Shown here: one piece after another, positions 1 through 40,048 of the stretch
Layout of the letters: the number at the start of each line of letters is the position of its first letter
How positions within the stretch are numbered: the first letter of the stretch is position 1
NCBI GenBank assembly: GCA_902509965.1
Contig: CABWZP010000009.1
Coordinates: 1 to 40,048, forward strand
DNA: 40,048 nt
Reading direction: 5' to 3'
Source: an uncultured SAR86 cluster bacterium
GTDB lineage: Bacteria; Pseudomonadota; Gammaproteobacteria; Magnimaribacterales; D2472
The notes under the pieces: model-generated
The model's input: only the letters and a program-made list of their open reading frames with translations
Database searches by the model: none
What the model was told of the DNA's origin: nothing
Made by a program: the position numbers and the translations under genes

Positions 1-2
1 CA

Positions 3-596
3 GGCCAGTCTTGCTCAGCACCAACCCGACTTTTAGTTCCTATTGAAAGTATTGAGAATGTAGAAAGAATAGCTGCTAAATATGTCAAAACCCTAGTAAC
101 AGGAAATCCCATGGATACAAAAACAAATTTAGGACCTGTTGTAAATATTAAACAATATAAATCTATTCAAACACATATTGAGGCAGGTATTAATAGTGGT
201 TATAAGTTAATAAGTGGTGGCCTTGGCAAGCCAAAAAGTTGTATTAGTGGCTACTTCATAAAACCAACTATTTTTTCTGAAGTTCCAAATAATTCTCTGA
301 TAGCTCAAGAAGAGATATTTGGACCGGTATTATCAATAATTGCCTATGATGATATTAATCATGCAGTTGAAATTACTAATGACTCTATATATGGTCTTTC
401 AAGCTATATTACTTGTCTAGATGAAAATGAGGGGTTAGAAATTGCTAAAGAAATAAGAGCAGGACAAACAATAATTAATAAAAAAAGTCGAGGAAGTGCT
501 CCAGCGCCATTTGGTGGATTTAAAATGTCAGGCAATGGTCGAGAACACGGACTATTTGGGTTGGAAGAATATCTAGAAATAAAAGCAATAATTTAA
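3..596 (+). CDS. aldehyde dehydrogenase, C-terminal part (5' end outside window)
   Basis: NAD(P)-dependent oxidation of an aldehyde to an acid; the substrate cannot be told from this fragment. The frame is open to the window edge, so the first ATG at 111 is internal and not the start. The first codons read GQSCSAP, the ALDH catalytic-cysteine motif, with Cys at 12-14. Downstream are the family blocks EEIFGPVLSI and PFGGFKMSGNGREHG, and the protein ends with the usual ALDH C-terminal strand. About 197 residues are present of a family length near 480. The stop overlaps the stop of the convergent 77-aa gene. Family assignment is firm; subfamily is unknown. Confidence 0.95.
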   Translation, partial: GQSCSAPTRLLVPIESIENVERIAAKYVKTLVTGNPMDTKTNLGPVVNIKQYKSIQTHIEAGINSGYKLISGGLGKPKSCISGYFIKPTIFSEVPNNSLIAQEEIFGPVLSIIAYDDINHAVEITNDSIYGLSSYITCLDENEGLEIAKEIRAGQTIINKKSRGSAPAPFGGFKMSGNGREHGLFGLEEYLEIKAII

Positions 597-826
597 AACA
601 TTGCTAACTGTCTATACTCGTTAACCTCTTCTGGTTCACTGCTAACATTTTCAGATTTTATAGATTGAACTATTTGTCCGAAGGTTTGAAGATATGAATC
701 TAATTTACTAGAGTCACCTCCAAAAAATTTAAAAGCAATTGTTTTGAATGCTGCATCTTTATCGATGGCAGTATTCCATTGCTCAATGATAGGATCTGAT
801 TTATTTATATGTATTATGTTATTCAT
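593..826 (-). CDS. SOS-box-controlled 77-aa protein with C-terminal clamp-binding-like motif
   Basis: I do not recognise a family. The protein is small and soluble, with no membrane segment. A basic/aromatic patch (KTIAFKFFGG) lies in the middle and an acidic stretch (SEPEEVNEY) precedes the last five residues, QLAMF. That ending resembles the QLxLF peptide by which Pol II, UmuC and other proteins bind the beta sliding clamp. The ATG at 826 lies six bases below a TATATT -10 element, so the transcript is probably leaderless, and there is no Shine-Dalgarno sequence. A LexA box fills the promoter spacer, so DNA-damage induction is inferred. The stop overlaps the convergent aldehyde dehydrogenase stop by 3 nt. 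A role in replication or repair is a hypothesis resting on the operator plus the C-terminal motif. Confidence 0.8.
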   Translation of the reverse strand: MNNIIHINKSDPIIEQWNTAIDKDAAFKTIAFKFFGGDSSKLDSYLQTFGQIVQSIKSENVSSEPEEVNEYRQLAMF

Positions 827-861
827 ACATACAATATACTGTATAAATATACAGTAGTCAA
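827..861 (-). promoter_or_regulatory. sigma-70 promoter with embedded LexA (SOS) box
   Basis: Read on the minus strand, TTGACT (861-856) and TATATT (838-833) are separated by exactly 17 bp. The palindrome TACTGTATAAATATACAGTA at 837-856 fills the spacer and touches both hexamers. It contains CTGT-N8-ACAG, the gammaproteobacterial LexA consensus, and differs from the E. coli ideal by one central base. The predicted transcription start (seventh base after the -10) coincides with the A of the ATG at 826. LexA bound here would cover both promoter elements. The only gene downstream in the right orientation is the 77-aa one; the cupin gene ends at 865 and is upstream of the site. Confidence 0.88.
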
Positions 862-864
862 TAA

Positions 865-1395
865 TTATTTAAACTTTGAATCAATAAGAACTGCTATAAA
901 AAGCGCAGATTCGCTGCCAGAAGCTGACCATGCATGGTTTGTACCTCTTTGAACAACGATATCACCAGCAATTAAATCTACCTCTTCTTTGTCTAAAATT
1001 AGTGTAGCTGTTCCTTTTATTAAAATAATGTAATCAATAGTTTGAGTTATATGCATCCCTGGGTGCTTAGTAGTATTTACTCTTTCGTGTTCAGCACCAA
1101 TGGCTTTAAATCCAGCAGAAAACATTAATTCAAGATCTTCAGCTGAGACGGATGGATCTTGAGGTGCAATGCTGAAGTAACGTATCTTAGTACCCTCTTT
1201 AGGTGGAGACAAAATTACTGGTCCTTTAGATCTATCTTCAGAATCCTTGTTATCAATAATTTTTCCATCTGTATTCCATAACTCTAAAAAAATATTATCG
1301 CCATTGATAATATCTGGTTCTATTAAAGAATTAATCTTGATCTCAGATTCTCCATTAGTATCAACTCCCGTAACAATCCTTCTTGGTTTAATCAT
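865..1395 (-). CDS. cupin-domain protein
   Basis: A 176-aa protein of the common bacterial family with an N-terminal extension and one C-terminal cupin barrel. Cupin motif 1 is represented by HPGMHITQTIDYIILIKG (about residues 112-129) and motif 2 by GDIVVQRGTNHAWS (about 144-157), which supply likely metal-binding histidines. The canonical motif-1 glutamate appears replaced by Asp in TIDY, as is usual in this subfamily. The reaction is unknown; members are often found beside small-molecule catabolic genes. It is last in a run of regulator, MASE1-like protein, VOC protein and cupin, 11 bp after the VOC gene, so probably co-transcribed. Confidence 0.85.
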   Translation of the reverse strand: MIKPRRIVTGVDTNGESEIKINSLIEPDIINGDNIFLELWNTDGKIIDNKDSEDRSKGPVILSPPKEGTKIRYFSIAPQDPSVSAEDLELMFSAGFKAIGAEHERVNTTKHPGMHITQTIDYIILIKGTATLILDKEEVDLIAGDIVVQRGTNHAWSASGSESALFIAVLIDSKFK

Positions 1396-1406
1396 ATCTA
1401 TTACTC

Positions 1407-1817
1407 CTAAATATTAAAAACCTCATCATTATTTTTGAATGATTTAAATTCAATAGCATTATCTGATGGATCCTTTAAAAACATTATTGCTTGTTCACCA
1501 ACTTTGCCTTTGAAACGAATAGTAGGTTCGATAATAAAGTTGATATTTTTAGACTGAAGGTCTGTGCTAAGGCTATGGAATTCTCTCCAATCTAGGATTA
1601 TTCCAAAATGGGGCACTGGAATATTATTGCCATCCACATCATTCATATTCTTGTTAATTGATTCCTTAACCTCATGACATACTAACTGATGTCCGTAAAA
1701 GTTGAAATCTATCCATTTTGCTGATGATCTACCCTTAGAGCAACCTAGTATATTAATATAAAAGTCTTTAGCTGCTCCTAAATCTAATACCGGTATTGCT
1801 AAATGAAATAAATTCAT
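1407..1817 (-). CDS. VOC-superfamily (glyoxalase/dioxygenase-like) protein
   Basis: A 136-aa protein with two beta-alpha-beta-beta-beta modules. The N-terminus FHLAIPVLDLGAAKDFY is the classic VOC opening, with a potential metal-ligand His. VPHFGII begins the second module, and DPSDNAIEFKSF near the C-terminus carries the usual terminal Glu ligand. The superfamily includes glyoxalase I, extradiol dioxygenases and antibiotic-binding proteins; nothing here fixes the substrate. It lies 4 bp after the MASE1-like gene and 11 bp before the cupin gene, so the two metalloprotein candidates may act in one pathway. That link is inferred from spacing only. Confidence 0.85.
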   Translation of the reverse strand: MNLFHLAIPVLDLGAAKDFYINILGCSKGRSSAKWIDFNFYGHQLVCHEVKESINKNMNDVDGNNIPVPHFGIILDWREFHSLSTDLQSKNINFIIEPTIRFKGKVGEQAIMFLKDPSDNAIEFKSFKNNDEVFNI

Positions 1818-1821
1818 TGAG

Positions 1822-2424
1822 TTAGTTCATTTTGTTAGATTTATTAATTATATCCATGTATGCAGAAAGCATTATTGTGCAAACCAATAGAACTACTAAT
1901 GTTCCAAGAATATCTCCAACTGTAAACCTTAATACAGTATACATATGGATATCATAATCATTCAAACCTTGACGTATAAAGTTACCAACTAAGCCATTTA
2001 TAAATGCAGAAATAACTGTAATAAGAAAGACATGTCGATAGTTAGATTTTTTAAGTGTTAGTGCTGCATGATGATAAGTAAAAGATAATCCAGATAATTT
2101 TAATAGAAGAAGGCTTAAAAAGACTGATGAATTAGCAACAACTGAATTGATGAATTCTTCAAATGAAAAACTTCCTGCGAGGAGAAAATCAGTATTTCCG
2201 TGTACAAAAAAAGTTATACCAATAAAATCTGCAGCTACCATTGCTGGTATTGCGTACCATCCAAAAATACATGTACATATTACTCTTGCAGCATGTGGAA
2301 GATAAACTAAGCTGCCAGGATATTCAGCATCTAAACCAATATCAATTGCAAAATGAACCCACATGATCCAAAGACCAAAATACATAAGAAATGTAAAGGA
2401 AAAGGATTGTAAAAAATATTTCAT
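1822..2424 (-). CDS. multi-pass membrane protein, MASE1-like sensory domain without an output domain
   Basis: A 200-aa protein with about five to six hydrophobic segments. The spacing of YLPHAARVICTCIFGWYAIPA and the C-terminal VGDILGTLVVLLVC recall MASE1, an integral-membrane sensory domain normally fused to a histidine kinase, GGDEF or PAS module. The ORF ends right after the last helix with a short polar tail, so any signal must pass to a separate protein, or the domain has another role such as transport. The winged-helix regulator lies 17 bp upstream and the VOC gene 4 bp downstream. The MASE1 assignment rests on remote pattern similarity and is moderate. Confidence 0.55.
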   Translation of the reverse strand: MKYFLQSFSFTFLMYFGLWIMWVHFAIDIGLDAEYPGSLVYLPHAARVICTCIFGWYAIPAMVAADFIGITFFVHGNTDFLLAGSFSFEEFINSVVANSSVFLSLLLLKLSGLSFTYHHAALTLKKSNYRHVFLITVISAFINGLVGNFIRQGLNDYDIHMYTVLRFTVGDILGTLVVLLVCTIMLSAYMDIINKSNKMN

Positions 2425-2441
2425 TTATAAATAATAAATTT

Positions 2442-2729
2442 CTATAAATTTACGTTTATTAAAAGTTCTCTTTTGTCTATGGAAGATTGTTTGAAGGAAA
2501 TTAAATTAATATCTTGAAGTTTCTTTAATGTTTTAAAAACGGTTGATCGAGATAATTTAGATGCATGGATGACGTCAGAAATAATGCATTCTTTTGATTT
2601 TTTTTCTTTTAAAAGGATTGAGTAAAAAATAATTTTCTCATTAGCATTAAGAGTATTGATTTTTAAATCGCGTTCAATGTTTGAAATTAAGGAAACTGCT
2701 TCCATTAAATCTGCTTTAAATGATTTCAT
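2442..2729 (-). CDS. small MarR-like winged-helix DNA-binding protein
   Basis: About 95 residues containing a helix-turn-helix and wing: IISDVIHASKLSRSTVFKTLKKLQD is followed by LISFKQSSIDKRELLINVNL, the recognition helix and beta-wing layout of MarR-type regulators (the usual wing D-x-R is here DKRE). It is shorter than full MarR proteins of about 140 aa and lacks much of the dimerisation helices. I prefer the ATG at 2729 because AGG lies seven bases upstream; an in-frame ATG at 2765 would add 12 residues. The gene sits between tRNA-Ser and the MASE1-like gene and probably controls the operon that follows. Confidence 0.7.
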   Translation of the reverse strand: MKSFKADLMEAVSLISNIERDLKINTLNANEKIIFYSILLKEKKSKECIISDVIHASKLSRSTVFKTLKKLQDINLISFKQSSIDKRELLINVNL

Positions 2730-2790
2730 ATGTATGCCTAAATATAATCTAATTAAGTTTAGCATTTTGATTAGCGCAATTAAAGATTAA

Positions 2791-2878
2791 TGGCGGAGAG
2801 GATAGGATTCGAACCTACGGTAGGTTGCCCTACACTTCCTTTCCAAGGAAGCACCTTAAACCACTCAGACACCTCTCC
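2791..2878 (-). tRNA. tRNA-Ser(GGA)
   Basis: The minus strand folds as a type II tRNA. The acceptor arms GGAGAGG (2878-2872) and CCTCTCC (2801-2795) pair fully. The anticodon arm CTTCC-TTGGAAA-GGAAG places GGA as the anticodon, reading UCC and UCU. A long variable arm GTAGG-GCAA-CCTAC is typical of serine tRNAs, and GGTTCGAATCC forms the T-loop region. Discriminator G and an encoded CCA (2793-2791) complete the 3' end. It lies between the pgl gene and the winged-helix regulator gene, on the same strand. Confidence 0.97.
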
Positions 2879-2892
2879 GTATGGTGATGGTA

Positions 2893-2898
2893 ATTATA
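2893..2898 (-). promoter_or_regulatory. candidate -10 element for tRNA-Ser
   Basis: A perfect TATAAT on the minus strand lies 14 bp before the mature 5' end of the tRNA. No convincing -35 hexamer is visible at 16-18 bp in the AT-rich flank. The element would give the tRNA its own start in addition to read-through from pgl. Confidence 0.4.
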
Positions 2899-2911
2899 TG
2901 TTAAATAGAAA

Positions 2912-3556
2912 TTATATTATTTTAAATACTTTAATTTTATTAATCATTTGAGTAAAAAGATGATCTAGGGGAAGAAGATTATTGTTAGCTCTTTCATCCA
3001 TCAATAAATTAAATTTCTTTTCACCTTTAACCAGTAAAATAATCTGATCTGATTTATTAATTTCATTTAAACTCATTGTTACCCTTGATACATCTGGATA
3101 GCCATCATAAAGATTTAATAATGATGCTTTGCCATAAAGTGCTTCTTCTAAATTTGACATATTAGGAAAAATTGAAGCTATATGCCCATCATTGCCCATA
3201 CCAAGAATACACAGATCATATGATGCAATTGAATTTAATTTAGACTCAGAATCATCATCAAGCAAGCTAACAAAAGAATTATTAAAGCTATCATCATATA
3301 TTATTCTTTTAATAGTGCCCTCATTGCTTAATGAGCTGGACACTTCAACCCTTCTTTCGTCTGAAAGAGAAATTAGATAATTTGACCAATTAATATCTTT
3401 CTTTGAAAGAAGTTCATAAAAACTAATAGGTGTAGATCCTCCAGATAATAAGATTCTGGAAATAGGTTTTGGCAATTCACTAAATAATTCTAGCAAAGCG
3501 TCATTAGCATCAGATAAAGAGTTAAAGCTTAGTATATTCTTATTGAGAGAATTCAC
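2912..3556 (-). CDS. pgl: 6-phosphogluconolactonase
   Basis: Hydrolyses 6-phospho-D-glucono-1,5-lactone to 6-phosphogluconate in the oxidative pentose phosphate (or Entner-Doudoroff) route in the cytosol. The DevB/SOL family motifs are in order: SGGSTP (residues 38-43), SDERRV (65-70) with Ser-Asn soon after, and ILGMGNDGHIASIFP (117-131) with the catalytic-region Asp-Gly-His. The 214-aa length is near the family's 230. The start is GTG at 3556, inside the end of queF (17 bp overlap), which suggests translational coupling. Neither zwf nor gnd is in the window. Confidence 0.93.
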   Translation of the reverse strand: MNSLNKNILSFNSLSDANDALLELFSELPKPISRILLSGGSTPISFYELLSKKDINWSNYLISLSDERRVEVSSSLSNEGTIKRIIYDDSFNNSFVSLLDDDSESKLNSIASYDLCILGMGNDGHIASIFPNMSNLEEALYGKASLLNLYDGYPDVSRVTMSLNEINKSDQIILLVKGEKKFNLLMDERANNNLLPLDHLFTQMINKIKVFKII

Positions 3557-4289
3557 GATGGTTGTTAAATTTATTAGTTGGTGATGATGATCTAATTGGA
3601 TTTATATCTATACCACCCCTTCTCATAAATCTTCCATAAACTGTAATTTTTTTTAGATTAAATTTATTTTTTATACTTGAATATATTTTATCGATACATA
3701 ATTCATGAAATTCACCCGTTTCTCTAAAAGATGATAGGTATTCGACTAACCAAGGAATAGCAACTTTAGATCCAAAAGATAAATATATAACAGCCCAATC
3801 TGGTTGATTTGTTACAGGACACAAGGATCGAAAAGCCTCAAATTTATAGATATTCTTTGATTCGGTAAAAGGTAATTTTGAATTAATTAATGAAATAGAT
3901 TTGGGTTTTTTTGAAAAACTCTTTTTAAAAGTTACTGATACTGATGCATTACAAATATTTGATAAATCAGTCTCAATTATTTTAAGAATATCCTGCTTGT
4001 TTTTAAAGCTTCTAGAATAAAAGGAATTTAAATATAATTTCATCGACTTTGATTCAACAGTTTTTTCTGATGTGCTAGGAATAATTATTTCGAGGACATT
4101 TAAGTGAGGATTTAAGTCTTTATCTAGGTAGGAAAATTCATATGCGTTCCATATATCTATTCCAAAATTTGATGGAGTAAGATTATTGTATTTAGCCGCC
4201 TCAATCCCTCTATCAATTGGGTCAAGAATAGAAAACTGATCTTTAAATACAATTGTCTTAGATCTTTTACCTAAATACTTTCTACTCAC
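3540..4289 (-). CDS. queF: NADPH-dependent 7-cyano-7-deazaguanine reductase (QueF)
   Basis: Reduces preQ0 to preQ1 in queuosine biosynthesis. It matches the long, two-module E. coli type: VESKSMKLYLNSF (residues 78-90), SLCPVTNQPDWA (155-166) with catalytic Cys157 and Asp164, EFHE (193-196), and RRGGIDINP (223-231). At 249 residues it is somewhat shorter than the E. coli enzyme of about 282. The start is GTG at 4289, sharing four bases (GTGA) with the yadH stop; the 3' end overlaps pgl by 17 bp. The link to the exporter genes looks positional rather than functional. Confidence 0.93.
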   Translation of the reverse strand: MSRKYLGKRSKTIVFKDQFSILDPIDRGIEAAKYNNLTPSNFGIDIWNAYEFSYLDKDLNPHLNVLEIIIPSTSEKTVESKSMKLYLNSFYSRSFKNKQDILKIIETDLSNICNASVSVTFKKSFSKKPKSISLINSKLPFTESKNIYKFEAFRSLCPVTNQPDWAVIYLSFGSKVAIPWLVEYLSSFRETGEFHELCIDKIYSSIKNKFNLKKITVYGRFMRRGGIDINPIRSSSPTNKFNNHREFSQ

Positions 4290-5068
4290 TGCCTAATACC
4301 AATACCTTTATTTAATAGGTAAAGACATAAGCCAGTAAAAAGGGCTATAAATGCAAAAATCATTCCAAGTGAAAACGGTATAGAAACATCACTAATACCA
4401 AGCATTCCTTCTCTAAAAGTATTTACTACATAAAGCATTGGATTTGCCATTGATATATTTCTCCACATCTCTGGAAGTATGTTAATCGAATAAAAGACAC
4501 CGCCTAGATAAATTAATGGTGTAAGTATAAATGTAGGAATAACTGATATTGCATCAAAGCTGTCAGCAAAAATAGCATTAACAAAACCCATTAAAGAAAA
4601 TAAAATTGAGGTAAGAAAAAGCACTAAAAGTGTAAGACTAGGATTTACAACCTCAAAAGAGGGATAGAAAAATAAACTTACACAAAAAACAATAAAACCT
4701 ATCAAGGTTCCGCGAGCAACTCCACCGATAATAAATCCAAGTAAAATCGCCCAGTTTGGCATGGGTGAAACCAAAAGTTCCTCAATAGATCTTTGGAATT
4801 TAACTGAGTAAAAAGATGATGTCACATTAGCATATGAATTAGTTATAACTGACATCATTATGAGTCCTGGAATCATGAATTGAATATAATCAAGTCCATC
4901 CATAGTACCAATACGAGGTCCAATTAGTGATCCAAATATTATGAAATAAAGTGACATGGTGACTGCAGGTGGTACTAATGTTTGTACCCAGATTCTAAGG
5001 AACCTTCTTACTTCTTTTGTAGACAAAGTAATTAATGAATTTAAAATTTCTTTCCTTCTTGAAACCAT
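4286..5068 (-). CDS. yadH: ABC-2 type permease, YadH family
   Basis: Inner-membrane subunit of a two-gene ABC exporter, 260 aa with six predicted membrane segments. The N-terminal cytoplasmic run RFLRIWVQTLVPP and the block QFMIPGLIMMSVITNSYANV closely resemble E. coli YadH as I remember it, as does LGGVFYS in the C-terminal half. It starts in a TAATG junction with the ATPase gene (1 bp overlap), so the pair is surely co-translated. The substrate of YadGH is not established, and the sequence does not tell it here. Confidence 0.9.
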   Translation of the reverse strand: MVSRRKEILNSLITLSTKEVRRFLRIWVQTLVPPAVTMSLYFIIFGSLIGPRIGTMDGLDYIQFMIPGLIMMSVITNSYANVTSSFYSVKFQRSIEELLVSPMPNWAILLGFIIGGVARGTLIGFIVFCVSLFFYPSFEVVNPSLTLLVLFLTSILFSLMGFVNAIFADSFDAISVIPTFILTPLIYLGGVFYSINILPEMWRNISMANPMLYVVNTFREGMLGISDVSIPFSLGMIFAFIALFTGLCLYLLNKGIGIRQ

Positions 5069-5979
5069 TATCTTTTTACCATTTCAATAAATAATTCTTC
5101 GAGTCTGTTAGATTCATTTCTCATAGAGTTTACTTGAATAGATTGAGCGCTAAGAAGCTTAAATAGATCATTAATATTATTGTCTTTGGATACCGCAGCA
5201 ACTAGTGTAGTTGGATCATCAAGGCGCATAGGAAAACCTTCAATTTGAGGAGCTGCTGAAATTGGTTTATCTAAATCTAAGACAAAACCCTGAACATCTA
5301 ATCTACTGAGAAGATCTTTCATGTTTGTATCTTCAACAATTTCACCATGATCAATTATGGCTATATTTTTGCAAAGCTGCTCAGCCTCCTCAAGATAATG
5401 AGTTGTTAAAATAATTGTAGTCCCATTAGCATTAATTTCTTTCAAGAAATCCCACATTTCACGTCTTAATTCAATATCAACACCAGCTGTAGGTTCATCT
5501 AATATCAATAATTTAGGCTCGTGGATTAAGGCTTTTGCTATCATTAAGCGCCTTTTGTATCCACCTGACAAAGTTCTAGCTTGATCGAATCTTTTATCCC
5601 ATAAACCTAAACGCTTCATAACCGATTCAGCTTTAGCGAGTCCTTCTTTTGCAGGTATGCCATAGTAACCACCTTGAGTAACTACTATATCTAAAACTCT
5701 TTCAAAACCACCAAAGTTAACTTCTTGAGCAACAACACCAAGCATACGTTTTGCTTCTGGAAAGTTTTCATCAATATCAATACCAAAAATCTTAACCGAA
5801 CCAGCCGTTTTATTTACCAGAGAACCAATTATTCCAATTGTTGATGATTTGCCAGCACCATTAGGACCCAATAATGCAAAAAAATCGCCTTCAGACACCT
5901 TTAAGTCTATACCTTTTAGAGCTACAACATTATTGGTATAAATTTTTTGTAGGTCAGATATTTCTAGGGCGTAACTCAT
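5068..5979 (-). CDS. yadG: ABC transporter ATPase, YadG family
   Basis: Nucleotide-binding subunit of the YadGH-type exporter. Walker A GPNGAGKSS lies at residues 38-46, the signature LSGGYKRRL at 137-145, Walker B LLILDEPTAGVD at 157-168, and the switch His in TTHYLEEAE shortly after. The 303-aa length matches YadG, including the C-terminal regulatory region typical of ABC-2 exporters. It directly precedes yadH, which overlaps its stop, and follows the permease gene at 5991-7340 by 11 bp. Reaction: ATP hydrolysis driving export across the inner membrane. Confidence 0.92.
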   Translation of the reverse strand: MSYALEISDLQKIYTNNVVALKGIDLKVSEGDFFALLGPNGAGKSSTIGIIGSLVNKTAGSVKIFGIDIDENFPEAKRMLGVVAQEVNFGGFERVLDIVVTQGGYYGIPAKEGLAKAESVMKRLGLWDKRFDQARTLSGGYKRRLMIAKALIHEPKLLILDEPTAGVDIELRREMWDFLKEINANGTTIILTTHYLEEAEQLCKNIAIIDHGEIVEDTNMKDLLSRLDVQGFVLDLDKPISAAPQIEGFPMRLDDPTTLVAAVSKDNNINDLFKLLSAQSIQVNSMRNESNRLEELFIEMVKR

Positions 5980-5990
5980 GGAGCATTATT

Positions 5991-7340
5991 TTAAACTTTA
6001 TCTTTATCAGTTCCAACTACAAAAATACTTAATAATATTCCAATTAACAAACCTATCCATGCACTAAAAAATGTAATAAAAACAGCAATTAATAAAGCTG
6101 ATGCCATTTCAGAATTCTTTTTTGGAATAGCCATTGCAACATAAGCACAAGCAAATCCAGTCAATATCAGGGTTAGCGTTAAAGCCATTTGCATTAATGG
6201 CTTCATAAGAGTTATAAAAGGAAGAGTTACATATAAAAATGGAATACCCATTAAATAATAAGAGCCTAGGCCATCAAATATTGAAGGCATTTCTTTCGGC
6301 CCCTTCTTCCATCTCTCAGCTACGACAACATGAACTCCTGTCCATAGAGCACCTTGTGTAGGAAAAAATGGATTAACAAGTAATCCTAAGAAGTTTCTCA
6401 TAGCTACAGATAAATGAGATCTGTCTAGATTTACATCTAAAGGCTCATCAGGTCTTTGAGATTGAGCATCATTTAATACTTCAGTTCCAGTAATCAAATC
6501 ACCAAAAAGCAATGTATAACCTATAACAACCAGAGGTATAGCCTCAAGATACATATCAATTGAAGGGAATCCTATTGCTAATGGTGATGTTCTATTAAAG
6601 AGCGAAACAACATCAGGAATTCTAAAGCCCCATTCAATATTGAAAGTAACTTCATTAAGTAAAAAAGCCACTAAAGCAGCTAAAACAAAACCAGGTAATA
6701 AACCAAGAGAGCCAATAACTTTAAAAAATTTATTATTAAGAGCTAATTTTTTAAAAGGTTCAGAGAAAGTAGTGATAACACATAAAGAAATTGCTAAACC
6801 CATTGATATAGGCTGAATCATTAACTTGTCGAGATCTGTAACAAATACCTGATAGAAGGCGGCTAAAGCTGCCCCTAATATAATTCCTGCTTTTAAGCCA
6901 TTAGGTATTATTTCAATAAGTTTTTTCCCCCACCCTGTAATACCCATAATAAATAAAAGCAAAGTAAATTCTATACACATAGCAGCCATAAATTGAAAAA
7001 CTGCTGGGTCATAAACGCCATTGAACTGACCTTTCGCGGCAAAAGCTGCAATAACTATCGGAACAGCAGGTGTAACCCACCCTGGTGCCATAGGCTCACC
7101 AAAAAAAATAGGTCCAGCTCCAATTAAAGTTCCAGCGATAAAACTTAAGGCAACACCTTCTTCAAAGGTTAGGCCCAGTCCCATAGCAATAGGAACAGCT
7201 GCAAAAGCAGTAGCCCCTGAAATAACCATCCCTTGAAAAAATTCACCTGCTCTAAATCTAAGATGTATAAATGGAATTCTAAGAGTAAAAGGACCCCATT
7301 TCAGACCTTTACTCGTTGTTGTGTTAGTTACTGTATTCAT
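5991..7340 (-). CDS. multi-spanning membrane permease, NCS2/SulP-like fold
   Basis: A 449-aa, highly hydrophobic protein with about 12-14 membrane segments. The repeated small-residue and proline-rich helices (GWVTPAVPIVIAAFA, and IPNGLKAGIILGAALAAF) resemble the UraA/SulP (NCS2/SLC26) fold of nucleobase or anion carriers. I cannot name a substrate, and no STAS domain follows the membrane part. The ATG overlaps the stop of the VWA gene by four bases (ATGA), so it appears to be translated together with the MoxR/VWA pair. That invites the idea that the pair assists this membrane protein, which is inference. Confidence 0.65.
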   Translation of the reverse strand: MNTVTNTTTSKGLKWGPFTLRIPFIHLRFRAGEFFQGMVISGATAFAAVPIAMGLGLTFEEGVALSFIAGTLIGAGPIFFGEPMAPGWVTPAVPIVIAAFAAKGQFNGVYDPAVFQFMAAMCIEFTLLLFIMGITGWGKKLIEIIPNGLKAGIILGAALAAFYQVFVTDLDKLMIQPISMGLAISLCVITTFSEPFKKLALNNKFFKVIGSLGLLPGFVLAALVAFLLNEVTFNIEWGFRIPDVVSLFNRTSPLAIGFPSIDMYLEAIPLVVIGYTLLFGDLITGTEVLNDAQSQRPDEPLDVNLDRSHLSVAMRNFLGLLVNPFFPTQGALWTGVHVVVAERWKKGPKEMPSIFDGLGSYYLMGIPFLYVTLPFITLMKPLMQMALTLTLILTGFACAYVAMAIPKKNSEMASALLIAVFITFFSAWIGLLIGILLSIFVVGTDKDKV

Positions 7341-8512
7341 TTTGATAGACTAGACATCCCCTCCTCTAAACCTTTTAATGTTAAAGAATACATCCTATCA
7401 TCAAATAAGTCTTTTAAAATACAGACTGATGAGGTGTAATCCCAGTGATCTTCAGGCACAGGATTTAACCAGGCCATATTCTCGAAATGTTTTGAGAGTC
7501 TTTTTATCCACATAGCACCAGGATCCTCATTCCAATGTTCAATACTTCCACCTGGATTAGTAATTTCATAAGGAGCCATTGTTGCATCACCAACAACAAT
7601 AACTTTGTAGTCAGATGTATATTTATTAATAATATCTTGGACTAACATTCTTTCCTGACTTCTTCTTTTGTTATCTTTCCATACTGATTCATAAATACAA
7701 TTATGAAAATAATAATATTCCAAGTGTTTAAATTCTGTTTTGATTGCTGAAAAAAGCTCTTCACATAACTTTACGTATGGATCCATAGAGCCACCTACAT
7801 CAAATAAAATAATCACTTTAACTGCATTAGCTCTTTCAGGGATCATATTTATATCTAAGTACCCTGCATTTTTTGCAGTTGATTTAATAGTTCCATCCAT
7901 GTCTAACTCAAGATCATTTCCTTGACGAGCAAACTTTCGAAGCCTTCTTAGAGCCATTTTAATATTACGAGTGCCAATAGTTATAGAATCGTCAAGATTG
8001 GTGTACTGTCTTTGCTCCCAAACTTTTACAGCTTTTTTTTGACCGCCTTGTCCACCAACTCTAATACCCTCTGGATTTTGTCCACCGTGACCAAAGGGAG
8101 AAGTTCCATTAGTTCCAACCCATTTAGAGCCACCCTCATGTCTTTCTTTTTGCTCTTCTAAACGTTTCTTGAATTCTTCCAGTAGTTTTTCTAGTCCTCC
8201 AAGTGATTCAATTTTTTTTAATTCCTCAGGGTCTAATTCTTTCTCAAAAGCTTTTCTCAACCAATCATCAGGAATGAGTGCTTGAAATATATCTTCAAGC
8301 TTTTCAATCCCTTTAAAATAAATATCAAAAGCTTTATCAAACTTATCATAATGCTTTTCATCTTTAACTAAGATAGCACGAGATAAGTAATAGAAATCAT
8401 CAAGACTGGCATATGCTACTCTTTTCTCGAGAGCGCCCAATAAATCAAGCAACTCTCTTAAAGAGCATGGGACACCAGATGATTTTACAGTTTGGAAAAG
8501 GTTAATTAGCAT
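7337..8512 (-). CDS. VWA-domain protein, CoxE-like partner of MoxR
   Basis: A 391-aa soluble protein. Residues 1-130 are helical and charged, 130-165 form a Gly-rich linker (GGQNPEGIRVGGQGGQ), and a von Willebrand A domain starts near 230. The MIDAS motif reads DVGGSM (Asp238); the first Ser of the canonical DxSxS is Gly, as in CoxE-like proteins. The upstream MoxR-type ATPase gene is 3 bp away, the classic MoxR-VWA pair thought to act in metal-centre insertion or protein-complex maturation. The client is unknown. The downstream permease gene overlaps by 4 bp. Confidence 0.88.
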   Translation of the reverse strand: MLINLFQTVKSSGVPCSLRELLDLLGALEKRVAYASLDDFYYLSRAILVKDEKHYDKFDKAFDIYFKGIEKLEDIFQALIPDDWLRKAFEKELDPEELKKIESLGGLEKLLEEFKKRLEEQKERHEGGSKWVGTNGTSPFGHGGQNPEGIRVGGQGGQKKAVKVWEQRQYTNLDDSITIGTRNIKMALRRLRKFARQGNDLELDMDGTIKSTAKNAGYLDINMIPERANAVKVIILFDVGGSMDPYVKLCEELFSAIKTEFKHLEYYYFHNCIYESVWKDNKRRSQERMLVQDIINKYTSDYKVIVVGDATMAPYEITNPGGSIEHWNEDPGAMWIKRLSKHFENMAWLNPVPEDHWDYTSSVCILKDLFDDRMYSLTLKGLEEGMSSLSK

Positions 8513-8515
8513 AAA

Positions 8516-9367
8516 TTATTTATTAGCAGATTCTCTCCTAGACATAAAAGCTAATCTTTCTAGTAAATGAACATCTTGTTCATTTTTTAATAATGCTCCA
8601 TAAAGTGGGGGAATTGCCTTAGATGAATCTGCATTCTTCAAAATTTCATCTGGCATATCATCTGAGAGTAATAACTTTAACCAATCTATTAATTCAGATG
8701 TCGATGGTTTTTTCTTTAGACCTGGAATTTTTCTTAGATCAAAGAAAATTTCAAGCGCGTCATTAACAAGCTTCTTCTTAATTTTTGGATAATGCACATT
8801 AACAATTTTATTCATTGTTTCTCTATCTGGAAAATTAATATAATGAAAAAAGCATCTCCTTAAAAAGGCATCTGGTAATTCTTTTTCATTATTAGAAGTC
8901 ATGATAATAATTGGCCTATGCTTTGCTGTAATTGTTTCTCCCGTCTCATAACAAAAGAATTCCATACGATCAATCTCTTGGAGAAGATCATTTGGAAACT
9001 CAATATCTGCTTTATCAATTTCATCAATGAGAAGAACAACTTGTTTATCTGAAGTGAAAGCTTCCCAAAGTTTTCCTTTTTTTATGTAATTTGCGATGTC
9101 TTTTACTCTTTCATCACCTAATTGAGAATCTCTTAGTCTAGTAACTGCATCATATTCATACAAACCTTGCGTGGCTTTAGTTGTAGATTTAATATGCCAT
9201 TCTATTAATTCAAGCCCCAGTGCATCAGCAACCTCTATAGCCAAAAGTGTTTTGCCTGTACCGGGCTCACCCTTAATTAACAATGGTCTCTCAAGAGCTA
9301 CTGAAGCATTCACAGCCATACTTAGATCATCTGTGGCTATATAATTTTTAGTTCCTTTAAATTGCAT
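8516..9367 (-). CDS. MoxR-family AAA+ ATPase
   Basis: Cytosolic AAA+ chaperone-like ATPase. Walker A GEPGTGKT lies at residues 33-40, Walker B VLLIDEIDKAD at 111-121, sensor 1 is IIMTSNNEKELPD, and the arginine-finger region is AFLRRCFFH. The MoxR length (about 283 aa) is complete. I place the start at ATG 9367 because AAGGA lies six bases upstream; an in-frame TTG at 9373 is less likely. It is followed after 3 bp by its VWA partner and preceded by the thioesterase gene (18 bp). Confidence 0.93.
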   Translation of the reverse strand: MQFKGTKNYIATDDLSMAVNASVALERPLLIKGEPGTGKTLLAIEVADALGLELIEWHIKSTTKATQGLYEYDAVTRLRDSQLGDERVKDIANYIKKGKLWEAFTSDKQVVLLIDEIDKADIEFPNDLLQEIDRMEFFCYETGETITAKHRPIIIMTSNNEKELPDAFLRRCFFHYINFPDRETMNKIVNVHYPKIKKKLVNDALEIFFDLRKIPGLKKKPSTSELIDWLKLLLSDDMPDEILKNADSSKAIPPLYGALLKNEQDVHLLERLAFMSRRESANK

Positions 9368-9385
9368 AATCAATCCTTAATTATT

Positions 9386-10228
9386 TTATATTGAAATTTT
9401 TTCTTCTGATTTTAGTATTCTAGTGAGTTGTCTGCTTGAAGCAACTAAATTTCCTTCAAAATCCCATATATTACAGTCTTGTTCGAAATAACCATTTTGA
9501 ATGTCCTTAGCTATAAAATCTAAAAGCAGCACTTCTGTTTTTGGTAACTGACGTATGTGAGTTGTTAAGGTTAATGTTGGAACCCAGCCTAATGGACCAT
9601 ATTTATTTGTGACTACTGGTGGCAGGATGTCTGAAAAAAAAGAAATTGCAAATTGATCAGGAATACCTCCAGGAAGAGATATATAAGCAGAGCACCTTGC
9701 CTCTGCCCTTTCATTTGATATTTTTCTATCCCACCAAGCGTGATCTGGATGAACAGAACAATCAACTTGTTTAACAAATGCAGGAGTAAAACCAGCTTTT
9801 ATATTTTCATAATTAAGATTCTTAAAATCTTTTTTATCTGCTGTTTTAAAGATTTCTGGAGCTGGAGTAGATAATCCATTGTAACCACGCATATGTTCAA
9901 AATCAGAACAGGTGCCTGTATAAATACACTTAACTAGATCGTCTTGAATGATAGTAACTCTTCCAGTTGAGCTGCCTTTGCTAACTCTTAGAACATCTAC
10001 ATGTATTTCTATCTCTCTTGGCTCAGTTCTATCAAGATATTGAATAGACGAACTAATTGCACAAGAATGCGGTAAAGCTGAGGTAAGCGCTTTATGCATT
10101 ATTGCCATTAAGTATCCACCATGAGGTGTAGAACCTACAAAAAAATTCTCACTTGGTATTATTTTGTATAATGAATCAGAAACCTTATTAATTTTAATGG
10201 CATCTTGGAATTGTGTAAATTTATCCAT
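9386..10228 (-). CDS. acyl-CoA thioesterase-like, double hot-dog protein
   Basis: About 280 aa, with the layout of TesB-type/4HBT_3 thioesterases: an N-terminal hot-dog half with FVGSTPHGGYLMAIMHKAL (active-site helix) and SIQYLDRTEP, then a second half with LTTHIRQLP and WDFEGNLVASSRQL at the C-terminus. It likely hydrolyses a medium- or long-chain acyl-CoA; the chain is unknown. I choose ATG at 10228 (MDKFTQ), because the longer reading from 10309 would overlap the divergent tatD start and add 27 unlikely residues. That leaves a 56-bp divergent promoter region. Confidence 0.8.
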   Translation of the reverse strand: MDKFTQFQDAIKINKVSDSLYKIIPSENFFVGSTPHGGYLMAIMHKALTSALPHSCAISSSIQYLDRTEPREIEIHVDVLRVSKGSSTGRVTIIQDDLVKCIYTGTCSDFEHMRGYNGLSTPAPEIFKTADKKDFKNLNYENIKAGFTPAFVKQVDCSVHPDHAWWDRKISNERAEARCSAYISLPGGIPDQFAISFFSDILPPVVTNKYGPLGWVPTLTLTTHIRQLPKTEVLLLDFIAKDIQNGYFEQDCNIWDFEGNLVASSRQLTRILKSEEKISI

Positions 10229-10284
10229 AATGTTTATTTTTGTTAGATAATTGTAATTCATAAGAACATAACAATCTTTATAAA

Positions 10285-11076
10285 ATGAATGATTTATTTG
10301 ATATAGCATGTAATTTTACTCACGAATCATTCGATGATGATTTAAAGCAAGTTATAAATGATGCAATGGGTATTGGTGTTAATAAATTTCTATTAGTTGC
10401 AGCAGATCTAGAGGATGCTAATAAGATAGATGAATTAATTCTTATTCATCAAGATTTATCATATTTTACAACTGGCGTTCATCCACATTACGCCAAAACT
10501 TTTAATTTTGAATCCGTTGAAAAAATGCGTGCTTTAATTACAAAAAATTCACCAAATGCCCTTGGAGAAATGGGGTTAGATTTTTTTAGAAATCTTTCTA
10601 CCTATGAGGAACAAATTTTTGCTTTTGAAGAGCAAATAAAATTGGCAATTGAATTTAATAAACCATTATTTCTTCACCAAAGAGATTCACATGAATCATT
10701 TATTAAAGTATTAAATCATTATAGAAAAGACATTAATAAAGCTGTTGTTCATTGCTTTACAGGAACACAAAAGGAACTAGATGAATATTTAAACTATGAT
10801 TTTTATATCGGGTTAACAGGATGGATTTGCGACGAGAGACGAAATAAAAATTTAAGAGCTTCTATAAAAAACATACCTCTGAACAAGCTTATGCTCGAAA
10901 CTGATTCACCCTATTTGATTCCAAGAAATTTAGATCCTAAGCCAAAAAGTAATAGAAATGAACCTAAAAATCTCCTACATATTGCAACTGAAATAGCAAA
11001 ACTAAGAAATGAAAGCGTTGAAGAGATTTGTAATGCGACGTATCAGAATAGTATAGATTTCTTTAGCCAAGCTTAG
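10285..11076 (+). CDS. tatD: TatD-family metal-dependent hydrolase
   Basis: A TIM-barrel metallohydrolase of the TatD DNase family, implicated in DNA repair and fragmentation. It is the true E. coli-TatD type and not YcfH or YjjV: the N-terminus is FDIACNFT in place of the usual HxH (E. coli TatD has FDIGVNLT), followed by TTGVHPH, GEMGLDFFRN, PLFLHQRDSHE, VVHCFTGT, GWICDERR and LMLETDSPYLIPR. Length 263 aa matches. No tatABC genes lie nearby. The gene stands alone on the plus strand and overlaps the convergent CoA-transferase gene by 14 bp. Confidence 0.95.
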   Translation: MNDLFDIACNFTHESFDDDLKQVINDAMGIGVNKFLLVAADLEDANKIDELILIHQDLSYFTTGVHPHYAKTFNFESVEKMRALITKNSPNALGEMGLDFFRNLSTYEEQIFAFEEQIKLAIEFNKPLFLHQRDSHESFIKVLNHYRKDINKAVVHCFTGTQKELDEYLNYDFYIGLTGWICDERRNKNLRASIKNIPLNKLMLETDSPYLIPRNLDPKPKSNRNEPKNLLHIATEIAKLRNESVEEICNATYQNSIDFFSQA

Positions 11077-12166
11077 ATATATCTAAATCATATAATTTAG
11101 AGACATCATCATTGCTTGAGCCTGATGGAAGAATAATAGATTTATTCTCAGCTTTAGAATTAGAGAATCTAGGAGCTGGAGCGGGTTCATCAAAACCATT
11201 CACATCCATAAAGGTATTTCTAGATAAATGATGAGTATGAGATGGAGTTTCACTGAGACTTAAAACTGGCGAAACGCATGCGTCCGAAGAATCAAAAATC
11301 TTGGTCCATTCGTCTCTTGACTTTAATTTGATGACTTTAGCCATTTTTAATTTTAATTTTGGCCAAGCATCTCTATTCATTTGATCGAGAAACTCTTTGT
11401 CATCAATTTCTAACTTTTCTAAAAGCTCTGCATAGAATTTGGGCTCAATAGAGCCTATTGCAATATGTTTTTTGTCGCTACATTCATAAGTATCATAAAA
11501 ATGAGCAGCCCCATCTAATAAATTTGATTCTTTGTCATTACTCCAGAAACCCATAGCCTTAAATGAATAAAACATACTCATAAGCATAGAGCTGCCATCA
11601 ATCATAGCTGCATCTACTACTTGACCCTCTCCAGTCTTTTGAGCATGAATAAATGCTGAAAGCATTCCAACTGCAAGAAGCATGCCACCTCCTCCAAAAT
11701 CACCAACAAGGTTTAAAGGCGGTTGAGGATTTTCTCCTTTTCTACCCATTGAATCTAATACGCCTGAAAGGGCAATATAGTTAATATCATGGCCTGATTG
11801 ATTGGCCATTGGGCCTTCTTGGCCCCACCCAGTCATTCGACCATACACTAATGATTCATTTAGTTTTAAGCATTCATCTGGACCAAGACCAAGGCGCTCC
11901 ATTACACCTGGTCTAAAACCCTCAAATATACCATCCATTTGAGATATTAATTTTCTAATCTCAATAATGGACTCAGGATTTTTTAAATCTGCTGTAATAG
12001 ATTTTTTATTCCTGTTATGGATATCAGCTTTATTATGATTTCCATGAGTTGAAGATTTATCAAGTCTTATTACTTCTGCACCCAGGTCAGCTAATAACAT
12101 TCCACAAAATGGTCCTGGACCAATTCCAGCAAATTCTAATATTTTTAAACCTTTTAAAGGACCCAT
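11063..12166 (-). CDS. CaiB/BaiF-family enzyme, alpha-methylacyl-CoA racemase-like
   Basis: A 367-aa family III CoA-transferase fold. LKILEFAGIGPGPFCGMLLADLGAEVI is the family N-terminus; NRNKKSITADLK and GFRPGVMERLGLGP follow. GHDINYIALSG and GDFGGGG carry the His and Asp used for proton transfer in alpha-methylacyl-CoA racemases, so racemisation of 2-methylacyl-CoA is the most likely reaction, with a true CoA-transferase as the alternative. This suggests branched-chain or isoprenoid lipid breakdown. The gene follows the MMPL transporter after 6 bp and overlaps tatD at the 3' ends. Confidence 0.88.
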   Translation of the reverse strand: MGPLKGLKILEFAGIGPGPFCGMLLADLGAEVIRLDKSSTHGNHNKADIHNRNKKSITADLKNPESIIEIRKLISQMDGIFEGFRPGVMERLGLGPDECLKLNESLVYGRMTGWGQEGPMANQSGHDINYIALSGVLDSMGRKGENPQPPLNLVGDFGGGGMLLAVGMLSAFIHAQKTGEGQVVDAAMIDGSSMLMSMFYSFKAMGFWSNDKESNLLDGAAHFYDTYECSDKKHIAIGSIEPKFYAELLEKLEIDDKEFLDQMNRDAWPKLKLKMAKVIKLKSRDEWTKIFDSSDACVSPVLSLSETPSHTHHLSRNTFMDVNGFDEPAPAPRFSNSKAENKSIILPSGSSNDDVSKLYDLDISKLG

Positions 12167-12172
12167 AAAAAC

Positions 12173-14602
12173 CTATAAAAAAACCTTAAACTTCACTAAT
12201 AATAAAGGAAGCAGAGTTAATGAGCTAATAAATGCTAATAAAAGGGCTATAGCTGTAAAAATACCAAATAGTGCAGTTGGAGCGAAATTAGATAATCCAA
12301 GAATTGAAAAACCTATAGCTATTGTAAAAGCAGTATAAAAAATAGCTCTGCCAACACTTAGGTGAGATGTTCTCATACTTAAATCTGGGCTATTACCCTC
12401 TTCAATTGAACTTCGATAGCGATATAAATAATGAATGGTATTATCCACAGCCATTCCAACACTTATTGATGCTACTGTAATAGTCATTATATCTAGAGGT
12501 ATCTTTAAGACTCCAAGCAAGCCTAAGACGCTTGAGGCAACAAATATATTAGGTAATACGCCGATAAACATTATTTTAATAGATCTAAATAAGACTAGTA
12601 GCATTAAAGCAATAACTATAAATACTAAGGACAGTGATCCAATTTGAGATGAAAAAAGTGACTGAAGCATGTTGTTATAAAGAACAGCTAAACCGGTTAT
12701 TTCAAATTGGTCTTTAGATAAATTAAATTTATTAACTAGATCATCTTCAATTTTTATAAGTAATTCTTTTCTATTTAAAGATTTGGATGACTCTATAACT
12801 CTGGTAGAAATTCTTACTTTAGAATCATCTTTATTTATATATGAATATAATAAAGTTTCGCGAATGTCTTCGGGTAAAACTGATCGGAGTAATGCAAGCT
12901 CAAGATCGTTTAGGTTGTCTCCATCATTAATTTGTCTGGCTAACTTAACACCACTTGCAACACTTAAAACTTTGCCTATTTCGGGCATAGCTTCAAGATG
13001 ATCATGAATATCCTCTAACTTATTTAAGCTGTAGATGTTCCACCAATAACCGGAAGCCTCGCTATCCTCATCTTCAAATAAGTCATCTGCAAACAAATCG
13101 TTCTCTTCATTAAAAATGATTTCAGACTTTTCTTGAATAGGCTCACTAATAATAATATCCAAAGGTGCAGTGCCGCCAAGTTCCTTGTCTAAAAGGAGCA
13201 TTCCTTGGTATATTTCAGTCGATTCATCAAAGTAATCTATAAATCGATTTTCTACTAAGAGTTTTGAGATACCAATAAAGAAAAGGATAAATAATATAAA
13301 GTAAGAAAAAGCTATAAATATTTTATTTTTATGATTAAAAGTCACTATCTTAGATAATGCTAGTTTTATATTTATAAAGTCCTTAGTTTGACCAGTATTT
13401 ATTGTAGCTAGAGCAGCTGGTAAAAAGCTAAACGTAAATATAAGGGCAAATGACATGCCTACTGCCATCATTTTGCCAAACTCTATGACGGGTTTTAAAT
13501 CTCCTAATATTAAAGATAGAAAAGCTACAGCTGTTGTTAATGCTGCAAACAAACAAGGCATAAAGATAGAGGTAAATGAATTTATTAGTGATTCATTTTT
13601 ATTAGTGGTCTTGATATCTATATATCTGACCATAACGTGAACAGTAAGAGAGATAGTTAATATCATCAATAAAGCAATGAAATTTGATGAAACAACACTG
13701 ATTTTCCAATTCATTAAACCCAGAATGCCTGCGGTAAATAAAGTTGTTATAAAAGCATTGAGTAAAGGTAAAAATACAAACCAAAAATTTCCAAAAAATA
13801 AATAAAGCATAAGTGCAAAAATCAACGCTACGCCAATACCAAAAACAGCAAGATCAGATTTAATGAATGACATCATATCTACAGCTATCATAGAAGGGCC
13901 ACCAAGGAATAAATCAGCCTCTCCTCTATATGCTTGAAGAACATTTCTTATGTTATTCACAAGAATGGTTTGTTCTTTTGTTTCGATTTCATTTAATAAT
14001 GAAATCTCTTTATTTAATGAATCTATATAGTCATGATCTTTTTTTATAGCATCAAGAGCTGTATATCTATCGTTGATAAGAGCATTTTTTTTAGTGTTAC
14101 TAGTTGTAACTACTTGCAATGCAGTAGTTTTTCCATCAGAACTTAATATTAGCTCTTTATAAATTGGGTTATTGAGGAACTCTTCTTTAGCAAGCAACAA
14201 ATTGATGCTTGGTGATTCTAGATCTTTTAAATTATCAGCTACATCTGTTAGTGGCACTTTTGGTTGAAAGAATATTGGTGCATCGAGAAGCGAGAATACA
14301 TCATCAACACCTTTTATATTTCCAAGCTCATTTTCAAGAGATTTAAGTACTGATAAAGATTTAGAAGAAAATAATTCATCAAAAGGTGTATAGGTAACGA
14401 TAAGGAAGTCTGAGTTACCAAATTCATCACCAGACTCTCTATATATCTTATAAGAAGTATCATTCTCTAGCACCAATGCATCAGATGATGCATCAAGTTT
14501 AAAATTTGAAAGACCTGAAGAGCTTATTAGAAGTACTGTAAAGATAAAAAAGAGTACGCTCTTAGGCTTGTTAATAATAAAGTTAATGTAGTTATAAATC
14601 AT
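12173..14602 (-). CDS. MMPL/RND-superfamily transporter
   Basis: An inner-membrane transporter of about 809 aa with the RND duplication: helix, large periplasmic loop, five helices, then the same again. Sterol-sensing-like helices are seen in IALLMILTISLTVHVMVRYID and its counterpart ASISVGMAVDNTIHYLYRYR. It belongs with MMPL-type lipid or hopanoid exporters and lacks an adjacent membrane-fusion protein. The second loop has a strongly acidic insert around NEENDLFADDLFEDEDSE. I take ATG 14602, 11 bp after bolA with an AAGAG upstream; ATG 14626 would overlap bolA. The neighbouring racemase-like gene suggests a lipid substrate (inference). Confidence 0.85.
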   Translation of the reverse strand: MIYNYINFIINKPKSVLFFIFTVLLISSSGLSNFKLDASSDALVLENDTSYKIYRESGDEFGNSDFLIVTYTPFDELFSSKSLSVLKSLENELGNIKGVDDVFSLLDAPIFFQPKVPLTDVADNLKDLESPSINLLLAKEEFLNNPIYKELILSSDGKTTALQVVTTSNTKKNALINDRYTALDAIKKDHDYIDSLNKEISLLNEIETKEQTILVNNIRNVLQAYRGEADLFLGGPSMIAVDMMSFIKSDLAVFGIGVALIFALMLYLFFGNFWFVFLPLLNAFITTLFTAGILGLMNWKISVVSSNFIALLMILTISLTVHVMVRYIDIKTTNKNESLINSFTSIFMPCLFAALTTAVAFLSLILGDLKPVIEFGKMMAVGMSFALIFTFSFLPAALATINTGQTKDFINIKLALSKIVTFNHKNKIFIAFSYFILFILFFIGISKLLVENRFIDYFDESTEIYQGMLLLDKELGGTAPLDIIISEPIQEKSEIIFNEENDLFADDLFEDEDSEASGYWWNIYSLNKLEDIHDHLEAMPEIGKVLSVASGVKLARQINDGDNLNDLELALLRSVLPEDIRETLLYSYINKDDSKVRISTRVIESSKSLNRKELLIKIEDDLVNKFNLSKDQFEITGLAVLYNNMLQSLFSSQIGSLSLVFIVIALMLLVLFRSIKIMFIGVLPNIFVASSVLGLLGVLKIPLDIMTITVASISVGMAVDNTIHYLYRYRSSIEEGNSPDLSMRTSHLSVGRAIFYTAFTIAIGFSILGLSNFAPTALFGIFTAIALLLAFISSLTLLPLLLVKFKVFL

Positions 14603-14613
14603 TATATAGACTC

Positions 14614-14919
14614 TTAATTTACGCAATCTGGACTATCAATAATTTCTGGGTTCGCTTTAAACTCTTTTAAATCATATAAATGCATAGACAATGCATGAAT
14701 TTCATTCATGACTTCGCCTAATGCTTTGTATACTGCTTGATGGCGCTTGACCAAAGTCATATTCTCAAAAGTGTCACTAACAAGAATTAACTTAAAATGA
14801 CTTTCTGATCCTTCAGGAACATTGTGCTTATGGCTTTCATTGATTAACTGAAGTGATGTTGAATTAAAATAGTCTTTTAAAACTTTTGTAATTTTTAATT
14901 CAATGATGTTTGATTTCAT
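14614..14919 (-). CDS. bolA: BolA-family protein
   Basis: A 101-aa protein with the BolA motifs NESHKHNVPEGSESHFKLILVS and RHQAVYKALGEVM, ending IHALSMHLYDLKEF. The invariant HFK and RH..VY..L are intact, as is the conserved His used with monothiol glutaredoxins to hold a [2Fe-2S] cluster. Likely roles are iron-sulphur trafficking or stress-linked morphology control; no glutaredoxin gene is in the window. It sits between the 58-aa gene and the MMPL transporter gene on the same strand. Confidence 0.93.
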   Translation of the reverse strand: MKSNIIELKITKVLKDYFNSTSLQLINESHKHNVPEGSESHFKLILVSDTFENMTLVKRHQAVYKALGEVMNEIHALSMHLYDLKEFKANPEIIDSPDCVN

Positions 14920-14971
14920 TTTTGTATTATAGGTTGTACCTAGACTTATTAATTGGTTTTATTAAAAAATT

Positions 14972-15148
14972 CTAGCTATCGAGAGATTTTGAGTTATTTA
15001 GCTCTTCAATCATTACTATTACTTGTTCCCACAACATCCAATTCTCATTATCAAGCAATGCGGCAAATTCAGCTGCTTTCATCATAGCTATTGCTCCAGC
15101 ATCATCTCCATACTGAGATATTAAATCTATGGATAATTTTCTAATCAT
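14972..15148 (-). CDS. 58-aa small conserved-looking protein
   Basis: A short ORF that fills most of the gap upstream of bolA. It starts MIRKLSIDLISQYGDDAGA and continues with IAMMKAAEFAAL, LDNENWMLWEQVIVMIEEL. It looks helical and amphipathic, with the pattern Ala-rich helix, short Asp/Asn turn, Trp-containing helix. I recall similar roughly 60-aa proteobacterial proteins of unknown function with the D-x-x-x-x-x-W-x-x-(I/V)-x-x-x-I-x-x-L layout, but I cannot confirm homology here. Codon use matches neighbouring genes. The ATG at 15148 opens the minus-strand block with bolA. No function is proposed. Confidence 0.65.
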   Translation of the reverse strand: MIRKLSIDLISQYGDDAGAIAMMKAAEFAALLDNENWMLWEQVIVMIEELNNSKSLDS

Positions 15149-15268
15149 TATTTAATTTTTGTTAATACTTTGGGCCACAATCTATAAGATAAATTGTTTT
15201 ATACTTATAACATTAATATTTAATTCAATATCTTATTTTAAGCTATTGGATGCCCTTTTAAAAATGAT

Positions 15269-16204
15269 ATGGAAATTTGGTGGTACAAAGATAATAAGAT
15301 AGGACACACAAAACAGGTATCTGTGCTTATTGATGAACTAAAGAAAGAGTTTAATGTCTCTTTAAAGGAAATTATATGCAAGAAATCTATATTGCTAGAT
15401 ATTTTTAATCTTTGCTCTGCTTTCATCGTTAAAGATGCTCAAGAGAACCCTGATATCTTGATTGGTGCTGGTCACAGCACCTACCTTAAAATTTTAGCTG
15501 ATAAGGTTAAATATGGTAATGATAAGACTAAATCGATAGCAATTATGAAACCGAGCTTTTTAAGAAGCTGGTTCAATTTAATATGTGCTCCTGAGCATGA
15601 TTATGGTAAAGGTATAGAAAACAATACTTTCACATTTAAGGGGTCATTAGCAAAAGTTATAGATCAACCGCCTGATAATGGTATAGGGTTGATAGCTGTT
15701 GGAGGAGTAAATAATCATTATAAATTCGCAAATGATGAAATATATAAACAGATTGAATTCATAATTAATCTCCATCAAAAAGATAAATGGTTCATATTTA
15801 ACTCTAGAAGAACAGAAAAAGAATTATCAATTAAACTTAGTGCTTTAGCTGCTAATGGTTCAATTGAATTCATAGATGTAGATGAAAAATCTGCTCCTAA
15901 ATTAAGTAGTGTAATGAGTAGAGCTTCTAGTAAGTTTGTAACGCCTGATAGCGTGAATCTTGTTTTTGAATCACTCTCTTCTCAAGGATCCACATATCTC
16001 TTGCACTTAATAAAAAAAAGAAATCATAAAATTACTAAACTTATGTCTAACTTAATTTTAATAAGGGATGTTGGTTATGTTGAAAGCAAAAATATAACCG
16101 AAGATCTCCAAACTTATTCATTAAGGAATCCTATTGATAGTCATCAAATATATGCAGAGGTTGAAAAAGTTGCTTACAAGATATCACAACTAATAAAATC
16201 ATGA
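15269..16204 (+). CDS. ELM1-family (Mito_fiss_Elm1) protein
   Basis: A 311-aa protein of the family named after the plant mitochondrial fission factor ELM1, common in alpha- and gammaproteobacteria and related in fold to GT-B glycosyltransferases. Landmarks: KIGHTKQVSVL at the N-terminus, ILIGAGHSTYLKIL, a CAPEHDYG motif, IAVGGVNNHYKF, NSRRTEKEL, and TPDSVNLVFESLSSQGSTYLL near the end (the family's VT-x-DS motif). The bacterial role is not settled; membership of an envelope-glycan locus is suggested by the next two genes. It overlaps the following glycosyltransferase by 4 bp (ATGA). Confidence 0.85.
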   Translation: MEIWWYKDNKIGHTKQVSVLIDELKKEFNVSLKEIICKKSILLDIFNLCSAFIVKDAQENPDILIGAGHSTYLKILADKVKYGNDKTKSIAIMKPSFLRSWFNLICAPEHDYGKGIENNTFTFKGSLAKVIDQPPDNGIGLIAVGGVNNHYKFANDEIYKQIEFIINLHQKDKWFIFNSRRTEKELSIKLSALAANGSIEFIDVDEKSAPKLSSVMSRASSKFVTPDSVNLVFESLSSQGSTYLLHLIKKRNHKITKLMSNLILIRDVGYVESKNITEDLQTYSLRNPIDSHQIYAEVEKVAYKISQLIKS

Positions 16205-17175
16205 AGATATGTCATTATCTCTCAAGCTCAAGTTATGCTGGTATAGAGCAACATGTTGCTGAATTAGCAACTATTCAAAACATTGAGCATGAGGTTAGTA
16301 TTATATGCAACAAAGAAATTGCAGATTATTATAAGGAATTCAATGTAATTGAAATTAAAAACTTCAACAGAAGATCTCTTACTGGCATTTTTAAAATATT
16401 TAAAATTCTAAAAGCTTCTAATTTTGATGTTGTTCATGCACATGCCTCTAAACCCACTTCTGTATTAAAAATAATTAAGTATTTTTTAGATTTTAATTTT
16501 ATAGCTAGCATTCATGGTGTTAAAAAAAATGTCAGTGTTTTTAATCATGCCGATTTTGTTATAGGTGGGAGCAAGGGCGCTTTAAAAGGTGTGACTAAGC
16601 CTAATACAGTTATTCATAATTGGTATCAGTTATCTAAATATCAAAAAGTAAATGGGAAATCTGCTGTTGCTGTTGGCAGACTTGAGAAGGTGAAAGGTTT
16701 TGATTTGTTAATCAAATCGTGGATTAATATTAAAACCCCCCTTCTTATTATAGGATCGGGCTCAGAAAAGGAATTCCTGCAAAACCTAATAGATAGCCTT
16801 AATCTTTCTCACGTTATCACTATTAAAGATTGGGTTAAGCAAGAAGAATTGTATGAAATTTATTCTCGAGCAATTTTGTTAGTTATATCATCTAGAAGTG
16901 AGGGTGGTCCTAGAGTAGCGCTTGAGGCGCTTGCAAATGATTTACCTGTTCTGTCTACAAATGTGGGTCATATGAATATAATTCTTCCTAAGGAGTTATT
17001 AGCAAGAGCTAATGACTTGGAGTCACTTCAGCATCTACTTGAGACTTATGTGGAAAATATAAGTCAATTTAATCAATCAGCAATTTTTAATTATGTTAGG
17101 GAAGAATTTTCACTAAAAAAGCAGTCGAGCAAAGTTATGAAAATTTATTATGATTGCTCTAAAAGCGACCTATAG
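16201..17175 (+). CDS. GT4-family glycosyltransferase
   Basis: A 324-aa retaining GT-B enzyme. The N-terminal Rossmann half starts MKICHYLSSSSYAGIEQHVAELA, and DVVHAHASKP follows. The C-terminal nucleotide-sugar half has VAVGRLEKVKGFDLLIKSW and the E-x7-E motif in SEGGPRVALEA with NDLPVLSTNVG. It probably adds a sugar to lipopolysaccharide core or another surface glycan at the cytoplasmic face. It is coupled by a 4-bp overlap to the ELM1-family gene. Its last 28 bp overlap the end of the convergent glycosyltransferase gene. Donor and acceptor cannot be told. Confidence 0.9.
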   Translation: MKICHYLSSSSYAGIEQHVAELATIQNIEHEVSIICNKEIADYYKEFNVIEIKNFNRRSLTGIFKIFKILKASNFDVVHAHASKPTSVLKIIKYFLDFNFIASIHGVKKNVSVFNHADFVIGGSKGALKGVTKPNTVIHNWYQLSKYQKVNGKSAVAVGRLEKVKGFDLLIKSWINIKTPLLIIGSGSEKEFLQNLIDSLNLSHVITIKDWVKQEELYEIYSRAILLVISSRSEGGPRVALEALANDLPVLSTNVGHMNIILPKELLARANDLESLQHLLETYVENISQFNQSAIFNYVREEFSLKKQSSKVMKIYYDCSKSDL

Positions 17176-18239
17176 ACTTCAAGGGTGCTATTTATCATTC
17201 TTTCAGATGTAAATGTATTTGGTTTTGGTTTTTTGTCATCATCTGATAGTAACTCAAGAGTTTTCTCTTTGAGAGCTTGAATATCTTCAAGCTTTACAAG
17301 GCCATCAGGGAAAAGTTCGCTTAATATTTCTTTAGTCCCCCCATGATCCCACCCCATAATCTTTGTCCCAACACTAGCTGCTTCAATAGTTGTTCTTCCG
17401 AATGGTTCTGGAGTTTTTGATAAGTTGTAAACAATATCTGCAAACTTATAAACATTAACAATATCTGACCTTGATCCGCAAAATGTGATCTTTGTTTCAA
17501 GATTTAATTTTTGTACTTTTGATTGAAGTTTTTTAAAGAATTTTTGTTTACTCTTTGAAACAGGTCCAACGACTATGCCATGAATACTCTCATCATTGAT
17601 AAGATAAATTAAATTGATAAAGTCATCGACACCCTTCCATTTTGTTATTCTTGCTGGAAGCATAATAATTTTTTTGTTTAATGTTTGAGGGAATTCTTTA
17701 TACCATTCATCCTTCCATGATTGATCCAGTGGTTCTTGATTAAATTCACTTAAATCACAGCCTCTAGGAATAACTGTTATCTTCTCATCAGGTACTTTGT
17801 ATGTAGTCTTTATGTAATCCTCAACTGTATTTGAAATACTAATAATGTGATCAACATTTGCCATAACTTTGCTATAAATTGGAAAGCTATATAAACCATG
17901 AAATGTAGAAACATGGACTGGCTTATTATTTTTAAACTTTTTTAATGCATGATACGTAACCCAAGCTGGCATTCTCGAGCGTACATGAATAATATCAGGA
18001 TTAACATCAAGTATAACTTCATATAATTCCTTGGCGAGTTTAAGAGTTTTAAAACGCTTTATATGAACAGGCATACTGATATGTTTGCCACCTGAGGCAA
18101 CCAGAGAGCTCTCAAGCTTCCCTCCATTAGAGATTACAAAGGATTGATGACCTTGCTCAACTAAGGCCTTAGAAAGGTCGCAAACACCGCGTTCAACACC
18201 ACCAATATTTAATTCAGGTAGTATCTGCAGAATTTTCAT
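17148..18239 (-). CDS. GT4-family glycosyltransferase
   Basis: About 363 aa. It begins MKILQILPELNIGGVERGVCDL, the GT4 glycine-rich loop, then DIIHVRSRMPAW, STFHGLYS, VIPRGCDLSEF, ARITKWKGVDDFI, and the E-x7-E motif as EPFGRTTIEAASVG. I place the start at ATG 18239, 1 bp after the stop of the MacB-like permease gene; the longer reading to 18317 runs into that gene. It is therefore the tail gene of the exporter run but, by product, belongs with the convergent glycosyltransferase and ELM1-family genes. Likely lipopolysaccharide-core assembly. Confidence 0.9.
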   Translation of the reverse strand: MKILQILPELNIGGVERGVCDLSKALVEQGHQSFVISNGGKLESSLVASGGKHISMPVHIKRFKTLKLAKELYEVILDVNPDIIHVRSRMPAWVTYHALKKFKNNKPVHVSTFHGLYSFPIYSKVMANVDHIISISNTVEDYIKTTYKVPDEKITVIPRGCDLSEFNQEPLDQSWKDEWYKEFPQTLNKKIIMLPARITKWKGVDDFINLIYLINDESIHGIVVGPVSKSKQKFFKKLQSKVQKLNLETKITFCGSRSDIVNVYKFADIVYNLSKTPEPFGRTTIEAASVGTKIMGWDHGGTKEILSELFPDGLVKLEDIQALKEKTLELLSDDDKKPKPNTFTSERMINSTLEVYRSLLEQS

Positions 18240-18240
18240 T

Positions 18241-19449
18241 TTATTCGTATCTAAGAGATAAGGCTGGATCAAGCTTTGCAGCTCGTCTTGCTGGCCAAAT
18301 TCCAAAAAATAAACCAACAGCTGCAGAAAAAGTAATAGAACCTATAATAGCGCCAAGAGGTATATAAAAAGTCCATTCTTGAAATGATGCAAATATATAG
18401 AACATTCCTGCTCCCAAAATAACACCGACTATTCCTCCAAGTAAGCAAAGTAACATCGCCTCAACAATGAATTGCATCATAATAGCTTTGTGAGTAGCTC
18501 CTAAGGCTTTTCTTAAACCTATCTCTCTTGTTCTTTCTGTTACAGAAACAAGCATAATATTCATCACACCTATTCCTCCAACTAAAAGACTTATACCAGC
18601 AATGCCTGTAATTAAGATTGTAAAAATAGCGGTAGCTTCTTTTCTTAAGTCTGAATATTGACTCCAATCATTAATCCTAAAATCATTATCTACCCCAGGA
18701 CCAATGTCATGTTGTCGTCTAAGGACTTGCTCTATTGCGACCATTGCCTCTTCGATATTTTGATCATTTGAAATACTTACAGAAATTGAATTAACAGTTT
18801 TTCTTCCATAAATTCTATCGCTTGCTGTAAGAAGTGGGACATAAACATTATCATCTGGCGATCGCCACCCACTAGACCCTTCGCTTTCTAAAATTCCAAT
18901 TACTTTAAAAGGAACTCCTGATATTAATAGTTCTTTATTTAACATTGCTCGAGGAGAAGTCTTCAATTCAGTCGCAACTTTTGGACCAATTACAGCAACT
19001 CTTTTCCTTGCAAGATTCTCATTTTCAGTAAAATTCCTTCCACTGGATATTTTATAACCTTGTATATCAAAATAATTAGTCCAATGTCCACTTATACCCG
19101 CACTCATATTATTGTTACCAAATTTAATTTGGCGGCTTCCTTCGATACTAGGTGTAATTTTCCAATCAATCTTTTTATCATTTCTTAATGCTTCAGCATC
19201 TTTAATTATCAGTGGATTGCTGCCATAAGTAACACCACCTCTTTTTCTTTGGCTTGCATAAACAGATAGAACCCTACCACCAAGATTATCAATTTCATTA
19301 TTAAGCGCATTTTGAGCACCCTCACCTATAGCAATCATAGCTATAACTGATGCTGTGCCTATAATAATTGCCAGGGATGTTAAAAATGATCTAGTGGCAT
19401 TAGCTTTAATCGCATTAATAGCAGAATAAAGAGATTCAGCAAATAACAT
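18241..19449 (-). CDS. MacB-like ABC permease (FtsX/MacB core)
   Basis: A 402-aa inner-membrane subunit. One N-terminal helix (RSFLTSLAIIIGTASVIAMIAIG) precedes a MacB periplasmic core domain of about 220 residues, then three C-terminal helices with MNIMLVSVTERTREIGLRKALGA, the FtsX-family coupling motif. MacB of E. coli carries its ATPase on the same chain; here the ATPase is the separate gene at 20653-21333. The membrane-fusion gene is 2 bp upstream. The complex probably expels a small molecule, peptide or glycolipid through an outer-membrane channel encoded elsewhere. Confidence 0.92.
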   Translation of the reverse strand: MLFAESLYSAINAIKANATRSFLTSLAIIIGTASVIAMIAIGEGAQNALNNEIDNLGGRVLSVYASQRKRGGVTYGSNPLIIKDAEALRNDKKIDWKITPSIEGSRQIKFGNNNMSAGISGHWTNYFDIQGYKISSGRNFTENENLARKRVAVIGPKVATELKTSPRAMLNKELLISGVPFKVIGILESEGSSGWRSPDDNVYVPLLTASDRIYGRKTVNSISVSISNDQNIEEAMVAIEQVLRRQHDIGPGVDNDFRINDWSQYSDLRKEATAIFTILITGIAGISLLVGGIGVMNIMLVSVTERTREIGLRKALGATHKAIMMQFIVEAMLLCLLGGIVGVILGAGMFYIFASFQEWTFYIPLGAIIGSITFSAAVGLFFGIWPARRAAKLDPALSLRYE

Positions 19450-19451
19450 TC

Positions 19452-20645
19452 TTATGCGCCAAATGAGGAAGAAACTCTAGCTCTAAATTTTTCTTGATAG
19501 TCAACAAGGCTTTGACTAGGAAGAACAAATACTTGATCACCCCTATTAAGACCATTGAGGACTTCAACATTACTTAAATCAGATTTTCCAATTTGAACCC
19601 ATTTTAGTTCTGGGCCAGCTTTTGAGTCTTTGATAACAATAAATTTATTAAAACTTTCACCTTTAACTTTATTTTTTAAAAAAGTATTTACTTGATCTTC
19701 TGGCATTTCTAATAGAGCTGCAGCAGATTTAATATCTTTTCTTGTTCTTAAAGAACTAGTTGGAATACTAAGTGAAACATTTTCATCAAGAATTTGAATT
19801 ATTACATCTGTGTTCATGCCAAGAAGTAAAAGATTTTCTTTATTTTCTATATCAATAAGAATAGGGAACAAAGTTACATTTTGTTCAACTTTTGCTAGAG
19901 GTTCAATCTTGGCTACTTTTCCAAAAAATTGTCTATCTCTATAGGCTGAAACTTTTATAGATACATCCTGTCCTACTCTCACTTTTCCAACATCTATTTC
20001 ATCAACCAAAGCTCTAACACGAACGCTTCCTAAGTCTGCCATTCTCATAAGAACAGTTCCGCCACCAACTGCAACACTTGGCGATGAAATTACCTGTCCA
20101 ACTTCAACGCTCCTTGAGATAATGGTTCCTTCTGTAGGTGATCTTACAATAGTGTCATCAAGTGAAATATTTGCATTTTCTAGACTTACTTGAGTCCTAA
20201 CAACAGCAGACTGAGCTGAAGCATAATTTTCCTGAATATCTTCAAAATCTTTATCAGCAATACTTCCCTCTGAGTGTAAAGCTTCACCCCTTACAAGTTG
20301 CGACTTTGCATTTTCAAGTCTTACTTTAGATAATCCAAGATCTGCTTCTGCTTGAGCCAATATATTGTTCGGTGTTCTTTGATCAATTCTAGCTAAAATG
20401 GATCCTTTTTGAATATAGTCACCAACTTCAGCTCCCAAAAAGAGTACTTCTCCTGAAGCTTTTGATTTAATTTCAATTGTTGATATTGCTTCAATTTCAC
20501 CAGATGCTTCAATGGAAAGCTCTAGGCTTTTGTTAGTAGCTTCTTCTTTAGAGTAATATTTAAAACTATCCTCTTTTACATCCTCTGATCCGCCACAAGA
20601 TATCAATAATGTTGATGCAAATAATGCAATATAAATGTTTCTCAT
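19452..20645 (-). CDS. MacA-like membrane-fusion protein, predicted lipoprotein
   Basis: A 397-aa periplasmic adaptor. The N-terminal signal ends in a lipobox (LLISC at residues 13-17, followed by GG), so it is probably lipid-anchored, whereas E. coli MacA is held by an N-terminal helix. It has a lipoyl/barrel-sandwich half (IEIKSKASGEVLFLGAEVGD), a long alpha-hairpin (about residues 100-155), the second lipoyl half (IVRSPTEGTIISRSVEVGQ) and beta-barrel domains. It lies 7 bp after the ATPase gene and 2 bp before the permease gene. Confidence 0.92.
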   Translation of the reverse strand: MRNIYIALFASTLLISCGGSEDVKEDSFKYYSKEEATNKSLELSIEASGEIEAISTIEIKSKASGEVLFLGAEVGDYIQKGSILARIDQRTPNNILAQAEADLGLSKVRLENAKSQLVRGEALHSEGSIADKDFEDIQENYASAQSAVVRTQVSLENANISLDDTIVRSPTEGTIISRSVEVGQVISSPSVAVGGGTVLMRMADLGSVRVRALVDEIDVGKVRVGQDVSIKVSAYRDRQFFGKVAKIEPLAKVEQNVTLFPILIDIENKENLLLLGMNTDVIIQILDENVSLSIPTSSLRTRKDIKSAAALLEMPEDQVNTFLKNKVKGESFNKFIVIKDSKAGPELKWVQIGKSDLSNVEVLNGLNRGDQVFVLPSQSLVDYQEKFRARVSSSFGA

Positions 20646-20652
20646 AATTATC

Positions 20653-21333
20653 CTATACTAATTTATCTGTTTCTATTAAACCATCTCTTATCGTTATCAC
20701 TCTTTGTGCTTGATTAGCAATTTCTTCTTCATGAGTAATAATAATAATAGTTTGCCCATTTTGATGAAGTTGCTTAAATAAATTCATAACATCTGCACCA
20801 GTTTGAGAGTCTAAGTTTCCTGTTGGCTCATCTGCAAAAAGAATACTTGGTGAATTTACTAGAGCTCTTGCAATAGCAACACGTTGTTGCTGACCACCTG
20901 ATAACTCAGATGGGCTATGATCCATTCTATCGCCTAATCCAACATCCAAAAGCGCTTTTTTAGCTCTATCAATGGCTATGTTCTTTTTTTCACCTGCATA
21001 TTTTAATGGCAACATAACATTATCAAGTGCGGAGCTTCTTGCTAAAAGATGAAATGATTGAAAAACAAACCCAATTTCTTTATTGCGTATCATTGCAAGA
21101 TCATCATCTAAAAATGTACTGACTTCTTGATTATTTAAAAGATATTGACCGCTAGTTGGTGTATCAAGACAGCCTATAATATTCATTAATGTTGTCTTAC
21201 CTGATCCAGATGGGCCCATTATTGCTATAAACTCGCCAGCCTGAACATTTAAATCAATACCCTTTAATGCTTCCACAGATTGTGTCCCCATTTCAAATGA
21301 TCTTTTCAATTCGACTGTTTTTATAATACTCAT
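20653..21333 (-). CDS. MacB/LolD-type ABC transporter ATPase
   Basis: A 226-aa nucleotide-binding subunit with Walker A GPSGSGKTT (about residues 39-47), FVFQSFHLLARSSALDNV (Q-loop), signature LSGGQQQRVAIARAL, Walker B ILFADEPTGNLD and the switch His in ITHEEEIA. This is the ATPase class of the MacB, LolD and FtsE exporters. It is the first gene of the adaptor/permease operon, and a TyrR-box-like palindrome lies 23-40 bp before its ATG, so it is the likely regulated promoter-proximal gene. Confidence 0.93.
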   Translation of the reverse strand: MSIIKTVELKRSFEMGTQSVEALKGIDLNVQAGEFIAIMGPSGSGKTTLMNIIGCLDTPTSGQYLLNNQEVSTFLDDDLAMIRNKEIGFVFQSFHLLARSSALDNVMLPLKYAGEKKNIAIDRAKKALLDVGLGDRMDHSPSELSGGQQQRVAIARALVNSPSILFADEPTGNLDSQTGADVMNLFKQLHQNGQTIIIITHEEEIANQAQRVITIRDGLIETDKLV

Positions 21334-21355
21334 ATAGTTATGACATTTTACACTA

Positions 21356-21373
21356 TGTAAAGTTCACTTTACA
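21356..21373. promoter_or_regulatory. TyrR-box-like operator palindrome
   Basis: TGTAAAGTTCACTTTACA is a perfect 7-bp inverted repeat around 4 bp. It equals TGTAAA-N6-TTTACA, the consensus of the TyrR/PhhR-type regulator box, including the G-N14-C pair important in strong boxes. It lies between the end of the TPR gene and the start of the MacAB-like operon. A further TTTACA half-site at 21347-21352 faces it. A near-identical copy occurs at 29574-29591. Binding protein unknown in this organism. Confidence 0.6.
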
Positions 21374-21383
21374 TCATAAAAAG

Positions 21384-22604
21384 TTAACCAGAAGTTTTTT
21401 CTAGATAATCAATGTACTCAAGCCAAGGATTAGCTATTTTTTCTTGACCCAAATCAGCTGACTGAGATAAATATCTTGAAGCTTCATTATACTTCTCAAG
21501 TTCTATTAAAGAGATTCCAATAAAATATTCAATTTTACCTTTCTCTTTTTTCCAACCTTTCGTTTTGGCAGCTTTGAATGACTCAATAGCCTTGTCCCAT
21601 CTACTAAGGCTCATTTCAACTTGACCTAATCGATACGAAAGCTCTGGCTTATCTGATAATTTCGAAGCCTCTCTAAGGGTATCAGCTGCTTTAACCTTAT
21701 CACGTGAACCAATGTATGCATTAGATAAGGTTTCTAGATTTTTTGAAGTTCTTTTAATAATGTTTCTTTTAAAACCAAGCTCAAGTGTTTTAGTGGCATC
21801 AAAAGGTACTTGCTTATACATATAGAAATTTGCTAAAAGTAAATAATCTTTTTCTTTTTTTAATAAATCTTGGGTAAGGCCAAATTCTAAAGATGATAAA
21901 GACTCAATTTCAAATTTTAAAATATTATACATTCCGCCCATTTGATCAAGATACTTCTTTTTCTTAGGAGCATTCCTAACTAAATCCTGAGAAGTCTCAA
22001 GAGCTAACTGAAATTCATCCATTCTATAATGTAGAGCAAATTTTAGTTCATACCAACCTTCAACAAAAAAGTTTGATCTTTCTATTGCATCAGAAATATA
22101 AAAGAGAGATTCTTTGTAATTTTCAAGCTGAGCATAACTTATACCAATTAGAGCAATGCCTCTTGGATTAAGTGGAAATTTTCTGTTGTTACCAAGCTCC
22201 ATCCATTCAAGCAAGTAATCTATAGCTTCTTGATAATTACCTTGACTAGCCGTAATTTGAGCTATTACATACATAATATTATGAGTATCAATAGCCTCTA
22301 AAGCTCTTTTCTTAAGCGCTGCTTTTAAATATAGTAAGCCTTCATCTGTTCTATCTTGGGTTATTAAAAAAAATGCGTACTTTTTCAACAATACCGCATG
22401 ATTATATGAACGAGATTCAAAATCATCATCTAGCAAGTCCAATAAATCAGCTTCAACCTCTTCATTTCTATTCTCTAACATTTTTTTATCAATTTTAATT
22501 AATTCATAGTAATAATATGTTGAAAGAGTTGGACTAGAAGATTGAGGCACCGCATAGGCGAGTGCTGACGACATTAAGATAAGAATAAGTAAATAATTTT
22601 TCAT
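21384..22604 (-). CDS. periplasmic TPR-repeat protein of TonB2 operon
   Basis: A 406-aa exported protein: signal peptide with cleavage near ALAYA (about residue 18), then about eight to ten tetratricopeptide-like helix pairs, such as GNYQEAIDYLLEWMELGN and SRWDKAIESFKAAKTKGWKK. TPR proteins close TonB2-type operons in several marine gammaproteobacteria, where they are thought to help the TonB complex. The ATG overlaps the tonB stop by 4 bp (ATGA). No catalytic motif is seen, so a scaffold role is inferred. Confidence 0.82.
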   Translation of the reverse strand: MKNYLLILILMSSALAYAVPQSSSPTLSTYYYYELIKIDKKMLENRNEEVEADLLDLLDDDFESRSYNHAVLLKKYAFFLITQDRTDEGLLYLKAALKKRALEAIDTHNIMYVIAQITASQGNYQEAIDYLLEWMELGNNRKFPLNPRGIALIGISYAQLENYKESLFYISDAIERSNFFVEGWYELKFALHYRMDEFQLALETSQDLVRNAPKKKKYLDQMGGMYNILKFEIESLSSLEFGLTQDLLKKEKDYLLLANFYMYKQVPFDATKTLELGFKRNIIKRTSKNLETLSNAYIGSRDKVKAADTLREASKLSDKPELSYRLGQVEMSLSRWDKAIESFKAAKTKGWKKEKGKIEYFIGISLIELEKYNEASRYLSQSADLGQEKIANPWLEYIDYLEKTSG

Positions 22605-23230
22605 ATTATAAATTCAATTGTTGTAAGCCCTCTTTGCTGTACCGCAATGCCATTAAGGACTCTTGGCTTAAATTTCCATTTTAGGACTGCTTGTATTGCT
22701 GCAGCATTGAAAACACCTGAAGGATTTGCTTCAACCACTTTAGCAGTTAATACAGACCCACCTTCATCAACTAATAACTCTATAACAACAACGCCCTCTA
22801 CGTTGTTTAATAAAGCGTTTCTTGGATATCTAGGTGTAATTCTAACTAACGGAATTAATCCACCGTCACCCATATACTTTCCGCCACCTACAAAAGCTCC
22901 ATTAGTATCTATGGGCATTTTAATGTCAGGAAATTTAATATCTAACTTTGGAGTAGGTAATGCTTTCACGTCAGGTGTTTCTAGTTCAGGCGGTGGAGGT
23001 CTTTTTGGTGGAGGTGGTTTGTCTGGAAGCCTCCTGTCACGCTCTTGCAAAGTATCATCTTTTTTCAGCCTAATAAAATCAACCATTTGACCATCTTTCA
23101 TAGCGTTAATATCAAGATCACCTGGTAAAATTAATAAATACATAAATATGAAAAGAAGAAAAGCTGAGGAAATTCCACCAGTTAAATAAAGAGAATTTTT
23201 TTTAATCTTTATCTGCTGCGATTGATACAT
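22601..23230 (-). CDS. tonB: TonB-family energy transducer (TonB2 type)
   Basis: About 209 aa. A short cytoplasmic N-terminus, one membrane helix (FLLFIFMYLLILPG), a proline-rich spacer (PDKPPPPKRPPPPELETP) and a C-terminal TonB domain (RITPRYPRNALLNNVEGVVVIELLVDEGG, ending KWKFKPRVLNG then IEFII). It carries proton-motive energy from ExbB/ExbD to outer-membrane receptors such as the one at 26377-29388. The short spacer is typical of TonB2. I prefer ATG 23230; a TTG at 23245 would add five residues. It overlaps exbD by 29 bp and the TPR gene by 4 bp. Confidence 0.92.
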   Translation of the reverse strand: MYQSQQIKIKKNSLYLTGGISSAFLLFIFMYLLILPGDLDINAMKDGQMVDFIRLKKDDTLQERDRRLPDKPPPPKRPPPPELETPDVKALPTPKLDIKFPDIKMPIDTNGAFVGGGKYMGDGGLIPLVRITPRYPRNALLNNVEGVVVIELLVDEGGSVLTAKVVEANPSGVFNAAAIQAVLKWKFKPRVLNGIAVQQRGLTTIEFII

Positions 23231-23603
23231 TTTGAACACCAGCAAGTCTCACTTGATCCATTGTTTCAACAAGAAGTCCTGTTTTAGAATTTTCATCTGC
23301 TTGAATGATTACCGAACCTTCGGGATTTTCAGCCTTTAATCTTTCAACATTAGCTCTAACAGCTCTAATATCAATCATCCTTTTATCAATCCATATCTCA
23401 TTATTTTCAGATATTGCAATTAATATGTTGCCCTTCTCATCAGCTACTGCAGTTGAAGCATTTGGTCTATTAACCTCTACACCTGTTTCTTTGATGAAAG
23501 TTGTAGTTACAATAAAAAATATAAGCATGATGAAGACAATATCCAACATTGGAGTTATATCTATATTTGAATCTTCAGGTATTCTTTTTTTTCTTCTTAT
23601 CAT
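23202..23603 (-). CDS. exbD: ExbD/TolR-family biopolymer transport protein
   Basis: A 133-aa protein with one membrane helix holding the proton-path aspartate: NIDITPMLDIVFIMLIFFIV (residues 13-32), with Asp21 in TPMLD as the expected functional residue. The periplasmic domain follows (VSIAADKD at the end). It starts by a 4-bp ATGA overlap with exbB2 and ends inside the start of tonB. It works with the two ExbB-type proteins and TonB encoded beside it. Confidence 0.94.
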   Translation of the reverse strand: MIRRKKRIPEDSNIDITPMLDIVFIMLIFFIVTTTFIKETGVEVNRPNASTAVADEKGNILIAISENNEIWIDKRMIDIRAVRANVERLKAENPEGSVIIQADENSKTGLLVETMDQVRLAGVQNVSIAADKD

Positions 23604-24124
23604 TTTTCAAACACTTCAATTTTGTTAGAAACTCTATCATTAATAAATCTTTCAAGAAAAGTAATAGCAAAAAGTCCTGTAATAGATATTACTAATCCTG
23701 TCATTGTCGGTAATGTTGCTTTAGATATACCACCCGCCATAAGCCTAGGATTCCCAGTTCCTGTGAATGCCATAACATCAAAAACTTCAATCATTCCTGT
23801 CACTGTTCCCAGTAAGCCTAATAATGGACAAAGTGCCACTAATCCTTTTATCTGGTTTAAATTCTTGTTCTTTTTCAGATTAATATCTGCAAGCGACATA
23901 TCTTTAATCTTATTATTAACCCAGTCATCTTTACCAATTAGATCTTTATAAGAGCTAAAAGAGGAATCTATAAAGTCATCTAAAATAAATCTATAGAAAT
24001 ATATTCTTTCTGAAATTAATACCCACATATAAACAGCTACAAAAAATAAAACAATAAGGACTGTACCGCCTAGATTTATAAAATCACTTACTAAACTAAA
24101 AGGTAATAATAAGTAGTAAAGCAT
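23600..24124 (-). CDS. exbB: ExbB-family proton channel (ExbB2)
   Basis: A 174-aa MotA/TolQ/ExbB protein with three membrane helices. The conserved block LVALCPLLGLLGTVTGMIEVF and the following TGTGNPRLMAGGISKATLPTMTGLVISITG are the family signature. It is the short ExbB of TonB2 systems, lacking the long periplasmic N-terminus of the neighbouring ExbB1. It forms the proton channel with ExbD. It lies 3 bp after exbB1 and overlaps exbD by 4 bp. Confidence 0.94.
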   Translation of the reverse strand: MLYYLLLPFSLVSDFINLGGTVLIVLFFVAVYMWVLISERIYFYRFILDDFIDSSFSSYKDLIGKDDWVNNKIKDMSLADINLKKNKNLNQIKGLVALCPLLGLLGTVTGMIEVFDVMAFTGTGNPRLMAGGISKATLPTMTGLVISITGLFAITFLERFINDRVSNKIEVFEK

Positions 24125-24127
24125 GAA

Positions 24128-25501
24128 TTATTTAGAGGCTATTTTACCAATAGCTTCTTCTTCTATTATTTGGATAATTTCTCTACTTCTAGTATCTAAT
24201 TGATTATGGACAAACAATAAAGGTACAGCTGCTATTAAACCAAGCATAGTAGTAACTAACGCTTGAGAAATACCATCCGCCATGAGCTTAGGATCTCCAG
24301 TACCAAATAGAGTAATAGCCTGGAAAGTACTAATCATACCAATAACAGTTCCCAATAAACCAAGAAGAGGAGCTACAGCAGCAAGTAACTTAATAGTGCT
24401 TATACTTTTTTCATAAATAGGTCCTGTGCTCGATAAAATAGCTTCAATCTTAGATTCTAATTGATCCTGATCAAGTTTATCTTTTTGACTCAAGACATTA
24501 TCTATTTCTTTAAGAGGAGAGCCTTCTTGAAAGTTACCTGTCTCAAGCTCTTCGATAAGAGATTTCTGACTATTGTATAAAAACATGAATCTAAAAGATC
24601 CAATCCCAAGACCAGAAAATAATATTATTAATATAATGTACCCAGGTATTCCACCTTGGTTAATTCTTTCAATAACGCTCGGATTTTGAAGAATTAAATT
24701 AAGTAATGATCCTCTAGTTGGGTCAATCATGAACTCTACATAATCACCATCTTCAAAATTAGATAAACCTTTAAGACCAGATCTTGTATCCGGTGGATTA
24801 GATGATAAAAATTCAAGAGATTGTTCTTCAGTAATAAATCGTAAATAATTTCTATCAGCTATTGAATTGAATTGACCAACTCTTATAACTTCAAATATTT
24901 CATCTTCACCACTTGTATTTAAAACAGAATAATTAAATTTAGAAACCTTACCTGAGGCATTCATTTCGTTAAGAAGTTCATACCACAAGGAATTTAACTC
25001 ATTGACAGTAGGCAATGCTTTTCGTTCTGCGAGGTCACCCAAAAACGCAATTCTATCTGGATATTCTAGGTTAGTAAGGGATTGATTGAAGTTACTTTTT
25101 GCATCACCACTTAATTGTCTAACTACTCCAAAGAGCTCACCAAGTGTTCCAATTTTAAGATTAAGTTGCTCTTCAAGATCGGAGAGCTTGCTGTCATTAT
25201 CCTCGAACTGTTTGGTTAACTTCTTTTCTCTATTCTTCTCTTTTGTTAATAACCATTTAGCATCGTTTAAGAGTTTTTGCTGATTACTTTTGTTTTTAAG
25301 AAAAATATTAATTCTGTTTTTATTTTCAATAGATCTTAATGTTGTATTAGATTTAACTAACTCAAGGAGTTCTTCTATTTCCGTAGGTACGTTAGCAATT
25401 TCATTTTCAGATGTTTCTTGTGCGAAAAGACTGAAACTAGCAAACAATGATATTGCAAAGAATAAGAAGATAAATGAAAAATGTTTATGTAAATTATTCA
25501 T
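24128..25501 (-). CDS. ExbB1/TtpC-like proton-channel protein with long periplasmic N-terminus
   Basis: A 457-aa protein combining a signal peptide (cleavage near LFAQE, residue 28), a coiled-coil and periplasmic part (to about 285), a membrane helix (IPGYIILIILFSGLGIGSFRFMFL) and a C-terminal ExbB domain (LLAAVAPLLGLLGTVIGMISTFQAI, then TGDPKLMADGISQALVTTMLGL). This is the architecture of the extra TtpC component of Vibrio-type TonB2 systems. It overlaps the DUF3450 gene by 8 bp. It probably stabilises TonB and reaches toward the outer membrane. Confidence 0.92.
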   Translation of the reverse strand: MNNLHKHFSFIFLFFAISLFASFSLFAQETSENEIANVPTEIEELLELVKSNTTLRSIENKNRINIFLKNKSNQQKLLNDAKWLLTKEKNREKKLTKQFEDNDSKLSDLEEQLNLKIGTLGELFGVVRQLSGDAKSNFNQSLTNLEYPDRIAFLGDLAERKALPTVNELNSLWYELLNEMNASGKVSKFNYSVLNTSGEDEIFEVIRVGQFNSIADRNYLRFITEEQSLEFLSSNPPDTRSGLKGLSNFEDGDYVEFMIDPTRGSLLNLILQNPSVIERINQGGIPGYIILIILFSGLGIGSFRFMFLYNSQKSLIEELETGNFQEGSPLKEIDNVLSQKDKLDQDQLESKIEAILSSTGPIYEKSISTIKLLAAVAPLLGLLGTVIGMISTFQAITLFGTGDPKLMADGISQALVTTMLGLIAAVPLLFVHNQLDTRSREIIQIIEEEAIGKIASK

Positions 25502-26273
25502 AAGATGTAATTGGAATATTGATTAATGTAGGTGGTGATTGTTTAAGAGCTATTTTTAAGCCTTCTTCAGTAGATCTTTTAATTGCACCTGTAGATTTAA
25601 CCCATGAATTAGATGAAGTGTTCCAATACCCAGCAGTATCTCCATTTGTTGTCACAAACATTAATGCAACTCTTCCTACTCTTAAAAAATCAGCATTAAA
25701 ATCTTTATTTTCAAAGTTAACAGAGCCTCTATAGGCTTCAATGGTTCTGCCATACTCATTTTCTATTTGATAAGCTTCAGCAACCTTTCTAAATTTTTCA
25801 GAAGTTGATATATCGCCTCTATCCATTACTTCTTTTATGCTTGCAAGTCTCTCCAATCTTTCATCTAGCAAAAATGGTATATCTAATTCAATAAATCTCT
25901 CAAGAGAATCCGTCATTTTTAGCATCAGAGGAATAATATTTATATTAGTGTTATCTAAATCAGCAATTTGTTTTAATATAGAATCAATTTCTTCTAATTG
26001 AGAATTGATTATCTTTTGAAGCTGATCATTGTAAAGTTTTAAATTTTCATACTCTTTAAATGTATCTATATATTCAAATTCAAGATCTCGAGTATCTTTG
26101 TCGATCTTATTAATTTGCTGTTGATTCCTTGAAGCTTCTTCAAGAGAAGATGTGGTAATTGCAACTGAATCTTTTAATTTATCAGAATTATCAATCTGGG
26201 AGGATTCTTGAGCAAACAAAGGCAATGTAAATGCCGCAAGTAATAAAGAAGTATTTTTTGTATTGAATTTCAT
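25494..26273 (-). CDS. DUF3450-family periplasmic coiled-coil protein
   Basis: A 259-aa exported protein: signal peptide ending near LFAQE, then a long coiled coil (residues 35-105), followed by the DUF3450 hallmarks IPLMLKMTDSLERFIELDIPFLLDERLERL split over the middle, EYGRTIEAYRG, and FLRVGRVALMFVT. DUF3450 genes head TonB2 operons in marine gammaproteobacteria; the biochemical role is unsettled, but a periplasmic partner of ExbB1 is likely. It is the first gene of the six-gene operon, with a -10 element very near the ATG. Confidence 0.9.
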   Translation of the reverse strand: MKFNTKNTSLLLAAFTLPLFAQESSQIDNSDKLKDSVAITTSSLEEASRNQQQINKIDKDTRDLEFEYIDTFKEYENLKLYNDQLQKIINSQLEEIDSILKQIADLDNTNINIIPLMLKMTDSLERFIELDIPFLLDERLERLASIKEVMDRGDISTSEKFRKVAEAYQIENEYGRTIEAYRGSVNFENKDFNADFLRVGRVALMFVTTNGDTAGYWNTSSNSWVKSTGAIKRSTEEGLKIALKQSPPTLINIPITSYE

Positions 26274-26280
26274 GCGAATT

Positions 26281-26286
26281 ATTATA
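26281..26286 (-). promoter_or_regulatory. candidate -10 element of the TonB2 operon
   Basis: TATAAT on the minus strand ends 7 bp before the ATG at 26273, so a transcript from it would be leaderless or nearly so. A T-rich tract lies directly upstream; no good -35 hexamer is visible. The terminator at 26335-26362 lies upstream and isolates the operon from the receptor gene, which makes a promoter here likely. Confidence 0.45.
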
Positions 26287-26334
26287 ATGTAAAAAAAAAG
26301 AAAATATATACAAAATGCATATAGATCTAAACAT

Positions 26335-26362
26335 AAAAAAGGCAGCCTAGACTGCCTTTTTT
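26335..26362 (-). terminator. intrinsic terminator after the TonB-dependent receptor gene
   Basis: AAAAAAGGCAG and CTGCCTTTTTT flank a 6-nt loop, giving an 11-bp stem of which five pairs are the GC-rich core, with a six-base T run on either strand. It starts 15 bp after the receptor stop on the minus strand and is symmetric enough to work in both directions. It is the only clear intrinsic terminator I found in the window. Confidence 0.88.
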
Positions 26363-26376
26363 AATCTACCTTCTAT

Positions 26377-29300
26377 TTAGAAAGTTGCTTGAAGCGTTAA
26401 GCTAATGGATGGACCCATGATAGGGTAAATACGGCCATTAACATAAAACGGATTAGATGAAGATCCACCTAAACCAGCATCTTTATCAGGGAATGAATCA
26501 AATATATTTCCAGCTGTCATAAATATAACAGTGTCATCATTGATATCATATCCAACAGTTAGATTGGTATCAAAATAAGGACTACCTTTAGTGTTCTCGT
26601 AGTAATTCATGTGACCTATTCTTGTTGTAGATGTTGATGCAAACCAATCTTCATAGCTCCATGAAGCAGAAAGAACTTGTCTTGATCTTAATATGTAAGA
26701 TGAATCCATGTAACTTACTCTTGGAGTACCTTGCTCTGAAGCAAATTTGTTTTCAATATTATTAGTTCCTCTGACTGAGAATCTGAAATCACCAATAGTA
26801 TCTGTAACTAATGAATAGTTCATTGACCAGTCTAATCCTAGATACTCCTGACCAGCTAAGTTAAGCGGTTGGTTAGTAATAGATGCAAATCCTTCGACAG
26901 CATTTGGATCATCCGGCTGTACACCACCATTTGGTTTACCACTTCTGATAATACTTGCATAAATATCAGAACAGTATGAACCTTCTAGTGTTTGTGCATT
27001 TTCTAATGGAGTTCCAGCTTCTTGAGCACGACAAACTGCTTCTTCATAAGCTATTTGACCTGCACTACTGTTACTTACGATATCAGTAAGAACAACTTTA
27101 TAAGCATCCAACGTAATTGATAAATCTTCAGCTGCTTGCCAGACCATACCAAGTGATGATGATGATCCAAGCTCTTCTCTTAGGCTTTTGTTACCTTCAG
27201 TAACAATAACAACATTTGATTGGCTATAAGGACCACAATTTTCAATATTTCCATTAACTAAGAAACACTGATACCAGTCAACAATACCACCAAAACCTTC
27301 TGTTCTTTCTTGGAAAGCTCTTTGCATATCAGGAGCTCTAAATGACTCAGAATATGAACCTCTTAGAAGAACCTTGTCATTAGGTCTATATTCAAAGTTT
27401 CCACCAACAGTAGTTCTATCTACGTTAGCAGAAGCATCGTCATATTCATCAGAACGAGCAGATAATGATATCGCAAGTTCTGTAGTTACTGGGAATCTTA
27501 ATTCTCCACCGAATGAAGTTCTGTCTCTAGAACCTCCACCTTCAGCGTAACCCGTACCCCAAACAAGACCATCTTTGTTATTTTGTGAAGCTTCAACATC
27601 GTATCCAGTTTCTTGATACTCAACAACAGCAGCAAACCCGATTGGTCCACCTGCTAACATTCCAAATTCACCAACAAGTGATGCAGTATAGAAGTCTGAG
27701 AATGAAGTCGCTCTTTCAAAATTATCTATTTGATACTCTTCATAATCCCAACCGTTTGTATATTTATCCATAATCCATGGAACGTTTAAACATGTTGGTT
27801 GACCCCATGAATATGCATAGTTATATGCACCATATGGATTTGAAGGTGTTCCAAAACCACCATCCCAATATCCATCAGCAAATAAATCAAATGCATCCAT
27901 CACACAAGGATTTCCTAAAGCATCAGTACCACCTATATTAAAGTAAAGATCTTGCATTGTTGCTGCATTCCATGCGTTGCCATCACTTTCTGAAAGATAA
28001 TCATTAATTGTAGCTGAAACATCATATTCCCAACCATTGTTAAGAGTACCTCTAACACCTAAATCAAAAGTTTCTGATGTTTCTTCGTATGTAGTATCCC
28101 AACTAGGCGGATTGAACATTTGAATTGCGTTCCAATCCATCATGTACATAACTCCACCAGTTACAGGATTCGGTAAAGCAAGCTCAGCTGGACCATAGTC
28201 AGAATAACCTACTGACCATCTTCCAAAATCCCCAAGAGGATAGTAGAACTGAGCAAAGTAAGTACCAGTTGTAGTTGTATTAAACTGCATAGCTTTAAAA
28301 TAAAGTTCAGCTTGTTCATTTATAGTATAAGTACCTGAAGCAAACACAGAATTATTTTCTCTTTCATTTCTGATAGTTTGTGGAGGTGTAAGTTCCTGAA
28401 TACAAGCTGTACCTGGAATTGGGTAAGTTGAGCTATATGCCTGGTAGTTATTTTCTACAACGCCAGGGATGTTATTCGCTCCAGCACATGTGTAACCCAT
28501 GTTTTGACCATCAGGGCCATGAATAGAACTTGGACCCCAGAACTGATAACCACCAACTGAAGGATCTGCACCGTACATTCTCATTGCCCACCAAGGGAAA
28601 TCTTCGTCTGCAGTTTTACCATCTCTCCAATCGTCATGCTCAGGTCTATCTAAAGTAGTCATTGGATCGACTTGTGTTGCTTCAAGAGCTACAGTCCATC
28701 TAAATTTATCCATAGTTCCACCAGTAGTAAATTCAATACCAACATCACCACCATTTCCATCTTGTGCTTTCGTGAACTGAGTTCCGGTAGCTCTTAAGGT
28801 AGTTCTTTCGACACTGTCTACTAGAATAACGTTGATAACACCTGCTACAGCTTCTGAACCATAGACTGAAGAAGCTCCTGCTGTTAGGACCTCGATTCTA
28901 GATACCGCTGCTAAAGGAATTGAACCCCAGTTAAATGATGAAGAATTACCGTTATATGGGAAAGGGTAATCAGCCATTCTTTTACCGTTAACGAGAACAA
29001 GGGTTTTTCCTGGACCAAAGTCTCTTAAATCGATAACTTGGTTAGCTGGAGTAAATCCAATTTGATAGTTCTCACCATTAGTCATACCTGCGTTTTGAGT
29101 AAGGTTAGATACAGCATCGTAAACAGTTGAATAACCATTAGCATCTATATCAGCTCTAGTAATAACCGTTATAGGTGTAGCACCTTCTAGATTAATTCTT
29201 TTAATTCTTGAACCGGTAACACTTACCTTACCAACATCAGCGACTTCGTCATCTGATTCTTCGTCTTCTGATACAACTTCACTTACCTCTACAACCTCTT

Positions 29301-29388
29301 CATCAACTGGTTCATCAGCAAATGTATTAAAAGATGTAAAAGTAAATGCCACTAAAAATAATAGTGATATATTAAATAGCTTATTCAT
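26377..29388 (-). CDS. TonB-dependent outer-membrane receptor
   Basis: About 1003 aa. Signal peptide (MNKLFNISLLFLVAF to NTFA), a very acidic linker of about 35 residues that includes a TonB-box-like DEEVVEVSE, a plug domain (PITVITRADIDANGYSTVYDA, VIDLRDFGPGKTLVLVNGKR, SRIEVLTAGASSVYGSEAVAGVINV) and a 22-strand-type barrel ending in SISLTLQATF with the C-terminal Phe. The start is ATG 29388, with GGGGA upstream; longer readings to 29439 are unlikely. The ligand is unknown; the neighbouring TonB2 operon and divergent secreted peptidase hint at a peptide-derived nutrient. A strong terminator follows. Confidence 0.95.
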   Translation of the reverse strand: MNKLFNISLLFLVAFTFTSFNTFADEPVDEEVVEVSEVVSEDEESDDEVADVGKVSVTGSRIKRINLEGATPITVITRADIDANGYSTVYDAVSNLTQNAGMTNGENYQIGFTPANQVIDLRDFGPGKTLVLVNGKRMADYPFPYNGNSSSFNWGSIPLAAVSRIEVLTAGASSVYGSEAVAGVINVILVDSVERTTLRATGTQFTKAQDGNGGDVGIEFTTGGTMDKFRWTVALEATQVDPMTTLDRPEHDDWRDGKTADEDFPWWAMRMYGADPSVGGYQFWGPSSIHGPDGQNMGYTCAGANNIPGVVENNYQAYSSTYPIPGTACIQELTPPQTIRNERENNSVFASGTYTINEQAELYFKAMQFNTTTTGTYFAQFYYPLGDFGRWSVGYSDYGPAELALPNPVTGGVMYMMDWNAIQMFNPPSWDTTYEETSETFDLGVRGTLNNGWEYDVSATINDYLSESDGNAWNAATMQDLYFNIGGTDALGNPCVMDAFDLFADGYWDGGFGTPSNPYGAYNYAYSWGQPTCLNVPWIMDKYTNGWDYEEYQIDNFERATSFSDFYTASLVGEFGMLAGGPIGFAAVVEYQETGYDVEASQNNKDGLVWGTGYAEGGGSRDRTSFGGELRFPVTTELAISLSARSDEYDDASANVDRTTVGGNFEYRPNDKVLLRGSYSESFRAPDMQRAFQERTEGFGGIVDWYQCFLVNGNIENCGPYSQSNVVIVTEGNKSLREELGSSSSLGMVWQAAEDLSITLDAYKVVLTDIVSNSSAGQIAYEEAVCRAQEAGTPLENAQTLEGSYCSDIYASIIRSGKPNGGVQPDDPNAVEGFASITNQPLNLAGQEYLGLDWSMNYSLVTDTIGDFRFSVRGTNNIENKFASEQGTPRVSYMDSSYILRSRQVLSASWSYEDWFASTSTTRIGHMNYYENTKGSPYFDTNLTVGYDINDDTVIFMTAGNIFDSFPDKDAGLGGSSSNPFYVNGRIYPIMGPSISLTLQATF

Positions 29389-29535
29389 ATGTTTCCCCAT
29401 ATAAAAAATAAAATAACGTGAAATGCTAGTGCATAACACTCGTAGAGCCTATTTAAATACAATCTTTACAGATTTGCAAGAAAAATTAACTATTAAATTT
29501 TAAGAATAAAAATTGTTATAATTGATATAATTAGT

Positions 29536-29555
29536 AAGAATTTTTATAAATTCTT
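29536..29555. repeat. perfect inverted repeat upstream of the S9 peptidase gene
   Basis: AAGAATTT and AAATTCTT are exact 8-bp arms around TTAT. The site lies 62 bp before the ATG at 29617 and 18 bp before the TyrR-box-like palindrome. It is AT-only at the centre and has no T-run, so an operator is likelier than a terminator. Alternatively it is chance in an AT-rich spacer. Confidence 0.4.
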
Positions 29556-29573
29556 GAAAATACTAATCTATCA

Positions 29574-29591
29574 TGTAAAGTTAGCTTTACA
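29574..29591. promoter_or_regulatory. TyrR-box-like operator palindrome, second copy
   Basis: TGTAAAGTTAGCTTTACA, a perfect 7-bp inverted repeat around 4 bp, identical to the copy at 21356-21373 at 16 of 18 positions and fitting TGTAAA-N6-TTTACA. It ends 25 bp before the ATG of the S9 peptidase gene, where a bound regulator could block or steer RNA polymerase. Confidence 0.6.
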
Positions 29592-29616
29592 CGTCATCAT
29601 AATTAAGGACTTTAAA

Positions 29617-31689
29617 ATGTTTATTAAAAAATTAGTTTTATCTTTGGCTCTTTTAAGTATTTCTTTTTTTACTTTTGCTGATGAGCAAATTCCTCTTGAA
29701 AAACTCTTCTGTTACGGCGAAAGTTCTGGTGGGTCTCTTTCACCATCAGGAAGATACTACGCTGCCATGGTTCCCTCTTCTGAAGTAAATTGCTCTATAG
29801 ACAATCCTGCAGATAATGAGGTTATTAGCGTGCTTATAGTAATAGATCTAGAGAATGATATGGAATCAAAACAAATGTCTGGGACATCTATGAATGCACG
29901 AATTGGAAATTTTAGTTGGCTTAATGATGAGCAATTATTAATACAAAGAAGTTGTATGGCTGATTACTTAGATTGCAACTCTCTTTATACACTTAACGTT
30001 AATACTGGCAAACAAGGAACATTGTTAAAAGTAAAATCTTCAAAAAGTGGTGATGGAATTAAATATGGTGCTGTTTTTGATTTAATGCCACAGTTTAAAA
30101 ATAAGATACTAGTAACTGTTAACCGACAAGCCACCTTTACCTATAAGTTTAGAGATTTGTATTGGTTAGATATAAATACAAAAAAATTAACAAAAATTGC
30201 TGAAGTTCCAAGTATTGATGGTGAACAATTTGGTAATTGGATGATCGATAATGATGGCAATCCTAGAGGCTTTACAACTACTGACGACAGAAATAATGAT
30301 GGAAAACCAAACTCCCCTTCAGATGGTCTTTATACATCAATTTATTATATGGACATTAATTCTAAAGAATATTCCAAAATATCATACTGCCGACATCAGG
30401 AACCATGCTTCATGCCCTTAGGCTCATCACCATTTGATTTTGATAACAGATATATGTATGGAGTCGGTCAGGCTGTTCATGCTGATGGAACTATTCATGA
30501 GCTTACAGATACAAATGCAGTTTGGTTACTTGATACTAAAACTATGAAATTTGTAGAAAAAGTTTTTCATGATCCTGAATATGATTTCTCGAATCCTCGC
30601 CAAGGAAGTGGAACAGGATATATTTTAAAAGATCAATTAACCGAAACTATTTTGGGGTTAAGTTATTACACTTCTAAAAGAGAATATATTTATTTTGATC
30701 AAAATTATGCAAATTTAAGAATGTCAGTAGAGTCAACATTTCCGGGTATGAGTATATCTATGAATGCAAATGATGATTTTTCGAAGGTAATTATCAATGC
30801 TTCATCTCCTACAAACCCAAATACAACATATTTTTATGATGTAACAAGAGGAAGTATAGAATTCATAGACCAGTATGCCCCATGGTTGAGCAATTATAAG
30901 CTAGGAACAACAGAGCCTTTTAAATTCGTTACAAGAGATGGTCTCAAAATGAATGGTTATATTTCTCTACCTCCAGGATACAAAAAAGGTAAAAAAATCC
31001 CTTTTATAGTTCATCCTCATGGAGGACCAAATGCTAGAGATAGAATTGGTTACAACCCAGAAATTCAAGTATATACAACAAGGGGTTATGGTGTAATTCA
31101 AGTTAATTATCGTGGTTCAGTTGGTTTTGGTCTAAAACAGATGAAACTTGCAAATAAACAATGGTCCCTAACTATGCATGATGATCTACTCGACGGACTA
31201 TTTTGGGCTAGAGATGAAGGCTATGTTGATATGGATAAAGTTTGTATCTCTGGTGCAAGTTATGGTGGTTATTCTGCAATGGTTGGTATAACAAAAAATC
31301 CAGACATATTTAAATGCGCTATTAACTATGTAGGTGTAGTTGATTTAGTTACCCTTATGAGTGATAAGCAGTGGATGTTTAGTAATATGGGAAGACCTCA
31401 ACAACATATCGAAATGGGAAATCCTGAGTTTGATGGAGATCTTATGTATAAAGCTAGTCCTGTACATTATGTTGATAATATAAAAGGTGAGTTATTTGTT
31501 ATACATGGAAGAAAAGATAGACAAGCATCTTATCAGCAAGTTTTAGAATTAAAAGCTGCCCTTGAGGATGCTGGAATACCTTTTGAATATATGATCAAAG
31601 GTGACGAGGGTCATGGATTTTATTCAGAAGTTAATAATCTAGAGCTCTATCAAAGAATGGAATCTTTTTTAGCTAAAAGCCTCAACTAG
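29617..31689 (+). CDS. secreted S9-family (prolyl oligopeptidase-like) serine peptidase
   Basis: About 690 aa. The signal peptide is MFIKKLVLSLALLSISFFTFA with cleavage before DEQ. An N-terminal beta-propeller-like region of about 400 residues precedes an alpha/beta-hydrolase domain (FIVHPHGGPNARD, then GASYGGY). The catalytic triad is visible: Ser548 in GASYGG, Asp634 in GRKDRQ and His666 in EGHGF. The family cleaves short peptides (acylaminoacyl or dipeptidyl peptidases), here in the periplasm. ATG 29617 is chosen for its AAGGA at 6-7 bp spacing. It is divergent from the TonB-dependent receptor gene, with two palindromes in the shared upstream region. The stop lies 1 bp from the convergent gcdH stop. 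Confidence 0.93.
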   Translation: MFIKKLVLSLALLSISFFTFADEQIPLEKLFCYGESSGGSLSPSGRYYAAMVPSSEVNCSIDNPADNEVISVLIVIDLENDMESKQMSGTSMNARIGNFSWLNDEQLLIQRSCMADYLDCNSLYTLNVNTGKQGTLLKVKSSKSGDGIKYGAVFDLMPQFKNKILVTVNRQATFTYKFRDLYWLDINTKKLTKIAEVPSIDGEQFGNWMIDNDGNPRGFTTTDDRNNDGKPNSPSDGLYTSIYYMDINSKEYSKISYCRHQEPCFMPLGSSPFDFDNRYMYGVGQAVHADGTIHELTDTNAVWLLDTKTMKFVEKVFHDPEYDFSNPRQGSGTGYILKDQLTETILGLSYYTSKREYIYFDQNYANLRMSVESTFPGMSISMNANDDFSKVIINASSPTNPNTTYFYDVTRGSIEFIDQYAPWLSNYKLGTTEPFKFVTRDGLKMNGYISLPPGYKKGKKIPFIVHPHGGPNARDRIGYNPEIQVYTTRGYGVIQVNYRGSVGFGLKQMKLANKQWSLTMHDDLLDGLFWARDEGYVDMDKVCISGASYGGYSAMVGITKNPDIFKCAINYVGVVDLVTLMSDKQWMFSNMGRPQQHIEMGNPEFDGDLMYKASPVHYVDNIKGELFVIHGRKDRQASYQQVLELKAALEDAGIPFEYMIKGDEGHGFYSEVNNLELYQRMESFLAKSLN

Positions 31690-31690
31690 T

Positions 31691-32845
31691 TTAAAAAGCC
31701 GCAATTCCTGTTTGTTCCTGGCCTAGTATTAGGCCATGAATATCGTGGGTACCCTCATAAGTATTCACTGCTTCAAGATTCATGCAGTGTCTAATAACAT
31801 GATATTCATCAGTAACTCCATTTCCACCATGAATATCTCTTGCCGCTCTTGCGATATCTAGAGCTTTTCCGCAGTTATTTCTTTTCACAAGTGAAATCAT
31901 TGAGGGTTTCATTTGACCATCATCGATAAGTCTACCAACCCTTAATGCAGCTTGAAGTCCAAGTGTTATTTCAGTTTGCATGTCAGCAAGCTTTTTTTGA
32001 ATTAATTGTTTTGATGCAAGAGGCTTTCCAAATTGTTCTCTATCTATAGAGTAGCTAAGTGATTGCGACCAGCAATATTCTGCAGCACCAATTGCTCCCC
32101 AAGCTATTCCATATCTTGCTGAATTTAAACAAGTAAAGGGGCCTCTAAAACTCTGGACATCTGGTAAAACTTTATCATCTGGAACAAAAACATTATCAAG
32201 AAATATCATTCCAGTTGCTGATGCTCTCAAAGCAAATTTTCCATTAAGATAAGGTGTATCTAATCCAGATGATTCTCTATCAACTATAAAGCCTCTTAGA
32301 ACTCCTTGCTCATCCTTTGCCCAAATAATTAATACATCAGCTATCGGTGAATTTGTAATCCAAGTTTTAGATCCTGATAATTTATAGCCACCATCACATT
32401 TAACGCCAACTGTTTTCATGCTTGATGGATCAGATCCAGCATCTGGTTCAGTTAAACCAAAACATCCTATCAAATTACCTTGTGCCATTTCTGGCAAATA
32501 GAAATTTTTTTGATCTTCCGATCCAAAATTAGATATAGCATACATTGCTAGAGATGATTGAACGCTAAAAGCCGATCTGTAACTGGAATCTACCCTTTCA
32601 ATCTCTCTCGCAATTAAGCCATAAGAGACATTATTTACCCCAGAGCAGCCATAACCTTTGATATGAGGTCCAAGTAAACCTAATTCGCCAAGCTCCTTAT
32701 AAATACCTTTGTCAAAAACCTCATTTCTATTAGCTTCAAGAATTCTAGGCATTAAGGTGCTTTGACAATAATCTTGAGTAGTTTTTTTTATTAAAAGCTC
32801 TTCTTCGGTTAGCTGATTATCAAAGTTAAGTATATCTGGAATCAT
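31691..32845 (-). CDS. gcdH: glutaryl-CoA dehydrogenase-like acyl-CoA dehydrogenase
   Basis: A 384-aa FAD enzyme converting glutaryl-CoA to crotonyl-CoA in lysine and tryptophan breakdown. Acyl-CoA dehydrogenase motifs are in order: [76 protein letters not shown], and the C-terminal [16 protein letters not shown] with the catalytic Glu, ending TGIAAF as in GcdH. It follows the short Smr gene by 17 bp. It converges on the peptidase gene with only 1 bp between stops. Confidence 0.9.
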
Positions 32846-32862
32846 ATTTGACCTTTTTTTTG

Positions 32863-33096
32863 TTAAAGGGATTCTATTCTAATAATCCCATACCTTGGTT
32901 CAGAAAAAATTATATCATTTTTTAAAAGCATTTCTTTTGCTAGATCCATCATTATTTTACTGTTACCACAAATTATAATAAGTGGCATCAAATCCTGATA
33001 TTGAAGAACAAAATCTATTACAAGATCTTGCGCTTCATGATGGCGAACCCTATGGAGATCTAAATGTGTAATACCGCTTTCAACAAATACATTCAT
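32863..33096 (-). CDS. short Smr-domain protein
   Basis: A 77-aa protein that is essentially a single Smr (small MutS-related) domain. [22 protein letters not shown] matches the LDLHG.x..EA start of the domain, and [19 protein letters not shown] is the second part, where the usual TGKG or TGNG loop reads CGNS. Smr domains of MutS2 and YdaL-like proteins nick or bind nucleic acids; with the altered loop, activity is uncertain. It lies upstream of gcdH on the same strand and divergent from tdk with 38 bp between starts. Confidence 0.75.
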
Positions 33097-33134
33097 AACT
33101 TATTATAGGATCAAGCAAGGAGATTTCATAAAGT

Positions 33135-33716
33135 ATGGCCAAAATTCATTTTTTTTATTCAACCATGAATGCTGGTAAATCAACCGCCCTTCTTCAATCA
33201 AATCATAACTATAAAGAAAATGGCATGGACACAATGCTATTTATTCCTAAGGCAGATGCCGACAAGAATAATGGTTTCATTGAATCTAGAATTGGCTTAA
33301 ATGCAAAGGCAGTTATTGTAGATTTAGACTTTGATTTTTATGAATATGTTGAAAAAAATAAAACCGAAAACATTCACTGTATTTTAATAGATGAAGTTCA
33401 GTTTTTAAGCAAAGATCAAATAATACAAATTAGCAAAATAACTGACACATTAAATATACCTGCTATGTGTTATGGAATAAGGACTGATTTTAGAGGTGAA
33501 TTATTTGAGGGTAGTAAATACCTGTTAGCTCTTGCAGATAATCTTGTTGAATTGAAAACTGTTTGCTCCATGTGTCCCAGAAAAGCAATTATGGTGGTTA
33601 GATTAGATCAGGATGGAAAGGTTTTAACAGAAGGTCAAAAAATTCAGATTGGTGGCAATGAAACCTATCAAGTGGTTTGCAGGAAACATTTTAGAAGTCT
33701 CACTAAACTTATATAG
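33135..33716 (+). CDS. tdk: thymidine kinase
   Basis: A 193-aa type II thymidine kinase that phosphorylates thymidine to dTMP in the salvage route. P-loop FYSTMNAGKST (residues 7-17), DEVQF (86-90) as the Walker B/catalytic segment, and a structural zinc site from C144-x2-C147 and C182-x2-H185 (the last ligand being His in place of the usual Cys). Length matches the bacterial family. The stop overlaps the convergent PhzF-family gene by 8 bp. Confidence 0.95.
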   Translation: MAKIHFFYSTMNAGKSTALLQSNHNYKENGMDTMLFIPKADADKNNGFIESRIGLNAKAVIVDLDFDFYEYVEKNKTENIHCILIDEVQFLSKDQIIQISKITDTLNIPAMCYGIRTDFRGELFEGSKYLLALADNLVELKTVCSMCPRKAIMVVRLDQDGKVLTEGQKIQIGGNETYQVVCRKHFRSLTKLI

Positions 33717-34491
33717 TTATAAAGCCCTTTAGGTAAGTCACTGCCTCTCCACCGATAATAACTCTATTACCCTCTAAAACACATTTAAGTTCTCCACCTC
33801 GAGATGATACTTGTTTGGCTAATAAAGAATCTTTTCCAAGCTGCTTAGCCCAATAAGGAGTTAGAGTTGTATGCGCTGAACCTGTAACAGGATCCTCATC
33901 AACACCTGTAATAGGAAAAAAACATCTAGACACAAAGTCATAATCTAAACTCTTAGCACTTACTATTAAACCTCTAACTGGAAATAATTTTAATAAACTT
34001 TTATTAGGTTCAATATTATAGATTATCGATTCATCTTCAAAGATACACATGATATCGTCACGCCCTTTAAAAGCTTCAATAGGAGTTTCTCCAATCATAT
34101 TAATTAAATCATCATCAATTGAAATAGGTTCATACTGATCAACTGGAAAATTTAAATATAAATAATTATTTTTTCTTATTACCTCTAATGAACCGTTTTT
34201 ACTTGAAATGAAAGTAATACTATTAGCATCTCTATTAATTTCAGTAAAATATATATGAGCAGCAGCTAATGTAGCATGACCGCAAAGATCAATCTCCATT
34301 AAAGGTGAAAACCACTTGATCCTATAATCATTACCTTCTTCATAAACAAAAGCGGTTTCGGATAAGTTATTTTCAAGAGCTATTTTCTGCATAACTTCAT
34401 TCGAGAGGAGTTCTGAAAAAATTACGCCAGCAGGATTACCTTCAAATATTTTATTTGTAAATGAATCTACTTGAAATAATTCTAAACGCAT
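33709..34491 (-). CDS. PhzF-family isomerase/epimerase-like protein
   Basis: About 260 aa, with the two-lobed PhzF (diaminopimelate-epimerase) fold. FQVDSFTNKIFEGNPAGVIF is the family start, NNLSETAFVY holds the catalytic Glu, WFSPLMEIDLCGHATLAAAH supplies the conserved Asp/His region, and FFPITGVDEDPVTGSAHTTLTPYW the second lobe motif. No other phenazine genes are present, so it is a general PhzF-like isomerase (YddE type) with unknown substrate. I use ATG 34491; a TTG lies one codon upstream. It overlaps tdk convergently by 8 bp. Confidence 0.9.
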   Translation of the reverse strand: MRLELFQVDSFTNKIFEGNPAGVIFSELLSNEVMQKIALENNLSETAFVYEEGNDYRIKWFSPLMEIDLCGHATLAAAHIYFTEINRDANSITFISSKNGSLEVIRKNNYLYLNFPVDQYEPISIDDDLINMIGETPIEAFKGRDDIMCIFEDESIIYNIEPNKSLLKLFPVRGLIVSAKSLDYDFVSRCFFPITGVDEDPVTGSAHTTLTPYWAKQLGKDSLLAKQVSSRGGELKCVLEGNRVIIGGEAVTYLKGFITI

Positions 34492-34558
34492 CAAAGAGTC
34501 TTTAAGTTAGATATCTATAGCGGCATTTCTGAGGATGAAAGGAAAAGCTTAAATACAC

Positions 34559-37500
34559 TTAGTCATCTTGAACTGTTAATCTAGTAGGAATACTTCTTCC
34601 TGATTTTGCATTTATAATAGTATCGATCTCAAACTCTATAAACTCTTGCCTTTCTTGAAGCTCGTCATCTAATGGTGAGCTAAAAACTAGACATTTTTGA
34701 TTGCTACCTTTCTCTATTGTTACATTATTAGAAGAAAAATTAACTTCCTCTGGAGTCATAAAACCGGGTTTATTTCTGTATATAGGTTTGACATTAAATG
34801 TTATGTCTTCTTCTGCTGGCCATGCAGTATCAAAACAAATATCTGTTTCTGTACCTTCTCCAAAAATTATAGGTAAATAATAACTATAAACAGAGTTAAC
34901 TGGAGAATCAGCAATTCCAAAAGTTCCAGCTATTATAGAAGAGGATTGATCGTAATCATCAAGAATTGCATAACCACCTAAATCAATTTTGTAAGAATAA
35001 TTAGATCCATTTTTAAAGAAATCTTTAATTAATTGCAGCTCAGATGAGCCAAACTGATCTCTAACTTTATCCAATAAGGATTTTAAGAAATCAAAATCTT
35101 CAAAAGTATAGCTTCCTTTAGGAATAGATCGCGTTATATCACCTCTTTCATTAACAACATTCTTAATAATTGAAACATCATCATCAACAAACTTAAATAC
35201 AACTTTTCCCTGATCAAGCCATGTCACTTGAACATCTCCTGATGATAATGTTTCTATTTTTAGTTCAACAATCAATTCTAAATATTCTGATGAGGTTGAA
35301 TACTCGCTGTTTGAGAATATTTTTAAGTTAAATTCCTGAACGCTTGTATAAGGAGCATCAACATTTAGACCTAGATTAAATTTAGTATTAGTTGTATAGC
35401 TTCCATTTATAAAAGCATCTATTGATGCCTTGGAGATTTCTGATCCAACTAAGGAGGCATCAATCCATCCACTAGTTGTATTAAGTCTAGGGTAAACTCT
35501 ATAGTCTCTATCCTTGCCATCAATCAATCTATCAATAAATTTAACTCCGCTACTCTCATATTCAAATAAAATATTGGATACTGGTGCAGATTCGCCAATA
35601 AAGCCATCATAATCATATGCTGATCCATTTATTATGTTAAACATAGCGTCTCTAGCTGCCTGACCAAATAAATTGTCTCCAATATCATTACAGCCATCGC
35701 GAGTACATTCATTAACATAATACTGATCATCTCTTGGGGCAGAGGAGGCTTGCAATGTGTATGATTTAAAAGTTTCACCACTATCATAATCAACACTTGT
35801 ATTAGGAGAATAGTAATAATAAACACCCTCTCCATAAGATAAGAGTTGCCTCATTTGATCAATCTCAGAAAACGCTGCCGGTATTAAAGCAACTTCTTTA
35901 ATTAGGGCTTCAGGGTCAAGGTTTTCATTATCGATAATATTATAAATTTTACTTTGAGTTAATCGAGTAGTTCCTTGATTGTTTACCCCAAACTGAATTG
36001 CCCAAGTGGGCGCAGTATCTGGGAAGTTAACTCCCCTACCTTGTTTTTCAATTCTTAGACTTATAGATGGTCCGTAATTCGGGAGAAGTGAGCAATCTTT
36101 GAGGTTATTAACTCCTCTTCCAAATCCGTATCGATACTCCATCTGCAATCCTTTAGAATCTTGTGGACCGACAAATTGAATTGTTTCTTCAGATTCACAA
36201 TATGATTCAGGGGTAGAATCTTCATTTCTAACGCCTCTAGAATCTCTTCCTCTTATATTAATATTACCAACCACACCATCAACAGAAAAATTATCATTAT
36301 TAATGTTTACTTGTCTATTATAATTTTTTGAAGCATTAGCAACGCCATTTAGAGATAAACCTGAGATTTCACAATCTGCGGCATCACTTAATGTACACAA
36401 ATACCTTTTTAGACTGCCATCTGATGATACTGTTGCTCCTGTTGAGCTAATTTCATCAATGTTATAAAAACCTTGAGCATTTGTATTTGTTTTATACACA
36501 GAGAAAAATTCTAAAGGTAATTGTGTAAATTGCCCTTGAGAAAGGATCGCATCTAGTGAATCTTTAGACAATGAAACATTAGGTGTGAGATCTTTTGAAT
36601 ATCTTGTAGATAATTCAACAGCAATTTCATCCTTAATTTTTTTGTAGTATGGAAAAAATGCTGCAACCTTTTGGGCGATTTCTTCAGTAATGTTTCCTGA
36701 ATCAGCATTAAGTGCTATAAAGTCTGAGATAAGAGAGCTCCAAGTAATTCCAAATGTATTTTCTATATCGCTTAAAAGAGATGAGACTTGAGAGGAAATT
36801 TTTTCAGCTACTGCATCTCCTACTGCTGCACACCCTTCTGTTACTGTTAAATCTTGACTTAAATCAGCCTCATCTTTTCCCTTAATAATTGCCTGAGTTA
36901 GCAATGATGTAAAAGGAGAAATTACAATAGCATTAGAGCCGGCATCATTCTTAGATGGTAGTATCATTTGATATGCTTCTGTAACAACTCCTAAAGTAGA
37001 ATCAACAGCTCCAACTGGGACATCTGCAACTATGGGTCGAGCATTTATACATGATAGATCGCTTTGATCTACCCGTAACTCAAATACACCACTAGAATCT
37101 GTCACAGCTGAATATTCTCCAGCATCTTTCCTTTGATTAAAGTTAACATCTACAAAGACATTTGCTCCAGAAATATATCCATCAATAGTTTTTCCTTGAA
37201 TGGGTACTCGGTTATCTTTGACAGAATCAGTTCCAATAAAGTTCTCTCCACCATAACCAGCTGAATTTTTAAATGCATTAAATAAATCATCTCGTGCTTG
37301 TTGACCTGTTGATTTAGCTGTTTCTATTAGAGCGCCATCGGAGTTTAACTCTAATTTAGAGTATTCATCATCGTCAGGATTTTCATGAATGCTAATTGAA
37401 TGATTCTCAACAGTATTATTGTTTGAAGAATCTCTAAGAGTGTACTGAAGATAAACTCTATCTCCTGCTGCATCATTAGCATAAGCCCTAGCCTGATTTA

Positions 37501-40048
37501 AATCTTTGTATTTATAAGGTAAGCCTTTTAGTTCGAGCACAACTGCATCCAAGTCGAAGTTTTCTCTATTTGTGTATGCATCTATTATTTTATTTTGAAG
37601 ATATTGTGCATTATCCCAATTAGCATTGATGTATTGCATATTTGAGTTTTCAAGATCTGAGGAAGTCTGATATGTTGTCATTTTTTGTGTAAATAAATTT
37701 TTAGTAGCATCAGCCAAACCATCGCAAGTATCTACTTGGATATCATAATTATTTGCATCAGTGCTCATGCTTGTGACCACGTCTTCACCATTATCGAGAC
37801 GGCCTTTTGGGCTAATCTGTAACTGTTCCCCAAAAACGCAATCTTTTTCACGAACAAGTACGCCGTCTCTTGTTTGCGTACTCCATCTTCTGTTATCTTC
37901 TATAAAAAATGAAATATCATCTATTGACGAGTAGCTAGGATTCAAGAAATATGTCATATTTTTGTAATCTTCAGAAGCATCACCAAGTTTAGATGTTGTG
38001 TAGTCTGTAGTAGTACAATTTTCAGGCTCTGTAATACATTTATAATGTTTTACTTCTCCATCTATGGAGAGTTTGGCACCTTTAGCTCTTATAGATTCTT
38101 CCGTAAACCAACCGGCGCTATTTGCCTCAGTTTTATAAACAGTAAAGAAATCTAAGGGAAGCAGTTCGAAATTATCATCCGAGAGGATAGTATTTATTGA
38201 TTCATCTTCTAATGTAAGATTCGTATAAATATTTTTGTTATATTTGGCAGTAAGATCTGCATCAATTTGATCTTGAATTAATTTAAAGTATGGTAAGAAA
38301 GACCCTATTCGTTGCGCCTTGGTTTCGTTAATAATGCTGTTTGAATTACCTGAAATATAATCAGACACAAGATCAGCAAGACTTACACCAAAGCTTGATT
38401 GAATAGTTTCAACAATTTGGTTTATTTCGTTTGTAACGGATGATGCAATTGAGTCACCAACACTTTGACAACCTTCAGCAACAGTGAGGTCCTCTACAAT
38501 AGAACTATTTTTCTTTGCATTTATTATTGACTGTGAAAGTAGGTCTGTAAATGGTGTAATTACAATAGAACTATTACCTCCAGCATCATTAATTGAGGGC
38601 AATATCATCCTAAAAGCTGTTGTTACTTCTCCAAGTGATCCATCTATTGCTCCAACAGGAACTGCTGCAACTATAGGTCTATTCTGAAGACATTCATAAA
38701 GAGAATCGTCATCGGTGCCAATAAGGAATGAACCATTGTCTTGAGAAATGGTAGAAAGCTCTCCAGGATCCTTATTGAAGTTAAAGTTTTGATCAATAAA
38801 AACCTCTGCGCCGCTTATATATCCATCAATGACTTTACCTACAAATCTGTTTTTACCCTCAAAAACAACTTTATCATCCCAGGAATTAGATTTGATGTCT
38901 GATGCAGAATAGTTATTTATATTTTCAGCTTTATCTTTAATAAAAATATAATCTACATTGTATGTACCAGATGGATACTCAAAAGGCAAAGCAAACGTGT
39001 GAACATACTCAGCAGCTGTTAAAACAAATTGTTCAGTGGGAAAATCCTCATCAATTTGAGTAACGCCATCTTCATTTGTAAGTCTTATATATATTCTTTG
39101 TATTGGAGTCTGTTGTGCATCAGTCAAAACTTTTACTTGAATATTTTTTCTATCAAAATCGCTGTTATCGTATACAGGATTTAAACTCAGCGATAGAATC
39201 TTAGGGGCTTGGTCATCAGCAATATCGTTATCTAATATCCATTTATTATTTATTCCAGCATCACTTAATTGTTGATTAGTATACGTAATTTTATTACCTG
39301 CAAGATCTTCAATAATAAACCTATCAATTAAATAATCTCCAGAGGATGCATTAGGGTTTAACTCTATTGCAAAAGATACTGTGCCATCATCATTAATAAT
39401 GCCGATATAATCTGTATCAGCACCTCCAGGGAATTTAATAAAAACCCTAACCTCTTTTAAATTTTCTTCAACTATAGTTGCATTAAAAGAGACGGAAATA
39501 TTGGTTGCATCATCTCCATCATTTCCTGTAATTGAAAAGTCTGAAATTGATTGAAGTACAGGATTTACAATATCTTGACGTGAATTTTGCAAACTAACGC
39601 TTGATTCAAAGCCTTTAGACTGAATAGTAGATGCATTGATAATTAAATCATCAAGATTTCCTCTTGTAATCCTTAAATTTCTAACCTTATAAGTTCCCGA
39701 AAGCGAGTAAACAGGTAAATCATGTGAAATATTCCAATTTATACCATCATTCGTTCCAATTCCGGTATATAAGAATTCTTGAGCCCCATCACCAAAATCA
39801 GTTGAATCTGGATTAGATGCAGTTGGATACTCAATTAATATCTGAATCTCTTCTGCTTTTGTTAATGAATCGATTTGCATTGAAATATTTAATTCAGGGC
39901 TGGATGTATCAGTACCATCTACTGACAATAAATTAAAATATATTAGATCTTCATCAATATTTTGAACTGAAACATTTGTATTATCTTCTGTTGAAGCGGA
40001 AAAATCATAACCAGATTGTGACGCTGAACTATCATCAGTAACAGCGAT
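34559..40048 (-). CDS. giant repeat-containing surface/exported protein, N-terminus outside window
   Basis: At least 1829 residues, open to the window edge; the internal TTG near 39928 is not the start. From the visible N-side: three Ig-like repeats (to 38840), then two tandem modules of about 535 residues (37232-38839 and 35594-37195), then a C-terminal region of about 345 residues. The last 90 residues resemble a Calx-beta-like strand set, ending LTVQDD. Each module opens with a Ca-loop-like segment (D-x-N-x-N-x-x-x-D-x-G-E), as in SdrD B-type domains of adhesins. An acidic, Asn/Asp/Ser-rich make-up and few Cys fit an extracellular protein. Function is probably adhesion or matrix; no enzyme motif seen. 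Confidence 0.85.
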   Translation of the reverse strand: MAVTDDSSASQSGYDFSASTEDNTNVSVQNIDEDLIYFNLLSVDGTDTSSPELNISMQIDSLTKAEEIQILIEYPTASNPDSTDFGDGAQEFLYTGIGTNDGINWNISHDLPVYSLSGTYKVRNLRITRGNLDDLIINASTIQSKGFESSVSLQNSRQDIVNPVLQSISDFSITGNDGDDATNISVSFNATIVEENLKEVRVFIKFPGGADTDYIGIINDDGTVSFAIELNPNASSGDYLIDRFIIEDLAGNKITYTNQQLSDAGINNKWILDNDIADDQAPKILSLSLNPVYDNSDFDRKNIQVKVLTDAQQTPIQRIYIRLTNEDGVTQIDEDFPTEQFVLTAAEYVHTFALPFEYPSGTYNVDYIFIKDKAENINNYSASDIKSNSWDDKVVFEGKNRFVGKVIDGYISGAEVFIDQNFNFNKDPGELSTISQDNGSFLIGTDDDSLYECLQNRPIVAAVPVGAIDGSLGEVTTAFRMILPSINDAGGNSSIVITPFTDLLSQSIINAKKNSSIVEDLTVAEGCQSVGDSIASSVTNEINQIVETIQSSFGVSLADLVSDYISGNSNSIINETKAQRIGSFLPYFKLIQDQIDADLTAKYNKNIYTNLTLEDESINTILSDDNFELLPLDFFTVYKTEANSAGWFTEESIRAKGAKLSIDGEVKHYKCITEPENCTTTDYTTSKLGDASEDYKNMTYFLNPSYSSIDDISFFIEDNRRWSTQTRDGVLVREKDCVFGEQLQISPKGRLDNGEDVVTSMSTDANNYDIQVDTCDGLADATKNLFTQKMTTYQTSSDLENSNMQYINANWDNAQYLQNKIIDAYTNRENFDLDAVVLELKGLPYKYKDLNQARAYANDAAGDRVYLQYTLRDSSNNNTVENHSISIHENPDDDEYSKLELNSDGALIETAKSTGQQARDDLFNAFKNSAGYGGENFIGTDSVKDNRVPIQGKTIDGYISGANVFVDVNFNQRKDAGEYSAVTDSSGVFELRVDQSDLSCINARPIVADVPVGAVDSTLGVVTEAYQMILPSKNDAGSNAIVISPFTSLLTQAIIKGKDEADLSQDLTVTEGCAAVGDAVAEKISSQVSSLLSDIENTFGITWSSLISDFIALNADSGNITEEIAQKVAAFFPYYKKIKDEIAVELSTRYSKDLTPNVSLSKDSLDAILSQGQFTQLPLEFFSVYKTNTNAQGFYNIDEISSTGATVSSDGSLKRYLCTLSDAADCEISGLSLNGVANASKNYNRQVNINNDNFSVDGVVGNINIRGRDSRGVRNEDSTPESYCESEETIQFVGPQDSKGLQMEYRYGFGRGVNNLKDCSLLPNYGPSISLRIEKQGRGVNFPDTAPTWAIQFGVNNQGTTRLTQSKIYNIIDNENLDPEALIKEVALIPAAFSEIDQMRQLLSYGEGVYYYYSPNTSVDYDSGETFKSYTLQASSAPRDDQYYVNECTRDGCNDIGDNLFGQAARDAMFNIINGSAYDYDGFIGESAPVSNILFEYESSGVKFIDRLIDGKDRDYRVYPRLNTTSGWIDASLVGSEISKASIDAFINGSYTTNTKFNLGLNVDAPYTSVQEFNLKIFSNSEYSTSSEYLELIVELKIETLSSGDVQVTWLDQGKVVFKFVDDDVSIIKNVVNERGDITRSIPKGSYTFEDFDFLKSLLDKVRDQFGSSELQLIKDFFKNGSNYSYKIDLGGYAILDDYDQSSSIIAGTFGIADSPVNSVYSYYLPIIFGEGTETDICFDTAWPAEEDITFNVKPIYRNKPGFMTPEEVNFSSNNVTIEKGSNQKCLVFSSPLDDELQERQEFIEFEIDTIINAKSGRSIPTRLTVQDD
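35594..37195 (-). repeat. module B of the giant protein (about 534 residues)
   Basis: Starts GKTIDGYISGANVFVDVNFN, then PIVADVPVGAVDSTLGVVTEA, YQMILPSKNDAG, ISPFTSLLTQAII, TVTEGCAAVGDAVA, LPLEFFSVYKTNTNAQGF, and closes with QAARDAMFNIINGSAYDYDG and FIG. The length to the closing FIG differs from module A by two residues. The central 150-200 residues are much less alike than the first 280. Confidence 0.85.
37232..38839 (-). repeat. module A of the giant protein (about 536 residues)
   Basis: Starts GKVIDGYISGAEVFIDQNFN, then PIVAAVPVGAIDGSLGEVTTA, FRMILPSINDAG, ITPFTDLLSQSII, TVAEGCQSVGDSIA, LPLDFFTVYKTEANSAGW, and closes with QQARDDLFNAFKNSAGY and FIG. Matching blocks recur in the same order in module B, so this is an internal duplication at protein level with clear divergence at DNA level. 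Confidence 0.85.

Follow-up and report, generated by a model that had tools for sequence, protein, structure and literature searches.

The 40,048-nt stretch of DNA analysed here (the window; contig CABWZP010000009.1 of GCA_902509965.1) belongs to a metagenome-assembled genome (MAG) of the SAR86 cluster, designated G000, and the public relatives whose proteins are 78% identical also come from the SAR86 cluster. SAR86 bacteria are among the commonest in the surface ocean, where they live in strong sunlight with a streamlined genome. On the minus strand of the window, a promoter, a LexA operator and the start codon of a 77-aa open reading frame (ORF) are packed together downstream of a cupin gene (Table 1). 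A preliminary description of this DNA had listed TTGACT, a LexA palindrome in the spacer, TATATT, six nucleotides and ATG, and each of these elements was found at the position given; the tight packing also holds, except that the 36 bp quoted for it comes nearer to 38 if the ATG is counted.

Table 1. Features of the 77-aa ORF and its upstream region (window coordinates).
Feature	Position	Strand	Basis or remark
-35 hexamer TTGACT	856-861	minus	read in sequence; conserved among homologs
17-bp promoter spacer	839-855	minus	encloses the LexA 16-mer CTGTATATTTATACAG
LexA core 16-mer CTGTATATTTATACAG	839-854	minus	
LexA operator 20-mer TACTGTATATTTATACAGTA	837-856	minus	fills the 17-bp spacer; pattern scan and conservation
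-10 hexamer TATATT	833-838	minus	first two bases are also the last two of the 20-mer operator
6-nt gap GTATGT, -10 to ATG	827-832	minus	length constrained, sequence free
ATG start codon	824-826	minus	
Predicted transcription start (A of ATG)	826	minus	position 7 past the -10 hexamer; genome-wide -10 peak at that spacing
77-aa ORF	593-826	minus	SAR86-only family; homologs, codon bias
QLAMF, last five codons	596-610	minus	beta-clamp-binding-like pentapeptide at the extreme C-terminus; Q conserved; motif class
Cupin gene	865-1395	minus	38 nt upstream of the ORF, same strand

The operator 20-mer differs from the consensus TACTGTATATATATACAGTA by the single mismatch originally claimed, and a site with three or fewer mismatches, of which one was found, would be expected by chance only 0.01 times in the window. 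LexA repression of the gene would be expected to be tight. A second match to the looser pattern CTGT-N8-ACAG (CTGTTATCGTATACAG, 39162-39177) is far from the 20-mer consensus and probably arose by chance. The promoter had been described as near-ideal for sigma-70, and TTGACT-17-TATATT does score 10/12, but in AT-rich DNA like this a score that high is no rarity (2 comparable sites found, 3.0 expected from shuffles), and the weight we give it therefore derives from its conservation among relatives and not from the score. A weaker promoter, TTTAAA-16-TATATT (9/12), overlaps the first with its -10 within the LexA box and would yield a leader of ~13 nt. The 20 nt before the ATG consist of the end of the operator and TATATTGTATGT and, as had been pointed out, hold no Shine-Dalgarno sequence; the anti-Shine-Dalgarno CCTCC is kept at the 16S end in SAR86 relatives, and recA has AAGGAG. 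A search for RNA elements at the locus found none, and the fold of the mRNA is weakly non-random (z -1.9).

A SAR86 gene family under LexA control

A profile search found homologs of the 77-aa protein in 71 genomes of family f1 and, weakly, in four genomes of family f4 (E around 1e-4). The f4 matches, found by profile only, are too weak to stand alone; they are independently confirmed because every one of them starts at a LexA box, the last A of which is the A of the ATG. A class-wide search sampling 370 gammaproteobacterial genomes yielded no match outside SAR86. A 95% identical copy in a MAG labelled Flavobacteriales (NYWQ01000094.1) probably reflects a mislabelled or contaminated SAR86 contig. 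A phage origin was also considered and set aside as unsupported, with 0 relatives in viral contigs.

An ORF this short might be a chance frame, with the LexA box serving something else, and the absence of any Pfam, NCBIfam or PHROGs match would agree with that. The comparative data refute it, however, and leave it a negligible probability: all but one of the 71 f1 homologs are uninterrupted, conservation is evident at the protein level, and the distance from the box is fixed. Furthermore, in comparison with the closest species whose homolog could be read, substitutions fall 11/9/35 on the three codon positions, a third-position bias from which we conclude that the frame is coding. In one f1 genome (G028, C3:109474-109716), the LexA box is kept and the homologous frame has five stops, a probable pseudogene. 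The neighbourhood, with transporter-like and rhodanese-like genes downstream (named by eye), is kept in several genera; the gene directly upstream differs between genera while the unit from box to ATG stays.

If the operator is functional, the genome should encode LexA, and the preliminary description had proposed looking for the gene. A single copy of lexA is present in G000 (PF01726 at G000:C2, E 4.6e-25); its product matches E. coli LexA over the full length (E 1e-62), and the alignment covers the recognition helix SPNSAETHLRALEKKG, the Ala-Gly cleavage site VAAGSP and the Ser/Lys positions, so that the gene is, as judged from its sequence, intact. The companion suggestion, a genome scan for CTGT-N8-ACAG, was carried out and proved uninformative alone, returning 5 matches compared with 8 in the control; for lack of enrichment, this loose pattern was abandoned in favour of the 20-mer, which finds four strong boxes in the G000 assembly and none when the pattern is reversed. 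These boxes front lexA, umuDC, recA and the 77-aa ORF (umuC, umuD and lexA confirmed by Pfam, recA read from sequence). At lexA itself (L041:2600-2660, minus strand), the box CTGTATATATATTCAG is followed by TATAAT and, 11 nt on, by the ATG, with a predicted leader of ~5 nt.

The same picture extends to the relatives. Genomes of family f1 hold about four strong boxes each, against 0-2 for the reversed pattern, only part of these boxes having been assigned to genes. The 22 f1 relatives with the 77-aa gene have four boxes in 19 cases, five in one and three in two; in eight f1 genomes where the gene is broken or was not found there are two to four, and the near-complete genomes of f1 in which the gene was not detected (G015, G024 and G027) have three, that is, one fewer. 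A LexA box with two or fewer mismatches lies upstream of all 59 distinct homologs that could be read with their upstream DNA. SOS control of the gene, as first proposed, thus draws on an intact lexA, a box before every homolog read and the missing box in near-complete genomes that lack the gene, and sequence and comparison together place the 77-aa gene with lexA, recA and umuDC in an SOS regulon of four loci. We found no relevant paper on LexA or the SOS response in SAR86.

Promoter architectures and the transcription start

The upstream regions of these 59 homologs fall into two architectures, A (28 sequences) and B (25), with six in neither (the four from f4 and two outliers); the counts, here and for the protein motifs below, are raw and ignore shared ancestry. 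In architecture A, that of the window, found in genera g1, g2, g4, g5, g6 and g7, the box lies within the promoter spacer, TTGac/aT adjoins it and the -10 overlaps its end. The -35 element directly upstream of the box, TTG[A/T]nT, has T in 100%, T in 96%, G in 75% and A in 64% of the 28 sequences, and the -10 averages 5.5 of 6 matches to TATAAT. From the -10 to the ATG there are exactly 6 nt in 19/28 and 5-9 nt in 28/28, with varying intervening bases. A constrained length combined with a free sequence is what a leaderless start predicts, and the mRNA of the 77-aa gene is therefore probably leaderless.

It is also conceivable that the transcript carries a leader, short or long and without a Shine-Dalgarno sequence, either because TTTAAA-16-TATATT is active, as its 9/12 score would allow, or because the gene is transcribed mainly by read-through from the cupin gene, which is possible given that it lies 38 nt upstream on the same strand. 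We consider this rather improbable. The -35 of the internal promoter is unconserved, its position averaging 1.6-1.7 of 6 matches; conservation is found instead in TTGac at the edge of the spacer and in TA[AT]T past the box. Genes upstream vary by genus while the box-to-ATG unit persists.

Probable leaderlessness is not a property of the whole family, however. Architecture B, found in 25 sequences of g8, g9 and g10, has an invariant TTGAC 28 nt before the box and TTAAAT at the box edge, which would place the start within the operator and predicts a short leader; some of these leaders contain a Shine-Dalgarno-like AAGGA. In another homolog (L026, G011:C1:734548-734794), the only ATG in frame close to the start falls within the LexA box itself (TACTGTATATATGTACAGTA), 7 nt past a TTTAAT -10. 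Leaderlessness of the gene, as predicted here, is thus specific to particular lineages, and since three sister genera use a shifted promoter with a predicted leader, it would be inessential to gene function. The leaderless transcript first predicted for this gene hence gains support from the exact 6-nt spacing and the genome-wide peak described next, with the restriction that sister genera probably differ.

The same spacing is over-represented elsewhere in SAR86. In stretches of G000, G001 and G005 (L156-L175, L181-L190) we surveyed 263 ATG starts that have enough upstream space for a promoter, taking the longest ATG frame as the start, a crude choice. A TATAAT-like element lies exactly 6 nt before the ATG in 16 cases (3.1 expected, P about 2e-7) and 5-8 nt before it in 31 (12.3 expected). 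Starts inside operons in the window's genus are without the 6-nt peak. At that spacing E. coli has 0 cases compared with 0.5 expected, and two other gammaproteobacteria show a weaker excess at 5-8 nt (9 compared with 3.7), so the peak may not be exclusive to SAR86; small samples from f2 and f3 SAR86 genomes show no excess. Leaderless starts are probably a minority class in SAR86. Transcriptome studies have reported 18 leaderless mRNAs in E. coli and 10 in Klebsiella (PMC3415461), 33 in Salmonella (PMC3293720) and 10 in Alteromonas (PMC5864184), and the initial remark that such genes are unusual in Gammaproteobacteria agrees with these 10-33 per genome, but within SAR86 they look commoner than was assumed.

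The protein, its C-terminal motif and possible roles

The 77-aa protein has no convincing match among Pfam, PHROGs, NCBIfam or PDB sequences. AlphaFold2 predicts a head of three helices (about residues 12-48) and a disordered linker; the chain ends in the motif YRQLAMF. In the better of two models (53 sequences, G012 homolog as query, pLDDT 73), the helices span residues 12-46 with blocks near 90, the linker falls below 50 and the C-terminal end rises to ~77. Fold searches with both models (pLDDT 67 and 73) gave no usable match, which should not be taken as a sign of a new fold.

Beyond the head, conservation is concentrated at the C-terminus. All 26 aligned homologs have Q73, and the chain ends in QLAMF in the window's genus and elsewhere in QLELL, QLELF, QLELPF, QLEFSF, QMEFSF, QPELL or QPELI, so that both five- and six-residue forms occur. 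This class of Q-motif ends 53/55 family members and 0/720 SAR86 ORFs, a contrast that is overstated in that the class was defined with the family sequences already in view. The published beta-clamp consensus, Q-phi-x-[LM]-[FL] or Q-phi-x-[LM]-x-[FL] (PMC13254535), is matched exactly by the window protein and by 12/54 members in all (QLAMF, QLELL, QLELF, QLELPF), compared with 0/720 background ORFs; the other 42/54 deviate, having P or M as the second residue, F as the fourth or I as the last. In f4, a good motif is missing from most homologs: one has QKDLF, and others end in NSSISF or VEQKN. On balance, the motif suggests that the 77-aa protein binds the sliding clamp.

Taken as a whole, the explanation we somewhat favour over the others combined is that of a four-locus SOS regulon containing a leaderless gene whose product acts at the sliding clamp, the protein being most likely a lineage-specific SOS effector at that site. 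LexA bound in the spacer would cover the -35 to -10 region and shut the promoter; upon DNA damage, LexA would cleave itself, and transcription would begin on the AUG or no more than about 2 nt away from it, producing an mRNA to be read without a Shine-Dalgarno sequence. In the product, of 70-80 aa, a flexible linker would join a small helical head to a C-terminal peptide, which most likely docks in the DnaN ligand pocket. It is tempting to speculate that at the clamp it slows the replicase, as a checkpoint would, or helps hand the fork to Pol V (UmuDC), thus serving as a damage-response effector in a lineage with no SulA homolog found (PF03846 in 0/61 genomes of the order, the E. coli control being positive).

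The absence of SulA from the order might also be read as a sign that the gene stands in for SulA, SidA or YneA as an SOS inhibitor of cell division, acting on the divisome and using its C-terminal motif to bind another partner. Many studied SOS regulons contain such an inhibitor, and the situation in family f2 gives the idea some appeal. There, the fourth LexA box shares bases with the ATG of a protein of 61-62 aa (L137, L138 and L140; G037 C13:123394, G052 C15:15242 and G040 C1:900721) that has one hydrophobic segment, as do small SOS division inhibitors known elsewhere (PMC6851548, PMC4211646), as well as an IDRLITS.Y motif. This protein belongs to no Pfam family and is unrelated to the f1 protein; its segment is probably membrane-spanning, making it a candidate small SOS division inhibitor. 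The f1 protein, by contrast, has no hydrophobic stretch when its sequence is read by eye, its model showing three short helices, and its C-terminal motif resembles that of clamp ligands. It has no Pfam match that would place it with SulA and no single transmembrane segment of the SidA/YneA/SosA type, such as the f2 protein appears to have, and no sequence or fold similarity to any such inhibitor was found. We therefore regard a division inhibitor as unlikely for f1, while still the main rival to action at the clamp.

Only three LexA boxes were found in f3 genomes. It seems that lexA, recA and umuDC are retained in every SAR86 family, with one further effector slot that is filled or left empty; the effector in f1 and f4 is a helical protein, for which action at the clamp is favoured. 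A more ambitious reading, which we put forward tentatively and hold to be rather less probable than the clamp explanation itself, is that SAR86 has its own SOS effector, a leaderless, LexA-controlled and clamp-binding replication checkpoint that has replaced the division inhibitor in its slot, and that the occupants of this slot are unrelated small proteins in different families.

A regulon reduced to about four loci shows which parts of an SOS response are indispensable, and one of these loci encodes an unstudied protein. This product is more interesting than the layout of its promoter. If it does bind the clamp, it would represent a type of stand-alone SOS replication factor of which our literature search found no example. 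The promoter signature, for its part, makes leaderless translation directly testable in a marine gammaproteobacterium.

Comparison with known systems

The SAR86 regulon shares with E. coli, the reference for LexA control in Gammaproteobacteria, the operator CTGT-N8-ACAG and its overlap with a sigma-70 promoter, as at lexA, recA and umuDC, and also the type of LexA, whose cleavage site and Ser/Lys positions are kept. It differs in that the operator of the 77-aa gene fills the spacer and the ATG follows 6 nt past the -10, and in that a SAR86 genome has only about four LexA loci, of which the fourth holds a gene of a new family. Like the leaderless mRNAs of lambda cI and Tn1721 tetR, that of the 77-aa gene would have its ATG at the predicted +1 and no Shine-Dalgarno sequence; unlike them, it belongs to the SOS response, in a lineage where the leaderless spacing is over-represented, and its start is a predicted one.

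With clamp ligands such as Hda, Pol II, Pol IV and RecB (QVEMEF), the SAR86 protein has in common the pattern Q-hydrophobic-x-hydrophobic in five- and six-residue forms, placed in its case at the end of the chain. In contrast to known clamp ligands, it is a stand-alone SOS protein of 70-80 aa with a head of no known family, and its binding is predicted. The small SOS checkpoint proteins SidA, SosA and YneA, together with SulA, are likewise short single-gene effectors and occupy a comparable slot in their regulons; the f1 protein departs from them in having neither a hydrophobic segment nor detectable similarity, and in a motif that suggests action at the replisome and not at the divisome.
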